A DNA stretch of 64,000 nt from Flammeovirgaceae bacterium (GTDB lineage Bacteria > Bacteroidota > Bacteroidia > Cytophagales > Cyclobacteriaceae): positions 1-64,000 of the forward strand of contig JAJTHV010000088.1 of assembly GCA_021300095.1 (NCBI GenBank), written 5' to 3'. The notes beneath the pieces were generated by a model. The model worked only from the letters and a program-made list of their open reading frames with translations. It was not told the origin of the DNA and did no database searches. Every line of letters starts with the position of its first letter. Position 1 is the first letter of the stretch. A program made the position numbers and the translations under genes. Below, piece after piece: positions 1 through 64,000 of this stretch.

Positions 1-468
1 ACAATGATGGATAGCTGCGATATGACCGAAAAAGGAAAGGATAGCAAGACTATAATAAGGAATAAAAAACAAGTTGGCAGGAAAGGAATTTAAACCTGCA
101 GCACCAAAGTAAAAATTTGTATCAAGGTGAAGGATAGACCTTCCGGCAAGAACCGCGCTTACGTGAATGACTAAAAACACAGCCAGATATAAACCAGAGA
201 AGACGTGTAGCTTTTCAAATCCAATTCTTGTGGTTTTTCTTTTCGATAAAAAGAGACGTATGCCGGAATACAGCTGCATCAGCACAGCCGCTAAAAGTAA
301 AAATTCAATGATGGTTGCGCGATAAAAGTAACGTAATGCATTCATCCACACAATATGTCGCTCCGCACCGGCTATGCTCACTACATGATTAGCCAAATGA
401 AGGCCAATAAAAATGGTGAGCGTTATACCACTGACAAAGTGAATTTTACGAATCCTTATTTCACTCAT
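1..468 (-). CDS. Partial polytopic membrane protein with intramembrane histidines
   Basis: The gene runs off the left edge; 156 codons are visible from the ATG at 468. Translation shows four hydrophobic helices, with the motif HLANH in the first and further histidines in later helices (near HVFSG, VIHVS and the last visible HIAAIHH). Helix histidines of this kind suggest a haem b-binding protein such as a cytochrome b or SdhC-like subunit, but I do not recognise the family. The ATG overlaps the TGA of the upstream gene by four bases (ATGA), so the two are translationally coupled and probably form an operon with the Crp/Fnr regulator. Confidence 0.7.
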   Translation of the reverse strand, partial: MSEIRIRKIHFVSGITLTIFIGLHLANHVVSIAGAERHIVWMNALRYFYRATIIEFLLLAAVLMQLYSGIRLFLSKRKTTRIGFEKLHVFSGLYLAVFLVIHVSAVLAGRSILHLDTNFYFGAAGLNSFPANLFFIPYYSLAILSFFGHIAAIHHC

Positions 469-854
469 TCGATTCCCCAATAAATTAACCCTGCAATGGT
501 AAATAAAAGAATCCACTGTCCTAATCTGAGAAAACTATTTTTAAATTTTTTGGAAACGAGTAGTGTAATTAAAAAAGCCAATCCGTAGGCAAAAAAGTAA
601 AGTGCCAGCAAAGTCAAGATGAATGACTTCTCTTCTACGTATTCAGTAAAGTTGATAAGCGTTAGCCCGATAAAGGCCAACAGAAAATCCGCGGACACAA
701 TATGAAATGCACCTCGCCCCATCGTCCATTTTTCCTGATGGTCAGTGTCTTTACCTACAGGCTCGAGTAATTTATATTCTTTGTCGCCCCAAAAGGTGTG
801 CGCGATAAACGTGAGTAGCACCAACGCGTTGGCTGCCAGTAAAGCCACATTCAT
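465..854 (-). CDS. Small four-helix membrane protein
   Basis: This 129-residue protein has four predicted membrane helices (about residues 3-20, 50-67, 80-99 and 108-127) and a charged loop between the first two. I do not recognise the family. It lies 51 bases downstream of a Crp/Fnr-type regulator and overlaps the next membrane gene by four bases, so it is probably the first target in that operon. A perfect FNR-type palindrome sits about 50 bases upstream of its ATG. Together with the histidine-rich neighbour this suggests a membrane redox or respiratory role, but that is inference from context. Confidence 0.75.
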   Translation of the reverse strand: MNVALLAANALVLLTFIAHTFWGDKEYKLLEPVGKDTDHQEKWTMGRGAFHIVSADFLLAFIGLTLINFTEYVEEKSFILTLLALYFFAYGLAFLITLLVSKKFKNSFLRLGQWILLFTIAGLIYWGIE

Positions 855-900
855 AAGTTGTTTTTTTTTCGAAAGATGAGGTAAATCTCAGCAATGTCAT

Positions 901-914
901 TTGATTTAAATCAA
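901..914. promoter_or_regulatory. FNR/CRP-type operator palindrome
   Basis: The bases TTGATTTAAATCAA match the FNR consensus TTGAT-N4-ATCAA with no mismatch. The site straddles the stop codon of the Crp/Fnr regulator and lies about 50 bases upstream of the ATG of the next gene. That spacing suits an activator site for the two membrane-protein genes. The regulator next door carries E-x-x-S-R in its recognition helix, the combination FNR uses to read TTGAT. Confidence 0.6.
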
Positions 915-1505
915 ATTCGATTTTTTAGGTTGGCGCGAACGGCTTAACGTCTCAAGTGTCATGCCTAAGTACGAAGCGATGTGACCGAGAGGAACACGTT
1001 GCGTGATATCAGGCCGCAATTTTGTTAAAGTTTCATACCTCTGTTGAGCTGATTCAAACTGGAGAGAGACAACGCGTTGTTGCAATTGCAGCATGGTTTG
1101 AGTAACAGCCAGTCGGCCGAACCGGTCGAAATCGTGATAGGTGTTGCACAAATAATTTACATCTTCACGATTGATGACTAAGAGTGTGGCAGGTTCTATG
1201 GTTTCAATATAATGTGGGCTTGGGATATTAAGAAAGTAACTGTTGATAGCACAGATAAAATCATTTTCAAATCCAAACCAATCGGTGATGTTCTTACCAT
1301 CCTTTAGATAGTAGGCGCGTACGGAACCCGCATAGATGAAGAACAGCTTGTCGGAAAATTCTCCTTCTTTTACAAGGATGGTATTTGCGTTGTGCGACTC
1401 CGGCCGTAGTCTTTGTGCAAAGTCATTTTTACAATCTTGTGACAAAGCCGACAGGTGAGAATCTATAAAATCAATAGAAGCTTGTACAATAGAATCTGCA
1501 TTCAT
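906..1505 (-). CDS. Crp/Fnr family transcriptional regulator
   Basis: This 199-residue regulator has an N-terminal cyclic-nucleotide-binding-like beta-barrel (about residues 25-115), a dimerisation helix (130-160) and a C-terminal winged helix. The recognition helix reads LGMTLETLSR, with Glu185, Ser188 and Arg189 at the positions that contact TTGAT half-sites in FNR. Only three cysteines (25, 85, 120) are present and they are not arranged like the FNR iron-sulphur ligands, so oxygen sensing through a 4Fe-4S cluster is unlikely; the effector is unknown. It appears to head an operon with two membrane proteins and may act on the palindrome overlapping its own stop codon. Confidence 0.9.
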   Translation of the reverse strand: MNADSIVQASIDFIDSHLSALSQDCKNDFAQRLRPESHNANTILVKEGEFSDKLFFIYAGSVRAYYLKDGKNITDWFGFENDFICAINSYFLNIPSPHYIETIEPATLLVINREDVNYLCNTYHDFDRFGRLAVTQTMLQLQQRVVSLQFESAQQRYETLTKLRPDITQRVPLGHIASYLGMTLETLSRSRQPKKSNLI

Positions 1506-1532
1506 TTTACGAAGATACTACAGTTACTGATT

Positions 1533-1703
1533 CTAGGGTCTTTGATGGTATATGATTTTGGTTCGTTTAGGTGACTTGGCAGCCGTATCAAAATCCTTAA
1601 AGGCTTTGATTAGTACGCCATTGTAAGGATACATGCCGTTTTCTTCTCCAATCGATATTTTATAATTTAGAGGTTTGACACCATAAAGATGCCTTGGTGC
1701 CAT
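1533..1703 (-). CDS. Possible small ORF or gene remnant (56 aa)
   Basis: An ATG-started frame of 56 codons on the minus strand ends in TAG. It reads like ordinary protein (GVKPLNYKIS, then YPYNGVLIKAF) rather than random sequence, but I recognise no family. It overlaps the annotated start of the plus-strand DUF5946 gene by 15 bases. It may be a genuine short protein, the C-terminal remnant of a lost gene, or noise. Confidence 0.25.
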   Translation of the reverse strand: MAPRHLYGVKPLNYKISIGEENGMYPYNGVLIKAFKDFDTAAKSPKRTKIIYHQRP

Positions 1704-2141
1704 TTGAGTTTAAGATTGAGAACAACAGAAACACCCCAAGATCAATTCAATGAGCTGTCGTATTACACGCTAGCGCACGACCGAACTTATTTCATTCACC
1801 AACATGCAGTAGACGCATTTGCTGCACAGACGGCTGACGAAAACACAAAGCCAATAAAAATCACATTCGCTTTAATAGGCCTTTACTTATTTTTGGAAAG
1901 AGGATTTACAGGGAAGCAGGTGCAGCAAGCGCATGTAAAAATGTCGCAGAATAAAAAGCTATGGCCATCACTTCCATTGCCTATTCAACGAGGAGAAATA
2001 ACTGTTGTGCATGTGTTGAAGGCGAGTTCGGGCGAACCGCGAGATAGACTGATCAGAGAATGGTGCGAATCGGTTTGGAAGGAATATCATTCATGGCACG
2101 AGGCGATGGCCGATTTGGCAAAGACGGAATTGGGCGTGTAA
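1689..2141 (+). CDS. DUF5946 family protein
   Basis: The body has the hallmarks I remember for DUF5946: ELSYYTLAH, FIHQHAVDAFAAQTAD, FALIGLYL, FTGKQVQ, a WP-x-LP stretch, RGEITV and a final WCESVW. Function is unknown. The 150-residue length uses the ATG at 1689, but homology appears to begin near DQFNELSYYTL, so a TTG at 1716 is an equally good start and would remove the overlap with the minus-strand small ORF. It stands alone, convergent with the TPR gene downstream. Confidence 0.75.
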   Translation: MPWCHLSLRLRTTETPQDQFNELSYYTLAHDRTYFIHQHAVDAFAAQTADENTKPIKITFALIGLYLFLERGFTGKQVQQAHVKMSQNKKLWPSLPLPIQRGEITVVHVLKASSGEPRDRLIREWCESVWKEYHSWHEAMADLAKTELGV

Positions 2142-2160
2142 AGCAAGCGAGCTTATCTTT

Positions 2161-3135
2161 TCAATTAATCTCAATTTTGTTTTCCTTTAAAATCTCTAGG
2201 AACCTTTTTTCGTTACCTGCTTCTTTCATTTTTCCATAGATGTAGTTGATCATTTGTTCCGCATCGGAGCGATAGGGAGACTTTTGATCAATATAAAGAT
2301 TGTAAGCCACGCACATATTCGAAAGGCCTTTTTCATAATCGTTCAAGTGAATTGCATAAAGCCTCCCCTTTCCATAAAATACTTCGGCATTGTTTCGATC
2401 GATTAATGCAAGTTCCTCATAAGCCAAAATCGCGGCTTGATAGTTTTTTTGATATTCGTAGGCGACTGCCAAGTTTTGACGAGGCATGGTGCCGGTTGAA
2501 TCAATTAGAATAGATGTTTTATAAGCCCGAATCGCATTGTCTAAGTCACCTGCCTTACGATAGCTTAATCCTAAATTATCCCACGCAAAACTGAATACAC
2601 TATCGATTTTCAGGCATTGATGAAAGTATTCGATAGCCTTGGTAAAGTTTTCTGATTTAATTTCATCCAGACCCATATAGTACAGAGCAAGCGCCTCTTT
2701 ATTTTTGGACATCGAAGCATGATTTTGCTTGTCTTCTGCCGCAATTTTTGACTGAATGGCCTTGCAGGTCTCCATCAAATCCCTTTCTATTTCATAATAA
2801 TATTTTTTGTATTGATCAGAGTTCTTGTTGGTGTTGATCGTAATCTTGGACTTGGTTTTCTTTTTGCTCTTTTTTTTGCCTTTAGCAGCTTCCAATATTT
2901 CATTCAAGTCCATCATCTGCCCTCCTAGTTGATAAACAGTCACTTGTTTATCGATGCAAGAGTTTATTTCTTCAGCGACAGTGTCTCGGCTTTTGTTGTA
3001 TACATTAATAGAATCGATACACTTGCAGGCGCTTTCTGATACACTCGTAAGAAAGGTGTTTTTCGAGGTCGGATTCTGAGCCAAAGCACAAGTGCTTATC
3101 AGAAAGCAAAAAAGAACTACAAAAAGCTGTTTCAT
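2161..3135 (-). CDS. Secreted tetratricopeptide-repeat protein
   Basis: This 324-residue protein has a clear signal peptide (MKQLFVVLFCFLISTCALA). A cysteine-containing N-terminal region and a lysine-rich segment near residue 90 are followed by three to four TPR units between about residues 145 and 285, for example AIEYFHQCLKIDS and AIRAYKTSILIDS. TPR units make it a probable periplasmic scaffold, but the partner is unknown. It is a single gene with a plausible promoter 27-57 bases upstream. Confidence 0.8.
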   Translation of the reverse strand: MKQLFVVLFCFLISTCALAQNPTSKNTFLTSVSESACKCIDSINVYNKSRDTVAEEINSCIDKQVTVYQLGGQMMDLNEILEAAKGKKKSKKKTKSKITINTNKNSDQYKKYYYEIERDLMETCKAIQSKIAAEDKQNHASMSKNKEALALYYMGLDEIKSENFTKAIEYFHQCLKIDSVFSFAWDNLGLSYRKAGDLDNAIRAYKTSILIDSTGTMPRQNLAVAYEYQKNYQAAILAYEELALIDRNNAEVFYGKGRLYAIHLNDYEKGLSNMCVAYNLYIDQKSPYRSDAEQMINYIYGKMKEAGNEKRFLEILKENKIEIN

Positions 3136-3161
3136 AGAATTTGATTTCGATCCTTACCTTA

Positions 3162-3192
3162 TAAAATTATCTGAATAATTGCTGTCAACAAA
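3162..3192 (-). promoter_or_regulatory. Bacteroidota-type promoter of the TPR gene
   Basis: On the minus strand TTTG (3192-3189) is followed after 19 bases by TAATTTTA (3169-3162), seven of eight matches to TANNTTTG. It lies about 27 bases upstream of the ATG at 3135. Confidence 0.45.
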
Positions 3193-3249
3193 TGAATTTT
3201 TGAATATAAAGTCATAAAGTTTCAACATGAAATAGTAGCAAGTCCAACC

Positions 3250-4800
3250 CTACACCCTCACCGCCTCAATCAACATATTGGTTACCGGGTAGTTTAGTTT
3301 TTCATGCGACTCGGTAAACAATTCTACTTTTCCCTCCAGACGATTTTTTACAATCCAAGGATTGGTATAGGCGTTTGAGTTATCACTCACCCGAAAGCCC
3401 ACCGACTGCAAATGTTCTTTCCATTGCTGAAAATCCCAGAAGCAAAAAGTTTCGTGCATTTCACTTTGCCAGTTATCAACATAGTCTTTGCGGCTCATAA
3501 ACTCGCAGGCATCTTTTAATGATAGCCGAACAAATGATTGACCTTCAGATTCAATAACCTCATAATGCAATTGATAGCCTTCGTGTTTCCGGAAGTCAAC
3601 GGCAAACCGCATGAAGCGCGCACGAGTTGATAAAACTTTCAAGTAAGCAGCTAACTCTTCGCGCGAATGAAACGAAGCATCGTAGTCCGTATTCCTTCCG
3701 TCATCTTCACACAACTTCATCAACACCAACTGATCTTTGTTGGATGGCCCCACCACATCACGGTTTATCCACACTCCGCCCGGTGCAAGCTCTTCATATC
3801 GGTTTTGAATAAATGTCAATAAATCAGCATGACTTCCATACGATTCAATTTCGTGTGTTAGCGATGACGTGTGAATGGTATTCATGGAGCCCTTCTCAAA
3901 AACCAATCCGGTAATAGCATTGCGCTGCGAGAAGAAGACAAAAGGATTTTGAAATTCACCATTGTGTTTTCGTTGCAGACACAAATCAAATAAATGACGC
4001 GCCACTTCGATGCCATAAAAATCGGATTCGCGGAAGCGCTCATCGGCACAGGCCAACTTTATCCACGAGCCTACAGCACAGCCGATATCACCAATTCGAC
4101 CCGGTTGAATGTACGGTGCGGTATCCTGATACTTCAGCATCGCAATTTCATCCATTTGACGAACGTAGGTATTGTAATCGCGTGTGGTGGTAATGTCGCC
4201 ATCGGCACTAATCATGTGATCGCGAAACAACATTTGCACCTTCGCGCCCAGTCGATACTTTGACCATATTTGAAAGGAAGAAGGGTGTGTTAATCGTTGG
4301 ATGTCCTCCCGTTTTTCCCAAGCAGTATCATTAGCGATTTTTTCTACAACATCCCAGGGAAGATCGGTTAAGTGTGTCCATGTAGTCCGATCGGTTAATT
4401 CTGCTGGAAGAATTTGGAACCCGCCTTGTTCATACATTTCCAACACGGGAGTAGAACAAACGACTCGTGTATTTTCTGGAGTTAAGTCAAACATTCCTTC
4501 GCTCTCATGCCGAATTTGTTTGATGGTGTAGTTTGCAAAATTCTTCAAGTCGCCAACATCATCGATGCCATATACAAAACAAGGAACTCCGAGTTTTTGA
4601 CCAAAGTCTTCGATGGCCAGCGCACGAATGTAAAACGGCAACGGATTTCTTCGGGTGTTGCTATGGTTGGCAGAGGTAACAGCAAATAGTACAGCTTCTA
4701 CCTGATCGGACGAATTGCTATTCTTGCGAATAACATCTGATAAATAGTCGAATTGAAATTGGGTGAGCAAATGATGACGCCCGGGAAAGAGCAAATACAT
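3250..4800 (-). CDS. NMNAT-like nucleotidyltransferase domain fused to SAM methyltransferase
   Basis: I start this 516-residue protein at the ATG at 4800; a TTG six codons upstream sits inside a hairpin. Residues 1-130 resemble archaeal-type NadM: GR at 7-8, and TSANHSNTRRNP at 42-53 matches the SAQ-SHT-NPF region of NMN adenylyltransferases. The catalytic HxGH is replaced by TQFQ (13-16), so adenylyl transfer is doubtful. A class I methyltransferase follows, with motif I GDIGCAVGSW at about 236-245 and an acidic turn in DFYGIEVA; the last 150 residues are unassigned. It is the last gene of the NAD operon, 59 bases after the HAD gene, suggesting a job in nicotinamide or NAD metabolism. The substrate is unknown. 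Confidence 0.75.
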   Translation of the reverse strand: MYLLFPGRHHLLTQFQFDYLSDVIRKNSNSSDQVEAVLFAVTSANHSNTRRNPLPFYIRALAIEDFGQKLGVPCFVYGIDDVGDLKNFANYTIKQIRHESEGMFDLTPENTRVVCSTPVLEMYEQGGFQILPAELTDRTTWTHLTDLPWDVVEKIANDTAWEKREDIQRLTHPSSFQIWSKYRLGAKVQMLFRDHMISADGDITTTRDYNTYVRQMDEIAMLKYQDTAPYIQPGRIGDIGCAVGSWIKLACADERFRESDFYGIEVARHLFDLCLQRKHNGEFQNPFVFFSQRNAITGLVFEKGSMNTIHTSSLTHEIESYGSHADLLTFIQNRYEELAPGGVWINRDVVGPSNKDQLVLMKLCEDDGRNTDYDASFHSREELAAYLKVLSTRARFMRFAVDFRKHEGYQLHYEVIESEGQSFVRLSLKDACEFMSRKDYVDNWQSEMHETFCFWDFQQWKEHLQSVGFRVSDNSNAYTNPWIVKNRLEGKVELFTESHEKLNYPVTNMLIEAVRV

Positions 4801-4801
4801 G

Positions 4802-4820
4802 GTTTGAGTTTTTCTCAAAC
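4802..4820. repeat. Perfect hairpin at the start of the fusion gene
   Basis: GTTTGAG and CTCAAAC flank a five-base T loop (5-A on the mRNA), ending one base before the ATG at 4800. In the mRNA it would fold directly against the start codon and could limit translation of this last cistron. Confidence 0.5.
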
Positions 4821-4859
4821 ATAAGAAGAAAAGTAACTCTAAAATCGAAGTCGGGAATG

Positions 4860-5303
4860 TCAGTTATTAATTTCAGATTTAATTTTCTCAAATTTTTGAA
4901 TGACCATGAGAACTTCCTTCCAGTCATGCTCACCATCAAAGCCCGCTTTATCGTCCATCAGCACATTGAAGTAGAATTTATCCTGATAATATCCATAACC
5001 ACCGTTCGCGATTTCCGGATTCTGGTTCACGTAATCGAACTGAATGGAGTGATCGGCAAACAACGTCATGTATTGCTCAATTTCGTGCGGATACGAGCAC
5101 GTGTAAAGAATCAACAAAATATCGTTTCGTTTACTAAGGAGTTGCAGTGTTTCGATCGCAAAAGGATAAAACTCGGTGCTGATCTCATTTCGCTTGTAGT
5201 TGGGTTTGAGAATAGTTCCGTGGATGTCAATGGCCCAATAGACTTTATCCCAGTGTTTTTCACGCGCATGGCGCAGGCAAATTTCAACGGCTCTGCTGAT
5301 CAT
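4860..5303 (-). CDS. Small HAD-like hydrolase with altered motif I
   Basis: This 147-residue protein keeps a HAD-like order of motifs: WAIDIHGT (Asp26), YTCS (Thr68/Ser70), a lysine at 109 and LMDD (Asp117/118). The second motif I aspartate, the general acid of HAD phosphatases, is His28, giving DxHGT instead of DxDGT. It may therefore not be a standard phosphatase. It has no room for a large cap domain. Its ATG overlaps the prs TGA (ATGA), so it is translationally coupled within the NAD-salvage operon. Role inferred: handling a phosphorylated nicotinamide or ribose intermediate, not proven. Confidence 0.7.
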   Translation of the reverse strand: MISRAVEICLRHAREKHWDKVYWAIDIHGTILKPNYKRNEISTEFYPFAIETLQLLSKRNDILLILYTCSYPHEIEQYMTLFADHSIQFDYVNQNPEIANGGYGYYQDKFYFNVLMDDKAGFDGEHDWKEVLMVIQKFEKIKSEINN

Positions 5304-6223
5304 AATTGACTTAAGCTTCGATTGGCAATAATGTTTTCAATGGCTGCAGCCAGCACAGGTGCACAACTTACCACTTCAATTTTGGGATGATTGATTTCTT
5401 CTACCACCGTGTCGGCAATAATTAGTTTTTCGATACGTGATTGCATCAGCGTTTCGAGTGCTTTTCCACTTAGGATACCATGGGTGCAATAGGCTCTAAC
5501 CGAAAGCGCACCTTGTTCTACTAACAAATCGGCTGCCTTGCAAAGTGTGCCGGCCGTGTCCACCAGATCATCAATGATCACTACATTTTTACCGGTCACC
5601 TCACCAATAATTTCCATGCTGGAAACCGAATTGGGTTGCAATCTTTCTTTGTTCATTACCACCATGCTGGCGGTTAACTCTTTTTTAAAACGCTTCACTC
5701 GTTTCAATCCACCGAAGTCGGGGCTGCATAAACAGAGCGGCTCGATGTTAGATTGCTGAATATGTTGAATGAACAAACGCAATGAGCTGAGCGGGTCCAC
5801 TGGAATTTTGTAGAAGCCCTCGATGGCGTTGGTATGAAGATCAAGTGTAATCAAACGGTCGGCCCCCATCAACTGAATCATGTCGGCAATCATTCGTGAG
5901 GAGATAGAGGTTCGTTGTCCATCTCTCCGCTCTTGCCGGCTATGTGCCAGATAGGGTATAACCAGAATGACTTCTTTGGCGGATGAACGCCTGGCGGCAT
6001 CAATCGTCATCAACAGCTCAAAAAAGTTTTCGTAGGGCGTGTGAATTTTCGCAACTAGAAATAAGGTTTGACCACGCACACTCTCATCGAACCGCACAAA
6101 CAATTCTCCGTCTGAAAATTTTTCGGTGTGTGTGCAGTGTAGCAGCATCTTGAGCAGATTACCAATGGCTTGCCCAAGTTTTTTCCCTGAGCTGGTTGCG
6201 TATAGTTTAACAGAAGGGTGCAT
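5300..6223 (-). CDS. prs: Ribose-phosphate pyrophosphokinase (PRPP synthetase)
   Basis: It makes PRPP from ribose 5-phosphate and ATP. The 307 residues carry the family landmarks: FSDGE and ESVRGQ near the N-terminus, the ATP loop SRQERRD, DLHTNAIEGFY containing the catalytic histidine, SPDFGG, and the PRPP-binding loop DDLVDTAGTL. Its place straight after nadV suggests it supplies PRPP for nicotinamide phosphoribosyltransfer; a housekeeping prs may exist elsewhere. The ATG at 6223 lies 169 bases inside the open frame annotated for nadV, and its TGA overlaps the HAD gene's ATG. Confidence 0.92.
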   Translation of the reverse strand: MHPSVKLYATSSGKKLGQAIGNLLKMLLHCTHTEKFSDGELFVRFDESVRGQTLFLVAKIHTPYENFFELLMTIDAARRSSAKEVILVIPYLAHSRQERRDGQRTSISSRMIADMIQLMGADRLITLDLHTNAIEGFYKIPVDPLSSLRLFIQHIQQSNIEPLCLCSPDFGGLKRVKRFKKELTASMVVMNKERLQPNSVSSMEIIGEVTGKNVVIIDDLVDTAGTLCKAADLLVEQGALSVRAYCTHGILSGKALETLMQSRIEKLIIADTVVEEINHPKIEVVSCAPVLAAAIENIIANRSLSQL

Positions 6224-7644
6224 GTATCTTTATTTTGTAAGGATGAAAGTTTCCGGATTTCTTCCAATGATTGACTGCGCTTGATTTCACCATTTTCAAA
6301 AACAAGATCTAACTCATTTTCACCAGATTCATTTTCTTTCACGGTTCGAAAGTGTTGGTTTTCTTTGACGAGTTTTAGACGACCGGCTTTTGAGGTTTTG
6401 AAAGAGGCTATCAATTCACCCTGACCGTTCATTTCGACAGGTGATTTTTTTACTTCGTACGAAGAGCCGTTTACTTCGGCATACGAACATTTCATAGCAA
6501 ATTTTTGTGTGTCCCGATTTATTTTTTGAAGCAGCGCACCTCCCATACCAAAAATAATGTTTTCTGCTGCGATTCCCTTTTTTGTTAAAGATTCTAATAT
6601 AAGTTGAATGGATTCGTAATCAACACCATCTCCTTGAATGACACGCACCTGAGGAGGCAGCACACGATAACCTTTTTGATTTACTGTGAAGCCGAAGCGA
6701 TCAAAGAGAATTTCAAATAAGGCAGATAAGGTTTGAATCGGATCACCGGAATCAGGACGTATGACCAAAGTTCCTTTGCGTTGAAGAATACTTTCTTTGA
6801 GTGTTCCACCCCACAGTTCTTTGGTGGCGTGAAAAACATCAAATGAATCGCTTACGCAAGCGAGAATACCTTGTGGATAGGCAGACAGAACATGTTGGAA
6901 GGTTTCTTTCTCTCCATCTTTACCTAAGATCGTCATAATGGAGTGCTCGGTTGCGGGAACGGATTTGCCAAAAACACTTTGTGCTTGGTAGTATTTTTTC
7001 GCTAGCGCTGAAGCATAAACCGTGTCGCTGCCCATAAAACTAATGAGGTGAGCCGCTCCGCCTAGTCCAGCGCTTTCAACCGAACTTACCCCACGGAAGC
7101 CAAAATCATTCAATGAAAAGTCCATCCCACCAAATGCACTCTCATCGACTGTTTTTAAATAATAGCTTTGAATGACCTTTCGAATTTCGTGTGATAGCGT
7201 AGCAACTGTGGACGGATACCAAATCTGCATGAGTAAGGTTTCTAAAAAATTCGTGAGCCAGAAACATTTCGGATCCGTGTTTTCAATGGTGAGCAACACA
7301 TTATTGACGGGTACAGCCACGCCTTCTTTTACTGCCTTTATCCGCACAGGCAACTGACCACCATATTGATGCAGGATATATTCGAAGTTGGAGCGACTGA
7401 AAATACCCGGCACACCGAACACATTATTCATCAACTCTTCAGCTTCATCTATGTCTTCTTTTGTAAATGCCTGTCCCTCCAGATATTCTTTCAGATAATA
7501 GTGTAAGCCAAAGAATACGGTTTCATTGAATAAGCCACCACGGCTTTCCAGATATGAGAAGATTTTGGTAGTTCCAGTGGGATATAATTTATAGTGCGAA
7601 TACTTGTACGCGTCAGCTAACAACAAAAGATTATTCGTTTTCAT
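6055..7644 (-). CDS. nadV: Nicotinamide phosphoribosyltransferase
   Basis: It converts nicotinamide and PRPP into NMN. Family landmarks include ADAYKYSHY near the N-terminus, the FGFRGVSS and GSDTV stretches, PATEHSIM, VSDSFD and IRPDSGDP, matching the NAMPT/NadV fold. The ATG at 7644 overlaps the nadM TGA (ATGA). The recognisable domain ends near residue 472 (EEIRKLSSLQNK); the last 57 residues translate the prs gene out of frame. One more A in the AAAA run at about 6233-6236 would give a stop just before the prs ATG, so the tail may come from a frameshift or sequence error. Typical bacterial NadV length, about 460-495 residues, favours that. Confidence 0.92.
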   Translation of the reverse strand: MKTNNLLLLADAYKYSHYKLYPTGTTKIFSYLESRGGLFNETVFFGLHYYLKEYLEGQAFTKEDIDEAEELMNNVFGVPGIFSRSNFEYILHQYGGQLPVRIKAVKEGVAVPVNNVLLTIENTDPKCFWLTNFLETLLMQIWYPSTVATLSHEIRKVIQSYYLKTVDESAFGGMDFSLNDFGFRGVSSVESAGLGGAAHLISFMGSDTVYASALAKKYYQAQSVFGKSVPATEHSIMTILGKDGEKETFQHVLSAYPQGILACVSDSFDVFHATKELWGGTLKESILQRKGTLVIRPDSGDPIQTLSALFEILFDRFGFTVNQKGYRVLPPQVRVIQGDGVDYESIQLILESLTKKGIAAENIIFGMGGALLQKINRDTQKFAMKCSYAEVNGSSYEVKKSPVEMNGQGELIASFKTSKAGRLKLVKENQHFRTVKENESGENELDLVFENGEIKRSQSLEEIRKLSSLQNKDTCTLLLNYTQPAQGKNLGKPLVICSRCCYTAHTPKNFQTENCLCGSMRVCVVKPYF

Positions 7645-8540
7645 ACATGAGAATATTTAGTTAATAAAAAATTCAACAGCGGAGCATGCGCCTCGTTGGT
7701 GAGACGTTGTTCCATCATAGTTTTAATAGTTTCGATTGTAAACCACCCCACTTCATCAATATCATCCCCGGCAACGGTTTCGCCAGCCAGAAAATCAGCA
7801 GAGAAGAGACTGGTTATAATTTTGTCCACCTCATCGCGGTAGCGCCAATCGTTTACACGAAACGATTTTTCGTAGATTAGATTTTCAACTTGGATACCAT
7901 TACACTCTTCTGATAATTCGCGTAAAGCAGAAACTTCAAAGCTTTCATCCTTCGGATCAGCGAACCCTCCCAGTAAGCGCCATTGATCGTCCAGATTTTT
8001 TTTGCCCAGAAGAATTTCACTTTTGTTATTTCGGAATACAGCGATATCTACCGTAGGGTAAACTTTCGGATACGTGTTTGAATAAGCGTAGATAATTCCA
8101 GTTCGGAATTCTTCGGAGGCAGATACCCGATCGCTTACCTGATGCCGAAGTTGAGTTGCGCTTACTTGTGTTGTTTCGGGGAGTTCTACTACCGGCCAAC
8201 GGCCCGAATAGTGTGGGATAAAACTATCTCTGCCGCCATAGAGCTTGAAGTGAGAACCCGGAAAAGAGTGCATAAGTAAGACATCCAAATTAGAAGACCA
8301 CCGTGAATCGAGCGGATGATTGGCAAGCGGCAATACCACTACTTCGGGATAGTTGCTCGCAATCATTTTCATTCTCGTATGGAAATCAAGCGGATTTTTT
8401 CGACTTCCGAGCACAGGCGATACACCAAGAATGATCACAACCTTATTGTGATTGGTCATTACTTGTTCAAGGATGGCCCGATGGCCTTCGTGCAGGTATG
8501 GCGACTGAAACCGCGCCATGATTACTCCGATTGCATTCAT
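7641..8540 (-). CDS. nadM: Bifunctional NMN adenylyltransferase/Nudix hydrolase
   Basis: The N-terminal domain (about residues 1-170) is NadM-like, with the intact HEGH motif in ARFQSPYLHEGH and the phosphate-binding SATQLR; it makes NAD from NMN and ATP. The C-terminal domain (180-299) is a Nudix hydrolase with a full box, G-x5-E then RELSEE, probably acting on ADP-ribose or a related dinucleotide. This two-domain architecture is known from several bacteria. It is the first gene of the NAD operon and lies just behind an NrtR-type operator. At 299 residues its length is normal for the fusion. Confidence 0.93.
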   Translation of the reverse strand: MNAIGVIMARFQSPYLHEGHRAILEQVMTNHNKVVIILGVSPVLGSRKNPLDFHTRMKMIASNYPEVVVLPLANHPLDSRWSSNLDVLLMHSFPGSHFKLYGGRDSFIPHYSGRWPVVELPETTQVSATQLRHQVSDRVSASEEFRTGIIYAYSNTYPKVYPTVDIAVFRNNKSEILLGKKNLDDQWRLLGGFADPKDESFEVSALRELSEECNGIQVENLIYEKSFRVNDWRYRDEVDKIITSLFSADFLAGETVAGDDIDEVGWFTIETIKTMMEQRLTNEAHAPLLNFLLTKYSHV

Positions 8541-8549
8541 ATGTTTGTA

Positions 8550-8570
8550 TTTGTGTAATATATACGCAAA
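8550..8570. promoter_or_regulatory. NrtR-type operator
   Basis: A 21-base imperfect palindrome has arms TTTGCGTA and TACACAAA (minus strand) around a five-base TATAT centre, with one mismatched pair. It contains the GT-N7-AC core known for NrtR sites. It overlaps the -7 element and ends 10 bases before the nadM ATG, where a bound repressor would block transcription. Confidence 0.7.
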
Positions 8571-8599
8571 TATAAAAGCACAGTTTCATATCCAACAAA
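8567..8599 (-). promoter_or_regulatory. Promoter of the NAD-salvage operon
   Basis: On the minus strand TTTG (8599-8596), a 21-base spacer and TATATTTG (8574-8567) match the Bacteroidota -33/-7 consensus perfectly. The last four bases of the -7 element are the first four of the NrtR-type palindrome. Confidence 0.7.
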
Positions 8600-8608
8600 T
8601 AATTTGTT
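8594..8608. repeat. 15-base perfect inverted repeat over the -33 element
   Basis: AACAAAT and ATTTGTT surround a single A. It overlaps the -33 TTTG of the nadM promoter and could be a second regulator site. It lacks the GT-N7-AC core, so it is not an NrtR site by consensus. Confidence 0.4.
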
Positions 8609-8645
8609 TTTTATTTACATTAATTAAGGTTTAGATTAGAAATGC

Positions 8646-9329
8646 TTACAGGAAGAGGTCGGAGTTGTAGCCTTTTTCTTTCAGTTCGAAGTATTTCTTT
8701 TTGTTGAACTGAAACAGACGGGCTGGTCTGCCCGCTCCGCGCTGCACGCTTTCGGTCAATTCTTCCAGCAGACCGTAGGCCATGATTTTCTTTTTAAAAT
8801 TGCGTCTGTCAATTTCCTGATCGAGTAGAATGCGATAGAGTTTTTCCAGATCGGAGAAAGCGAATTTTTTATCCAGCAATTCGAAGCCAACGGGTTCATA
8901 GGCAATTTTTCCTCTCAATCGTTTAATAGCAGTTTCTACGATTTGCTTGTGGTCAAAAGCCAGTTTGGGCAAGCGTTTAATATTAAACCAAGCCACATCT
9001 TCTGCATCGGTGTTTGCTGCAATTTGATAATCTTCGGGACGAACCAGCGCATAGTAGGCAATCGATATGACGCGATTGCGCGGATCGCGCCCCGGTTTTC
9101 CAAAGGAATAAAGTTGCTCCAGATAATTTACTTCGATGCTCGCCTCTTCTTTTAGTTCGCGTTGAACAGCTTCTTCCAATGACTCGGCATTTTTTACAAG
9201 ACCGCCCGGCAATGCCCAGAATTTTTGAAAGGGCTCGTTTTTGCGCGTAATCAATAGCACCGAAACCCCTTCGTCCGGATTGTATCCAAATACGACTGCG
9301 TCTACAGAAACTTTTATGTTTTGACTCAT
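8646..9329 (-). CDS. nrtR: NrtR-type Nudix-related transcriptional regulator of NAD metabolism
   Basis: The 227 residues combine an N-terminal Nudix-like domain (about 1-145) with a C-terminal winged helix (150-227; FKKKIMAYGLLEEL, then GAGRPARLFQF), the NrtR arrangement. NrtR proteins repress NAD genes and release DNA on binding ADP-ribose. The Nudix box keeps its glutamates (RELKEE) but has Ser where the trailing Gly is usual, so it may sense rather than hydrolyse. Its neighbour on the 3' side is the nadM operon, whose promoter carries a matching operator. The gene starts 16 bases after the ArsC-like gene and may share its transcript. Confidence 0.9.
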   Translation of the reverse strand: MSQNIKVSVDAVVFGYNPDEGVSVLLITRKNEPFQKFWALPGGLVKNAESLEEAVQRELKEEASIEVNYLEQLYSFGKPGRDPRNRVISIAYYALVRPEDYQIAANTDAEDVAWFNIKRLPKLAFDHKQIVETAIKRLRGKIAYEPVGFELLDKKFAFSDLEKLYRILLDQEIDRRNFKKKIMAYGLLEELTESVQRGAGRPARLFQFNKKKYFELKEKGYNSDLFL

Positions 9330-9345
9330 TCGATCTTAAACCGTT

Positions 9346-9696
9346 TTATTTCTGAAGGACTTGTTCGTATTGATGTTCCTCAAATCCCAGCAAAATGACT
9401 TTGCCTTTTTCTTCGATCAAAGGTCGTTTGATTACACTGGTTTTTTCGAGCATCAAAGAGATGGCTGCTTTTTCGTTGGTCACTTTTGCCTGATCGGCCT
9501 CCGGCAATTGGCGCCAGGTGGTGCCGCGCTTGTTGACCAGACTCTCCCATCCAACTTGTTTACACCACTCGCTTAACTTGGCAGCAGTAATGCCAGCCTT
9601 TTTGTAGTCGTGAAAATCAAACGCAATCTCGTGTTGATTCAGCCATTCTACTGCTGACTTTACTGTATTGCAATTTTTGATACCATAAAGAGTCAT
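9346..9696 (-). CDS. ArsC/Spx family reductase-like protein (YffB type)
   Basis: This 116-residue thioredoxin-fold protein has the YffB pattern: YGIKNCNTVKSA at the start with one cysteine (Cys9), FHDYKKAGI, GWESLVNKRGTTWR and the closing IKRPLIE. Members of this branch of the ArsC/Spx family usually lack the second active-site cysteine, and their role is not settled; arsenate reduction is only one option. It is just upstream of nrtR on the same strand, with a 16-base gap. Confidence 0.85.
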   Translation of the reverse strand: MTLYGIKNCNTVKSAVEWLNQHEIAFDFHDYKKAGITAAKLSEWCKQVGWESLVNKRGTTWRQLPEADQAKVTNEKAAISLMLEKTSVIKRPLIEEKGKVILLGFEEHQYEQVLQK

Positions 9697-9747
9697 ACCA
9701 CTTATTTTCCGTCAATGTAGAAAATGTTAAGCTTGATGACAATGATA

Positions 9748-12348
9748 TTACTCTACTTTCAGCGTATCGGCCGGATTAGCGCTGGCCGTTTTTATTGTTT
9801 GAGAGGCGATCGTACCGAGCCCCAGAGAAATAAGCAAAACAATACTGATCAACACATCCCAAAAGTTTAACTGAACACTATAATACTGAATGCGTGTTAA
9901 GAACAGATCAAACAAAAATACCATGGGCACAGCCGAGAGAACAATGGCCCAAATCATTAGCTTAAGATAGTCCTTCGACAACAAAAACGTTATACTGGCC
10001 ATGCTGGCACCCATTACCTTGCGAATGCCCACTTCTTTCGCTTTTGTTTCAGAAGTATAAACCACCATGCCTAGCATGCCTAGCAGTGAAATGGTAATGG
10101 CTAACAAACCTAGGAAGCCAACCATTTTTAAGAGCACGATATACATAGAATATCCTTCGTTTAACTCCTCCTCAAAAAAGTGTGCTTTCAGCGGTAGCGC
10201 GCTTACATTTTTCCACCTTTTTTCAAAATCGGTAAACAAAGCGAAAGCATCAGTGGAGGCAACTTTTAAATTGGCATAAGCAAAGTGTGCGGGGTCATAC
10301 CGAAAAAAGAATTTGTCGATGGGCAATCGCAATGTGCCATAGTGAAAGTTTTTTACTACCCCGATGATTTCTAGTTCTTTATCATCCACTTGGTAGGTGA
10401 GACCAATGGCGTCAATAGGTTGTGAGATTTTTTCCGTCCTTAAAAACTCTTCATTTACAATAATGTACTGCTCTTGTTTCCACACCTCATCCGGAAAGTT
10501 TTTGCCAGCAAGCAGAGTAAGCCCGAAATTGTTCAGGTAGTGAGGGTCAATAAACAGCTGTGCAACTTCTGAAGAATCCTTTTCAGTGTCTTTCACCCAC
10601 GTGGTAGAGTAGCTTAGTCCGAGTACATCTGAGGACATCGATACAGCATGCACCGAGGAAAATGATTCGAATTCTGATTTAAAAAGCGAAGGATTAACAC
10701 CTTGCAATTCCACATCCACTACATTTTCTTTGGTAAATCCAAAATCAAAATTGATCGAATAGCGATACTGCCGACTGAACACAACCAGCGACAGAATGAA
10801 ACAGAATGAAAGGGCGAACTGAAATACAGTTAGCACCTTGCGCACACGCATACTGGACGAACCATTGCCAATCACTTTGCTCTTCAATGCCTGAATGGGA
10901 TTTAAGCCCGAGAAAAAGAGAGCAGGAAAAATACCGGCAAAGAATCCGGTCAACACTGCAAAAAGGACAAATAGAGAAAGAGTACGCAGCGTAAGACTTA
11001 AATCCAACGAAGAGGAAGCCACCAGCATTTGCTGAAACTCGGTGCGAATCAGAAAAAAGAGCAGCAATGACCCAAGCAATGAAATGAAGGTGATAACAAT
11101 AGTTTCTGTAATAAACTGAAAGAATATCTGTCTTTTCGCTCCGCCCATTGTTTTGCGCAAACCAATTTCTTTGGATCGCTTCAAAGCTCGGGCAATCGAG
11201 ATATTGGTATAATTAAAACATGCGGGTAGTAAGATCAATGCAGCGATAATGCCGAAGACAATCATTCCCGATGCCTCCCACTTGGGCCCTATCGCGTTGC
11301 GATAGTCGGGTCCCATGGTGATGTGATCGAGATGTTGATACTGAAATTGAACTTTAATAGGAAACGTAGCATATGTAACCTTAGCAATCTTTTGAAGATG
11401 GGATTCTACACTATGGATGTCGGCATTTTTATTCAATAAGATATACACATATTGATTTTGATAGCGGGTCCACTTTTCTTGAACAGATATTGAAGACGAT
11501 GGCAGACTGGCATAGGAAATCAAAGCCTCAAATTTGAGATGCGAGTTGATGGGGTGGTCTTTCATCACAGCAGCTATCTGCAACAATCCACCTTGTTCCG
11601 ATTCTATCGTTTTTCCAATCACATCGGCACTATTAAAAAGCTTAATGGCAGCCGATTCCGTCAAGATGATGTTATTGGGTTTTTTCAGCGCAGCTTCTCC
11701 ATCACCTTTGATCAGATCGTAACTAAAAACTTTGAAGAAATTAGGTTCCACATAATATCCCCGTAAAGGAATAGCGCCTTGCGCCATTTTTATTTCTTCA
11801 TTAAAGCCAGATTGAATTCGAACGACTTCTTCGATTTCGGGCAACGCGGCTAATTCATCGGCCAAGACTATCGGTGAGCTGGCATAGTCAAGTTCTTCAA
11901 TGCCTTCGTAGTGCGTGCTGGTAATGGTGTAGATGCGATCTTTATGGGCGTGAAAATCATCGTACGTACGCACATAGCTGACTAAAGAAATCAGCAGCAA
12001 ACTGACAGACATACCAATCGCTAATCCAAATGCATTGAGTAACGAGATATATTTGTATTGGTATACATTGCGAATGGCTACTTTAAAATAACTACGAAGC
12101 ATATCCAACGAGAAGCCGGAAGTAAATGGACTCATCTGCGAATCGCGTTTTCGTTTTCGGATTGCGTATGAGAAGAGTAAGGAGAAAACATGCTGCCAAT
12201 ATTTCCAATACGCATATCGAACGGAACGATTTTGAACATTTAGTTGAAACTGTTCGTCCAAATCACCGAGCAAGTCTTCTGTTTGAGCGTTTCCACAATA
12301 CCATTTGAAAATGGATTTGGCTAACAGTGGAGGTTGAGGCGTTTGCAT
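9748..12348 (-). CDS. FtsX-type ABC transporter permease with N-terminal prefix domain
   Basis: I start at the ATG at 12348 (866 residues), ten bases after the PadR stop; a longer frame to 12408 would overlap padR. A prefix domain (residues 1-65, FKWYCGNAQTEDLLGDLDEQF) precedes two MacB/FtsX units: a membrane helix, a large periplasmic MacB-like domain, then three-helix FtsX domains at about 350-480 and 740-860. The ends of both FtsX domains carry the typical KEIGLRKTMGG and KEVGIRKVMGA. No ATPase is encoded beside it. The PadR partner suggests ligand-induced expression, perhaps in response to envelope stress or toxic compounds. Confidence 0.88.
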   Translation of the reverse strand: MQTPQPPLLAKSIFKWYCGNAQTEDLLGDLDEQFQLNVQNRSVRYAYWKYWQHVFSLLFSYAIRKRKRDSQMSPFTSGFSLDMLRSYFKVAIRNVYQYKYISLLNAFGLAIGMSVSLLLISLVSYVRTYDDFHAHKDRIYTITSTHYEGIEELDYASSPIVLADELAALPEIEEVVRIQSGFNEEIKMAQGAIPLRGYYVEPNFFKVFSYDLIKGDGEAALKKPNNIILTESAAIKLFNSADVIGKTIESEQGGLLQIAAVMKDHPINSHLKFEALISYASLPSSSISVQEKWTRYQNQYVYILLNKNADIHSVESHLQKIAKVTYATFPIKVQFQYQHLDHITMGPDYRNAIGPKWEASGMIVFGIIAALILLPACFNYTNISIARALKRSKEIGLRKTMGGAKRQIFFQFITETIVITFISLLGSLLLFFLIRTEFQQMLVASSSLDLSLTLRTLSLFVLFAVLTGFFAGIFPALFFSGLNPIQALKSKVIGNGSSSMRVRKVLTVFQFALSFCFILSLVVFSRQYRYSINFDFGFTKENVVDVELQGVNPSLFKSEFESFSSVHAVSMSSDVLGLSYSTTWVKDTEKDSSEVAQLFIDPHYLNNFGLTLLAGKNFPDEVWKQEQYIIVNEEFLRTEKISQPIDAIGLTYQVDDKELEIIGVVKNFHYGTLRLPIDKFFFRYDPAHFAYANLKVASTDAFALFTDFEKRWKNVSALPLKAHFFEEELNEGYSMYIVLLKMVGFLGLLAITISLLGMLGMVVYTSETKAKEVGIRKVMGASMASITFLLSKDYLKLMIWAIVLSAVPMVFLFDLFLTRIQYYSVQLNFWDVLISIVLLISLGLGTIASQTIKTASANPADTLKVE

Positions 12349-12358
12349 GTGGGTCGAA

Positions 12359-12691
12359 TTAATTGTTAGATGCGGACAATTTGATTTTTGACAAGCTCCA
12401 CAATTCATCGCGCAGCATTTTGCTTTCCGTCACTGCCTTTTTACCGGCAGCGGTCACTTCATAAAAGCGTTTGCTGCGCCCTCCTCGTTCGGCTGTAGCG
12501 CCCCCCATTCGAGATTTTAAAAACCCTTTTTCTTCTAACCGCGTGATGGTGGAATGCAGCGCTCCAATGCTGATCGAACGCTTGCACCGACTTTCTATGT
12601 CGTTTTGAATGGAAACTCCATATGCTTCATCGCCCAGCGAAGCGATTGTTAACAGCACCACTTCTTCAAACTCACCCAGATACGTTTTCAT
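12359..12691 (-). CDS. PadR family transcriptional regulator
   Basis: This 110-residue winged-helix protein matches PadR: EEVVLLTIASLGDEAYGVSI, then GALHSTITRLEEKGFLKS and GGRSKRFYEVTAAGKKAV. It has a short C-terminal helix, as in the compact PadR group. It precedes an FtsX-type permease by ten bases, a pairing common in Cytophagales, and probably controls it and itself. On the minus strand TTG-N20-TATTTTTA upstream is a possible promoter. Confidence 0.9.
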   Translation of the reverse strand: MKTYLGEFEEVVLLTIASLGDEAYGVSIQNDIESRCKRSISIGALHSTITRLEEKGFLKSRMGGATAERGGRSKRFYEVTAAGKKAVTESKMLRDELWSLSKIKLSASNN

Positions 12692-12789
12692 TTATTCTAT
12701 TTTGCAGATTGTACGGATAATCGGAATATTAGTTTCTGTTTTTAAGAACAAATAAAAATAGATTCTACCCAGTTGTTTCCCAAGAAGGA

Positions 12790-14430
12790 TTATTTGCCCA
12801 TTAAAAACTGAAAGTCTTTTTCTAGCAGCGGATTGCTGGGGCGCTTGGCGTTTAAGTCGAAGGTTTCGCCACTGCGCGTGAGTAAGATGAATCGCGGAAT
12901 ATCCTTTACCTGATAGGTTTCGGCTAGTTTGGAATGACTGCCAATGCGGTAGTTGATAATCCCATCGGTATACAAATTGAATTTTTCTAAGGTTTGCTTC
13001 CACTTCACCTCATCATCATCCAGTGCCAGTAAAACAAACGTAACCTTGTTGCGGTACTGTTTGTGCAATCGCTTGGCCAACTCCATGTCTACCAGATACG
13101 ATTGAAAATTAGTTGACCAGAAAATTAAATACAAAATGCGATTGCCCTTGCTGTCTTCTTTCAGCCAATTGAATTTAGCTTCTCCATTTACACCGCCATC
13201 GCGCAAATTCATTTCATATTGATAATAGTGATTGAATTGATTGCTTAGCGAAGCGCCTCCACCCAAATCGCTGATGATCGCATCTTCCAATGGTGTCGTT
13301 TTTAAGATCGTGCTGCTTTTCCAATATGCGGAGTCATAAGGAATTTGAAGAAGCTCTTCACGGCCGGGAATTTTGCCTGCAAATTTTTCGGAAGCATCGT
13401 GCTTCACCTCTACGGACATCAACTCAATATGAAAAGAATGTCCCTTTTTATCTTCCGTTTGGCTTTCGCCTTCGCGAATAAAATGATACGGATAGTAGCG
13501 GTCATCATACTTGCGGTAATAGCTAATGGTACGAGTGCTATTTTCTCCGTAGGTACGAATGTCTTCTGTTTTGATGAAGGCAAACGTATCGGTAGTAATA
13601 AAAAGCGTGCCGCGTGCCATTGGTCGTTGCAAGTAATTTCCGGAGGTGGTCAGCACCGAGTCTTTCTTGTGCTCGTAATCAATTTCGTAAACTTCCAATC
13701 CATCGTAGTAGGTAATGCCGCTGCAATTGAAATCATACTTGTCAAAATCGGTGCGCAAATTGCTCACTTCGCTGTAAAACGACAGATACTCACTTTTTGC
13801 AGATGATTGATATCCGACCAGATCTGCCTGTAAAATATTGGCCACCGAAATGGGCTCATGGCCTTGTGCCATTTCGGTTTTATCCAAACTTCTGCGCAGT
13901 TGCGAAATGCGGATAGCTTCTTTTTCACCGGCAGCTTGTTGTACAGAGCGGTAACCATCGTTTTTCCATACATCAACAGCGGCTTCAATTAATCGACCGT
14001 AGGCATTATCATCTTTGCAATAATGCCGGTAAAAGTATTTTTGTAGAAAAGGTTCGGTGCTATAGTTCTTAGAGATGTTGGCAAATGCTTTTCGCATCAC
14101 GCGCCTGGCATTTACCGTCTTGTCAAGAATCACAATCGCAGTTAACTCTGTTACCATTGGCTTTAGCTCAATATGAGTAATTTCAGCAATGGAGTTGACG
14201 ATCAATGTTTCATAACCTATGCAGGTAATTTTTAAGGAGAATGGTTCGCTGATTGAAATTGAAAATTGACCCTCTATGTTAGTGCTCGTGCCCTTGGAGC
14301 TACCCACTATGCCGATGGATGCGAAGGGCACCGGTTTTCCTGTTTCTTTATCAATAATAGTGCCTTCCACCATCTGTTGGCCGAAAGAACATACACTTAT
14401 TGAGCAGAATACGAATAACCAACGTAACAT
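12790..14430 (-). CDS. Secreted protein with CarboxypepD-reg-like and thioredoxin-like domains
   Basis: The start is the ATG at 14430, giving MLRWLFVFCSISVCSFGQ as signal peptide; the frame opens earlier with a TTG that breaks the signal. Residues 20-100 form a carboxypeptidase-regulatory-like beta sandwich (GTIIDKETGKPVPFASIGI), common on Bacteroidota surface proteins. A long middle domain of unknown type follows. The last 125 residues look like a TlpA/thioredoxin fold (ILYLIFWSTNFQSYL, then YQVKDIPRFILL with the cis-proline), but the CxxC active site is absent, so it should be redox-inactive. Length is 546 residues; it is probably monocistronic. Confidence 0.78.
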   Translation of the reverse strand: MLRWLFVFCSISVCSFGQQMVEGTIIDKETGKPVPFASIGIVGSSKGTSTNIEGQFSISISEPFSLKITCIGYETLIVNSIAEITHIELKPMVTELTAIVILDKTVNARRVMRKAFANISKNYSTEPFLQKYFYRHYCKDDNAYGRLIEAAVDVWKNDGYRSVQQAAGEKEAIRISQLRRSLDKTEMAQGHEPISVANILQADLVGYQSSAKSEYLSFYSEVSNLRTDFDKYDFNCSGITYYDGLEVYEIDYEHKKDSVLTTSGNYLQRPMARGTLFITTDTFAFIKTEDIRTYGENSTRTISYYRKYDDRYYPYHFIREGESQTEDKKGHSFHIELMSVEVKHDASEKFAGKIPGREELLQIPYDSAYWKSSTILKTTPLEDAIISDLGGGASLSNQFNHYYQYEMNLRDGGVNGEAKFNWLKEDSKGNRILYLIFWSTNFQSYLVDMELAKRLHKQYRNKVTFVLLALDDDEVKWKQTLEKFNLYTDGIINYRIGSHSKLAETYQVKDIPRFILLTRSGETFDLNAKRPSNPLLEKDFQFLMGK

Positions 14431-14551
14431 TTGCAGTTGCGTCAACCGGTTTAGGTAATGGTTGCGACTGCAATTAAGAAAATGTTAAGAAACTTTCAAT
14501 TTGTTTTTATTTCAGATTCTCATGCTAACGACTGGTTGCCGAGCGATTAAG

Positions 14552-14583
14552 AGAAAACCCTATCCAATTGGACAGGGTTTTCT
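14552..14583 (-). terminator. Intrinsic terminator-like hairpin
   Basis: AGAAAACCCT and AGGGTTTTCT form a 10-base-pair stem, extended by the inner palindrome TCCAATTGGA across one mismatch. It begins about 20 bases past the stop of the 14604-15863 gene and should end the LytTR-locus transcript. Confidence 0.75.
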
Positions 14584-14603
14584 GATCAGCTAAAAAAATG
14601 TTG

Positions 14604-15863
14604 TTAATTAAAATCAATGGATTTCACGTCTTCCCACAATACATAAACCGGGTCGCTTTTGGCATTGGCAAACACCAAAACACCCTGATTTCGATCATTT
14701 ACATCTTGTGCATCTTCCAGGGTAATTTTGTTTCCGGATTTTAACTCGATACTGCAGCGATAGTCGCTGATCGGCTCTAAGCGCTTAACATCGCGAAAAG
14801 GTGTAGTTACTTCAAAATCGCCTTGTTTGCCCTGTAACAGTTCGTACGTAGATTCTTCATCCAGATCAAATACTATTTTGCCGGTGAGCGATTTTCCGTC
14901 TTTCGTCACCACTGAGCCACTGAGTGGTTTTTGCGTAGCAAACTGATCGTAGCTTGCCAATGAACCGGAGGGTTCAGAGAACGTCACTTTATCAAACTCG
15001 CGCCAAGGAACATCTACAGCGATCATATCTTTATTCATGATGATGACGCCCCGATTTCCGTTATCCACATCGTTGCTGCCTTCCATGGTCAACTCTCTGC
15101 CCGATTTCAGCTTTACGATACTGCGCCCGCCACGTCTTTCAATGGAAACGATTTTAGAAAATTCCAGCGAGATGTTTCCATCGTCAGCGTCACCGTCCAG
15201 TTTATCGGTGCTGAGACGCTCGTCATGATCCCACTGAATATATCCGGTAAACGTTTCTCCAAACGCCTCTACCTTTCCATACAAGGGAATGCCAAAGCGA
15301 TTGGAAAGTGTTTTAGGTGTTTTCATGAATTCAATTTTGCGAATTCTTCCCCAGTCCATATCCAGATCACCCATTTCCGGATCCATGATACGAATCTCTC
15401 CGCCCACATCGTTGTAGCCCTCTCCTTTCAAAGAGACTTTATCGCCATTTTGCATTTCCAGATCCACATACTTGCGACCTGAAGGAATGATTGCTTTAAT
15501 CTCACCAAACTGACAGGCAAATTGGTGTTCATAATCATTGTCATAATCGTTTCGTTTATCGCCCCAGTTGCCAAACCAGCGGTACCAATTGTTGTTGTTC
15601 CAATTGTCCCATGTGTTTTGTCGATCGTCCAATTTGTCGCGATCGCGCGATGAGAGGTAGCGTAAATTCTGATTTCGCTCTTTACCCGCATTGAAAATGT
15701 CTGTCCAGTACACTTCTTCCTTTCCCCAGCGTATGGGGCCCTCATACACCTTGTTATCGATGGTGTAAACTTTTCCGTAGATGAATCCTTCATCCTGAGC
15801 GTTGGCACTGAATACAACTAGAACAGTCAGAATCAGCACACATGTTTTGGTAAATAATCGCAT
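14604..15863 (-). CDS. Secreted triple-repeat protein A of the LytTR locus
   Basis: The 419 residues start with a signal peptide (MRLFTKTCVLILTVLVVFSANA). Three related beta-rich units follow (about 25-180, 188-305, 312-419). Each pairs a G-x-I-x-W/F-D-x-D-E-like strand (GPIRWGKEEVYW, GYIQWDHDE, GKIVFDLDE) with a later unit of the pattern LKSG...DV-(N/D)-x-x-N-x-G-V ending in a W-(R/E)-x-(F/V). The first repeat has an Asn/Trp/Asp-rich insertion near residue 85. I recognise no named family. It is a paralogue of the gene at 17774-19012 and closes the two-component locus. Phased direct repeats lie 69-99 bases upstream. Confidence 0.75.
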   Translation of the reverse strand: MRLFTKTCVLILTVLVVFSANAQDEGFIYGKVYTIDNKVYEGPIRWGKEEVYWTDIFNAGKERNQNLRYLSSRDRDKLDDRQNTWDNWNNNNWYRWFGNWGDKRNDYDNDYEHQFACQFGEIKAIIPSGRKYVDLEMQNGDKVSLKGEGYNDVGGEIRIMDPEMGDLDMDWGRIRKIEFMKTPKTLSNRFGIPLYGKVEAFGETFTGYIQWDHDERLSTDKLDGDADDGNISLEFSKIVSIERRGGRSIVKLKSGRELTMEGSNDVDNGNRGVIIMNKDMIAVDVPWREFDKVTFSEPSGSLASYDQFATQKPLSGSVVTKDGKSLTGKIVFDLDEESTYELLQGKQGDFEVTTPFRDVKRLEPISDYRCSIELKSGNKITLEDAQDVNDRNQGVLVFANAKSDPVYVLWEDVKSIDFN

Positions 15864-15931
15864 AGCAAATGTTTTGTTTGAATGATGATACGAATAACGG
15901 CTAATGCGAGTGGGCGGGGAAGGAGAGTCTA

Positions 15932-15962
15932 CCGAATCGTAAGTACGACTGACTGAATCGGG
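15932..15962 (-). promoter_or_regulatory. Putative LytTR operator, phased direct repeat
   Basis: On the minus strand CCCGATTCAG (15962-15953) is followed by the weaker copy TACGATTCGG (15941-15932), with a 21-base period. It lies 69 bases upstream of secreted protein A. The same core occurs at the same distance before its paralogue. LytTR regulators typically bind two direct repeats two helical turns apart. Confidence 0.6.
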
Positions 15963-15982
15963 ATAAAACGGCTCTCAATTAT

Positions 15983-16741
15983 TTACTGATCGATCCAGCT
16001 TTTAAATTCCGGTGTGCGTTCAGCCGAAATCACCACTTCTTCTGTTGTGGCAGGTACGAGATGAAGTTTGATTCTTCCTTTAAAATACGGATGGATTTCT
16101 GCGATGCTTTGAAAGGTAACGATGAACTGGCGGTTGGCCCGAAAGAAGATTTGCGGATCGAGCACTTCGATCAGCTCATCCAGCGGTTGATCCATGGGAA
16201 ATCGTTTTTGATCGGTAGTAACTGCGAAAGAAAGTTTGTTTTCACTGAAGAAGTAGGCAATCTTCTCTACAGGCACGGCTACAATCTTTTGCCCGATGCG
16301 AATCATAAACCGCGACTTGTATTGTTTTTGTGATGCCTGCAATTCTTTCGCCAGCGCCCGGTAGTCAATTTGATTGGCTGTTGGTTTCGTGCGACTTTTT
16401 ACTTTTTCGATCGCTGCCGCTAATTTTTCTATTTGAATAGGCTTCAGCAAGTAATCAATGCTGTTCACCTCAAACGCTTTGATAGCATATTGATCGTAAG
16501 CGGTAGTGAAAATGACAGGCACTTCTGTTTTTACATTTTGAAAGATGTCGAAGCACAATCCATCCAACAACCGGATGTCTGAAATGATCAGATCGGGATG
16601 CGGATTTGAACTCAACCATACGGTGCTTGCTTCAATGGATTTGAGATGACCCACTATTTCCAGTAAAGGATCGATAGTGCCCAGCAGTTGCTGCAATCGC
16701 TCAGCGGCTAAGGTTTCATCTTCAATCAGCAATACTTTCAT
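15983..16741 (-). CDS. LytTR family response regulator
   Basis: The 252 residues comprise a receiver domain (1-120) with acidic pocket EDE (7-9), phosphoacceptor Asp55 in IISDIRL, FTTAYD and Lys101 in LLKPI, followed by a LytTR DNA-binding domain (about 150-250: FMIRIGQKIVAVPVEKI, then FFRANRQFIV). LytTR domains bind phased direct repeats, and two such repeats flank this locus. It begins nine bases after the sensor kinase stop, so the pair is co-transcribed. Confidence 0.95.
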   Translation of the reverse strand: MKVLLIEDETLAAERLQQLLGTIDPLLEIVGHLKSIEASTVWLSSNPHPDLIISDIRLLDGLCFDIFQNVKTEVPVIFTTAYDQYAIKAFEVNSIDYLLKPIQIEKLAAAIEKVKSRTKPTANQIDYRALAKELQASQKQYKSRFMIRIGQKIVAVPVEKIAYFFSENKLSFAVTTDQKRFPMDQPLDELIEVLDPQIFFRANRQFIVTFQSIAEIHPYFKGRIKLHLVPATTEEVVISAERTPEFKSWIDQ

Positions 16742-16750
16742 TTTCTTCTT

Positions 16751-17764
16751 TTAGTAATAACCCACTTCCAGCAGTGGAATGTGGACCTCAAAGTAACTTT
16801 CGGTTTTACGGATTTCTACTTTCAGATCCGTAAAATGTGCATAGCGCTGTTCAATATTTTTGAGTCCGCTGCCGTGATTTTCGGATGGATCATTCGGTTT
16901 TGCAAACAAACTATTTCGCACCAGCAAATGGGTTTCGCTGGCTCCCACTTCGATGGTGAGCGGCCGCGCATCGGTAATCAAATTGTGTTTGATGGCGTTT
17001 TCGATCAGCATTTGTAGCGTGAGCGGTGGGATCATTTTATTTCGTGTATGCTTATCCAAATTAACGGTAAACCGGATGTGGTTTTCAAACCGAATATGGA
17101 TTAAATACATGTAACTCTCAATGAAGGAAAGCTCATTGTACACCGGAATCAGGTCATCGGATTTGGTGTTCAGCATCGTGCGATACACCTCGGCAAATTT
17201 GGCAATAAACTTTTTGGACGTGTCCGAATCTTTATCAATCAGCGAAGAGAGGATATTCAGGTTGTTGAAAAGAAAGTGTGGGTCGAGGTGGTTTTTGAGC
17301 GAATCCAATTGTGCTCGCATTGATTCTTTTTGGCTTTTTGCAGCTTCCAGTTCAGAAGTGCGCCAGTGACGGAGGAAGTGCAAACTGAAATACAATGAAA
17401 AGGCAGGAATAAAAATGGCGGCACCCCACACATTCATCACAGTAAATTGTTCACGCGTAGGCGGGTCGTCTGTTAAAAAAACTTTGATGGCATAATAAAT
17501 TCCATTGACCAGCAACAGTAAATACGCAAGTCCCAACACGAGCTGAATGAAGAAACGCCAATTTCCATATTTGCTCCACGGTAAAATTTTATCTAGGCGT
17601 AATGTCAATTGACGATTTCCGAACCAAAGCAACAGCGCAATCACAATCAGCCAACCCGTAGTGAAATAGAAAATGGGCCCCGGCTCTACAAAAAACCAAA
17701 CAACAGCCATCACCAATAGCCCGATGCCTGCAATAACTCCAATGCGGATGAATGATTTTTTCAC
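16751..17764 (-). CDS. LytS/YehU-type sensor histidine kinase
   Basis: This 337-residue kinase has four membrane helices in the first 130 residues, a short coiled linker, then a His_kinase domain with the phosphoacceptor in LDPHFLFNNLN (His163), the N box MLIENAIKHN and the G box HGSGLKNIEQRY. Little of it lies outside the membrane, so the signal is probably sensed in the bilayer or passed from a partner, perhaps one of the flanking secreted proteins. The start codon is GTG at 17764; no nearer ATG fits. It lies nine bases after secreted protein B and nine before the response regulator. Confidence 0.93.
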   Translation of the reverse strand: MKKSFIRIGVIAGIGLLVMAVVWFFVEPGPIFYFTTGWLIVIALLLWFGNRQLTLRLDKILPWSKYGNWRFFIQLVLGLAYLLLLVNGIYYAIKVFLTDDPPTREQFTVMNVWGAAIFIPAFSLYFSLHFLRHWRTSELEAAKSQKESMRAQLDSLKNHLDPHFLFNNLNILSSLIDKDSDTSKKFIAKFAEVYRTMLNTKSDDLIPVYNELSFIESYMYLIHIRFENHIRFTVNLDKHTRNKMIPPLTLQMLIENAIKHNLITDARPLTIEVGASETHLLVRNSLFAKPNDPSENHGSGLKNIEQRYAHFTDLKVEIRKTESYFEVHIPLLEVGYY

Positions 17765-17773
17765 ACCGTAAGA

Positions 17774-19012
17774 TTACTTGAAAATAATCTCATTTACTTT
17801 TCTCCATGCTATATGCACCGGATCTTTTTTACCTGCACGGAAAAGCAAAATACCACTGTTGTCTTCCGATACATCGCGCATGCCGCCTAACAACAACCGC
17901 TGACCGGATTTTAATTCTATTTCTGAGTAATCGAAATTTTTTGGTGTAATGCGGGCAATTAATCGAATGGGAATCTGATACTCAATATCATTTTCTTTTC
18001 CTTCAATCATTTCGAAATCCAACGCTTCATCTACGTCATAGATAATTCTTCCAGACATTTCGCCACCGTCAACCAGCGAAACAGTCGCTTCCATGGGCAC
18101 GGGTGCCGGAAAATTACTGTAGGCTTGTCCTGTGCCGGGAGGAGGCGAGAATGTAATTTTTCGAAAAGCCTTCCATGAAAACTTGATAACACCAAATTCG
18201 GGGCTGATCACCCACACACCGCGGTTGCCACTGTCCACATCATTCGAATCGTCTAGAAATTGGGTGCGGCCTGAGCGTAAGGTTACATCGCAGCCGTCAT
18301 CTCTTTTTTCGATGGCTGATATCTCAGAGAATTTAATGGAGACATCACCATCGCGGGTATCGCCATCCAGTTTGTCGGATGAAAGGCGCTCATCATTATC
18401 CCACACGATGTAGCCGGTATAACTTTCTCTGCGTCCGCCCTGCACGGTGCCATACAAAGGTTGGCCAAACACCTGATCTAATTTTGCAGGCGTATTTAAA
18501 AACTCAATGCGCTGAATGCGATCCCAATTGATATTGATGGTGCCAAGCTCTTCATCCAGAATTTGTACTTTACTTCCAAGGTCGTTGTAGCCTTCTCCAT
18601 CTACACGCATCTCGCCACCATTCTTAAGCTTCAAGGTGATGTCATCTTCATTACCAACAATGATTTCTTTCAGGTTTCCAAATTGGCAGGTAAACTGATG
18701 AATACTTCCTTTGTTTTGCCAGATGCTTTCAAATGACCAATCGTAATTCGACCACCACTCTTTGTTTTCTTTTTCTTTGGGGATCAGTTTGGCGTAATCG
18801 TTATCGCGTTTAGCTGCGTTGAACATGTCTGTCCAGAAAACTTCTTCACCACCCCACCTAATCGGTCCTATGTACGTGGCGCGGTCGGTATATACTTTGG
18901 CATACATGTATCCTTCGTGTGACTGTGCAGGTGCAACGGTGGCCATCGCCAGAAAGGCAACGATCAATCCGATCACTACAACTACGGTTTTAAAAATGCT
19001 TTTTGATTCCAT
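17774..19012 (-). CDS. Secreted triple-repeat protein B of the LytTR locus
   Basis: The ATG at 19012 gives a signal peptide or N-terminal anchor (MESKSIFKTVVVVIGLIVAF); the frame's earlier TTG is not needed. The 412-residue protein aligns along its length with secreted protein A: GPIRWGGEEVFWTDMFNAAK, GYIVWDNDERLSSDKLDGD, then repeated LKSG and DVDSGNRGV/DVSEDNSGI units, making three beta-rich repeats. It is the first gene of the operon with the kinase and regulator. Family and function are unknown; a surface or periplasmic role tied to the sensor is inferred. A perfect -7 element and a phased repeat lie upstream. Confidence 0.75.
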   Translation of the reverse strand: MESKSIFKTVVVVIGLIVAFLAMATVAPAQSHEGYMYAKVYTDRATYIGPIRWGGEEVFWTDMFNAAKRDNDYAKLIPKEKENKEWWSNYDWSFESIWQNKGSIHQFTCQFGNLKEIIVGNEDDITLKLKNGGEMRVDGEGYNDLGSKVQILDEELGTININWDRIQRIEFLNTPAKLDQVFGQPLYGTVQGGRRESYTGYIVWDNDERLSSDKLDGDTRDGDVSIKFSEISAIEKRDDGCDVTLRSGRTQFLDDSNDVDSGNRGVWVISPEFGVIKFSWKAFRKITFSPPPGTGQAYSNFPAPVPMEATVSLVDGGEMSGRIIYDVDEALDFEMIEGKENDIEYQIPIRLIARITPKNFDYSEIELKSGQRLLLGGMRDVSEDNSGILLFRAGKKDPVHIAWRKVNEIIFK

Positions 19013-19064
19013 GCTTGCGTATACGCGTTCGATGCCCAAAGTTGATAAAGATTAGGGCTATGGC

Positions 19065-19072
19065 CAAAGATA
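19065..19072 (-). promoter_or_regulatory. -7 element of the LytTR operon
   Basis: TATCTTTG matches TANNTTTG exactly. No -33 TTTG sits at the right distance; the phased repeat occupies that place instead, as expected for an activator-dependent promoter. Confidence 0.55.
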
Positions 19073-19078
19073 GCCAAC

Positions 19079-19109
19079 CTGAATCGGGCGATAATTGCGC
19101 TGAATCGGG
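19079..19109 (-). promoter_or_regulatory. Putative LytTR operator, perfect phased direct repeat
   Basis: CCCGATTCAG occurs twice on the minus strand (19109-19100 and 19088-19079) with a period of exactly 21 bases. It begins six bases upstream of the -7 element and 67 bases upstream of the secreted protein B start. Confidence 0.65.
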
Positions 19110-19110
19110 A

Positions 19111-19992
19111 TCACTCCACCTTCCTCCACAAAGGCCGAGTCAGGCAAGTGGGGCCTCCGCCTCCTTTGTAACTTATTTCGGTGCCATCGTATTCCAGCAC
19201 CGTACAACTGGCTTGTTGCAGTCGCTCTTTCGTAAGATCATTTCCCTTCACCATGAGGCAATGTCGCGGGGCAATGGCCAACACGTTGCAGCCCATGGAT
19301 TCAAACTCGGCATCGGGTACTTCAATTAACTGATAGCCACGAGCAATCAAATCTTCGCGAAACACAATCGGCATGAGCGGAGAGTAAACCACCGCTAAAT
19401 CTTTATCTACCGGACTGAAGATGGACATGAGGTGAAAAACATCAGATGAACCTTTGTAGTGCGGAAGTTGAACTTCCACCACGCTTACGCCACATGGCGC
19501 AAGTAAGGCACGCATTTGACGAATTCCTTCAGCATTGGTCCGATACGTTCTTCCGATTGCCAGCGTATTTTGGTCTAGCCACGCCACATCGCCACCTTCT
19601 ACCGTGCCGGGCGATTCTATTTTTCCTAAGACAGGGATGCCGGCTTTTTCATAGACTTTCAATGCAGCCGAGGGCTCGTTCAAGCGTCCGGCTTTTCCCA
19701 TTCGGCAAATGATGATTCCTTTGTCGGTGGCGATACTGGCATCGCGACAATACATGCTGTCCATTGTTACGGTAGCATCCGCTTCAAAATGATGAATATC
19801 AGGATTGGTAGTGCGCAATAATTTTTCGAAGTGATGGTATTCATTTTGAGCTTCCTGAAAATCAGGCTCGCTTAAGAAGTTGAGCTCTTGCCATTGCTGG
19901 CGAATGGTGGTGGCATCAACAAAAGCATCGGCTGCTTTTTTGATAAACACACTTTGAAGTGTTCCGTATTCGGATTGACAGGTGAGGTTCAT
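19111..19992 (-). CDS. Amidinotransferase-fold hydrolase (dimethylargininase-like)
   Basis: The 293 residues fit the guanidine-modifying enzyme superfamily: YCRDASI, MGKAGR, EGGDVAWL, the catalytic histidine in SDVFHLMS, and the nucleophile in GGPTCLTRPL near the C-terminus. Dimethylargininase (citrulline from methylated arginine) and arginine deiminase-like activity are the closest options; substrate cannot be set from sequence. It follows an APC-family transporter by 52 bases on the same strand, suggesting uptake and breakdown of an arginine derivative. Its stop abuts the LytTR operator of the next operon. Confidence 0.85.
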   Translation of the reverse strand: MNLTCQSEYGTLQSVFIKKAADAFVDATTIRQQWQELNFLSEPDFQEAQNEYHHFEKLLRTTNPDIHHFEADATVTMDSMYCRDASIATDKGIIICRMGKAGRLNEPSAALKVYEKAGIPVLGKIESPGTVEGGDVAWLDQNTLAIGRTYRTNAEGIRQMRALLAPCGVSVVEVQLPHYKGSSDVFHLMSIFSPVDKDLAVVYSPLMPIVFREDLIARGYQLIEVPDAEFESMGCNVLAIAPRHCLMVKGNDLTKERLQQASCTVLEYDGTEISYKGGGGPTCLTRPLWRKVE

Positions 19993-20044
19993 GTCTTAAA
20001 AAATTTAATCTCAAATTATTAGATCAATAGTATTAATTCCTAAA

Positions 20045-21349
20045 TCACTCCCGATTCGCCTTCACCTTACTCCATCCATACAACGGCACACCGATCATCA
20101 GGAGCATAAAACCCCAATAGACGGACTCTTGCCCCGAGCCGGCAACGGCCCAAAGCGAATAGGCAAAAGCGAGAATAGCAATCGTAATTTTAATGCCGTT
20201 GTTCCACTTTAAGTTATTTGACTTTACAGCCAATACAACATATGCTACGGCTGAAAATAGATATGGCACTAGCACCGTCATGGTAGATAGCAAAATGATG
20301 AATTGGTAGGTGTTGGCGAGACTTTGATGGAAGTTCATCAACAGCAATGCAGAGATGAGTACACTGGAGCCAACGATACTCACCACAGGCGAACCTGCTT
20401 TGTTTTCTTTTTTAAAGATGGCCGGAAACACTTTGTCCATAGCGGCAGCCGCAGGAATCTGTCCTTGCATGATGATGTACCCATTCAACGCTCCAAACGT
20501 AGACATCACCGCACCGGCAGCCACTAAATAACGTGCCCAGTCGCCCCACATGCTGGCAGCTGCATCGGCAAAGGGTGCTTGCGAGGTTTTGAGTACAGAA
20601 GGAGGCAGCACGCCCATGATCACTACGGTGCCTACAATGTAAAGAGCGGTTACAGCGAGTGTACCGTAAAGTGTTGCACGCGGAATAGTTTTCTCCGGAT
20701 TTTCGACATGCCCCGATGGAATCGTAGCGCACTCTAACCCTAAAAAGGCAAACAATGTAAGCGTAGCCGTTGCTGTGATGGCGCTGAAGTCGGACGTGCC
20801 GCTGCTGTTGAACGGATAATAATTTTCAGTTTGGATAAAAGAGAATCCGCCAACAGTGACGAGTAAGAGCGGAGCAATTTTTAATACGGTGGTGATAATT
20901 TGTACCACGCCTGCATCGCGCAGTCCGCGCGTGTTGATCCATGTCAAAAACCAAATGGCGCCCAGACCAATGGCCACAGCCAGTGGTGCATTCGTACTAA
21001 CAGCCGGCACAAATACGGAGAGGTAGCTGATGAAAGCAACGGCAATGGCCGCGTTCGTACTCCATACAGAAATCCAATAGCCCCAGGCCACTAAAAAACC
21101 GGCAAAATCACCCAACCCTTCGCGGGAATACGCATAAGGTCCACCATTCGCAACGGGCATGAGTTGGCTCAACCAACTGTACACTAGAGCCAGGCAGATA
21201 GCTCCGAATCCGGAGAAGACCCAGCCCACCAAACTGATGCTGCCATAGGAAGAAAGCGTAGCCGGCAGCATAAACATGGCGGAGGCAATCATGTTGCCCA
21301 TGACCAGTGAAGTGCTCGTCCAGATACCGATTTTTTTTGGTTCGCCCAT
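20045..21349 (-). CDS. APC family amino acid permease/antiporter (AdiC-like)
   Basis: This 434-residue protein has about 12 membrane helices, with the APC signature at the start (TSLVMGNMIASAMFMLPATL), where GNMIxxxxF contains the substrate-contacting unwound helix. The APC-type NPEKTIPRA loop follows the sixth helix. It resembles arginine/agmatine or basic amino-acid antiporters. It precedes an arginine-modifying enzyme gene and probably brings in its substrate or exchanges product. A perfect -7 element lies about 30 bases upstream. Confidence 0.9.
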   Translation of the reverse strand: MGEPKKIGIWTSTSLVMGNMIASAMFMLPATLSSYGSISLVGWVFSGFGAICLALVYSWLSQLMPVANGGPYAYSREGLGDFAGFLVAWGYWISVWSTNAAIAVAFISYLSVFVPAVSTNAPLAVAIGLGAIWFLTWINTRGLRDAGVVQIITTVLKIAPLLLVTVGGFSFIQTENYYPFNSSGTSDFSAITATATLTLFAFLGLECATIPSGHVENPEKTIPRATLYGTLAVTALYIVGTVVIMGVLPPSVLKTSQAPFADAAASMWGDWARYLVAAGAVMSTFGALNGYIIMQGQIPAAAAMDKVFPAIFKKENKAGSPVVSIVGSSVLISALLLMNFHQSLANTYQFIILLSTMTVLVPYLFSAVAYVVLAVKSNNLKWNNGIKITIAILAFAYSLWAVAGSGQESVYWGFMLLMIGVPLYGWSKVKANRE

Positions 21350-21380
21350 TGTTCAAGCAACGAAATAGAACGGGCAAATG

Positions 21381-21388
21381 CAAATCTA
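21381..21388 (-). promoter_or_regulatory. -7 element before the permease
   Basis: TAGATTTG matches TANNTTTG on the minus strand, 31 bases before the permease ATG. No clear -33 element accompanies it. Confidence 0.35.
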
Positions 21389-21399
21389 TCTTGATATTC

Positions 21400-23274
21400 T
21401 TAGCGACAGTATTGGCACCAATATTTTCGTAGCTCCTCGTGCTCCAGCAGTTGCATACTTGCTCCGCCAGAGTCAATGGGTAAGTAAAATGTACAGTATC
21501 GAACTCGATTTAAGTTAACGGCATTTAAAGTAGCATTGATAAAGCTCTCCTCTTCATAGGTACTTGAATCGTAGAATAAGAGATTGATATAATAGAAGAG
21601 CAGGTCTTCATCCACATCGATTGCGCCAATACGTGGTTTAACAATTTCGTAAGCCCATTTCCTATGCGAATGATAGGAATAGTATTTTGCCAAAGAATAA
21701 ATCTCCTCATCGGTTGGTTCAATCAAATCATACAGATCGCGAATCTCTTCCATCACGGAGTCTTTTGCATCGTATTGAAAATTATCCAAATACTCGTCTG
21801 ATTTAAGAATGTGATGATTGATCTCCATTCTTCGCACAAGCGATTTGTCAATCCCCATTTTAAGTAGAGCATTAATTTCATCTATCAGTTCTTTACCTTT
21901 TAGCATCTCTTTGTTCCAAATCCCCAACTCAAGTTTTAATGCACAAATATTATAGTTGACTTTTGCGTTTTTTGGATCAAGCGCACGCATCTCCAAGAAT
22001 TGGTCAAGAGCCTCCCACTTACCAACTAGTTCGTACAAAAGAAGATAGACTTCACGGTCATTTGCCAATGATAAATATTCTTTTGATTTCGGAACTTCCA
22101 TTTTATCCAGATACTCTAACGGTAGTTTTTCTTGCCTAATTCGTTCGATGACTTCGCGCTGAATGGATTTTGCCTCGGAAAACTTTCTGGAGGCCAACGC
22201 TTTTTTGAACGATTGAAAGAATTCGTCATTCGTGAATGTATTTTGGATTGGTTTGGGAAGCAAATAAAGAACGGCCACTGATTTCCGTTCGGTTGCTAAA
22301 AGTGGTTCTAGTTTTTTAGCTAGAGCAAGGTTTGTCAATTGCTTTTTTATTTCACCTTTAGATAAGTTCTTTAAAAATTCAAATTCTGTACCCTTAATGG
22401 AGGCGAAAAACTCAAGCCAGTTTTCAGCTGCCAACACACTTGATCGGTCTATACTCGATTGGTAGGGACGCAAAAAAGCAATCATGGCGTCTCCTCGTTT
22501 TTTCATCAGATCCATGTTAATTTTCTCAGCGCCTTCAATGGATGAGTAAGCCCGAACTTCAACTTTTTGAATCGTGAATTTTTTTAGATTGAGCGAATCA
22601 CTTGCACTTTTTAATTCAGAAACACTGTAGGTGCTCGTTCCTTTTTTGAAAGGAATTACGATTTCTACTTTTTTGGAATAAGTAAAGTTTTCTATCGAGT
22701 CATTTCTGAATGCGCTGGACTTGATTAGGGTATCGGCAAAAAGTCCCATCGGTAGCAAATCCCAATCAGAGCGGACAATATTAACAAAATGAGTGTAGAA
22801 GCAAATCTTGTTTCTGGTAACGATGATCAGGTTTTCTTCAAATGTTTTATCTTTTAAAGAAGCTGGTAGCGTGCCAATTTTACTATAAATGTCTTTTTCT
22901 GATTCGTTGTTGGCCAGTAGCTTTTTCTTGTAAACAGGAGGTATGATAATTCCTTGATACACCGTTTTCTTATTCTCCGGAGGTTGATTGCAGTTATAGC
23001 GGTCTTCACTAATAAAATCGGCAGTAACTCCCGTATCATCGTTCGCAAAGAGTTTATGGAACCACTCAATGTTGTTCATGGAAAAGTAGATATCACCATT
23101 TGATTTTGTGTGGATTCCGAAAAGCACCTCTTTGGGCATTTTGTCAATTAAAGCCTTACATGAAGCACACTCGCTATCCTCACGGCCATCGATCAGCGGA
23201 ATTGCTTTTTGTGCGATTAGCTGAGAGCTAACTAGTAAAAGTGAGAGAAGAACACACAACCGGTATAAAATCAT
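21400..23274 (-). CDS. Secreted protein with OmpA-like segment and terminal CxxC motifs
   Basis: The 624 residues begin with a signal peptide (to about residue 21) followed by CASC (36-39) and end with CQYC (620-623). Residues 240-290 hold an OmpA-like peptidoglycan-binding segment (VEVRAYSSIEGAEKINMDL, then KRGDAMIAFL). The rest is helical and may include TPR-like units (about 400-560). Paired cysteine motifs at both ends suggest disulphides, metal binding or both. I know no named family. It probably sits in the periplasm, tethered to the cell wall. Confidence 0.65.
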   Translation of the reverse strand: MILYRLCVLLSLLLVSSQLIAQKAIPLIDGREDSECASCKALIDKMPKEVLFGIHTKSNGDIYFSMNNIEWFHKLFANDDTGVTADFISEDRYNCNQPPENKKTVYQGIIIPPVYKKKLLANNESEKDIYSKIGTLPASLKDKTFEENLIIVTRNKICFYTHFVNIVRSDWDLLPMGLFADTLIKSSAFRNDSIENFTYSKKVEIVIPFKKGTSTYSVSELKSASDSLNLKKFTIQKVEVRAYSSIEGAEKINMDLMKKRGDAMIAFLRPYQSSIDRSSVLAAENWLEFFASIKGTEFEFLKNLSKGEIKKQLTNLALAKKLEPLLATERKSVAVLYLLPKPIQNTFTNDEFFQSFKKALASRKFSEAKSIQREVIERIRQEKLPLEYLDKMEVPKSKEYLSLANDREVYLLLYELVGKWEALDQFLEMRALDPKNAKVNYNICALKLELGIWNKEMLKGKELIDEINALLKMGIDKSLVRRMEINHHILKSDEYLDNFQYDAKDSVMEEIRDLYDLIEPTDEEIYSLAKYYSYHSHRKWAYEIVKPRIGAIDVDEDLLFYYINLLFYDSSTYEEESFINATLNAVNLNRVRYCTFYLPIDSGGASMQLLEHEELRKYWCQYCR

Positions 23275-23467
23275 ATTTGAAATAAAAGCCTAAATAACCT
23301 CTGCCAGAAACTTAAATCCAAACAGCAACTTTTAGTCACTTTCAGGTAAGAACTTTCAAGGTAGTGGCAATTTATGTTAGAGGTTTTGAACACATGACGA
23401 TTGTGAATTATCAAAGTGGAGCTAAATATTGTTCACTTTCGTCCAGTAAATGTGTTCATTATGATAC

Positions 23468-23503
23468 AATCGCTTATCAGGCGAACGCTAAATCAAAGCG
23501 ATT
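23468..23503. repeat. Imperfect hairpin upstream of the small membrane gene
   Basis: AATCGCTT and AAGCGATT pair around a 20-base loop and are followed by GGGGCTTTTTT. It could be a weak terminator or leader structure in the 284-base gap between divergent genes (23275-23558), in which I see nothing else. Confidence 0.25.
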
Positions 23504-23558
23504 TGGGGCTTTTTTAATTGAGAATGATTTTTGATGGATTGGCATCAAACGTTTCATT

Positions 23559-23891
23559 ATGAGCCGCTCCACATCAACCTCTACCACCTTAGCTACCATC
23601 ATTGTATTAGTCGTCACTTTTCCTATCTGGTTTTCCATAGGTGCCGGACTGTTTGGTGCGGCCGTTGGAATCATCGGTGTATTGTTTGGGGTTCTGGTGG
23701 CCATCCTCGGAATTTGTTTTGCGATCATAGCCGTGCCTTTCAAACTACTTTTTGGCTGGGGCGATGATTGGGGTTGGCACTCCGACATTGACTTGCCTTT
23801 TTTTCATACCAACAATGGCTTTCTGGTTTTAATTCTGGTGGCCGTTGTGATTGTTCTAATTCAAAAAAGAAAATCTCCAGTGAGAAGATAG
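23559..23891 (+). CDS. Small membrane protein
   Basis: This 110-residue protein has two or three hydrophobic stretches rich in Gly, Val and Ile (about 12-55, then 87-103), joined by a tryptophan/aspartate/histidine-rich loop (FGWGDDWGWHSDID). It ends in a basic tail. I recognise no family. It is a lone plus-strand gene between divergent and convergent neighbours. Confidence 0.65.
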   Translation: MSRSTSTSTTLATIIVLVVTFPIWFSIGAGLFGAAVGIIGVLFGVLVAILGICFAIIAVPFKLLFGWGDDWGWHSDIDLPFFHTNNGFLVLILVAVVIVLIQKRKSPVRR

Positions 23892-23912
23892 TCCGATTTT
23901 GTTTCTGACTCC

Positions 23913-23950
23913 TTTGTGAATTCGTGCCTTCGTGGCACAAAGAATTCACG
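23913..23950. repeat. Hairpin-forming dispersed repeat, terminator position
   Basis: GTGAATTC and GAATTCAC (23917-23924 and 23943-23950) enclose a second stem GTGCC/GGCAC with a TTCGT loop. It separates two convergent genes and may end both transcripts. The first 25 bases (23913-23937) match 29219-29243 on the other strand at 19 of 25 positions, so this looks like one copy of a dispersed family. Confidence 0.5.
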
Positions 23951-23952
23951 TT

Positions 23953-24942
23953 TTAGTTAATCTTCTGATTGATTTTATACGCCTGAATGTGATTGCGCAA
24001 TGCATCTTGCCAGGTAAGATCTGCGTCCCACTTATTGCCCAAGAATACGTTGCCATATTCAATGTTTTTAAAATAGAATTTATAGATCACCTGATCGGAT
24101 GGGATCGTTTTAATCTGAATTTCGTTGTTGACAAAGACAGCGGATGGTAACGAACGCGCCACTTGAGTGACGTCATATCCTAAAATTTCCTTGGCCACAA
24201 TTACGCGGGCATGGGCAAAGCGTAAGATCGTGCGAAAGCCTTTTGTATAAAGCGATTCTTCGGTGGCATCCGCATCTACCAATTCATATTTCAACGGAAA
24301 GTTTGCTTTCAGATAAGCTTCCAACTCAGCATCATCAGCAGGATTGCCAAACTTCGGAATGGCTGTTTTAAATGATTTTACTTCCACAGAAAAACTTTCA
24401 TTGATTCGGCCGGTGAAGGGTTTGATGGTTATATCCATCTCCGGTAAATCGTTGATCAGAAAATTTTGCTTTTTCAAATTACTTACGGCAAACCGATAAA
24501 TCGTTCGAAGCAATTCATTCAAGGAAGCATTCTCTTGTTTCCACGCGGCACTGTTGGCATCTACCAAATCTTTTTTCCCATTGAAAGGGCAGAATATGAG
24601 TCGGTAACCTTTTTCGTCTTTTTGAAACAAAATCAAAAACTTGATGCCCCGGTTAGCCAAATACGAAGCATACGCTTTCCGCACATCATGGCCAGCCAGC
24701 ATGCGATTGATATCAAAATAGGCTACTGCATCAATTCCGGATTGTTGAAAATAGCTCTGGCACTCATCCAAATCTTTTTGGGGTATGGAACTTTGAAACA
24801 ACACAACCGATCGTGTAGCGAGTAACTCAGTAGGAATAGCAGAAGAGAAAGTGAGCCGAGTCACCAATTCATTTTCTTCTAAAGACTGAGCAAAAGCCGG
24901 GGTTCCGAATAAAACAACAAACAAAAAAGAAAGGTACCGCAC
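23953..24942 (-). CDS. Secreted protein of unknown function
   Basis: A GTG at 24942 gives a signal peptide (V/MRYLSFLFVVLFGTPAFAQ) and a 329-residue protein. A Rossmann-like alternation near residues 45-110 (ATRSVVLFQSS, DAVAYFDINRML, GIKFLILFQ) is followed by a mixed C-terminal half. I recognise no family. It is convergent with the small membrane gene and probably monocistronic. Confidence 0.6.
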   Translation of the reverse strand: MRYLSFLFVVLFGTPAFAQSLEENELVTRLTFSSAIPTELLATRSVVLFQSSIPQKDLDECQSYFQQSGIDAVAYFDINRMLAGHDVRKAYASYLANRGIKFLILFQKDEKGYRLIFCPFNGKKDLVDANSAAWKQENASLNELLRTIYRFAVSNLKKQNFLINDLPEMDITIKPFTGRINESFSVEVKSFKTAIPKFGNPADDAELEAYLKANFPLKYELVDADATEESLYTKGFRTILRFAHARVIVAKEILGYDVTQVARSLPSAVFVNNEIQIKTIPSDQVIYKFYFKNIEYGNVFLGNKWDADLTWQDALRNHIQAYKINQKIN

Positions 24943-25042
24943 GAATTTTATTTAACAGTGTAATCGAACGCAATATAGCGAGTAGTATTGTTCTAAATCT
25001 AGTTTCTGTTAATAGACAAATTGATTTTACTTTTAATCTTTT

Positions 25043-25366
25043 TCATAAAACGCCAATACAAAAACCATTTTCTTTTTCTTCGATAGGAAATGTTTCCAAA
25101 TCCCGGCATCGCTCACCGCATTCCCGGCCGGTTTTGATATTGAAGCGATAGCCATGCCACGGGCAAACAATTTCTCCCAGGTAATTGATGGATCCTTTGT
25201 GAAGCGCTTCTCCATTATGAGAACATTTGTTTTCAAATGAGTGAAGCACATTTTCACGCAGCACAATACAAATCGCCTTACTCCCTACATCGATTCGGTA
25301 GGGCACATTTTCACGCAATTTCGATTGAACTTCTTCTTTTGATTTAAAAATGGGAATCCACTCCAT
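25043..25366 (-). CDS. Rieske [2Fe-2S] protein
   Basis: The start is the ATG at 25366 (MEWIPIFKSK), giving 107 residues. The cluster ligands are plain: C-S-H near residue 50 and C-P-W-H near residue 72, spaced as in small Rieske ferredoxins related to the NirD/BphF group. It has no membrane anchor or signal peptide, so it is probably a cytoplasmic electron carrier. No partner oxygenase or reductase lies nearby; the neighbour upstream is a divergent amidohydrolase. Confidence 0.85.
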   Translation of the reverse strand: MEWIPIFKSKEEVQSKLRENVPYRIDVGSKAICIVLRENVLHSFENKCSHNGEALHKGSINYLGEIVCPWHGYRFNIKTGRECGERCRDLETFPIEEKENGFCIGVL

Positions 25367-25430
25367 AAAAATTAAGTTTGGCGGGGCGCTTCTTTTATTT
25401 ACCTTCAAGTCGATAACCCTCAAAATTACA

Positions 25431-26738
25431 ATGAAGAACCTTTATATTCTCGTATTCACATTACTTGTTACCATCGGAACCCAAGCTCAGGTAAATCCGA
25501 AGCTACAAGCTAAGCTAGACCTTCAGGCAAAGGAGATTGAAGAAAAGATGATCGGCTGGCGCAGGCACCTGCACCAATACCCCGAACTCTCGAATCGTGA
25601 AACAAAAACAGGCGCTTACATTGTAGCGCACCTAAAATCATTGGGTATTGAAGTACAATATCCGGTAGCGAAAACAGGTGTGGTGGGTATTTTGAAGGGC
25701 GACAAACCGGGGCCGGTGATTGCCTTGCGAGCTGATATGGACGGACTACCCGTTACCGAGCGAAGCTCGCTGCCCTTTGCTTCCAAAGAAAAAACGGTTT
25801 TCAATGGACAAGAAACAGGCGTGATGCATGCCTGCGGCCACGATTCACACATGGCTATGTTGATGGCGGTAGCGGAAATCTTATCAAAAAATAAAAGCGA
25901 GTTGAAAGGCACGGTGAAGTTTTTCTTTCAGCCGGCAGAAGAAGGTGGTTTGCCCAGTGATGGTATGTCGGGAGCAGAGTTGATGATCAAAGAAGGCGTG
26001 ATGGAAAACCCGAAGGTAGATGTGGTGTTTGGTTTGCACATTCAATCACTTACACCAAGCGGAAAAATTGCTTTGAAGCCGGAAGGTTTGATGGCAGCTG
26101 TGGATGGGTTGAATATCAAAGTGAATGGCAAAGGAGCACATGGTGCTACTCCGTGGGATGGTGTGGATCCGATCATGATTTCCAGTCAAATAATAACTGG
26201 ATTACAAACTATTGTAAGCCGTCAGTCGGAGTTGACTAAAGCTGGTGTTGTGATCACGATTGGAAGTATTCATTCAGGAAACAGGGGAAACATTATTCCG
26301 GAAACGGCTACGATGGAAGGAACCATCCGCACGTTTGATGTTTCGATGCAGGCAAAAGTCCACGAAAAAATAAAACAGACCGTATCAAAAATTGCAGAGT
26401 CAGCCGGTGCTACTGCCGAAGCGAGCATCAGCCGCGGCTATCCGGTAACGTACAACGATCCGGCATTAACTGCGATGATGATGCCCAGTTTGCAACGTGC
26501 TGCAGGTAAAGAAAATGTAATTCCTACTCCGGCTGTTACCATGGCTGAAGATTTTTCTTTCTTTCAGCAAAAAGCGCCCGGTGTATTTTTCTTTCTCGGT
26601 GCCTACCCAACTGATGTAAAGTTGGAGAAGCAGCCTGTGCACCACACCGCTGATTTTATGATTGACGAAAAATCATTTGTGATAGGAGTGAAAGCACTTC
26701 TCGCACTGACTACGGATTATATGTACATGAAAAAATAA
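25431..26738 (+). CDS. Secreted M20D amidohydrolase (hippurate/acyl-amino-acid hydrolase-like)
   Basis: The start is the ATG at 25431, which gives a signal peptide (MKNLYILVFTLLVTIGTQAQ); the frame extends upstream but not usefully. The 435-residue enzyme has M20 metal-site motifs: RADMDGLP, MHACGHDSHM, FFQPAEEGG and a late HHTADF. Such enzymes cleave N-acyl amino acids or related amides; the substrate is unknown. It is exported, unlike most bacterial relatives. It is seven bases ahead of the next gene, so the two form an operon. Confidence 0.9.
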   Translation: MKNLYILVFTLLVTIGTQAQVNPKLQAKLDLQAKEIEEKMIGWRRHLHQYPELSNRETKTGAYIVAHLKSLGIEVQYPVAKTGVVGILKGDKPGPVIALRADMDGLPVTERSSLPFASKEKTVFNGQETGVMHACGHDSHMAMLMAVAEILSKNKSELKGTVKFFFQPAEEGGLPSDGMSGAELMIKEGVMENPKVDVVFGLHIQSLTPSGKIALKPEGLMAAVDGLNIKVNGKGAHGATPWDGVDPIMISSQIITGLQTIVSRQSELTKAGVVITIGSIHSGNRGNIIPETATMEGTIRTFDVSMQAKVHEKIKQTVSKIAESAGATAEASISRGYPVTYNDPALTAMMMPSLQRAAGKENVIPTPAVTMAEDFSFFQQKAPGVFFFLGAYPTDVKLEKQPVHHTADFMIDEKSFVIGVKALLALTTDYMYMKK

Positions 26739-26745
26739 ATTAGAC

Positions 26746-27609
26746 ATGAGATTTTTGCCATTATTGGTTATGTTGATGAGTTCTGGTTTGTATGCACAAA
26801 CCGGCTCGGAAGTTTTTCTTTTCGATTTACAGAGCAAAAAAGCAAAGCTCACACTTTCTAATCCTAAGAATATAACTAATCACAACGGCTACGACAATCA
26901 GCCGTCATTTCATTCGGATAAACCACTGATTTATTATTCTTCATTCAATGACGATGGCCGCTCAGACATTAAAATTTTCAATTACAAAACAGGCAAGACG
27001 ACTAACCTTACCAAAACCTCGGAACGAGAATATTCACCCACACTCACACCCGATCAAAAGTTTATTTCATGCATCATTCAGCGCGATAATAATGCGCAGG
27101 ATTTAGGGAAGTACCCAGTGGAAGGTGGGCAGCCTACAGTAATTATCGACAACTTAATTGTTGGTTACCACGCGTGGATCGATGACACCCAACTGATCCT
27201 TTTTGTTTTGGGTGAACCACAAACATTGAGGCTGTATGACACGAAAACGAAAACTGATAAAATCCTAGCAGAGAAGATTGGCCGATCGCTGCATGCAATT
27301 CCCGGTCAGAATGCTATGAGTTTTGTGCATAAAATTTCGGATAGTGAGTGGATCATCAAACGATTCGATAAAACTACCGGAGCCATTTCCGATATAGCGA
27401 CAACGCTGCCCGGTCGGGAAGATTTGTGTTGGACACCTGATGGTAAAATTATCATGAGTGATGGTTCGAAAATTTATTGGCTTGATCCATCTTCTCAAGA
27501 AAAGAAATGGATTGAAATTTCAATGCCAGCCAATGAGAAAATCAAAGGCATTACCCGCTTGGCCATTAATAAAAAAGGAACACAGTTGGCGGTGGTTGTG
27601 GCTGAGTAG
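26746..27609 (+). CDS. Secreted TolB-like beta-propeller protein
   Basis: The 287 residues begin with a signal peptide (MRFLPLLVMLMSSGLYAQ). PD40/WD40-like blades follow, seen in repeats such as NQPSFHSDKPLIYYSS, YSPTLTPDQKFISC and DLCWTPDGKIIMS. It resembles the propeller part of TolB or S9 peptidases without a catalytic domain. It is translated seven bases after the M20 amidohydrolase and may support it in the periplasm. Confidence 0.75.
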   Translation: MRFLPLLVMLMSSGLYAQTGSEVFLFDLQSKKAKLTLSNPKNITNHNGYDNQPSFHSDKPLIYYSSFNDDGRSDIKIFNYKTGKTTNLTKTSEREYSPTLTPDQKFISCIIQRDNNAQDLGKYPVEGGQPTVIIDNLIVGYHAWIDDTQLILFVLGEPQTLRLYDTKTKTDKILAEKIGRSLHAIPGQNAMSFVHKISDSEWIIKRFDKTTGAISDIATTLPGREDLCWTPDGKIIMSDGSKIYWLDPSSQEKKWIEISMPANEKIKGITRLAINKKGTQLAVVVAE

Positions 27610-27616
27610 AGATTAT

Positions 27617-28276
27617 TTATTTTTCGCAAAAGGCACCTTTAGCGATATACAACTGTTTAAAATCCAATTCCAACAGACCTTCGCGAACAGCGGGGTCTTT
27701 TTCAATAGTCTCTTTGTTAAAGTCTCCTTTCACAATCCAGATGCCACCTTCGGTATCTCCAAATGTACCTTCGGCTATTGTATTGCCGTCTTTCATCAAT
27801 TCATTCAGATAGCGGTCATGTTTTCCAAATAACTCGGGTGCATCTTGGACGTTGAACTTCGCGATGTTGGGAATGAAACGCACGAATGAATACATCACCA
27901 TTTGGTAAGGTTCATTGGCTTTACAAATACCACCAACGCCAGGTGTGTATGTGAGCATCTCCAGCCGCCAGCGATTTGCTTGAATGCCCGGATCACCCTT
28001 CAGCCATTCTTCTACTTCAGCACGATTGGTGGTGTTGAAAACAAAAATTCCACCACCGCCTTCAAAAGGACCTGCCGCTAGCAGCTTTCCTTCTTTGGCC
28101 ATTTTATTGATGTTGGCCATATGACCTTCCATCAACTTATCAACTTCTGCTTTGGGTAGCTCAGGCAAGTCAGTTCGCTTGTGAAGAAACACAAAAATAT
28201 GCGAGGTTGCTTTTTGCGCACAAACAGTGTAATCACCTGCAGTGAGCAAGAGTAGTAAGACCAAAATCTTTTTCAT
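27617..28276 (-). CDS. Secreted protein with two YCII-related domains
   Basis: A signal peptide (to about residue 20) precedes two YCII-like ferredoxin folds. The first contains GHMANINKMAKEGKLLAAGPF (residues about 51-71, quoted in part), with the conserved histidine. The second contains KHDRYLNELM and IAEGTFGD. Tandem YCII domains on one exported chain are seen in Bacteroidota, but no activity is known. It begins three bases after the DMT transporter stop, so they are co-transcribed. Confidence 0.75.
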   Translation of the reverse strand: MKKILVLLLLLTAGDYTVCAQKATSHIFVFLHKRTDLPELPKAEVDKLMEGHMANINKMAKEGKLLAAGPFEGGGGIFVFNTTNRAEVEEWLKGDPGIQANRWRLEMLTYTPGVGGICKANEPYQMVMYSFVRFIPNIAKFNVQDAPELFGKHDRYLNELMKDGNTIAEGTFGDTEGGIWIVKGDFNKETIEKDPAVREGLLELDFKQLYIAKGAFCEK

Positions 28277-28279
28277 AGC

Positions 28280-29239
28280 CTATTTTTGTTTGCCGATAAT
28301 CAATACGCCAACTAAGATCAATAAAGTTCCTGCCAATTGCCAGAAGGTGATTGCCTCTCCTAAAAAAAAATTAGCCAATACAATCGTGGATACAGGCCCC
28401 ACGCTTCCTACAATGGCTGTATTGTCTGAGCCCATTCGGTTAATAGCGGCGGTAACTAGATATGAAGGAATGACCGTAGAAAAAACAGCCATCAAAAAAC
28501 TATAGACATATACCAGCGGAGGCAAATGAAACAGCGATACATTGCTGAACAGAGCAAAATGTAAAAGCACGCCCACTGAAGCAAAACTCATGGCGTAACT
28601 ATTAAACTTCGAAGCGCCTACTTGTGGAATCAATCGGCCGCTGCCAACGATATAGGCAGCGTAAGTGAAGGCACAAATAAAAATATACAAGGACCCCAGC
28701 AGGAAGTGATTGCTTTGTGGAGCACTCCAATCTATTTCGCTGATGAAGGCGATTGCAAGACCAATATAGGTGATTGCCACCGCCAGCCACTGCAGAGGCT
28801 TTATCTTCACTTTGAAAATCACAGCCGACATCAGCAAAACCAACGTAGGATACACGAACAAAATCAAACGCTCGATGCCGGCAGAAACATAGGCCAATCC
28901 AAGAAAGTCGAGCAGGCTGCTGATGTAATAACCCAAGCAACCAATGATGGCAATGTAAGCCCATTGGCGTGCTGTGAATTTGGTGTTCGTTGCTTTGCTG
29001 GAGGAAATGGCAGCGGCACCAACGAAAAAAGGAACAGAGAAAATCATACGCCACGCAAGCAATGTCAGCGCATCTATTTGTGTATCGCGATAAGCTAGTT
29101 TTACAAAAATGGCTTTGGTAGAAAAACAAACGGCACCCAACAGAGCTAGAAGGATGCCTTCAATGAGATGATGATTCGGTTTTGCAGAAGATGATTTCAA
29201 TAGAGTTGCATCATTATTGCCACTAAGTCTCAAAGACAC
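28280..29239 (-). CDS. EamA/DMT-type transporter
   Basis: Ten hydrophobic helices form the two EamA repeats, with GAVCFSTKAIFVKLAY in the first and GSVGPVSTIVLANFFLGE in the second. These proteins export metabolites or amino acids; the substrate is unknown. The GTG at 29239 lies within a dispersed repeat (29219-29243) and its first residues come from it, so the TTG at 29200 is a plausible alternative start. The downstream YCII gene begins three bases after the stop. Confidence 0.85.
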   Translation of the reverse strand: MSLRLSGNNDATLLKSSSAKPNHHLIEGILLALLGAVCFSTKAIFVKLAYRDTQIDALTLLAWRMIFSVPFFVGAAAISSSKATNTKFTARQWAYIAIIGCLGYYISSLLDFLGLAYVSAGIERLILFVYPTLVLLMSAVIFKVKIKPLQWLAVAITYIGLAIAFISEIDWSAPQSNHFLLGSLYIFICAFTYAAYIVGSGRLIPQVGASKFNSYAMSFASVGVLLHFALFSNVSLFHLPPLVYVYSFLMAVFSTVIPSYLVTAAINRMGSDNTAIVGSVGPVSTIVLANFFLGEAITFWQLAGTLLILVGVLIIGKQK

Positions 29240-29243
29240 AAAG
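29219..29243. repeat. Second copy of dispersed repeat
   Basis: On the minus strand it starts CTTTGTG and ends GTGGC, matching 23913-23937 at 19 of 25 positions. It overlaps the presumed 5' end of the DMT gene. Hairpin potential is weaker than in the other copy. Confidence 0.45.
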
Positions 29244-29267
29244 AAATTGCTGATCTTATTCCCGAAG

Positions 29268-32216
29268 CTAGCTCATCAACATCTCAATATCTTCTCGCGT
29301 AAGCGACTTCACCACGTTTTCTTCGTTTTGGATGAGATTTTCGGAGAGCTTGAGTTTATGCTTTTGCAGCGTGAGTATTTTTTCTTCTACCGTGTTGCGG
29401 GTGATGAATTTGTAAGTGAATACTTTTTTCTTCTGCCCGATGCGGTGTGCGCGATCAGCCGCTTGTGCTTCGACAGCCGGATTCCACCAAGGATCGAGGA
29501 TAAATACATAATCGGCTTCCGTGAGATTTAATCCCAATCCACCTGCTTTGATTGAAATCAAAAATACTTTGAGATCTGGATTTTTGTTGAATTTCTCCAC
29601 CTGCTCCTGCCGATCGGTGCTCGATCCATCCAAATAAGCAAATGGAATTTTTCTATCTTTCAACATCTCCTTCATGATTTCCAAATGCTTCACAAACTGG
29701 CTAAACACTAGCAGCTTATGGCCCTCGAGTAACGCATTTTCAATCATGTGCGAAACATCTTCCAGTTTTCCGGATGAACCGGTATAGTGGCTATCCACCA
29801 TCCGGGGATGATTCGAGATTTGTCGCAGTTTGGTTAAGCCTTCTAATATTTGAATGCGCGAGCTGCCAATGCCTTCTTTGTCGATCAGGTCCAGAATTTT
29901 ATGACGATAGAATGATTTCACCTCTTCGTACTTTTGTTCTTGCTCGGCACTCATGTTGGTGTAGTAGATGTTCTCTACTTTCTCCGGCAAGTCAGTGGCC
30001 ACCTGCGATTTCAATCTGCGCAGCATAAATGGGCGAATGATGCCATTGAGTTTTTTCGTTTTGGCCTCATCGGCTTTTTTCTCAATGGGCAACTGGTATT
30101 CTTTTTTGAAGAATGTTTGGCCTCCGAGCAATCCGGGATTTATAAACGTCATCTGTGACCACAGATCGAGTGTCGTATTTTCCAGCGGTGTTCCCGTTAA
30201 GGTTAATTTATACCTCGACTTCAACTGCATCACGGCTTTGGCAATATTGGCCGTAGGGTTTTTAATTACCTGCGATTCGTCCAGAATGATGTAGTTGAAA
30301 TAAAATTTATCCAGCACATCAATATCCAATCGGGTGATACCATAGGAAGTAAGGATCAAATCATACTTGCTGAAGCGGCTCACGTCTTTATTGCGCAGCG
30401 TGCCCGTGTACGTAAGAATTTTGAGATCGGGCGTAAACTTAGACGCCTCCATCTCCCAATTGTAGATAAGCGAAGTAGGCATCACTAATAAAGAAGTGCC
30501 TGCATTTCCTTTTTCTTTTTCGGATTGAAGCAATGCCAATGTCTGCACGGTTTTGCCTAAACCCATGTCATCGGCTAAGCAGCCACCCAAATGAAACTCA
30601 TTTAGAAAGCGTAGCCAATTGTATCCTGCTTTTTGATAAGGGCGCAATGTGCCTTTGAATTGGGCAGGCAGCGCATAGTCTTTGATGCCGGTGAATGATT
30701 GCAGATTGCGCAAGCGATCGCTCATTTGCACTTTGGCCAGATTGCCTTCTTCCAATTCGCTCACCAGATTGATGTGGTGTTTTTTCAGCATGGGCTTTTC
30801 TTGTTCGCCATGCGTTTCGCTGAGCGCGAACAAATCGCCATACTTAATCAACCACGCATCAGGGATGATCGCAATTTCACCATTGGGCAATTTGAATTCT
30901 ACTTTCTTTTTCAGAATGAGTTTGCGCAACTCTTTGAACGAGATTTCATATTCACCAAACTTGATCCGCGCATGAATATCAAACCAGTCGATGTTTTCTT
31001 TTACCTCCAACTCAATCACCGCCTTACCCACAAAATATTTTTTGTCGCGGTTTTCGGGCTGGCTCACTTCAAAGCCAAGATTGAGGAGGTTGACACGATT
31101 TTCATTTAACCACGAAAACGCGTGTGCTTTGTCTACCGCACACCGAAATCCCCGTAAGGGCAAACCTAACTTAATTAATGTTTGCGCTGATTTTTTTTCA
31201 GATTCGGTGTTTCGCTTGATGCGATGGAAAACGTAGTCGTTGTCTTTTTTCTCTACGGTTACACTGACCGGCCCAAAGGCATCGCCCCGAAATTTGTATT
31301 TGCCATAGCGGAAGGAGAGATCAAATACAATTTTACCGGCTTCATCGTCCGTACTTTCAGCCCCCTCGCCATCTTGCCCAAATAGAGTAGGAACTGTTTT
31401 TTCGTTGGCTGTGGGTAATTCAGAGATGGTGAGCAGCGGATGCGGGTCGTGTTCGTGCTTCGCAATTTCAAAACCATGCGCTTCAATTTCATCAAACGAT
31501 GCGATGAGCGGAGCGACAAATCGGTTGTAATAAGTTTCCTCTAAATTTTTAGGAATGACTACGTGCTTCTTATTGAGGAAAGGCTGAAGTTTTTTTCCAT
31601 CAACAAACTTTTCAAACCCGTAGAGCTTGCCGTTGAAAACCATCCAAGCCGGCAATTTGCAAATAAGATAGGCATTGGGGCTTGGAATTTCTACGCGCTT
31701 GCCGTTGTGTGAAATAGTGGGGTAGTAGTTGGTGTTTTCTTCGCTGCGCTTAAAATGAAATTGAATGGTAGCTCGCGTTTCGAGGACCTCCAGCTTGCGC
31801 CAGGTGGGCTCACCATCGTTGCCCATTTCAAAAAGCATTTTGCCTTTCAGCTTATCGAGCACTTGTGCTCTGCGCTTTTCCATGTAGGCTTCAATTTGTT
31901 CTTGCAGCATTTCATCTCCTTTTTCTTTGTGAAATACTTTGCTGAAAAACTCATCGGGCTTCATTATTTTTTTCGAGAAGTGTTTGAGCACAGCATCCTG
32001 ATTCATGCTGTCCATCATCTCGATCAATTCAAAATCGCGTGTGTCTAATCCTTTCGAAAACTCGCGTGCATTTTTTGAGGATATGTTTTGATGCTGATAA
32101 GTCAATTTGCCTTTTTCATCCAAATGCACGATGAAGGACTCAAAAATATAGCCCAAGTACTCATGCTGATAAAGCGAGTAGATGATTTGAAAGGGTTGTG
32201 CTGCCGATACTTTCAT
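29268..32216 (-). CDS. SNF2-family helicase
   Basis: The 982 residues have a divergent N-terminal half of unknown fold and a full SNF2 ATPase in the second half: LADDMGLGKTVQTLALL (Walker A, near 550), DESQVIKN (box II, Ser in place of the usual Ala or Gly), LTGTPLEN, then GGLGLNLTEADYVF and RAHRIGQ. RapA-like/Bacteroidota SNF2 proteins act on nucleoprotein complexes, for example stalled RNA polymerase. It stands alone on its strand. Confidence 0.92.
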   Translation of the reverse strand: MKVSAAQPFQIIYSLYQHEYLGYIFESFIVHLDEKGKLTYQHQNISSKNAREFSKGLDTRDFELIEMMDSMNQDAVLKHFSKKIMKPDEFFSKVFHKEKGDEMLQEQIEAYMEKRRAQVLDKLKGKMLFEMGNDGEPTWRKLEVLETRATIQFHFKRSEENTNYYPTISHNGKRVEIPSPNAYLICKLPAWMVFNGKLYGFEKFVDGKKLQPFLNKKHVVIPKNLEETYYNRFVAPLIASFDEIEAHGFEIAKHEHDPHPLLTISELPTANEKTVPTLFGQDGEGAESTDDEAGKIVFDLSFRYGKYKFRGDAFGPVSVTVEKKDNDYVFHRIKRNTESEKKSAQTLIKLGLPLRGFRCAVDKAHAFSWLNENRVNLLNLGFEVSQPENRDKKYFVGKAVIELEVKENIDWFDIHARIKFGEYEISFKELRKLILKKKVEFKLPNGEIAIIPDAWLIKYGDLFALSETHGEQEKPMLKKHHINLVSELEEGNLAKVQMSDRLRNLQSFTGIKDYALPAQFKGTLRPYQKAGYNWLRFLNEFHLGGCLADDMGLGKTVQTLALLQSEKEKGNAGTSLLVMPTSLIYNWEMEASKFTPDLKILTYTGTLRNKDVSRFSKYDLILTSYGITRLDIDVLDKFYFNYIILDESQVIKNPTANIAKAVMQLKSRYKLTLTGTPLENTTLDLWSQMTFINPGLLGGQTFFKKEYQLPIEKKADEAKTKKLNGIIRPFMLRRLKSQVATDLPEKVENIYYTNMSAEQEQKYEEVKSFYRHKILDLIDKEGIGSSRIQILEGLTKLRQISNHPRMVDSHYTGSSGKLEDVSHMIENALLEGHKLLVFSQFVKHLEIMKEMLKDRKIPFAYLDGSSTDRQEQVEKFNKNPDLKVFLISIKAGGLGLNLTEADYVFILDPWWNPAVEAQAADRAHRIGQKKKVFTYKFITRNTVEEKILTLQKHKLKLSENLIQNEENVVKSLTREDIEMLMS

Positions 32217-32370
32217 TTTAAAAATCCCAGTCCTAATATTAAAAAGATTGCTAAAAGCAGCTCAAGGAACCGTTTTTAGAAAAATTCAGACCAAGGGGAC
32301 TTGCAAAATAGCGATTCTAAGTCAAATTTTTCTTCACTTTTTGAGCAAGAACCTACACGTTCATTACATG

Positions 32371-33588
32371 CTAAAGTTCTTCCGTAGAGAATGATTTGGC
32401 GGCCACTGATGCCGGATAGAAGGAGATGAGCAAGGTAATGGTAATCATGACTACGTAAATAGACACAAAATCCCATGGATTGAGACGCACCGGATAATTG
32501 GCAACCAACGCGTTTTCCATGCCCATGCCGACTAGCCCAAAATGATCCTGAAGCCAGCAAATTGTGCCGCCCAGCACCATTCCAATACCTGCCCCAAAGA
32601 AGGCAATCAGTGCGCCCTCACTCAAAAAGATGTTTCTGATCAGTTGAGGACTGGCGCCTATTGCAGAAAGAATGGCAACATCTTTTTTCTTGTCAATCAC
32701 TAACATCATCAACGAGAAGAAGATGTTGATAGAGGCAATTAATATCAGCAGATTAAAAGACAAAAAGATGAAAAGCTTTTCCATTTTTAGCAGTTTATAA
32801 ATGTCTTTGTGTTGCTGTTCGTTTGTTAGCACGGAAAAGCGATCGCCCAGCAGCTTTTGTAATTTTTCTTGCACGCTAGCCGTGGCCGACTTTGTTTTTA
32901 TTTCTAGACTGGTGCGTTTATCTCCGTAATCCAACAAGTCTATTGCAAAATCGAGTGGCACAAAAACATAGTTGTCGTCATAATTTTTTTCAATGGAGAA
33001 AACACTGCCCGGCTCAATATCTCTGCGTGCATAAAGCTTTGTGATGTCCATTGTAGAGGCCTTTACATTTTTGATGTAATAAACTTGGAGCGGATAAATG
33101 TTGTTTTCAACCGCAATACTTAGCGCATATTGAACGCCTCTTCCTACAATAGCATAGTTGATGCCGTTTTCGCGCAAGCGCAGTTTCCCTTCCGCGATGT
33201 GTCCATCCAGCCGGTGTTGATCGATAAAATTATCACTGTATCCTTTAATGGTTACAACAATATCCGCATCGCGGTAACGGATTAGTGCATAGTCTTCAAT
33301 TACTTCGGTTACTGTTTCTACACCTTCAATCGATTTGATCTGTTGAAGAAACAGGGAGTCTACCACAAATGACTTCCCTTTGACGGCTTCTACTTTAATT
33401 TCGGGATCAAAGGCTGTGTTTAATGATCGCAACAGATCGCCTAGTCCATTAAAAACGGAAAGAACGATAATAAGAGCCGCTGTGGCCATGGCAACGGCAA
33501 TCATGGAAAGAATAGAAATGATGTTAATGAAATTTTTCTTCCGGGTGGATAGAAAGTATCGCTTTGCTATGAAAAAGGAGAAGTTCAA
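32371..33588 (-). CDS. LolC/LolE-like ABC transporter permease
   Basis: This 405-residue protein has one membrane helix at about 20-48, a large periplasmic domain and three C-terminal helices, as in lipoprotein-releasing permeases and other FtsX-like proteins. It begins FFIAKRYFLSTRKKNFINII, as do LolE homologues in this phylum. The start is a TTG at 33588, supported by that alignment. It probably extracts lipoproteins from the inner membrane; no LolD ATPase is adjacent. It begins 23 bases after rbfA. Confidence 0.85.
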   Translation of the reverse strand: MNFSFFIAKRYFLSTRKKNFINIISILSMIAVAMATAALIIVLSVFNGLGDLLRSLNTAFDPEIKVEAVKGKSFVVDSLFLQQIKSIEGVETVTEVIEDYALIRYRDADIVVTIKGYSDNFIDQHRLDGHIAEGKLRLRENGINYAIVGRGVQYALSIAVENNIYPLQVYYIKNVKASTMDITKLYARRDIEPGSVFSIEKNYDDNYVFVPLDFAIDLLDYGDKRTSLEIKTKSATASVQEKLQKLLGDRFSVLTNEQQHKDIYKLLKMEKLFIFLSFNLLILIASINIFFSLMMLVIDKKKDVAILSAIGASPQLIRNIFLSEGALIAFFGAGIGMVLGGTICWLQDHFGLVGMGMENALVANYPVRLNPWDFVSIYVVMITITLLISFYPASVAAKSFSTEEL

Positions 33589-33611
33589 TGTACGCGGAAG
33601 ATGAAGGTGGC

Positions 33612-33980
33612 TTAATTCTTGTCTTCTTTAGGGATATTCAGATTTTTGATAATGTCTTCAATACGTTGAGCCCCCTCCTCTATCTCGTCAATGTAAAACA
33701 CCAATTGAGGCACTATTCGGGCTTGGTTGCGAATTTTATTTCCAAGGGCTTTCCTTATTTCACTCTTTTTCAAGTTGATTTTATCGAGAACTGCCTGCTT
33801 GTCTTTGGCGAGTGTCATGCTCAAATAGATTTTGGCAACACTCAAATCGGGGCTCATGCGCACATCGGCCACAGTAATAAAGGCATTGTCTAAGAAATTC
33901 GTCTTTTCCTTCAAAAAAATGTCGCTTAGTTCTTTTAGAATTAGCTTGCTGTACTTTTGTTGCCGAACGGTTCCACTCAT
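33612..33980 (-). CDS. rbfA: Ribosome-binding factor A
   Basis: I start at the ATG at 33980 (MSGTVRQQKYSK), giving 122 residues, the usual RbfA length; the frame's upstream extension is not family-like. The KH-like fold is visible: ITVADVRMSPDLSVAKIYLS, then LGNKIRNQARIVPQLVFYID. RbfA helps mature the 30S subunit and process 16S rRNA. It is co-transcribed with the LolC/E-like permease. Confidence 0.92.
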   Translation of the reverse strand: MSGTVRQQKYSKLILKELSDIFLKEKTNFLDNAFITVADVRMSPDLSVAKIYLSMTLAKDKQAVLDKINLKKSEIRKALGNKIRNQARIVPQLVFYIDEIEEGAQRIEDIIKNLNIPKEDKN

Positions 33981-34009
33981 AAAGTAAAAGTACAGAATGT
34001 CAATCACAC

Positions 34010-34017
34010 TATTTTTG
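34010..34017 (+). promoter_or_regulatory. -7 element before the polytopic protein
   Basis: TATTTTTG matches TANNTTTG, 28 bases upstream of the GTG at 34046. No good -33 is visible. Confidence 0.35.
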
Positions 34018-34045
34018 ATTTTATTTGCCCCTTCAACACTTTTTT

Positions 34046-35446
34046 GTGCTTCGATTTTTTAGATACAATGATCCGTACCGTTTATTGGCGGTGCTTTTTA
34101 TTCTGGTGGCAATCAGTTTGCCGCTTTTCATCAGTCCTGCTGAGATCACGTGGCAAGAGCTGAGCGATCGTGTGCTGGGGGCGGCTCTGAACGAAGGCAA
34201 GTCTATTTATACCGGCATCGTGGATGATACGGCCCCGCTGTTTGCATGGTTCACCGGTTGGATGGATTTTGTTTTTGGTAGCTCGTTAACTGCCCGGCAC
34301 ATCCTTGCCTTCCTATTGATATTTTTTCAAGCTTCGTTTTTTGCCATCCTGCTTATCAGCAACAAGGCGTATAACGAAAACACGTATTTGCCGGCACTAA
34401 TTTTTGGAGTGCTCGGCTTTTTTTCGTTTGATATGCTTTCGCTTTCGCCAGAACTTCTTGCTTCCACCATTCTGCTCTTCGCCCTCAATAATCTTTTCAA
34501 AGAAATCGAATTCAGAGAACAGCGCGATGAAGTGCTTTTTAACCTCGGACTTTATCTGGGCATCGCATCGTTGGTTTTATTTAGCTGCTTTGTGTTCTTG
34601 CCCGGCACACTCATTATCCTCTTTGTTTTTACCCGCATGGATTTACGCAGGGCCCTTTTACTCATTTTTAGCTTTGCGCTGCCTCATCTTTTGCTCTTGT
34701 CGGTTTTCTATCTCCGAAACAATGAGCGCTTTCTGCTGGACTATTTTTATGCTCCTAACTTTACGTTTCACACCGAGGCCATTCTTTCTTCCGTTTCGCT
34801 TTTATGGCTCACAGCTGTGCCCATAATTTATTTTTTGTTTTCGTTGGTCATGCTCAACCGCGAAGCTCATTTTACCAAATACCAATCGCAATTGCTGCAG
34901 GTGATGTTGCTTTGGCTGACGATTGCGCTTATCCATTTAGTAATTACCCGGGAGCGAACTCCGCATAGTTTCTACTTCTTTTTGCCGCCACTTTGTTATT
35001 TCATTAATCATTACCTTCTGCTCATTCGAAGAAAGTGGTTGGCAGAAACCACGCTGCTTTTTTTATTGGCGACCGTCATTAGTATTTCGTTCATGAGCAA
35101 AGCCGGCAAAATAAAAGCGATTAATTACAGTCAGATTTTTGCGCAAACTCCCGCCAACATGCCCCCCTGGAAAGAGAAGCGAGTTCTATTATTAGAAAAA
35201 AATCAAGGTTACTATTTAGAGAATAGACTGGGGTCTGCTTTTCTGGATTGGGAATTATCAAAAGGTATTTTTGAAAAACCAACTTTATTTGAAAATGTGA
35301 ATCAGGTTGATAGATCGTTTCAGCAAGATGCACCAGATGTGATTGTCGATAAAGACAACCTGATGGAACCATTTTTTGAGAAGCTTCCGGCCTGGAAATC
35401 CAAATACAAAAAAGATAAACAGATGTACTACAAAATCAGCAACTGA
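34046..35446 (+). CDS. Polytopic membrane protein (DUF6427-like)
   Basis: I start at the GTG at 34046 (MLRFFRYNDPYRLL), which matches how such proteins begin; a TTG seven codons upstream is also open. The 466 residues hold about ten to twelve hydrophobic helices with an acidic loop GKSIYTGIVDDTAPLFAW after the first helix, in the manner of GT-C glycosyltransferases. DUF6427 or a PMT-like role is my best guess. A soluble 90-residue tail ends the protein. Its last 11 bases overlap the convergent rpiB gene, forming a hairpin. Confidence 0.7.
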   Translation: MLRFFRYNDPYRLLAVLFILVAISLPLFISPAEITWQELSDRVLGAALNEGKSIYTGIVDDTAPLFAWFTGWMDFVFGSSLTARHILAFLLIFFQASFFAILLISNKAYNENTYLPALIFGVLGFFSFDMLSLSPELLASTILLFALNNLFKEIEFREQRDEVLFNLGLYLGIASLVLFSCFVFLPGTLIILFVFTRMDLRRALLLIFSFALPHLLLLSVFYLRNNERFLLDYFYAPNFTFHTEAILSSVSLLWLTAVPIIYFLFSLVMLNREAHFTKYQSQLLQVMLLWLTIALIHLVITRERTPHSFYFFLPPLCYFINHYLLLIRRKWLAETTLLFLLATVISISFMSKAGKIKAINYSQIFAQTPANMPPWKEKRVLLLEKNQGYYLENRLGSAFLDWELSKGIFEKPTLFENVNQVDRSFQQDAPDVIVDKDNLMEPFFEKLPAWKSKYKKDKQMYYKISN

Positions 35447-35451
35447 TTTTG
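35431..35451. terminator. Bidirectional hairpin in overlapping 3' ends
   Basis: CAAAATCAG and CTGATTTTG pair perfectly around CAA. It lies within the last codons of both the plus-strand membrane gene and rpiB. There is no long T tract. Confidence 0.5.
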
Positions 35452-35873
35452 TCCACTCTGCGTGCGTGGCGCCCGCCCTCAAAAGCTGAATGCAAAAACT
35501 TATCAAGAATTTTCTCGGCTAATTCAATGGAAACATGGCGAGCCGGAATGCAAAGCACATTCGCGTTGTTGTGCGTGCGTGCCAATTCGGCCAACTCTTC
35601 TTTCCAGCAAATGGCTGCTCGGATGCCTTGATGCTTATTGGCCGTCATGGCCACGCCATTGGCGCTTCCACAAATCAACAGGCCCAGATCAAATTCTTTA
35701 TTCTCTACACCACTCGCTACCGGATGCGCAAAATCAGGATAATCTGCCGAATCGCTGCTGTGGGTTCCAAAGTCTTTAACGGCATACCCATTTTTTTCCA
35801 ACCATTTTTCCAGCAATTCTTTGTATTCAAAGCCGGCATGATCGGCACCTATTGCAATTTTTTCTATGGCCAT
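35436..35873 (-). CDS. rpiB: Ribose 5-phosphate isomerase B
   Basis: It interconverts ribulose 5-phosphate and ribose 5-phosphate in the pentose pathway. The 145 residues show GADHAGFEYK, DFGTHS, YPDFAHPVA, LLICGSANGVAM and RTHNNANVLCIPAR, all RpiB signatures, including the catalytic cysteine in ICGSANG. It follows tatC by five bases. Its stop codon lies inside the converging neighbour. Confidence 0.95.
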   Translation of the reverse strand: MAIEKIAIGADHAGFEYKELLEKWLEKNGYAVKDFGTHSSDSADYPDFAHPVASGVENKEFDLGLLICGSANGVAMTANKHQGIRAAICWKEELAELARTHNNANVLCIPARHVSIELAEKILDKFLHSAFEGGRHARRVDKISC

Positions 35874-35878
35874 AGTGA

Positions 35879-36718
35879 TTAATTATTTTGTTGATCGGCT
35901 CGCAGCTCTTCTGCCTCCGCCTTTTCTTTTTGTTTTACTACAATCGAGGAAATGTAAATGCTGATTTCAAATAAGATATACAACGGCAATGAGATTACAG
36001 TTAAGCTGAACGGATCTCCGGAAGGAGTAATCACAGCACCTAAAATCAGGATAACAACAATAGAATGTTTGCGGTAGTGGCGCATGAGCTGTGGAGTAAC
36101 CATTCCGATTTTAGAAAGGAAGTAGATGACCATAGGGAATTGGAACAAAAGCCCACAGCCCAGTACTAAACTTGAAATGGTAGAAACATACGAAGTGATA
36201 TCAAATTCATTAACGATCAGATCGCTGATGGAATAGGTAGCCAAAAACCAAATGGTGGTGGGGCATAAAATATAGTAACCAAACAAAACACCAGTCAAAA
36301 ACAGAAAGGAAATGGCAAACACTGCTCCTTTGGAATATTTTACTTCTTTCGTTTGAAGGCCCGGTTTTACAAATCGCCATAGCTCCCATGCTACATATGG
36401 AAATGCAATAATCAATCCGATCACAAAAGAAGCAGTCAACGACATCATAAACTGCCCAGTCATGTTTCGGCTTTGAATCTTAAATGGCAAATCTGTCACG
36501 CACAGCTCGGTGAGTCCTGTTAACTTACTCAATTCACACATGTATTTGAATGTAGGGAAATTGAGTTTTGCGGGCGCAATAATGACATACTCAAAGATCT
36601 CTTTGATAAACACAAATGATCCGATCATGGCAATAAAGATCACGCTGGTCGATCGCACTACGTGCCAGCGAAGTTCCTCCATGTGATCAAGGAATGACAT
36701 TTCTTTTTCTTCAGACAT
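35879..36718 (-). CDS. tatC: Sec-independent protein translocase TatC
   Basis: The 279 residues start with MSFLDHMEELRWHVVRS, the TatC signature that binds twin-arginine signals, and have six membrane helices. The periplasmic FVKPGLQTKEVKYSKG and AVITPSGDPFS stretches are typical. It is the central receptor for folded proteins with twin-arginine signals. The tatA/B genes are not in the window. rpiB begins five bases after its stop. Confidence 0.95.
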   Translation of the reverse strand: MSEEKEMSFLDHMEELRWHVVRSTSVIFIAMIGSFVFIKEIFEYVIIAPAKLNFPTFKYMCELSKLTGLTELCVTDLPFKIQSRNMTGQFMMSLTASFVIGLIIAFPYVAWELWRFVKPGLQTKEVKYSKGAVFAISFLFLTGVLFGYYILCPTTIWFLATYSISDLIVNEFDITSYVSTISSLVLGCGLLFQFPMVIYFLSKIGMVTPQLMRHYRKHSIVVILILGAVITPSGDPFSLTVISLPLYILFEISIYISSIVVKQKEKAEAEELRADQQNN

Positions 36719-36817
36719 TACGTACAGTTAAAATAAGAGTTAAATCTTTCAAGAGTGATCAAGTCATTTTGCTACGAAGAAAGTTTACTCGTTTTACTAC
36801 TCAGCAAAATTTATACA

Positions 36818-38089
36818 CTAGGCGAACAGAGGAAACTTCTTCATCAGTGCGTTTACTTTGCGCTTCACGGCTTTCAGATGCTTGCTGTCTTCTGGCTTTT
36901 TCAAAGCTTCATCAATTAAATCAACCACTTTCACCACATCCTTTTCTTTCAGACCTCGCGTAGTAATGGCCGGTGTGCCAATACGCATTCCCGATGTTAC
37001 CATCGGAGACTGTGTATCAAACGGAACCATGTTTTTGTTAATGGTAATGTCGGCTTGAATCAATGCCTCTTCGGCCAATTTACCCGTCAGGTTTTTAGAG
37101 CGAAGATCAATCAACATCAAATGATTGTCGGTTCCACCGGAAATGATTTTATATCCCTTAGCCGTAAATGCTTGCGCCATGGCTTTGGCATTTTTGGCTA
37201 CTTGCACTACATATTCTAAATACTCGTCAGTCAAGGCTTCGCCGAAGGCAATTGCTTTGGCAGCGATTACGTGTTCCAATGGACCACCCTGTGTACCTGG
37301 GAAAACACCGGAATCTAAAACAGACGACATTTTGCGCAACTCACCTTTGGGAGTTTTTAAGCCAAACGGATTATCGAAATTCTTTCCGATCATAATCAAC
37401 CCACCACGAGGGCCACGCAAAGTTTTGTGTGTAGTGGTCGTAACAATGTGGCAATGCTCCAGTGGATCATTCAATAATCCGCGAGCAATCAAACCGGCCG
37501 GGTGAGAAATATCGGCCAACAAAAGGGCACCTACGCTATCAGCCGCTTCGCGCAACTTTTTATAGTCCCAATCGCGGCTATAGGCAGAGGCTCCGCAAAT
37601 TACCATCTTCGGTTTTTCACGCTGCGCAATTTCGATCACCTTATCAAAATCAATCAAGCCGGTCTCTTGTTCTACACCATAAAAAGAAGGCTGATACAAT
37701 TTGCCCGAAAAATTCACCGGAGATCCGTGCGTTAAATGGCCTCCATGCGATAGATCAAATCCTAAAATTTTATCGCCCGGTTTCAAACAAGCCAACATGA
37801 CTGCGGCATTGGCTTGTGCGCCCGAGTGAGGTTGCACATTGGCCCATTCGGCACCAAACAATTGCTTAATACGGTCAATGGCCAATTGCTCCACCTCGTC
37901 TACCACCTCACAACCACCATAATAGCGTTTGCCCGGTAGTCCTTCGGCATATTTGTTCGTAAGCACAGAGCCTTGTGCTTTCATTACCTGCTGCGAGGTA
38001 AAATTTTCAGAGGCAATCAGTTCGATGCCGTGCTCTTGGCGTTGCTTTTCTTTTTCAATGAGGTCGAAGATGACTTTGTCGCGCTTCAT
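36818..38089 (-). CDS. glyA: Serine hydroxymethyltransferase
   Basis: It makes glycine and 5,10-methylene-tetrahydrofolate from serine. The start is the ATG at 38089 ([10 protein letters not shown]), giving 423 residues as expected. Visible motifs: [21 protein letters not shown], the PLP lysine in [13 protein letters not shown], and GTPAITTRG near the end. Upstream on the same strand is an acyltransferase (57-base gap). Confidence 0.97.
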
Positions 38090-38146
38090 GAGTAGGTTTT
38101 TAAGGCACCAAAAATAGGCATAGAGCGCGCATTTGCCTAAAAACAA

Positions 38147-38992
38147 TCAACTTTCCTCACGTTTCCTTTTCCATCGCTCATGCGACCATAACCAACTGGC
38201 AGGGTTTTCGGTGATAAACTGCTCTACCGTTTTCGCATAGTTTTCTACAATAGCCTGACTATCGCGCTGATAAGGTGGTGCTGCTATGGGGATAAGTTCT
38301 GCCTCATAGTAGCCCCGTTTTACCTTTTTGCACTGTACAAAAAATGCAGGATACTGAGTTACTACGGCCAATTGACCAATGCCTTGAAAAAAAGCTGTAT
38401 CCTGATGCAGAAAGCTTGTCCACACTTTCTTTTCAAAGTTGGGAAACTGATCGGCAATAATGGCAACTGCTTTGGAGATGTTTTTCCTGCGAATGGATTC
38501 TCGGGCAGTTTGGCCTCGTTCGATCGCATACGCACCAAACCGACAGCGTATCTGTAACAAAAAGTGATCAAACGATGGACTACTCTGTTTTTGGTAGACG
38601 AAATCGATCGGCAAGGGTAAATTGATACTACCGGAGACCATCAGCCACTCCCAATTAAATTGATGCGATGCCAACAGAATGACAGATTGCTTTTGTTTAG
38701 CAAAAGGTTGCAATACTTCGGGATTCCGGTAGCGCATACGATTGGTTAACTCTGCCTTGCTAATGGAAAGGAGCTTGATCGTCTCCATGGCATAGTCGCA
38801 CAGGTTTTGATAAAAATCTTTTTCAATCAATCGCAAGTCTTTGTCGCTGGCTAATGGAAAAGAGTTTTTCAGATTTTTCCACACCACATCTCTGCGGTAC
38901 TTCAACAGCCGATAGCCTACAAAAAAAAGAAAGTCAGAGAGCCAATAGAGCGCAAACAAAGGTAAACGAGAGATGAGCCGAAGCAGAAGCAT
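38147..38992 (-). CDS. LpxL/HtrB-like lipid A acyltransferase
   Basis: The 281 residues contain the catalytic H-x4-E of the lysophospholipid acyltransferase family (ASHQFNWEW) and a single N-terminal membrane helix. The YRRDVVWKNLKNSFP and WLWSHERWKRK stretches are typical of LpxL-type enzymes in this phylum. It should add a secondary acyl chain to lipid A at the inner membrane. It is divergent from a short-chain dehydrogenase gene. Confidence 0.87.
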   Translation of the reverse strand: MLLLRLISRLPLFALYWLSDFLFFVGYRLLKYRRDVVWKNLKNSFPLASDKDLRLIEKDFYQNLCDYAMETIKLLSISKAELTNRMRYRNPEVLQPFAKQKQSVILLASHQFNWEWLMVSGSINLPLPIDFVYQKQSSPSFDHFLLQIRCRFGAYAIERGQTARESIRRKNISKAVAIIADQFPNFEKKVWTSFLHQDTAFFQGIGQLAVVTQYPAFFVQCKKVKRGYYEAELIPIAAPPYQRDSQAIVENYAKTVEQFITENPASWLWSHERWKRKREES

Positions 38993-39019
38993 AAGTTCAC
39001 TATTACACGATTGTTTATG

Positions 39020-39027
39020 TACTTTTG
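39020..39027 (+). promoter_or_regulatory. -7 element before the SDR gene
   Basis: TACTTTTG matches TANNTTTG and lies 18 bases before the ATG at 39046. Confidence 0.4.
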
Positions 39028-39045
39028 TTGGATATTGAAGTTCGT

Positions 39046-39852
39046 ATGAAAGATAAAGTCGTCATTATCACGGGAGGATCTTCAGGCATTGGCAAAGCAA
39101 TGGCAGAGGTTTTTGGTCTCAACGGTTCAAAGATATTTATTACCGGACGAAATTTAACGGATTTACATCAGGCTGTCACCGATTTAAAAAGCAAAGGCAT
39201 TGATGCCCATGGCTTTCAGGCAGATGTAAGTGTGGAAGATGATAATCGGAAGATGGCCGAGGAGGCCATTCAAAAATTTGGAAGAATTGATGTGCTAATC
39301 AACAATGCGGGCATCTCAATGCGGGCATTATTCAGTGAGGTGGATTTGGATGTCGTGAAAAAAGTGATGGACATCAACTTTTACGGAGTACTTTATGCGA
39401 CTAAATATTGTTTGCCGGAAATCATGAAGCATCAGGGCTCTGTAGTGGGCATTTCATCGATAGCCGGCTATCGTGGACTACCGGGGCGCACGGGTTATTC
39501 GGCTTCTAAGTTTGCACTCAATGGATTTTTAGAAGTGCTGCGCACGGAAATGTTGAAGAAAGATGTGCATGTATTGACAGCATGTCCCGGCTTTACAGCC
39601 TCTAATATTCGCAAACGATCACTGACAAAAGATGGCACCTCGCAGGGAGAATCGCCTCGCGATGAAGCGGCTATGATGAGTGCAGAAGAGTGCGCTCAAC
39701 ACATCTACAACGCTACAGTAAAGCGTAAAAAAATACTCATCCTCACCGGCCAGGGAAAACTTACCGTGTTTTTGAATAAGTTTTTACCCGGACTAACCGA
39801 CAAGTTGGTCTATAATGTCATGGCGAAAGAAGCGAACGCTCCAATCAAATAG
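39046..39852 (+). CDS. Short-chain dehydrogenase/reductase
   Basis: I start at the ATG at 39046 (MKDKVVIITGG). The 268-residue Rossmann enzyme has TGGSSGIG (cofactor loop), NNAGIS and the catalytic YSASK with Ser in SSIAG. It belongs to the classical SDR group. The C-terminal half has an unusual KRKKILILTGQGKL stretch. Its TAG lies one base before the convergent transglutaminase gene. Substrate unknown. Confidence 0.9.
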   Translation: MKDKVVIITGGSSGIGKAMAEVFGLNGSKIFITGRNLTDLHQAVTDLKSKGIDAHGFQADVSVEDDNRKMAEEAIQKFGRIDVLINNAGISMRALFSEVDLDVVKKVMDINFYGVLYATKYCLPEIMKHQGSVVGISSIAGYRGLPGRTGYSASKFALNGFLEVLRTEMLKKDVHVLTACPGFTASNIRKRSLTKDGTSQGESPRDEAAMMSAEECAQHIYNATVKRKKILILTGQGKLTVFLNKFLPGLTDKLVYNVMAKEANAPIK

Positions 39853-39853
39853 G

Positions 39854-41749
39854 TTACGTCTTACTGAGAAAAACCAATTTGGTGTTATCCGCTTTGTTAA
39901 TGCCTTTATAGAAATCAACCAATTCAGAATAAGCTGCGGGTGGATGTTCGCCCGGAATCATCTTCAGTTTACGAATGTAGATCAGTTTGCCTTGATCGAA
40001 CTTAAAAGTTGCTTCATATTCTCCGTAACGACTGGAAATTTTTACAGGCTGTGGAATAAACTCAGGATAGATTTCTTCTGGGATAGAATAAACAATTGTA
40101 TCCACATCGACATAGGAGCTTTTGAAGATCACCGGATTCTTTCGGGTTTCTGCTTTGGGCGGAATGTAGGTGGTACGATTCATGAGGTTGGGTGTAACAA
40201 AAATTCGTTTGCCACTAACAGATGCATACCGATTCAAAGTAAGTTCTACATTCACAATGGCGGTAGGTACTTTGTCTTTTTTGTTGATCATGTTGAATGC
40301 GCCCAATTCAAAACTAGGAATCCGTAAATTTTCCTGAAGCCATTTTTTTTGTTCATCGTACGAACAGTTGATGCGAAAGGAGAGCCCGTTGTTTTCATAT
40401 TGTAAGCCGGAGTAGGCAGTTGTTACTTTGGCTTTGGCGTTGCCCAATTTATCAAGTACCACTTCTACTTTTTGAAGTTGGGTATTTTGCTCTGTTTTCA
40501 ACTTAGGCGTTCGAACCAATTTACCTCCTTCATCTGTAATCATCAATGCATACCGATCACCTGTGAAATCGCCCAGATAGCCGAATGGATTGGTTTGGCT
40601 GGTGCATTCCAACCATAGAGTGTCTTTGCCATTAGGTACATTAACAATAATATGATTGAAGCGATCAATTGTAAAGTCAGCTGGAATCATTCGTTCCTCG
40701 CGACCGCCATAGATCAATGTGTAATATCCATTCACACCAGCTGCCTTCAAGAGTGACACCATGTAATTCGAAAGCGCCTTGCAATCACCATAGCTATTTA
40801 AGTCAACGACTGATGCATCGAAGGGCTGAAACCCACCAATTCCACGTTGTATGCTGACATATCGGGTTTTGCTTTGAAGCCATTCATAGATCGCTTTCGT
40901 CTTTTCCTCTGTGGTCGATAGGTTCTTGGTTATTTCTTTGACTTTGGCGAACGTAGAAGCAGGAAGCGTACCGCGGCCTTCATTGAGAAGAATTTGCCAC
41001 TTGCCCAACTCATTCCAGGATTTCATGGATCCGCGGTATCCATCGTATTCAAATTCCGATGGACCAATTAGAAAATTGGGAACGTTATTTTTGGCAAACT
41101 TTTCAAACTTTTCGGGTTTAATGTTGGTAAATGACCAAATCAGTTTTTCGTTCGATCCGAGATTTTCTTTTTTTGGTTCTTCAATGGAGTTTAATTTGTA
41201 TCGGGGCTTTAATGCAATTGGGTATTCGATTTCATAGGTTTCTTTTTCAATTGAAACTTCATCATCTGTATACAGAGAGAATGATGGAATTGAATAGAGA
41301 TACTTCATTTCAGTTTCATATTCAAATTCTACTGTGTAGGGGTAGGTTGATTGTTCTAAGTCCATCAACTTGTATCGATTATCCGTAAACAGGCTAACGC
41401 CATCGTACGCACTACGATCGATGATTTCATTGCCCTTTAGTTTTTTGATTTGAACTCCGTTTGCATCGTATGCGATGCCGGATATCGATATTACTTTTTC
41501 TAATTTATCATAATAGACAGCTTCAGTGGCAAATTGCTTTCCGTTTTCGTTCAGAATGGTAATCACCTTATGCACTTTTTGTCGCGAACGATTAATAGAA
41601 ATTATTTCGAAGCGATAAAAGTCTTCACGCACGACCGCGTACATGCCGTCCTTCATATTTTGTGGTATGCTGCTGACCGGATATTTGGGATCGTCTTTGG
41701 CCAAAAGCGTGAATGGAATTGCCAAGAAAAAAACTAAGAGTAAGCGCAT
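39854..41749 (-). CDS. DUF3857/transglutaminase-like secreted protein, triad largely intact
   Basis: A signal peptide (to about residue 17) precedes a DUF3857 beta domain (about 40-220) and a transglutaminase-like core (270-400). The catalytic cysteine is in YGDCKAL (Cys323), the histidine in RFNHIIV (His366); the third position is Glu381 (WLECTS), common in this subfamily. The C-terminal 200 residues are beta-rich. The role is unknown. The next gene upstream encodes a paralogue with the cysteine and histidine lost. Confidence 0.85.
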   Translation of the reverse strand: MRLLLVFFLAIPFTLLAKDDPKYPVSSIPQNMKDGMYAVVREDFYRFEIISINRSRQKVHKVITILNENGKQFATEAVYYDKLEKVISISGIAYDANGVQIKKLKGNEIIDRSAYDGVSLFTDNRYKLMDLEQSTYPYTVEFEYETEMKYLYSIPSFSLYTDDEVSIEKETYEIEYPIALKPRYKLNSIEEPKKENLGSNEKLIWSFTNIKPEKFEKFAKNNVPNFLIGPSEFEYDGYRGSMKSWNELGKWQILLNEGRGTLPASTFAKVKEITKNLSTTEEKTKAIYEWLQSKTRYVSIQRGIGGFQPFDASVVDLNSYGDCKALSNYMVSLLKAAGVNGYYTLIYGGREERMIPADFTIDRFNHIIVNVPNGKDTLWLECTSQTNPFGYLGDFTGDRYALMITDEGGKLVRTPKLKTEQNTQLQKVEVVLDKLGNAKAKVTTAYSGLQYENNGLSFRINCSYDEQKKWLQENLRIPSFELGAFNMINKKDKVPTAIVNVELTLNRYASVSGKRIFVTPNLMNRTTYIPPKAETRKNPVIFKSSYVDVDTIVYSIPEEIYPEFIPQPVKISSRYGEYEATFKFDQGKLIYIRKLKMIPGEHPPAAYSELVDFYKGINKADNTKLVFLSKT

Positions 41750-41805
41750 CGTATTATATCTTTTATTCTAGCAGAAATTGAGGGCCATCGGGAGTGTAAA
41801 CTTTT

Positions 41806-43740
41806 CTATTTTTTCTTTAACACAATTTGTTCGGCCTGCTTCGCTACAACTTGATTGAAAAATTCTTTAACATTCGCATATTCAGTTTGTGATATCATGC
41901 TTCTATTGATCTGAAATATACTCGTCATATTTATAGTGTTTCCCACGGCAGTAACATTGAGAATATATTTTCCTGCATTTCCCGGCAAAGCAATCACTTT
42001 ATTTTTAGGTAAATCGTCAATGGTAAAATTATTCGGGACTACTAACTTAAAAATATATGTTTTATCGATCAACGTGCCAAAATCAATTGGATAGGTACGC
42101 TGATCTGATTTAAATGGATTCTCTTCTGTCCGACTTGACACAAAAGGATTTATGTAAAGAATATCACCGGCAGATGTCATATGATCGGAAATAATCACCT
42201 GATGAGATTCTTTGATAGGTTTACTTAAATCTTTTACATCCTGAAACTCACTTTTTTCAAATTGCCATTGCTTGGTCCCTTTGAAATCCTTCAGGTATTT
42301 TTCCTCACCATTTTTCAGTAACTCGTCCCTTGTGCTATGAGCGTCATAACCATCCATGGTGTATAGAATTTTACCGCTTAGTTCATTCTCTCCAGATATG
42401 GTCATATCAACATTGACTACTGTTTTGGCTTTTGCTTTGCTTGTCACTTCTATCCACCCGAAGTTTTTCTTTGAAACGATTAACCCTTGCCCATTTAAAC
42501 AGCGACTCGGTAGAATGTCGTAAGGTAGATTTTTTTCAGTAGCATCGAGTAGTAGTCTTTTTCCTCCTAATTTCACAGAAGCGATTACGTAGTTGAATTG
42601 CTTTCGCATGGGATAGGATTGTCGGATGATGCCGTGACCTCGTGTACTTAATAGTATCATCTCCACATCAAACCCTGCTTTATCGAGCATAGAAGCCAAA
42701 ATAATGTTCATATCACCGGACGTGCCAGATTTGGTTTCCAATATTTTTTTAATGTTGCCTACGTAGTAATCTTCTTCGCCATCCCACTCTATATTATTCT
42801 TCACATAATTGGAAATCGCAATTACCTTTTGTAAGGAATCGGTAGCGCCACTGGTGATTTGATTTACCTTATCTTTTAAAAATCCTGATTTATCAATCGC
42901 TTTTCCAAATTCTTCATCTTCTAAAAGATCTTTTGTGAGTTTTTCCCACGATGCCATTACTTCTTGTATGTGCGTTCTATAGTTAATGCGCGAAAGTGCG
43001 AAATTCATTTTTGAAATATATTCATCTGTCGAAGTCATGTATGACTCTTCTTTGAAGGCAGGTACATTTCTTGAAATCCAATGATGTCCGATTACGTCTG
43101 TTTCGTAGTACAATTGGCGCTTGGTTTCATAGCTGCTTACAGGTACATACCCTTGCATGTATTTTTCATACGTAAAAAGATCAGGAATCATAGCCCAGTA
43201 CTCACTCAACCGTGTTGGAATGGAGCGCTGAAATGACCAATTGGGGAAGTTGGTAAAGAATTCAGAAGAAATTCGATAAGAATACTCAATCACACTTCCC
43301 ACTTTCACATTGGGAATGGCAAACTTTTGTCGATTGTAATTTCGATTTACTTTTTCTTTGAAGATATTGTCTTTGGATAGCTTACTTTCAACCACCTTTC
43401 CGTTTTCAAGATTGTACGAAGCTGCTTTCAATGCTTGCACTTTCTCTTCGGTAGTTCCAGCATGATAAATCAGAATACTGGTATTCGCATAATCCAGTCC
43501 TTCCTTAGTCAGAATTTTTATTCGAGTGTGGCGCTCAAAATTCAATACAGGCGCATCACCAATAACAGTTATATATGCAATTCCGTAATCCTCTAAAACA
43601 ACCGCTGAAGCCGAAGAATCTTTACTATAAACAGTCATCTTCAAATCCTCCATCGGAATATCCCCGAATTTGATAGGTGATTTTTGCGAGTAACTAATGA
43701 TTGATAGGAGGAGAAGGATGAATGTTAAATAAAGACGCAT
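41806..43740 (-). CDS. DUF3857/transglutaminase-like protein without catalytic Cys or His
   Basis: This 644-residue paralogue has the same signal peptide plus DUF3857 plus transglutaminase-like plan. At the catalytic position GDC it has GDM (Met344), and the histidine is Tyr384 (QFNYVIA); Asp399 remains. It is predicted to be a non-catalytic fold, probably binding a peptide or glycan. It lies upstream of the intact paralogue on the same strand (56-base gap) and divergent from a third member. Confidence 0.85.
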   Translation of the reverse strand: MRLYLTFILLLLSIISYSQKSPIKFGDIPMEDLKMTVYSKDSSASAVVLEDYGIAYITVIGDAPVLNFERHTRIKILTKEGLDYANTSILIYHAGTTEEKVQALKAASYNLENGKVVESKLSKDNIFKEKVNRNYNRQKFAIPNVKVGSVIEYSYRISSEFFTNFPNWSFQRSIPTRLSEYWAMIPDLFTYEKYMQGYVPVSSYETKRQLYYETDVIGHHWISRNVPAFKEESYMTSTDEYISKMNFALSRINYRTHIQEVMASWEKLTKDLLEDEEFGKAIDKSGFLKDKVNQITSGATDSLQKVIAISNYVKNNIEWDGEEDYYVGNIKKILETKSGTSGDMNIILASMLDKAGFDVEMILLSTRGHGIIRQSYPMRKQFNYVIASVKLGGKRLLLDATEKNLPYDILPSRCLNGQGLIVSKKNFGWIEVTSKAKAKTVVNVDMTISGENELSGKILYTMDGYDAHSTRDELLKNGEEKYLKDFKGTKQWQFEKSEFQDVKDLSKPIKESHQVIISDHMTSAGDILYINPFVSSRTEENPFKSDQRTYPIDFGTLIDKTYIFKLVVPNNFTIDDLPKNKVIALPGNAGKYILNVTAVGNTINMTSIFQINRSMISQTEYANVKEFFNQVVAKQAEQIVLKKK

Positions 43741-43812
43741 AATTTTGAAATATATTAAGTGGTAATAATCTTAAAATATTTCAGCTTTGTGAAATTTACC
43801 GTATTATTTTTA

Positions 43813-45780
43813 ATGGAAAAATATTTTCGACTCCTTCTTTTACTTACACTAATTCCGATAAGCCACTGTGCTGCTCAAGAACAGGGGTTTCCATTCGGAA
43901 CAACTGTGACGCTAAGTGATTTAGTAAAGACTCGCAGTGAAGTCGATTCCGCAGCTAGCGCAGTTGTTATTAATGAATTTGGCGAAGCCTATTTTGATAG
44001 CGAATCAGGTCGATTGATTGTAAATATTCATAAGCTAACTAAGATTTTAACAAAAGAGGGCCTTGATGAAGGTAATTTTGAACTCTATCTCAGGATAGGC
44101 GATAAAAGTCAAGATGAATTGGTTTCTATAAAGGGTGTAACTCACTTTTTGAGAGATGGCTCTAAAAATAGTGCAGAGCTCAATCGGAAATCAGTTTTTC
44201 GCGAAAAGAATCCAACCTACGAATTGGTTAAATTCTCCATGCCCAATACGGAAGTTGGCTCAATTGTGGAAGTTATGTATACGATTTCTACCCCATTTAT
44301 CCTAAACTTCTGGCCGTGGGAATTTCAGTCAGACATCCCCAAATTGTATTCGGAATATTGGGCGCAAATTCCTGCAAATTATGCTTACAACATTGCATTG
44401 AGGGGAGCTCTTAAATTGGAAAAAAACGAAAGCCAATTAGTCCGCGATTGCTTTCGTGCCGGAGGAGTATCCGATTGTAGCTTACTAAAATTTGGGATGA
44501 AAAATATACCGGCCTTCAAAGAAGAACAGTATATGACGGCTAAATCCAATTTTTTATCAGCTATAAATTTTGAATTATCTGAAATAAAGTATTTTGATGG
44601 CCGAGTTGATAAAGTAACGAAAGAATGGAAAGATGTTGCCCAAGAACTTTTTGATCACTCAGACTTTGGTGTCCAAATTCGAAAAGCTAAAAACATATTT
44701 GAAGATAACCTATCAGTGATTACGGCCAATGCAAGTGACCCTTTGCTAAAGGCAAAAAGTATTTATTATTGGATACAATCTCACTACGAGTGGAATGAGC
44801 GCTTTGGTAAGTATACCGATAAGGGAACCAAATATACGTTTGACAATAAGAAAGGTAATGTAGGTGATATAAATCTATCATTACTCGGAGCACTACAATC
44901 GGCTGACCTTAATGCCAATCCGGTCATTCTTTCTACACGCGAAAATGGACTTCCAACTTCGCTCTATCCTGTATTAAGCGACTTCAATTATGTAATCGTC
45001 CAGTTGCAGATTGGTGAGGAAAGCTTTTTACTCGATGCAACCGACCCCTACATTCCTTTTGGAATGATTCCTGAACGATGTTTGAATGGTTCAGGACGAC
45101 TCTTGACAAAGAAAGATGCTATCGAAGTGAACCTCATGCCCAAGACTAAGTCGAGAAGTGTTGCAAATCTGTCACTAAAACTTAATAATTCCGGAGACCT
45201 TATTGGGACTCTTCAATTGAAATATTTGGGGTATCAGGCAATTGATAAAAGAAGAAATATCAAATCATTTGCAAGCGAGGCGGCATATGTAAAATCACTT
45301 GGCGATCGCTGGAAGGTTCGAGAAATTCACCAACATAAAATTGAGGGCCTGAATGATTTGGAAGGTGCCCTTACAGAAGAAATGGAAATCGATTTTAACT
45401 CCCACGATGCCTCCAGCGCAGAGCGCATTTATTTCAATCCTTTTATCATTGGACAGTGGAGCTCCAATCCATTCGTTGCCAGTGAACGAAAATATCCGGT
45501 GGATTTTGGTGTAGCGCAAGAAGAAATCATTTTGCTAAACCTTGAGTATCCTGCAGACTATAAGTTGGATGAAATTCCTAAAAACATGGCGCTCGCTATG
45601 CCCGATAAAGGCGGCATGTTTAAATTCAATTTTAATAACATTGGCAACAAGTTAAATATCTACTATTCACTCAACCTCACAAAACCGGTATACGATTCGT
45701 CAGAATATTTTTCGTTGAAAGATTTGTTTGAGCGAATGTTGCAATTAAAACAAACCGATTTAGTGTTTATTAAGTTGTAA
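43813..45780 (+). CDS. DUF3857/transglutaminase-like protein without catalytic Cys or His
   Basis: The start is the ATG at 43813 (MEKYFRLLLLLTLIP), giving a signal peptide and 655 residues. It follows the same plan as its two neighbours, but the catalytic cysteine is Ile353 (GDINLS) and the histidine is Tyr393; Asp408 is kept. The two triad-less members share more with each other (NIPAFKEEQYM/NVPAFKEESYM, ILSTRENG/LLSTRGHG) than with the intact one, so they stem from a later duplication. radA follows 21 bases downstream. Confidence 0.85.
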   Translation: MEKYFRLLLLLTLIPISHCAAQEQGFPFGTTVTLSDLVKTRSEVDSAASAVVINEFGEAYFDSESGRLIVNIHKLTKILTKEGLDEGNFELYLRIGDKSQDELVSIKGVTHFLRDGSKNSAELNRKSVFREKNPTYELVKFSMPNTEVGSIVEVMYTISTPFILNFWPWEFQSDIPKLYSEYWAQIPANYAYNIALRGALKLEKNESQLVRDCFRAGGVSDCSLLKFGMKNIPAFKEEQYMTAKSNFLSAINFELSEIKYFDGRVDKVTKEWKDVAQELFDHSDFGVQIRKAKNIFEDNLSVITANASDPLLKAKSIYYWIQSHYEWNERFGKYTDKGTKYTFDNKKGNVGDINLSLLGALQSADLNANPVILSTRENGLPTSLYPVLSDFNYVIVQLQIGEESFLLDATDPYIPFGMIPERCLNGSGRLLTKKDAIEVNLMPKTKSRSVANLSLKLNNSGDLIGTLQLKYLGYQAIDKRRNIKSFASEAAYVKSLGDRWKVREIHQHKIEGLNDLEGALTEEMEIDFNSHDASSAERIYFNPFIIGQWSSNPFVASERKYPVDFGVAQEEIILLNLEYPADYKLDEIPKNMALAMPDKGGMFKFNFNNIGNKLNIYYSLNLTKPVYDSSEYFSLKDLFERMLQLKQTDLVFIKL

Positions 45781-45801
45781 TTTCGGGCTTCAGTAAAATC
45801 A

Positions 45802-47190
45802 ATGGCCAAATCGAAAACAACTTTCTTCTGTCAAAACTGTGGATATGAATCAGCCAAATGGCTAGGCAAGTGTCCCTCTTGTAACGAGTGGAATTCGTTT
45901 GTAGAAGAAATCGTAGCGAAAGAAGAAACAAACAAAAATGAATGGAAACCAGAACCCGGCAAAGCACGCCAGGAAAAACCGCGCACGCTCAGCGAAATTG
46001 AATCAACCAAAGAAATCAGAGTAGACTCCTCGGATCAGGAACTCAACCGCGTGCTGGGTGGAGGCATAGTATTTGGTTCATTAGTCTTAATTGGTGGTGA
46101 GCCGGGCATCGGAAAATCTACTTTGATGTTGCAGGTGGGTTTGGCTTTGCGCAAACTGAAAGTACTCTATGTCTCGGGCGAAGAGAGTGATCAGCAAATA
46201 AAAATGCGGGCGGAGCGATTGCGAGGTCCTGCAAAAGAAACACACGATCATTTTTTTGTGTTAACTGAAACCAATACAAGAAATATTTTTCAAGCAGTAG
46301 AATCTATTCAACCGCAGCTTCTTATCATCGATTCGATTCAAACACTGCACTCGCACCAACTTGATTCTGTTGCCGGAAGCGTAGGTCAGGTACGCCAATG
46401 TGCTGCAGAGCTCATGAAATTTGCAAAAGAGACGAATACGCCTGTGTTTTTAGTAGGTCACATTACCAAAGATGGAATGCTGGCTGGCCCGAAAGTTTTA
46501 GAGCACATGGTAGATACGGTGCTGCAATTTGAAGGCGATCGTCACTTAGCGTATCGTATTTTGCGCACCACCAAAAACCGTTTCGGCTCAACTTCCGAAA
46601 TCGGCATCTATGAAATGCTAGGCAATGGCTTGCGCGAAGTATCCAACCCATCTGAGATTTTAATTTCACAAAAAGATGGCAACCTGAGTGGAGCAACCAT
46701 TGGTGCGACCATCGAAGGGAATCGTCCCTTATTAATAGAGATTCAATCACTGGTCAGTTCAGCTTCGTATGGCACACCGCAACGCACACCCACAGGCTTC
46801 GATCAAAAGCGATTGAATATGTTGCTGGCCGTTTTAGAAAAGCGATGTGGTTTTCGTATGGGCACGCAAGATGTATTTTTGAATATGGCCGGTGGCATTA
46901 CAGTGGAAGATCCAGCGATTGACTTAGCCATTTGTATCTCCATTATTTCATCGATGGAAGAGATTCCTGTATCTGATAAAATTTGCTTTGCAGCCGAAGT
47001 TGGCTTGGGTGGCGAATTGCGTGCTGTCAATCGAATTGATCAGCGAATATCAGAAGCAGAGAAACTAGGCTTTCAGGAAATTTATATCTCGAAGTACAGC
47101 CACAAGTCACTCGACTTACAGAAAACAAAAATCAAAGTCAAATCCTTTGGCAAACTGACAGAGGTGTTTAAAGAGTTGTTCAATGGATAA
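45802..47190 (+). CDS. radA: DNA repair protein RadA
   Basis: The 462-residue recombination-branch-migration ATPase has an N-terminal zinc finger (CQNCGY then CPSC), Walker A GGEPGIGKST, the RadA-specific KNRFG motif (TKNRFGSTSE) and a Lon-like C-terminal domain ending in KVKSFGKL. It helps extend heteroduplex in homologous recombination. The length is normal for the family. Confidence 0.97.
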   Translation: MAKSKTTFFCQNCGYESAKWLGKCPSCNEWNSFVEEIVAKEETNKNEWKPEPGKARQEKPRTLSEIESTKEIRVDSSDQELNRVLGGGIVFGSLVLIGGEPGIGKSTLMLQVGLALRKLKVLYVSGEESDQQIKMRAERLRGPAKETHDHFFVLTETNTRNIFQAVESIQPQLLIIDSIQTLHSHQLDSVAGSVGQVRQCAAELMKFAKETNTPVFLVGHITKDGMLAGPKVLEHMVDTVLQFEGDRHLAYRILRTTKNRFGSTSEIGIYEMLGNGLREVSNPSEILISQKDGNLSGATIGATIEGNRPLLIEIQSLVSSASYGTPQRTPTGFDQKRLNMLLAVLEKRCGFRMGTQDVFLNMAGGITVEDPAIDLAICISIISSMEEIPVSDKICFAAEVGLGGELRAVNRIDQRISEAEKLGFQEIYISKYSHKSLDLQKTKIKVKSFGKLTEVFKELFNG

Positions 47191-47238
47191 ATTGTGCTGA
47201 ATGTTGTAACTTTCTAATGAAATTTAACAAGGGATCAT

Positions 47239-47469
47239 ATGCAAATGGACGAATTGCGAAAGCAGATACACGGCTATATTGATCAGGCAGATGACCGGTT
47301 TGTCAATTTGGTTCACGCTATGATGATGGCTGATTTAGATGAAGCAACCTTTGAAATTACCGAAGAGACTAAAAAGCTTTTAGATGAGCGACTTCACGCA
47401 CATCAGCAGAAACTCAATGAAGGATCACCTTTAAATGAGGCTTTCGCAAGGATTAATCAGCAACTATGA
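47239..47469 (+). CDS. Antitoxin of a RelE/ParE-type module
   Basis: This 76-residue helical protein resembles addiction-module antitoxins that precede RelE/ParE toxins (MDELRKQIHGYIDQADDRF, then ERLHAHQQKLNEGSPLNEA). Its TGA overlaps the toxin ATG by four bases, the standard layout. The toxin is truncated, so it probably acts as an orphan antitoxin. Confidence 0.7.
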   Translation: MQMDELRKQIHGYIDQADDRFVNLVHAMMMADLDEATFEITEETKKLLDERLHAHQQKLNEGSPLNEAFARINQQL

Positions 47470-47687
47470 CATTGCCCATTGCTTTAAAGTCATGGGCAGA
47501 AGATGATATTTTGGAAGCAGCAAAATGGTATTCTGAACAACAACCAGACTTGGGCAAACGATTTTCTGATGCAGTGTATGAAAAATTGATTGTGATCAAC
47601 GCATTTGGAAGAAGAGAATCAAACTATGATGTTATCTCCCGATTATCAAGAAGTATTAAAGTCGGATATTCAAAAGTATATTCTTGA
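47466..47687 (+). pseudogene. Truncated RelE/ParE-type toxin
   Basis: The first 45 residues fit the family (ALKSWAEDDILEAAKWY, then GKRFSDAVYEKLIVI). After about 47600 the frame departs from the family and runs into the next gene. The second half, with the beta-sheet and basic residues needed for RNA cleavage or gyrase contact, is missing in all three frames. I judge it broken. Confidence 0.65.
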
Positions 47688-48846
47688 AAACGAAGCTATT
47701 GATGTTCAGTCATTAATTCTTAAGGCGGAGAAGATTCATGGAACCCCCACCACCCTTATCGCACATCAAATTACAGGTAGACGAAAAGCGAAATACAAAT
47801 TGCCTACCTGGTATGCAACCCCTCAAATTATTTATCCACCCTCACTCAATCTGGAGCAATCTTCTTCAGAGGCAACTGCTGAATACAAACGCCAATTTTT
47901 GATTCGCCACATTTCTAAAAGAGCAAAGGCAATTGATCTAACGGGTGGATTCGGGATCGACACCTTCTTTTTTTCTGCGATTTTTGATCAGGTGGATTAT
48001 GTAGAACGAAACGAAGAGTTACTCCCCATTGCACAGCACAATCATCTTCAACTTGGCGCGACTAACATTTCTTACCACGCATGTAGCGCAGAAGAAATGA
48101 TTTCCGGATCACCTAAGTGGGATTTTATTTACATCGATCCATCGCGCAGAGATGAAAAAGCCAAAAAGCTGGTTCGACTGGCCGATACACAACCCAACGT
48201 GGTGGAATTGCAACCCAAGCTGTTTGAAAAGACAGATCATATCCTCATCAAAACTTCTCCTTTGCTAGATATTCAGGCCGCTTTACGCGAATTGAAATTC
48301 GTGAAAACGGTAACCATACTTTCGGTTGATAATGAATGCAAAGAATTGTTGTTTTTTGCAAAAAAGGATTTTTTGAATCGTCCTACTATCGAAGCTGTAA
48401 ACATCAACTCATCGGACGGAAGGAACATCGCATTTGAGTTTGATTTTAGAACTGAAGAAGAAACAAATGTGTCGTATTCAGATCCTCTCACTTTTGTTTA
48501 CGAACCCAATGCCTCCATTTTAAAAGCTGGCGCATTTAAATCCATTGCAGCACACTTTCGTTTTCAAAAACTACAGAAAAGCACACATCTTTACACTTCA
48601 TCTCTGTTGATTGAGAATTTCCCCGGGCGTACATTCAAGGTTACAAAATTGCAACCGGATGAGAACGATCTGGCAGCTATTCCCAATCGACAAATCAATG
48701 TGACTACGCGCAATTATCCATTGTCACCGGACGAGATCAAGAAAAAGTACAAATTAAAAGACGGAGGCGAGCAGTTTTTGATTGGATGCAGCGGTGTTCA
48801 CAAAAAGTTTTTGGTGCTGGCACAGCTTATAAAACCACACCCATGA
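47626..48846 (+). CDS. Class I SAM methyltransferase with THUMP-like C-terminal domain
   Basis: ATG at 47626 (or 47629) is used; a TTG at 47605 would overlap the toxin remnant further. The roughly 406 residues have an N-terminal helical region, a Rossmann core with motif I AIDLTGGFGIDT and catalytic IDPSRRD (similar to DPPY-type motifs), and a PG_1098/THUMP-like end. The family is common in Bacteroidota and its RNA target is unknown. It is convergent with a small membrane gene, overlapping by 20 bases. Confidence 0.85.
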   Translation: MMLSPDYQEVLKSDIQKYILENEAIDVQSLILKAEKIHGTPTTLIAHQITGRRKAKYKLPTWYATPQIIYPPSLNLEQSSSEATAEYKRQFLIRHISKRAKAIDLTGGFGIDTFFFSAIFDQVDYVERNEELLPIAQHNHLQLGATNISYHACSAEEMISGSPKWDFIYIDPSRRDEKAKKLVRLADTQPNVVELQPKLFEKTDHILIKTSPLLDIQAALRELKFVKTVTILSVDNECKELLFFAKKDFLNRPTIEAVNINSSDGRNIAFEFDFRTEEETNVSYSDPLTFVYEPNASILKAGAFKSIAAHFRFQKLQKSTHLYTSSLLIENFPGRTFKVTKLQPDENDLAAIPNRQINVTTRNYPLSPDEIKKKYKLKDGGEQFLIGCSGVHKKFLVLAQLIKPHP

Positions 48847-49018
48847 TCCAATAAGCCAGCAAAAAGAAAAGCGAAATCGATCCGTACACTAAAATAATTT
48901 TCTTTCGGTTTTGTACATCTTCCCACCACAGCATTACCCAGGGCTTAAACAAACCGATCACTAAGAACAGCGCAGCCGAAATCGATAGTAATAAAAACAT
49001 CAACCGAAGGTTCTCCAT
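48827..49018 (-). CDS. Small two-helix membrane protein
   Basis: The 63 residues hold two hydrophobic helices (about 5-26 and 40-62) separated by a short polar stretch with the motif WWEDVQNRKK. It has the look of a conserved short Cytophagales membrane protein but no named family. Its stop overlaps the end of the convergent methyltransferase. Confidence 0.65.
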   Translation of the reverse strand: MENLRLMFLLLSISAALFLVIGLFKPWVMLWWEDVQNRKKIILVYGSISLFFLLAYWIMGVVL

Positions 49019-49063
49019 ACCACAAAGTTAACCCGAATTTTTACGTTTCATTTTTCGTACTAG

Positions 49064-49083
49064 CCACAGGCTTCAGCCTGTGG
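49064..49083. repeat. REP-like palindrome
   Basis: CCACAGGCT and AGCCTGTGG pair around TC, making a 9-base-pair hairpin in the divergent gap before mfd. The GC-rich core stands out from the AT-rich flanks and resembles REP units common in many bacteria. Confidence 0.55.
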
Positions 49084-49148
49084 TAAAGAAAAGTTTTTTC
49101 AAAAACCCAAAATTAGAAATCAACATGTGATGATCTTATTTATCGTGG

Positions 49149-49156
49149 TATATTTG
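49149..49156 (+). promoter_or_regulatory. -7 element of mfd
   Basis: TATATTTG matches TANNTTTG perfectly. It lies 16 bases before the TTG start at 49173 and supports that start; the -33 match is poor. Confidence 0.5.
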
Positions 49157-49172
49157 CCGCTCATTTTTTCGG

Positions 49173-52100
49173 TTGAAAGCGGCAGATTTCATTTCTCTTT
49201 ATCGCGCAGACGGTTTTATTCAAACCTTAGCTGAAGGGATTCGTGCGCTCGCTCCGAAGAGCACAGCCTCCAAAGAAGACTCGTCCACTATTCACGTAAA
49301 AGGATTGCATGGCAGTACAGATGCTGTAGTGCTGGCGGCCGTCTACAAAAGTGTGCGCGCCAACCATGTCGTGATCTTGCACGACAAGGAGGAGGCTTCC
49401 TTTTTTATCAACGACTTACAAAACCTATTGGAGGAAAAGGAAATTTTTCTTTTCCCCATGTCCTACAAAAGACCCTACGAGTACGATGAAATAGAAAACG
49501 CGAATGTGCTGATGCGCGCAGAGGTACTCAATCAGTTGAGTAGTCATCCGGAAGGGAATATCATCATCACGTATCCGGAGGCGCTTTCTGAAAAAGTAAT
49601 CAACAAGAAATCGCTCGCATCCAACACCTTTATTGTGCAGAAAGGCGAGCAACTTGACCGCGAGTTTTTGGAAGAGTTTTTGCATACCTACGATTTTGAA
49701 AAAACCGACTTTGTTTTTGAAGCCGGTCAGTTTGCCATTCGTGGAGGCATCATCGATGTGTTTTCGTTTGCCAACGAATTGCCCTTTCGTATCGAATTGT
49801 TCGGCAACGAAGTAGACAGCATCCGCAGCTTTGATCCGGGCTCGCAGCTTTCGGTAGATGTGCTCGAGCGAGTGAGCCTCATGCCCAACGTACAAACCCG
49901 CTTGGTACAAGAAGAGCGGCAATCCATCTTCGATTTCATTTCTGCCACCTCGCGTGTTTGGATAAAAGATGCACGCCTCACGGCCGATATCGTTGGCAAA
50001 TGCTTTGAAAAAGCAAGTCAGAGTTTTGATCGTGTGGTAGCAGAAGGAGGAAATGTGAAAGTGGTGATGGCGCCACATCAACTCTTCGATCCACCAACAG
50101 ATTTTGAAGAACGTCTGGCAAAATTTTCGAAGATCGAATTCGGATCGCGCTTTCACTACCCAGCCGCTAAAACCGTAGAATTCAAAACTTCCGTACAACC
50201 GGCCTTCAACAAAAATTTTGAATTATTAGCAGCTAATTTGTTAGAATATCAACAACAAGGCTTTGGCAACTTTATCGCTGCTGAACAACCCAAACAAGCC
50301 GAGCGCTTGCATGGTGTGTTTGAAGAGATTCATCCCGAACTGAAATTTCAAACGCTTTCTTTTTCGCTCCGTCAGGGATTTGTTGACCACAACCTGAAGG
50401 TAGTATGCTACACCGATCATCAGATTTTTGAACGCTACCACCGCTATAAAAGCAAAGAGAAATTTTCAAAGTCAAAAGCACTCACATTCCGTGAATTGCA
50501 GACCATGCAACCGGGCGATTTCGTCACACACATTGATTACGGTATTGGAAAGTTTGCGGGCCTCGAAAAGAAAGAAGTAAATGGCCGCGAGCAAGAAGCC
50601 ATTCGCCTTATTTTCAGAGACGATGATATTCTATATGTAAGCATTCACGCGCTTCACAAAATTTCGAAATACTCGGGCAAAGATGGTGCTCTTCCTTCCA
50701 TCAGTAAGTTGGGCAGTGGCGAGTGGGATAGCAAAAAAGCAAAAGTCAAGAAGAAGGTAAAAGACATTGCCAAAGAGTTGATCGACTTATATGCCAAGCG
50801 CAAAGGGGCTCCTGGTTTTGCTTACGCAGAAGATGGTTTCCTACAAGCCGAATTGGAGTCGTCATTTATTTACGAAGACACCCCCGATCAGGCGAAAGCC
50901 ACCGAAGATGTAAAGAAAGACATGCAGCAACCGCACCCAATGGATCGACTGGTGTGTGGCGATGTCGGCTTCGGCAAAACGGAAGTAGCTATTCGTGCCG
51001 CATTCAAAGCAGCTACCGAAGGAAAACAAGTGGCTGTACTCGTGCCCACCACCATTCTGGCGATGCAGCACTATCGCACTTTTTCAGAACGTCTTTCCAA
51101 TTTCCCGATTAAGATTGAGTACGTCTCGCGATTCAAAACAGAGAAGGAGATCAAAGAAATTATCAATGAGGTGAAGGAAGGAAAAGTGAACATCATCATC
51201 GGTACACACCGCGTGGTAAGCAAAGATGTGGTATTTAAAGATTTGGGTTTGCTGGTAATCGATGAAGAGCAAAAGTTTGGAGTGAAGGTAAAGGACCGCC
51301 TCAAAGAACTGAAGGTAAATGTAGATGTACTCACCCTCACAGCTACACCCATTCCGCGCACACTGCATTTTTCATTGATGGGCGCACGCGATTTGAGCAT
51401 CATTGCTACACCACCACCCAATCGCCAACCGGTAACCACTGAACTGCACACCTTTGATGAAGTGATCATTCGCGATGCGGTGAGCCATGAATTGAAGCGA
51501 GGAGGTCAGGTGTTTTTTGTGCACAACCGCATCAGCGATATTGAACAAGTTGCCAATATCATTTTTAAACTCGTTCCGGATTCACGTATTGGCATTGCCC
51601 ACGGGCAAATGGATGGCGATAAACTGGAGAAAGTAATGCTCAAGTTTATTGAAGGTGAATACGATGTGTTGGTATCGACCAATATTATCGAATCGGGTTT
51701 AGACATCCCCAACGCAAACACCATTATTATCAATCATGCTAATTTATTTGGCTTGAGCGATCTGCACCAAATGCGTGGCCGCGTGGGGCGTTCCAACAAA
51801 AAGGCATTCTGTTATTTGCTCACACCACCCACTTCCGTGCTCTCCTCCGATTCGCGAAAGCGGTTGGCAGCCTTAGAAGAATTTTCCGATCTGGGCGATG
51901 GCTTTAAAGTGGCGATGCGTGACTTGGATATCCGCGGAGCCGGCAATTTGCTTGGCGCTGAACAGAGTGGGTTCATCACCGACCTGGGTTTCGATACCTA
52001 TCATAAAATTTTGGATGATGCCATTCAGGAACTGAAGGAGACAGAGTTCAAAGATTTGTTTGCCGATGAGTTGCTGGCCAAGGCGAAGCTGATCGTCCAA

Positions 52101-52544
52101 GATTGTGTGATTGAGACGGATCTTGAGATTTTAATTCCAGACACTTATATTAATAATACCAGCGAGCGACTTCAGTTGTATGCTTCGTTGGATAACATTA
52201 AAAACGAGGAAGCCTTGATCAAATTCACCGATTCGCTCCGAGATCGGTTTGGCACCTTGCCTCCTTCGGTAGAACAGCTGATTAATTCCGTTCGCTTACG
52301 CTGGATAGGCGAAGAGTTGGGCTTTGAGAAAATCAGCTTGAAGAATGAAAAAATGCGTGCCTATTTTATCTCCGGAAAGGACGAGTACTTTAAATCAGAG
52401 GTATTTGGCCGGGTTTTGAGGTTTGTTCAGACACATTCTAAAAAATGCCGCATGAAGGATACCTCGGGCAAGTTGATACTGACCATTGAAGACATCACTT
52501 CGGTAGATCAGGCAATTGATTTAATGAAGCCCCTTCTGGCTTAA
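49173..52544 (+). CDS. mfd: Transcription-repair coupling factor
   Basis: The 1123 residues have the Mfd plan: UvrB-like N-terminal domains, an RNA polymerase-interacting domain with the TRCF beta-fold (PGDFVTHIDYGIGKFAGLE near 450), a RecG-like translocase (Walker A GDVGFGKTE, box II DEEQ, TATPIPRT) and the C-terminal TRCF domain. It removes stalled polymerase and recruits UvrA. It starts with TTG; no ATG in the first 100 codons fits the family. Its stop overlaps the convergent small gene by four bases. Confidence 0.97.
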   Translation: MKAADFISLYRADGFIQTLAEGIRALAPKSTASKEDSSTIHVKGLHGSTDAVVLAAVYKSVRANHVVILHDKEEASFFINDLQNLLEEKEIFLFPMSYKRPYEYDEIENANVLMRAEVLNQLSSHPEGNIIITYPEALSEKVINKKSLASNTFIVQKGEQLDREFLEEFLHTYDFEKTDFVFEAGQFAIRGGIIDVFSFANELPFRIELFGNEVDSIRSFDPGSQLSVDVLERVSLMPNVQTRLVQEERQSIFDFISATSRVWIKDARLTADIVGKCFEKASQSFDRVVAEGGNVKVVMAPHQLFDPPTDFEERLAKFSKIEFGSRFHYPAAKTVEFKTSVQPAFNKNFELLAANLLEYQQQGFGNFIAAEQPKQAERLHGVFEEIHPELKFQTLSFSLRQGFVDHNLKVVCYTDHQIFERYHRYKSKEKFSKSKALTFRELQTMQPGDFVTHIDYGIGKFAGLEKKEVNGREQEAIRLIFRDDDILYVSIHALHKISKYSGKDGALPSISKLGSGEWDSKKAKVKKKVKDIAKELIDLYAKRKGAPGFAYAEDGFLQAELESSFIYEDTPDQAKATEDVKKDMQQPHPMDRLVCGDVGFGKTEVAIRAAFKAATEGKQVAVLVPTTILAMQHYRTFSERLSNFPIKIEYVSRFKTEKEIKEIINEVKEGKVNIIIGTHRVVSKDVVFKDLGLLVIDEEQKFGVKVKDRLKELKVNVDVLTLTATPIPRTLHFSLMGARDLSIIATPPPNRQPVTTELHTFDEVIIRDAVSHELKRGGQVFFVHNRISDIEQVANIIFKLVPDSRIGIAHGQMDGDKLEKVMLKFIEGEYDVLVSTNIIESGLDIPNANTIIINHANLFGLSDLHQMRGRVGRSNKKAFCYLLTPPTSVLSSDSRKRLAALEEFSDLGDGFKVAMRDLDIRGAGNLLGAEQSGFITDLGFDTYHKILDDAIQELKETEFKDLFADELLAKAKLIVQDCVIETDLEILIPDTYINNTSERLQLYASLDNIKNEEALIKFTDSLRDRFGTLPPSVEQLINSVRLRWIGEELGFEKISLKNEKMRAYFISGKDEYFKSEVFGRVLRFVQTHSKKCRMKDTSGKLILTIEDITSVDQAIDLMKPLLA

Positions 52545-52792
52545 TACCCAATATCGGCCAGGGAAATGGAATCCGCATAAACATGCAATCCATACACATC
52601 CTCAAATGCATTGATCATCAAAACCTTCTTATATTTTGAAGAATAGTAGACTTCTACAAAGAAATTTTCAGTCTGATAGAGATAAACGGTAGCATCTCCC
52701 AACTTTCTGGACATTAAATATTGAGTGGAATTAATGACCAAATCGCACTTTTTTTCAAAACTGGAGGTCATAAAATCTTCGAGCGTAATCAT
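52541..52792 (-). CDS. Small hypothetical protein (83 aa)
   Basis: This soluble 83-residue protein has two cysteine-containing strands near the N-terminus and an aromatic-rich middle (YLYQTENFFVEVYY). I recognise no family; it could be a small alpha/beta regulator. Convergent with mfd, with overlapping stops. Confidence 0.6.
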   Translation of the reverse strand: MITLEDFMTSSFEKKCDLVINSTQYLMSRKLGDATVYLYQTENFFVEVYYSSKYKKVLMINAFEDVYGLHVYADSISLADIGY

Positions 52793-52995
52793 ATTTATAT
52801 AAATACGCTGATAGAGTGCTGAAAGTGTGCCAACCCTTAATTAAGCCTGAAAAGGCACTATCTCACCCGATTGAATGTTCATTAAGAGAAATTTATTCCC
52901 AAAATGGTAAAGCAATAACCGTCAACTTTCTGCCGTTAACTAATCGTGTTCCAATGTCGTAGTTCTATTAAGGATTTATCAAAAAAACGCTACGC

Positions 52996-53028
52996 TTTGG
53001 AAAACATGTATTTATCTCTTTATATTAG
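52996..53028 (+). promoter_or_regulatory. Promoter of gldJ
   Basis: TTTG (52996-52999), 21 bases and TATATTAG (53021-53028) match the Bacteroidota consensus with one mismatch in the -7. It starts 62 bases before the ATG at 53058, leaving a short leader. Apart from this, the 265-base gap (52793-53057) shows nothing I can name. Confidence 0.5.
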
Positions 53029-53057
53029 CGGTTACTTTGATCTATAACCAAAAGCAA

Positions 53058-54362
53058 ATGAAGTATTCCAAGTCATTTTTATTCTTAGTTGCGCTGTCAT
53101 TTTTAGTTTCCTCATGCTTTTTAAGAAAGGGAGGTAAGCCCACAGCCCAGAACCCTGGTCAGGTAAGTACTGCCACCGGTCTGCAGTACACCCGCGATAA
53201 GGCCGAGGGTTTTGAGGTACAACCTTACAACGAACAACCCGATGCACCCAATATGGTGTTCATTGAGGGTGGTCGTGCCGTTTTAGGTTCTTTCGAAGAA
53301 GACATGATGTCGTATCGGGATAACGTAGAAAGAACCGTTTCGGTAGCCTCTTTCTACATGGACGAGACAGAGATCGCAAACATTCACTGGTTGGAGTACC
53401 TATATTATCTTACTACGGATTCTACGAAAGTAGATGGCGGAAAGGCATATACTGCTGCTTTGCCTGACACAACTGTATGGAGATCAAAGTTGGCCTTCAA
53501 CGATCCTTATGTTGACTATTATTTAAGATATGCAGGTTTCCGTTATTTCCCAGTGGTGGGTGTTAAGTGGAAACAAGCCAATGCTTACGCAGTATGGCGT
53601 ACGGCACGTGTCAATGCTGACCTAGCTGAAAAAGCAGGAGAAGCAGTTCCTGAGCAATTAACTGGTGCTGGTCGTGTGCCAATCGAATCAGGCTATAGCA
53701 TTCCTGCTTACCGTCTCCCTACTGAAGCTGAGTGGGAATATGCCGCTCAGGCTTTGATCGGAACACAGTGGTTAGAAGAAATGCAAACTCACCAACGCCT
53801 CTATCCTTGGGATGGCCACGCGTTACGTAATCCTTACGGAAAACAAATGGGTTATTTCTTAGCTAACTTCAAGAGAGGTAGAGGTGACTATGGCGGTATT
53901 GCCGGAAGATTGAATGACGGTGCTTTGATTACGTCTTATATCTATGAGTACCCTCCCAATGATTACGGCTTGTACAATATGGCCGGTAACGTGAGCGAGT
54001 GGGTAATGGATGTTTATCGTCCGCTTTCTCATCAGGATTTCGATGATTTGAACCCTATCCGTAGAGATGATTTCATCGATAGCCATGGCGATTACAGAAA
54101 CCGCTATTCAAAAACACCGAAGGATTCTACCATTACATTGCCTGATGGAACTTCAAAAACCATCAAGACTTTCGAATACACTAAAAATCCTTCAGGCTTT
54201 ATCTCTTTAGTATCTGATAAAGTACGCGTTTACAAAGGAGGTTCTTGGAAAGATGTTGCTTACTGGATGTCTCCTGGAACAAGACGCTTCCTGGATGAAG
54301 ACTCTGCTACTGCAACCATCGGTTTCCGTTGCGCAATGATCCGTGCCGGATCTAATTACTAA
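53058..54362 (+). CDS. gldJ: Gliding/T9SS lipoprotein GldJ
   Basis: I start at the ATG at 53058 (MKYSKSFLFLVALSFLVSSC), a lipoprotein signal with lipobox VSSC. The 434-residue protein has a formylglycine-generating-enzyme-like (SUMF1) fold: MVFIEGG, FYMDETEIAN, RLPTEAEWEYAAQ, YNMAGNVSEWV, KGGSWKD and IGFRCAM. GldJ is needed to stabilise the gliding motor and type IX secretion in the outer membrane; the catalytic cysteines of true FGEs are not expected. The sequence fits GldJ better than GldK by its ALPDTTVWRSKLAFNDP region. A strong terminator follows. Confidence 0.85.
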   Translation: MKYSKSFLFLVALSFLVSSCFLRKGGKPTAQNPGQVSTATGLQYTRDKAEGFEVQPYNEQPDAPNMVFIEGGRAVLGSFEEDMMSYRDNVERTVSVASFYMDETEIANIHWLEYLYYLTTDSTKVDGGKAYTAALPDTTVWRSKLAFNDPYVDYYLRYAGFRYFPVVGVKWKQANAYAVWRTARVNADLAEKAGEAVPEQLTGAGRVPIESGYSIPAYRLPTEAEWEYAAQALIGTQWLEEMQTHQRLYPWDGHALRNPYGKQMGYFLANFKRGRGDYGGIAGRLNDGALITSYIYEYPPNDYGLYNMAGNVSEWVMDVYRPLSHQDFDDLNPIRRDDFIDSHGDYRNRYSKTPKDSTITLPDGTSKTIKTFEYTKNPSGFISLVSDKVRVYKGGSWKDVAYWMSPGTRRFLDEDSATATIGFRCAMIRAGSNY

Positions 54363-54385
54363 GAGTCATTCGTTTAACGATATTG

Positions 54386-54411
54386 AAAAAGCCCTCGAAA
54401 GAGGGCTTTTT
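54386..54411. terminator. Bidirectional intrinsic terminator
   Basis: AAAAAGCCCTC and GAGGGCTTTTT form an 11-base-pair stem with a GAAA loop and T-rich flank on both strands, between the convergent gldJ and comF genes. Confidence 0.9.
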
Positions 54412-55118
54412 TATTGTGCTTCTGCAATACAAGCGATGCTTAACTCAGTACAACCGCTCTTTATTAAGTGATTGCCACACGCTTCAATAGTGGCTCCGGT
54501 GGTAATGACATCGTCTACCAGTAAAATGCGTTTACCAACAATCTTGTCGGTATGATGCAGGGTAAAGACACTTTCTACATTTTCCCATCGCTGTAGCTTT
54601 GTTTTTTTGGTTTGTGTAGCCGTGGAAATGGTGCGCAGTGAAATATCATCGTCAAAAGGAATATTCAACTCTGAACTGAGGCCTTCTGCAAACTTGGCAC
54701 TTTGGTTGTATCCACGTTTTCTTCTGCGCGATGGATGCAGTGGCACTGGAATGATCAGATCAAAAGCGTTCTCATGCCCGGCCTTCTTTAGATCATACGC
54801 ATAGGCCTTGCCTAGTTTGATCCCAACTTCCGGATGATTATTGTATTTTAATTGGTGGAGCAAGTGTTGCACCAAACCGGTTTTGCGAAACTTAAGATAT
54901 GCCCAGGCGTGAAGAATGGGTAAGCGCACGGCTAATCTGTTCTTGATGGGATTATTTTCCCATTCGTGATACAGGGTTTTAGGCAATTCTGCCAAGCAAT
55001 GCGTGCAGAGTGTATCTTCTCCTTTTACCAAACCTTCATTGCATCCCAAACAAAAATTGGGATAAAATAGTGAGACAAAATCTCTCCCTACTTCGAGCAA
55101 GTGATTTTTGATTGGCAT
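54411..55118 (-). CDS. comF: ComF family phosphoribosyltransferase-like protein
   Basis: I prefer the ATG at 55118 (MPIKNHLLEV), 13 bases after the upstream stop; a GTG at 55139 is also open. The roughly 235 residues have an N-terminal zinc-ribbon (CLGCNEG and CTHC) and a PRTase-like core with LVDDVITTGAT and PVPLHPSRRRKRGYNQ. ComF takes part in DNA uptake in other bacteria; in Bacteroidota the role is unclear. Confidence 0.9.
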   Translation of the reverse strand: MPIKNHLLEVGRDFVSLFYPNFCLGCNEGLVKGEDTLCTHCLAELPKTLYHEWENNPIKNRLAVRLPILHAWAYLKFRKTGLVQHLLHQLKYNNHPEVGIKLGKAYAYDLKKAGHENAFDLIIPVPLHPSRRRKRGYNQSAKFAEGLSSELNIPFDDDISLRTISTATQTKKTKLQRWENVESVFTLHHTDKIVGKRILLVDDVITTGATIEACGNHLIKSGCTELSIACIAEAQ

Positions 55119-55131
55119 TGGGCACTTTAAA

Positions 55132-55686
55132 TTACTCACATGGGATTAAATCTTCTTCTCGTCCATAGAGCCAGCATTCTTTATAAATGGAACAATAGCA
55201 TATTTCATAACTGAATTTTGGGTAGAAGTCCTTTAGCGCCTTTTGCAACTTATTATACTCCGCCTGATCTTTAACATAAATATGAAATACTTCTACTTTT
55301 TCTCCCGGAGCCAATACCATTTTCTCCAACGATGAATAATATAAACTGATGCTATCGGGGTTTACGAATTTGGACAGCAGATGGTAAGGCGTTTCTACCG
55401 GTTCGTTGTTCCACCTCATTTTGGCCGATTGAATGATAGCTGGCCCCACTCCTTTGTTGACAACACGAAGAATAAATCCATCTGTGCTTGTTTGTACATA
55501 TTGCCGCTCAATGTGTGGCCAAACCGAGGCATGTTGTTGCCCTTGCATAATCCGGGCTTGATAGATATAGACAAACAAAGTGGCTACGCTTACAAATACC
55601 GCAGATAGGGCTATAATCATTTCAGGTTTTAAGCTGAAAGATTTCTTAGGTTGCGGAGTAAGATTTTCTTCTCTTTCGTTTTCCAT
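55132..55686 (-). CDS. Membrane-anchored hypothetical protein
   Basis: The 184 residues have a charged N-terminus, one transmembrane helix (about 24-44) and a beta-rich extracytoplasmic domain with an aromatic-rich strand (GFILRVVNKGVGPAIIQSAK). Four cysteines near the C-terminus (YEICYCSIYKECW and IPCE) could form disulphides. Function unknown. It sits between comF and an S9 peptidase on the same strand. Confidence 0.6.
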   Translation of the reverse strand: MENEREENLTPQPKKSFSLKPEMIIALSAVFVSVATLFVYIYQARIMQGQQHASVWPHIERQYVQTSTDGFILRVVNKGVGPAIIQSAKMRWNNEPVETPYHLLSKFVNPDSISLYYSSLEKMVLAPGEKVEVFHIYVKDQAEYNKLQKALKDFYPKFSYEICYCSIYKECWLYGREEDLIPCE

Positions 55687-55710
55687 GGCTTCTCAAAAAC
55701 AACTCATCAA

Positions 55711-57876
55711 TTATTTTTCAGGATGCTTGGCATAGCGTTCAAAAAACTCAATCACCCGAAGCATGTGATCCATCATACGACCCGGATTTCCGCTGCGCGT
55801 TAACTCGTGTCCTTCTTTTGGATAGCGAATGTATTCTACCGGCTTGTTCAATATCTTCAAACTTTTATACAACATCTCTGATTGAATTACACCGGTGCGT
55901 AAATCGACATCGCCATGAATGATTAATAGAGGAGTCTGGATTTTGTCAACGTAAGTTAGTGGCGACTCGGAATCAAGAAGCGCTTTTGTTTCTTTTTGCC
56001 ATGGATAACCGCCAAAATGATCGGGCACCAATCGCCAGGCGTTTCCTTCGCCCATAAACGTAGTGAGGTCGTACACACCACGCTGCGCATTGGCCGCTTT
56101 AAAGCGGTGATCGTGACCCACAATCCAAGCCACCATGTAGCCGGCATAACTTCCACCTTCCACAAAAAGATTTTCTTTGTCGATCCACGCGTGTTGTTTC
56201 ATCGCTTCATCCAACGAGGCAAGAATATCTCCTGCAGGGCTTTTTCCCCAATCTTTGAAATTTCCTTTCTTGAATTTATCTCCATAGCCACCGCTACCGC
56301 GAGGGTTACAATACACTACGCCATAGCCCCAGCTATTTTCTAATTGATATTCATGCCACATTGAAAATATACCCGGACCCCACATCGCTGATGGCCCACC
56401 GTGAATATTCAAAATGGTAGGATACTTTAACCCTTCTTTTTTGTTGATAGGTTCCATTACCCAATATTGAATTTTGGTGCCATCGGGTCGTGTGTACCAA
56501 TATTCGTTAGGCGTAATAATGTTTTTATTCTTTAGCCAACTTTCGTTGAATTGGGTAAGTAGTTTGTGTGGTTTACCGGATTCCTTCAGATTAAATGAAT
56601 AAAGCTCCCATGGATTTTTTGTTTCTGTAAGTGCATACACCACCTTATCACCACCCAGATCATAATCATTTACACCGTTATCGTTGCCGAATAGTTTGGT
56701 TTCTTTTCCTCCGGTCGCTGCAATCGAATAGAGCGGAATGTCGCCTTCCGTTTGAGCGGTGAAAAAAATAGTTTTGCTGTCGGCAGACCAGTTGCCCTGA
56801 CCGGCATCGCGATCAAAAGTTGCAGTCAGTGAAAGCGGGCTACCTCCGGTGGCATTAACAACCGCTAATTGTGTTTGAGGCGCATGTCGGTTCGAAACCG
56901 TTTCTGCAGAGAATAAAATCTTTTTTCCGTCCGGTGAAAATTGAGCATTCGATAAGCTATAGCCACTCCATGTCAAAAACTCTTTGGCCGTTTTTCCGGC
57001 AACGTCAATCATCCAAAGATCAGTATCCTGTTCATCATCGGGGGCTATTTTATATACTTTTGAATGACACACGATTTGTTTTCCATCGGGGCTCCACTCG
57101 CCACCTTCAAAATCCTGATACCCGCTCGTGAGTTGAATGACTTTCTCATCCGCGCCAAGCGACTTGACAAACAAATGACTGAACTCTTCTTCCGGCTGCA
57201 GGTTTAATTCACCTTGTAATTGCTGACGTGTGAGTACGCGCGGATTTCCATCAACAGCATTCTTCGAAAGCCACGCGCGCATTTCTTCTAAACTGCCATC
57301 CGGACTGTTCTTGACATTTTTCTTTTCATCGGCTTTGAGTTTTTTCCAATTCGGTTCGTCACCTAGTTTTCGTGCGGGCCGTTCGTAATCCCAAGTAAGT
57401 GAACCTTCAATTGCATAGAATGGAATAGATGATGCGAATAGAATTTTCTTTCCATCGGGGCTCCAGCGCGGACGAGTGGCTCCAAATTCTGCTTTGGTGA
57501 TTACAGAAGCTTCGCCACCTTGCATCGGCAACAACCATATTTGTGATTTGTCACCATCGGTCCTCACAAACGCAATGGTTTTGCCATCAGGACTCCACTG
57601 CGGTTGACCATCGTTTTTATCGCCAAACGTAAGTTGACGTGGCTCTTCATTGCCGACTAAATCCAATAGATACAAATGGCGCGTGTAGTAATATTCATTT
57701 TCGTTTTTCACCGCCTTGCGAATAACTACGGTAACCGCTTTGGAACCATCCGGAGAAATTTGAATTTGATTGGTGGTAACAATCTTCATTAAATCGGAAG
57801 CCACCACAGGCGTTTTAGTCTGTGCCGATGCATTGACGACAATGAAAAGCAGTAGTAGAAATTTTAATTTTTGCAT
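55711..57876 (-). CDS. Secreted S9-family dipeptidyl/acyl peptidase
   Basis: A signal peptide (to about residue 18) precedes a beta-propeller with many PDGK-type repeats (residues 30-430) and an alpha/beta hydrolase domain. The serine is in GGSYAGYM, the aspartate in HGDVDLRTG and the histidine in EGHELTR. The 721 residues fit prolyl-oligopeptidase/acylaminoacyl-peptidase-like enzymes secreted by many Bacteroidota. It should cut short peptides after proline or release acyl amino acids. Confidence 0.93.
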   Translation of the reverse strand: MQKLKFLLLLFIVVNASAQTKTPVVASDLMKIVTTNQIQISPDGSKAVTVVIRKAVKNENEYYYTRHLYLLDLVGNEEPRQLTFGDKNDGQPQWSPDGKTIAFVRTDGDKSQIWLLPMQGGEASVITKAEFGATRPRWSPDGKKILFASSIPFYAIEGSLTWDYERPARKLGDEPNWKKLKADEKKNVKNSPDGSLEEMRAWLSKNAVDGNPRVLTRQQLQGELNLQPEEEFSHLFVKSLGADEKVIQLTSGYQDFEGGEWSPDGKQIVCHSKVYKIAPDDEQDTDLWMIDVAGKTAKEFLTWSGYSLSNAQFSPDGKKILFSAETVSNRHAPQTQLAVVNATGGSPLSLTATFDRDAGQGNWSADSKTIFFTAQTEGDIPLYSIAATGGKETKLFGNDNGVNDYDLGGDKVVYALTETKNPWELYSFNLKESGKPHKLLTQFNESWLKNKNIITPNEYWYTRPDGTKIQYWVMEPINKKEGLKYPTILNIHGGPSAMWGPGIFSMWHEYQLENSWGYGVVYCNPRGSGGYGDKFKKGNFKDWGKSPAGDILASLDEAMKQHAWIDKENLFVEGGSYAGYMVAWIVGHDHRFKAANAQRGVYDLTTFMGEGNAWRLVPDHFGGYPWQKETKALLDSESPLTYVDKIQTPLLIIHGDVDLRTGVIQSEMLYKSLKILNKPVEYIRYPKEGHELTRSGNPGRMMDHMLRVIEFFERYAKHPEK

Positions 57877-57907
57877 GTATTCAGTGAATTAAGTGAGTGA
57901 AGCAAAT

Positions 57908-59347
57908 TTATTTGTTGTCAGTAGGAATAGGTGGAGGCCCTTCGGGAATATACGGTTTATAAACAAAGGTGCCTTTGCGCTTTTCAAATTCGGCACGAAT
58001 GTCCTTACGCAACTGCTCGTTTTCAAAAAGATCTACCATGGTCATCGCCAATGATTTGGAAGCAAGGATAAGGCCTTTGTGCCCGATGCTCATGCCACCG
58101 CAGGCTACTACACTCCATCCGTGCCAGGCTGTATTTTTTGGAGCGGTAGTTGCGACTAGCGTGATCTCCGGTACAAGCCAGCTTACATCGCCCACATCGG
58201 TAGAACCTCCCACCGGATGTTCAAGCGTTTCTCGGAGCGGGTAAATTTTTCCATCCAACTCAGCTATTTTTCCACCTTGCTCTTGTTGAATTTTTTGTGC
58301 GAATGCTTGCTCTTCGGGTGTGTAAGTGATCGGGCCGAGAATTTCTAAATTCTTTTGTAAGACACCGGCCCCTGTGCGATTGACCAGAATTTCATAGTCG
58401 CCTGCTTGCACCGTTACTTTCGCCTCTACTCCGGCAATCATCCCTGCACCTTGGGCAATTTCTTTGACGCGCGTGAAAACCTCATCTACACCGGTTCGCT
58501 GACTATCACGCACCCACATCCAAACTTTGGCATACTCGGGCACCACATTGGGAACATCGCCACCCGCTTTGATCGCATAATGCATGCGCACACTTGGCCG
58601 CACGTGTTCTCGCAATAAATTCACGCCAAATGTAAATGCTTCGAGGGCATCTACCGCACTGCGACCATTCCATGGGTCGGCAGCCGCATGCGCTGCTTTG
58701 CCCTTAAACTCAACTACAAAATCTACCATGGCTTGAGAGCTTTGTGTGCTGGCGCCAATTTCAACATCCGGATGCCAATCCAGGCAAACATCCAAATCGT
58801 TGAAGAGACCTTCGCGAGCCATATATACTTTTCCGCCTACCGACTCTTCGGCCGGGGTTCCATAAAACCGAATAGTGCCTTTTAATTTTCCTTGTGCGAT
58901 CAAATCCTTAATAGCGATGGCAGCACCTAAACTACTGGCACCAAACAGATTATGACCACAACCATGTCCGGCAGCACCTTTTTCTAAAGATTCTTTGGTA
59001 GGACTCGCTTTTTGCGAAATACCAGGCAGGGCATCGTATTCGCCCATAATGCCAATGATCGGTTTGCCGGAGCCGTATTCGGCAATAAAAGCAGTGGGTA
59101 AACCGGCAACACCCCTTGTCACACGGAACCCTTGGGCTTGGGCATAGTCAGCCAATTCTTTGGAGGATTTATGTTCGCGCAAAGCAGTTTCGGCATAGGC
59201 CCAGATTTTATCACTGATGGCGATCAGGTCGGCCTGATGTTTTTCTACGGATTGAATGACAGCTGATTTATTGGGATTTAGTTTTTTAGTCTGCGCCTGT
59301 GTTGAAATGGTGGCGATAATCAAAAGAAGAATGAGGGCGAGGCGCAT
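57908..59347 (-). CDS. Secreted M20 amidohydrolase (AbgB-like)
   Basis: I start at the ATG at 59347, which begins a signal peptide (MRLALILLLIIATISTQAQ); the longer upstream frame has none. The 479 residues have M20 metal-site motifs GEYDALPG, AGHGCGHNLFGA and TPAEESVGGK. The closest fit is p-aminobenzoyl-glutamate hydrolase subunit B or related amidases. It lies between the S9 peptidase and a divergent lipoprotein; a different M20D enzyme is at 25431-26738. Confidence 0.9.
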   Translation of the reverse strand: MRLALILLLIIATISTQAQTKKLNPNKSAVIQSVEKHQADLIAISDKIWAYAETALREHKSSKELADYAQAQGFRVTRGVAGLPTAFIAEYGSGKPIIGIMGEYDALPGISQKASPTKESLEKGAAGHGCGHNLFGASSLGAAIAIKDLIAQGKLKGTIRFYGTPAEESVGGKVYMAREGLFNDLDVCLDWHPDVEIGASTQSSQAMVDFVVEFKGKAAHAAADPWNGRSAVDALEAFTFGVNLLREHVRPSVRMHYAIKAGGDVPNVVPEYAKVWMWVRDSQRTGVDEVFTRVKEIAQGAGMIAGVEAKVTVQAGDYEILVNRTGAGVLQKNLEILGPITYTPEEQAFAQKIQQEQGGKIAELDGKIYPLRETLEHPVGGSTDVGDVSWLVPEITLVATTAPKNTAWHGWSVVACGGMSIGHKGLILASKSLAMTMVDLFENEQLRKDIRAEFEKRKGTFVYKPYIPEGPPPIPTDNK

Positions 59348-59460
59348 AGATGTTGGTTTAGGAAGGGAAGATATTAAAAATAATGTGAGCTTGAATAATA
59401 GGAGCAAGTCCATTTCACAACCTTTTTGACAAACGGTGTGTCCAAGAGAAAACAAGAACT

Positions 59461-59820
59461 ATGAAGAAACTATTGGTATTGACACTACTCATCTTTTCGG
59501 CCTGCTCTAAGGAAGTTGTTAAAACTTCGAATTGCGCTGTAGAAGCAACTGTTCGTAACCTGACCGGATTAGATGGTTGTGGTTTTGTTTTTGAGCTGAA
59601 TGATGGTACCCGATTGGAGCCGCAAATTCTGATGTATTGTGGTGCGATGCCATTATCGTCTGAGGTACCAAACGATCCGCTCTATAACTTTCAATTTGTG
59701 GATGGAAAGCGGGTCAAGATAAGCTATGAACAAGTCGAGGGAGCAAGTATTTGTATGGTTGGGCCCATGGTAAAAATTACATGCCTCACAGAAATGTCAG
59801 CACAAGAAACAAATTACTGA
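59461..59820 (+). CDS. Small lipoprotein
   Basis: The 119 residues start with a lipoprotein signal (lipobox FSAC at about residue 15). The mature part is a small beta-rich domain with several cysteines (CAVEA, DGCGFVFEL, MYCG, SICMVG, KITC). Conserved cysteines suggest disulphides. I recognise no family. It is a lone plus-strand gene converging with the GH3 gene. Confidence 0.7.
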   Translation: MKKLLVLTLLIFSACSKEVVKTSNCAVEATVRNLTGLDGCGFVFELNDGTRLEPQILMYCGAMPLSSEVPNDPLYNFQFVDGKRVKISYEQVEGASICMVGPMVKITCLTEMSAQETNY

Positions 59821-59836
59821 CTTGCCGAAACTAATT

Positions 59837-61360
59837 TTACTTCTCGGCAATCATCGCCAGAATCTCATCAATAAATTCGCGCGTATTACTCAGGCGTGGC
59901 ACTTTATTTTGGCCGCCTAGTTTGCCTCTGCGCTTCATCCAATTATAGAATGTGCCTCTGGCAACGCTGTGAAGCTTTGGTGCCACTAGCGCAATGTCGT
60001 GCGCGCGTTTTGCATCGTAATCGGAATTGACTTTGCGTAAGGTGGTGTCCAGTATGTGTGAGAATGTAGATAAGTCGGATGGCAGAATTTTAAACTCGAT
60101 GATCCACTCATGCCCACCGCGCTTTGATTTTTCCAGATAGATAGGAGCAGCTGTGAAGTTATCAATTACGGCACCTGTTTGTTCGCAGGCAGCGGTAATG
60201 GCTGTTTCTGCATTTTCAATAATCACCTCTTCGCCAAAGGCATTTATAAAATGTTTGGTGCGACCAGAGATGCGAATTCGGTAAGGCGATTTGCTGGTGA
60301 ACTTGATCGTATCACCAATATTGTAGCGCCACAATCCGGCATTGGTCGTAATTACCATTGCATAATTTTTTCCCAGCTCCACATCCTGCAAAGCGATCGC
60401 ATCCGGATATTCTTTGTCTAATTCCTCCATGGGAATAAATTCGTAGAACACCCCATAGTCTAACATCAGTAAAAGATCTTCAGAATCTTTTTGATCCTGA
60501 ATACCAAAAAATCCTTCACTGGCATTGTAGGTTTCCCAATACTTCATGCGATCGCTTGGGATAAGCGACTTGAAAAGATTTTTGTATGGCTTGAATGCCA
60601 CGGCTCCGTGAAAGAAAACTTCCAGATTTGGCCACACATCTAAGATGGAATTTTTCTTCTCCAATTCTACGATGTGTTGCAGCAAGAGCACCGTCCACGT
60701 AGGCACACCGGCAATCTGTGTTACATCGACACGAGCCGTTTCGCGCGCCAGCTTTTCAATTTTCTCTTCCCAATTATCCATTAGTGCCACTTCCAAACTG
60801 GGTGTGCGAATAAACTCCGCCCACGGTGGTAAGTTTTGCATGATCACAGCCGATACATCGCCATAGTGCGAGGAAGAAGTAGGATCATATTCGTTCACAC
60901 GATAACTGCCGCCTACGCCTAATCCTTTGCCCGAAAAAATCTTCGTATCGGGATAATTGTTGATGAAAATCGAATATAAATCTTTGCCCCCTTTGAAGTG
61001 GCAGTCTTCCAACGCTTCTGATGTTACCGGTATAAATTTGCTGCGTGCGTTAGTAGTGCCGCTGGATTTGGCAAACCACTTTACTTCCGATGGCCACAAG
61101 ATGTTTTGTTCGCCCCGCATCAATCGTTCGATGTAAGGAAAAAGCTGCTCGTAGGTATGAACGGGGATGCGTTTTTTAAAATCTTCGTAGTTAATTAAGT
61201 CGTCAAATGCATAGCGCTGGCCGAACTCAGTGTAGCGAGCGGCCCCAATCAGCTTCTTCAATACTTCGTCTTGCACTTCATAGGGGTATTTCATGAAAAG
61301 CTCCATTTGATGGATACGCTTTTTCATGACCCAGGCAAGGATAGAGTTTAGGATTTGCAT
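59837..61360 (-). CDS. GH3-family acyl-acid amido synthetase-like enzyme
   Basis: The 507 residues match the GH3 superfamily: KSSGTTNARSKFIP (ATP-binding loop), YNASEGFFGIQD, and WRYNIGDTIKFTS with ISGRTKHFINAFGEE. Plant GH3 proteins join acyl acids to amino acids by adenylation; bacterial members are less studied. It is the only gene on this strand between the M20 gene and a membrane protein 69 bases upstream, perhaps its operon partner. Substrate is not evident. Confidence 0.92.
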   Translation of the reverse strand: MQILNSILAWVMKKRIHQMELFMKYPYEVQDEVLKKLIGAARYTEFGQRYAFDDLINYEDFKKRIPVHTYEQLFPYIERLMRGEQNILWPSEVKWFAKSSGTTNARSKFIPVTSEALEDCHFKGGKDLYSIFINNYPDTKIFSGKGLGVGGSYRVNEYDPTSSSHYGDVSAVIMQNLPPWAEFIRTPSLEVALMDNWEEKIEKLARETARVDVTQIAGVPTWTVLLLQHIVELEKKNSILDVWPNLEVFFHGAVAFKPYKNLFKSLIPSDRMKYWETYNASEGFFGIQDQKDSEDLLLMLDYGVFYEFIPMEELDKEYPDAIALQDVELGKNYAMVITTNAGLWRYNIGDTIKFTSKSPYRIRISGRTKHFINAFGEEVIIENAETAITAACEQTGAVIDNFTAAPIYLEKSKRGGHEWIIEFKILPSDLSTFSHILDTTLRKVNSDYDAKRAHDIALVAPKLHSVARGTFYNWMKRRGKLGGQNKVPRLSNTREFIDEILAMIAEK

Positions 61361-61429
61361 GCCAACGAAACCTCAAAAATAGCCTATATTAGGTAGGTGA
61401 CAAGAGGGAAGTAAGGTAATTGCAAAAAA

Positions 61430-62053
61430 TCAAGGATTTGACAGGCGGGCTTGTTTTCGGTATATCCAGATATTGCGGATGTAAACCACCAATCCCAGCG
61501 ATTGGGCGACCAATAACACGGGGTCTTTACGGAAAATAGAATAGATAACCACCAGTACAGAAGCGAATGCGCTGATCACCCAAAAGCCCAAAGGAAGTAA
61601 GGATTGTTTCGCTTTTTCAGAGAAATACCATTGATAGAGATAGCGGCAGTTTAGAAGCAATTGCCCACTTATGCCAATGACAAGCAAAATCAAGGTGCCT
61701 TCGCCCAGCGAAAAATTTAGTTTGAGTTGAATGGCTGTAAATGCAATTCCTGGAGGCACTAGGTAAAGCAATAATTGTATTGCCTTTGGAATTTTTATCC
61801 ACGCGCCTTTTAGTTGCAGGTTGCGAATGTAGATGTAAAACGAAATGCCTTGCCCCAGCAGAATAACGGCATCATGACGGATGAGTCCGTAGAGTAAAAA
61901 AAGAAAAGAGCCGCACAAACTCAATACCCAAAAAATGGTAGGTGAGAGTACGCGCCCGGCTCGTTCGGATAAAATCCACTGCACTACCGAGCGCGCCCCA
62001 AACAGACTTTGAGCGAAAAAACCCAGCGCATAAATCCAGTACGACTGATCCAT
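61430..62053 (-). CDS. Lipid-A-disaccharide-synthase N-terminal-like membrane protein, duplicated
   Basis: The 207 residues hold two tandem LAB_N/SemiSWEET-like three-helix units. The first has FFAQSLFGARSVVQWILSE and FWVLSLCGSFLF; the second repeats the pattern in QLLLNCRYLYQWYFSEKA and FWVISAFASVLVV. Fusion of two such units in one chain resembles a SWEET-type arrangement; family members are found with lipid A genes. It may transport a small lipid or sugar, but that is inference. Confidence 0.85.
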   Translation of the reverse strand: MDQSYWIYALGFFAQSLFGARSVVQWILSERAGRVLSPTIFWVLSLCGSFLFLLYGLIRHDAVILLGQGISFYIYIRNLQLKGAWIKIPKAIQLLLYLVPPGIAFTAIQLKLNFSLGEGTLILLVIGISGQLLLNCRYLYQWYFSEKAKQSLLPLGFWVISAFASVLVVIYSIFRKDPVLLVAQSLGLVVYIRNIWIYRKQARLSNP

Positions 62054-62074
62054 ATTTGCCGGAAAATGTACGCA

Positions 62075-63199
62075 TTATTCCTCTGTGTTTTTTACGATGC
62101 TCAACAACGAATACGTGCCGTTGATCACCATTTTCGCTTGTGCTAATTCAGCCGGCATGATCACTTCCGTAAAGTCATTTTGCGTTTTGCCCACTTGCAC
62201 TTCCACCATTTGATAGTGAAGGGAATCTTTCTCCAGAAAAACAAAGTGTTGATTGTTATAGGCCACTATAGCAGCCGAAGGTAAAACAAGATGCTCGCTC
62301 GCTTCGGTTTCAATCAGTGCTTTGAAGTACAAGCCCGGAATTAAACTTTGATCTTCTTTTTGGAAATGACAATGCACACGCACGGTGCGGTCGGGAGAGA
62401 TTTCTTTACCCACCAAAAATACTGAAGCCATTCTCTCTGTGTTTTCATTGGAAAGCATCACTCGAACACGCTGACCGATTTTTAAACGGGGCAGATCTTT
62501 TTCAAACACCATCGCCTCGGCATGTAAATGTTCGGTGTCTACAATTTTAAACAGAATGTCTGTAGAGTTTACATGCATGCCCACATTTACATGGACTTGC
62601 GTGACAAAACCAGAAATGGGAGATGCAATGGTGATGGTGTTTTTAATATCGCCTGTTTCTAATTCAGAAGGATTGATACCAATCAATTTCAATTTGGCGC
62701 TCATGCCTTGCACTTTGGCTTTGGTGCTAAAGTAATTGGACTTGGCCAACTGCAAACTTTTGGCAGCACTTACATTTTCTTTCACTAACTCTTGCTGACG
62801 ATTGTACTCCAACTCCAAAAACTCCAATTGATTTTTGTTGAGCAGATAATCTTCTTGTAACTGAATGTAGTCGGGGTGTTCCATCACCACAATGGTTTGT
62901 CCTTTCTTTACTCGCATGCCTTGCAAAATGTCAGTGGATTTTACGAAGCCTCCGAGCGGAGCAGAAATAGTGACCATATTTTGTGGAGGCACATCGAGCA
63001 TTCCATTGGCGTTGATCACGCCACTCATGATCATTTTTTCAGGTGAGCCCAATTTTATATCGAGTAATTTGAATTGCTCTTCCGATAGCGTTACCACATT
63101 GCCTTCGTGTGTAGCGGCATCAGCAGCGGGCTTATCAGATGAAGAGCAACCCACCAAAGCGATGAAAAGAAAGAGACTAAGTTTTGTTATTAAATTCAT
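62075..63199 (-). CDS. RND efflux membrane-fusion adaptor (CzcB/CusB-like) lipoprotein
   Basis: I start at the ATG at 63199 (MNLITKLSLFLFIALVGC), a lipoprotein signal; the frame upstream lacks one. The 374 residues have a barrel-sandwich hybrid split by a helical hairpin (QLQEDYLLNKNQLEFLELEY) and a C-terminal beta domain. The adaptor joins the inner-membrane RND pump to the outer-membrane channel, exporting divalent or monovalent heavy metals. It begins ten bases after the outer-membrane efflux gene. Confidence 0.9.
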   Translation of the reverse strand: MNLITKLSLFLFIALVGCSSSDKPAADAATHEGNVVTLSEEQFKLLDIKLGSPEKMIMSGVINANGMLDVPPQNMVTISAPLGGFVKSTDILQGMRVKKGQTIVVMEHPDYIQLQEDYLLNKNQLEFLELEYNRQQELVKENVSAAKSLQLAKSNYFSTKAKVQGMSAKLKLIGINPSELETGDIKNTITIASPISGFVTQVHVNVGMHVNSTDILFKIVDTEHLHAEAMVFEKDLPRLKIGQRVRVMLSNENTERMASVFLVGKEISPDRTVRVHCHFQKEDQSLIPGLYFKALIETEASEHLVLPSAAIVAYNNQHFVFLEKDSLHYQMVEVQVGKTQNDFTEVIMPAELAQAKMVINGTYSLLSIVKNTEE

Positions 63200-63209
63200 G
63201 TTCGTGCGA

Positions 63210-64000
63210 TTAAAATTTACCGAGTAAGTATTCAATTTTTAAGACAGACTGATTGTATTGTGTGAGCGACAACAAGTAGTTGCTTTTGATGCTGATTGCG
63301 TTTTTGAGAGATTGAAGATATTCTACATAACCTATTTCACCAGCCTTATACGCTTTGCCTGATTGTGTAATGATCAGGTTGGCATTTTGTAATGCGCTGC
63401 TCTCGTAGTAAAGTAAACTCGCCTCATTTTTAGCCAACTCTTTTTGCGCTTGCGCGAAATTGCTTTTCAAATTTGTTTCGAATTGTTCGGTTTCGTTTCG
63501 AGTGATTTCTTCTTGTATGCCAGCTGATTTGGCTCGTGCCAATTGGGGAGCCACCCACAAAGGAATGCTGAGTCCCAATTGAAATCCCTGAAAACTTTTG
63601 CTGGAAGGAAAATAGACATCCTGACCATTGGTGTTTTGAAACCCAGTGAGGCTTTGCGTGAAGAACCCCACCGAAAAATCCGGTAGTAGCTTATTGTTTT
63701 CTACCCGCTTGACTTGCTTGCTTACGTTCACTTGTTGCTTCAAGTAGCTTAGTTGTGGGTTAGTCATCCAATTAGAGGAATCTACTAATTGCCGCTTTGT
63801 CAATTTCTCGGAATGATACACCGGCTGCTCGGCTTTAAGCAATGCCTGCAAACGCGTAGCGGCAATTTCCAGATCCGTTTGATTGATGCGCAATTGATTT
63901 CTTACTTCCAGCAGTTGACTTTCGGCTGTTGTTTTTTCCAATAAATTGCTCTCACCGGTTTTGAAGCGCACACCCGCTGCACGACTGAAATCCTGAAACA
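63210..64000 (-). CDS. Partial outer-membrane efflux (TolC/CusC-like) protein
   Basis: The gene enters from the right edge, with 263 codons visible (frame open upstream of 63971: FQDFSRAAGVRFKTGESN). Coiled helices and a repeat of the pattern KTGESNLLEKTTAE, then KAGEIGYVEYLQSL are typical of TolC-type channels. In Bacteroidota this domain is often the end of a CzcA-like fusion, which the window cannot show. It stands directly before the adaptor gene (10 bases). Confidence 0.85.
   Translation of the reverse strand, partial: FQDFSRAAGVRFKTGESNLLEKTTAESQLLEVRNQLRINQTDLEIAATRLQALLKAEQPVYHSEKLTKRQLVDSSNWMTNPQLSYLKQQVNVSKQVKRVENNKLLPDFSVGFFTQSLTGFQNTNGQDVYFPSSKSFQGFQLGLSIPLWVAPQLARAKSAGIQEEITRNETEQFETNLKSNFAQAQKELAKNEASLLYYESSALQNANLIITQSGKAYKAGEIGYVEYLQSLKNAISIKSNYLLSLTQYNQSVLKIEYLLGKF

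What the first reader, a model, noticed from the sequence alone, without database searches (positions are those of the whole stretch)
14604..19109. Closed LytTR two-component locus with duplicated secreted triple-repeat proteins
Gene order is secreted protein B, LytS-type kinase (9-base gap), LytTR regulator (9-base gap), secreted protein A. A and B are paralogues with three beta-rich repeats and no family I recognise. Each has the same phased operator at the same distance (67 and 69 bases) from its start. This looks like a sensory circuit in which the regulator controls the secreted proteins and perhaps its own operon. The secreted pair may be the sensor's ligand-binding or effector part.
Basis: partly seen in the sequence, partly recalled or inferred. 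Interest (0 to 1): 0.8.

Follow-up and report, generated by a model that had tools for sequence, protein, structure and literature searches.

The report
Self-activating kinase circuit with secreted proteins
Some environmental Bacteroidota carry a small self-contained signalling circuit in which a membrane kinase and its regulator appear to switch on their own operon and two related, previously unnamed secreted proteins, one of which was not found apart from the kinase in the genomes searched.

Summary
A and B are 40% identical secreted paralogues of three repeats each, with no Pfam or NCBIfam family above cut-off and no PDB sequence relative. Of 76 loci (75 fetched plus the window), 42 carry P-kinase-regulator and 36 of these also B. 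In a draw of 390 genomes of the order, the kinase orthologue (359 bits or more; next match 288) occurs in 26, each time directly after a P gene, and was not found in the 361 genomes without the family. The operator, TCCCGATTCAGT half-sites 21 bp apart, recurs before A and B and is phased to the promoter, as expected of a LytTR activator; in the window's genome exact tandem sites occur only at A and B. B relatives also occur without the kinase: most that keep the operator lie in genomes with A-kinase-regulator elsewhere; many others carry a different promoter motif. Best reading: a positively autoregulated LytTR two-component system, with A its dedicated extracytoplasmic partner and B an effector. 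The regulatory part is well supported; the roles of A and B are inference. A new secreted family in a known kind of system.

The parts
17774..19012 (-). secreted protein A, 412 aa, signal segment plus three beta repeats; first gene of the operon
   Evidence: kinase-linked across relatives
16751..17764 (-). sensor histidine kinase, 337 aa, PF06580; three hydrophobic segments by hydropathy and a probable fourth by eye, no large extracytoplasmic domain; short loop with K-x3-T-x2-PP-x3-Q
15983..16741 (-). response regulator with receiver and LytTR DNA-binding domain, 252 aa
14604..15863 (-). secreted protein B, 419 aa, paralogue of A, with its own operator
19078..19110 (-). operator of A: half-sites 19099-19110 and 19078-19089, 21 bp apart
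15931..15963 (-). operator of B: half-sites 15952-15963 and 15931-15942, 21 bp apart
19037..19068 (-). probable promoter of A, read by eye: TTTG (19065-19068), 20-base spacer, CAACTTTG (19037-19044); an alternative -7 box TATCTTTG lies at 19065-19072
   Evidence: sequence; the box starts 33, not 32, bases after the half-site, so the window's A is not among the exact-phase promoters; no box of 5 of 6 matches at 32 or 53 was found for the window's B

Best explanation
This is a LytTR two-component system with positive feedback and a tiny regulon. Shown by sequence and conservation: A, kinase and regulator stay together, and half-sites of TCCCGATTCAGT at 21-bp steps lie upstream of the promoter of the A-kinase-regulator operon and of B. 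Inferred from that geometry: the phosphorylated regulator binds the repeats on one face of the DNA next to the -33 element and recruits RNA polymerase, so that a signal raises kinase, regulator, A and B together. Inferred from gene content: the kinase, which has little outside the membrane except a short conserved loop, uses A, exported across the membrane, as its dedicated partner (co-sensor or feedback subunit), while B, a copy that can leave the locus and whose relatives come under other promoters, is an effector that can work without the kinase. The signal is unknown; envelope state is my guess.
For: Linkage: 42 of 76 loci carry P-kinase-regulator, 36 of them with B, one B being a fragment (L024) and some cut by contig ends. 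Kinase orthologues in 26 of 390 genomes, each directly after a P gene by the coordinates, none found in the 361 genomes without P, with a gap from 359 to 288 bits; 15 of the 26 have one P only (two of these in pieces), so A-kinase-regulator is the core. Tree: A rows were defined by the kinase behind them; the 40 so defined are one side of a branch, SH-aLRT 99, with no lone copy among them. Operator above 8 bits in 40 of 41 A and 33 of 36 B upstreams (near-copies L011 and L012 included) against 9 of 166 coding controls and 2-3% of shuffles (the matrix was trained on A and B sites, so these counts are partly circular). Not circular: of 90 offsets the two best for a second half-site are -21 and +21, in both A and B; TAnnTTTG (5 of 6 or better) lies 32 or 53 (32+21) bases after the half-site in 18 of 38 A and 20 of 31 B promoters, against a mean of 1.15 and 0.71 promoters for other offset pairs. 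Unlinked copies: of 24 genomes examined, 8 of 9 with a lone copy scoring above 8 bits have a second P, against 1 of 15 below; in all 9 two-P genomes the other copy is followed by kinase and regulator (two of these are L022 and L047 again). Kinase loop motif, with loose spacing, in 37 of 40. A's export segments are more membrane-like than B's (median hydropathy 2.21 v 1.62, p 6e-6) and 25 of 40 hold a GxxxA/G motif against 0 of 63 B and lone rows.
Against: No experiment. Activation, not repression, is inferred from position, and the window's own two promoters do not show the box at the exact phase. The co-variation test for the membrane part of the kinase is contradictory: partial correlation 0.00 for A and 0.44 for B over 32 loci, but 0.32 for A and 0.14 for B in the 24 loci outside Saprospiraceae. 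The GxxxA/G pattern was chosen after looking, is absent from all 10 Saprospiraceae A rows and from the 13 single-copy rows, and A's segment ends in a plausible signal-peptidase site (by eye). In 8 of 14 kinase-linked single-copy loci the best operator score is under 8 bits (one start badly picked), so the regulator's specificity has drifted or the matrix is too narrow. The closed regulon rests on two genomes: two-mismatch sites in the window's genome outnumber the control (13 v 3), and in G015 the A and B promoters are not among the hits while two other places have one mismatch. With single-copy rows added, three lone long-branch rows lie beside the kinase-linked group. The genome searches scored only the best few candidates per genome. 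Loci are related, so counts are not independent; three lone loci (L030, L043, L050) lie near a contig end.
Confidence: 0.5

Rival explanations
1. A and B are both plain effectors made in two doses; the kinase senses its signal by itself through its membrane helices and short loop, and A's place in the operon only tunes expression.
For: A and B share sequence and repeats; the kinase loop is itself strongly conserved; the co-variation test does not single out A.
Against: In the genomes searched the kinase was not found apart from a P gene and no lone copy falls in the A branch, whereas B relatives occur without the kinase.
Confidence: 0.3
2. A is an inhibitory feedback protein, induced by the circuit and acting back on the kinase, as CpxP does on CpxA (comparison recalled, not from a call).
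For: A is exported, is in the operon it would control, and is tied to the kinase.
Against: Nothing here tells activation from inhibition; no link to CpxP was tested.
Confidence: 0.15
3. The regulator is a repressor that blocks both promoters.
For: In the window an alternative -7 box TATCTTTG lies 5 bases after the A operator, which would put the repeats over the -33 region (sequence; offset 5 is seen in 4 of 38 A promoters).
Against: The common arrangement puts the half-sites one or two steps upstream of the -33 element, as in the LytTR activators of PMC6193735 (passages read).
Confidence: 0.08

Closest known systems
LytS/LytTR-type two-component systems (BtsS/BtsR; PMC10653868, search listing and start of abstract seen only)
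   Same: PF06580-type kinase and receiver-LytTR regulator in one operon (that BtsS/BtsR have these domains is recalled)
   Different: no LytS 5TM receptor domain listed for the kinase; linked to secreted repeat proteins of no family in the libraries searched
LytTR Regulatory Systems, LRS (PMC6193735, passages read)
   Same: positive autoregulation through direct repeats 11-13 bp apart placed about 10 bp upstream of the promoter; the paper lists Bacteroides repeats TCCGGTATTCA-11 bp-ACCGGAAATCA before TGTA-19 bp-TATCTTTG
   Different: LRS have a LytTR regulator held by a membrane inhibitor; here there is a receiver domain and a histidine kinase
Cpx with its periplasmic CpxP (recalled)
   Same: a kinase circuit that makes its own exported partner, if A acts on the kinase
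   Different: other kinase and regulator families (recalled); the interaction is unproved here and no link to CpxP was tested
C-terminal beta domain of HsiE/TagJ and VPA1032 (4uqy, 1zbp)
   Same: best fold matches of one repeat: 4uqy Z 7.5, 2.5 A over 94 residues; 1zbp Z 6.3; then AgrA LytTR domains at Z 4.4-4.0 and Sm-like barrels at Z 3-4
   Different: Z below 8, no Foldseek match under E 1e-3, no sequence match; a lead on fold only

Membership tests
LytTR two-component system | response regulator with receiver and LytTR DNA-binding domains | tested here: met
   PF00072 48 bits, PF04397 65 bits, both over cut-off
LytTR two-component system | PF06580 kinase in the same operon | tested here: met
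   9-base gaps; histidine, N and G boxes conserved in 40 kinases
LytTR two-component system | direct-repeat operator with about 21 bp between half-sites | tested here: met
LytTR two-component system | phosphotransfer and DNA binding | not testable with these tools
   needs purified proteins
LytS subgroup with 5TM receptor (5TMR_LYT) | 5TMR_LYT domain in the kinase | tested here: not met
   not among the six families listed for the kinase at E up to 1
LytTR Regulatory System (LRS) | LytTR regulator controlled by a membrane inhibitor, without phosphorelay | tested here: not met
   receiver domain and kinase present
LytTR Regulatory System (LRS) | repeats just upstream of the operon's own promoter | tested here: met
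   across the loci, compared with passages of PMC6193735; less clear in the window's own promoters
HsiE/ImpE C-terminal fold | shared fold of a single repeat | tested here: inconclusive
   Z 7.5 over 94 residues, under the level of 8 that the tool's note warns about

The most novel reading that the evidence does not exclude
A three-part sensory system of Cytophagales and Saprospiraceae: a kinase stripped of its sensor domain, its LytTR regulator, and an exported array of small beta barrels (A) that serves as the detachable sensor; duplication gave B, which acts as an effector and whose relatives were rewired to other promoters in other Bacteroidota.
Probability: 0.3. Interest if true: 0.7.

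Novelty: new variant of a known kind. Interest (0 to 1): 0.55.

Why it matters
It gives a two-component system whose regulon can be read off the genome, with a defined operator, in a phylum for which my searches found little on LytTR two-component systems. It also points to a secreted family without annotation and offers a clean question: whether a kinase with no sensor domain borrows one from a separately exported protein.

Tried and rejected
Defence system: PADLOC gave only one weak match, of the regulator. Phage link: no viral contig matched the six short patterns drawn from A. Link of the family with MacB/FtsX permeases: 18 of 34 lone loci hold one on the locus, but these permeases are very common (15 to at least 136 MacB_PCD matches in each of 9 genomes) and the loci fall in few lineages, so I keep it as a lead. 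Fold search of A and of its middle repeat: nothing under E 1e-3; A as a whole gave HsiE at Z 7.9 over 99 residues; rows such as sliding clamps and DFPase were set aside for TM-scores near 0.1. Lipoprotein: a loose pattern fits 2 of 103 rows, probably chance. Mirror-tree test of A or B with the kinase: contradictory. Regulon search: the 13 two-mismatch sites in the window's genome were read: 11 lie in stop-free frames of 749 bases or more, and one pair (contig C205, 9.0 and 13.3 bits) is stronger than the rest; the other 12 have a half-site of 2.6 bits or less. Literature: no paper held LytTR with Saprospiraceae or all of LytTR, Bacteroidetes, histidine kinase and operator; the rows listed (20 of 103, 8 of 8, 15 of 17) name nothing on this locus in their titles. 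PMC10197871 was opened for its LytTR passages and is not about it. The secreted family has no name to search by.

Rows dropped before counts: L011 and L012 (98% copies of the window) from the matrix training, phasing counts, tree and kinase alignments; L018 B, L024 B and L060 from alignment A3, and L069 and L070 as near-copies; L052 A from the operator counts (too little upstream); 21 rows of the first tree and two new ones (L218, L221) from the second. The 24 genomes were chosen from 34 lone loci, leaving out 10, mostly near-copies. In the trees the label 'loneop' was set by eye: it includes L066 (7.2 bits) and leaves out L050 (10.0 bits); the counts in this report use the 8-bit threshold. 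Start codons in the loci were picked by script and some are doubtful (L018 B, L060, L209, L218).
Full report
What is there. Four minus-strand genes, transcribed A, kinase, regulator, B. Gaps are 9, 9 and 119 bases. The kinase has a PF06580 domain and the regulator a receiver and a LytTR domain. A and B are paralogues of 412 and 419 residues with signal segments, 40% identical, with three repeats each, confirmed by profile comparison. They match no Pfam or NCBIfam family above cut-off, and no PDB sequence convincingly.

Do the genes stay together? A scan of named genomes confirmed 130 stretches, kept the best 80 and gave 75 loci. With the window that makes 76: 42 hold P-kinase-regulator on one strand, 36 of them with B behind (one a fragment), and 34 hold a lone P. 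Of the 6 cassettes without B, 2 have 1.2 kb or less behind the regulator and 4 have about 4 kb without it. In 390 genomes of the window's order 29 have the family, and the kinase orthologue (359 bits or more; the next listed match has 288) is in 26. By the coordinates of the two calls all 26 kinases follow a P gene directly, and all 26 genomes are among the 29; the handles show the same draw. Eleven of the 26 have two P genes; 15 have one, counting G216 and G221, where one gene is in pieces, as one. Both searches scored only the best few candidates per genome. In 395 genomes of the phylum 5 have the family. In the window's own genus it is patchy: 3 of 25 genomes, the window's included.

Two kinds of P. 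I called a copy A if a kinase follows it and B if the regulator precedes it. In a tree of 103 rows the 40 A rows are one side of a branch (SH-aLRT 99), and the 32 B and 31 lone rows are the other. With 13 single-copy, kinase-linked rows added these lie next to A, with three lone rows, two on very long branches, among them. The trees are unrooted and quick, so I do not claim which came first.

The operator. A matrix trained on A and B upstreams reads TCCCGATTCAGT. It exceeds 8 bits in 40 of 41 A and 33 of 36 B upstreams, 9 of 34 lone ones, 9 of 166 coding controls and 2-3% of shuffles. A second half-site is found best at exactly 21 bp on either side. Some Roseivirga B promoters show a third step when read by eye. 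TAnnTTTG, the -7 box of Bacteroidota (motif recalled; a box of that form is in the table of PMC6193735), lies 32 or 53 bases downstream in 18 of 38 A and 20 of 31 B promoters, where other offset pairs average 1.15 and 0.71. The window's A has a box one base off this phase and the window's B none of 5 of 6 matches. The geometry is that which PMC6193735 reports for LytTR activators with positive feedback (passages read). In the window's genome the exact tandem site occurs only before A and B, and in the sister species G011 the sites with 0 or 1 mismatch are again A and B only. This is not general: two-mismatch sites in the window's genome exceed the control (13 v 3), and in G015 and G204 none of the hits listed is at a P gene. 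The 13 were read and 12 have a weak half-site. In 8 of 14 kinase-linked single-copy loci the matrix finds nothing above 8 bits.

A natural test. Of 24 genomes of lone copies searched whole, 9 hold a second P and 15 do not. Lone copies with an operator above 8 bits are in two-P genomes in 8 of 9 cases, those below in 1 of 15; the exceptions are L050 (10.0 bits, one P) and L066 (7.2 bits, two P). In all 9 two-P genomes the other copy is followed by kinase and regulator, with an operator above 8 bits in 8 of 9 (two are the loci L022 and L047 seen before). So B can leave the locus and keep its operator when the regulator is in the genome. Lone copies without the operator carry other signals: GTAAC-N14-17-CGTC, which looks like a promoter of an ECF sigma factor (recalled), in 16 of 34 lone and 0 of 74 A and B upstreams, and AAGTACT in 3 lone ones. 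These motifs were picked after looking, 11 of the 16 are close relatives in Marinifilaceae, and L050 is among the 16.

The proteins. The model of A has mean pLDDT 90.7 and is nearly all beta after the signal segment; one repeat alone gives 91.4. Fold searches found nothing under E 1e-3. The best aligned chains for one repeat are HsiE/TagJ and VPA1032 (Z 6.3 to 7.5), clear of the next row (AgrA LytTR domain, 4.4) but below 8. Hydropathy gives the kinase three hydrophobic segments, a fourth is likely by eye, and there is no large outside domain; the loop before the last carries a K-T-PP-Q motif (loose spacing) in 37 of 40 cassette kinases, and by eye not in the two other kinases aligned with them. 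A's export segment is more membrane-like than B's, and 25 of 40 hold GxxxA/G against 0 of 63 others, but not in the Saprospiraceae rows or the single-copy rows, and the pattern was picked after looking.

How it most likely works. The signal reaches the kinase at the membrane, the regulator is phosphorylated, binds the stepped repeats beside the two promoters and raises its own operon and B. A is the likely outside partner of the kinase because the two were found together without exception in the genomes searched; B is the likely effector because its relatives can live under other control. The mirror-tree test did not settle A against B. The regulatory part I hold at about 0.85; A as kinase partner, as co-sensor or inhibitor together, at about 0.45.

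Novelty. The kinase-regulator pair and its feedback belong to a known kind. The secreted family, its tie to a sensor-poor kinase, and the rewired lone copies were not found in the libraries and paper searches used here.

Noticed in passing
9748-12691: A MacB/FtsX-type permease (9748-12408; MacB_PCD match) overlapped by a gene that looks like a PadR regulator by eye (12359-12691, not searched), 2 kb downstream of B; the genome has 66 MacB_PCD matches.
   Followed up: partly
L067, L069, L070, L072, L073, L076, L078, L080, L082, L083, L085: Lone P in Marinifilum and Labilibaculum follows two FtsX-type permeases and an ABC ATPase; in 10 of the 11 a protein of about 1,900 aa lies behind it, and the one scanned had no Pfam match.
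   Followed up: partly
L027, L048, L050, L061, L084 and the Marinifilaceae loci: Lone P genes carry GTAAC-N14-17-CGTC, an ECF-like promoter motif, instead of the LytTR operator; no chance control was run.
   Followed up: partly
L024:9216-9592: B is reduced to a short fragment while a strong operator half-site remains upstream.
   Followed up: no
L062:5127-5927: The regulator gene of this cassette is split over two frames; may be a sequencing error or a broken gene.
   Followed up: no
19111-19992: Arginine deiminase / dimethylargininase-like gene directly upstream of A, also there in the sister species L013.
   Followed up: no
12790-14445: Protein with CarboxypepD_reg-like and thioredoxin-like domains downstream of B, also in L013.
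   Followed up: no
G000:C430:52925-52953 and 57903-57931: Two nearly identical 21-bp stepped repeats of CGCTTC[AG]GT 5 kb apart, perhaps the operator of another LytTR regulator.
   Followed up: no
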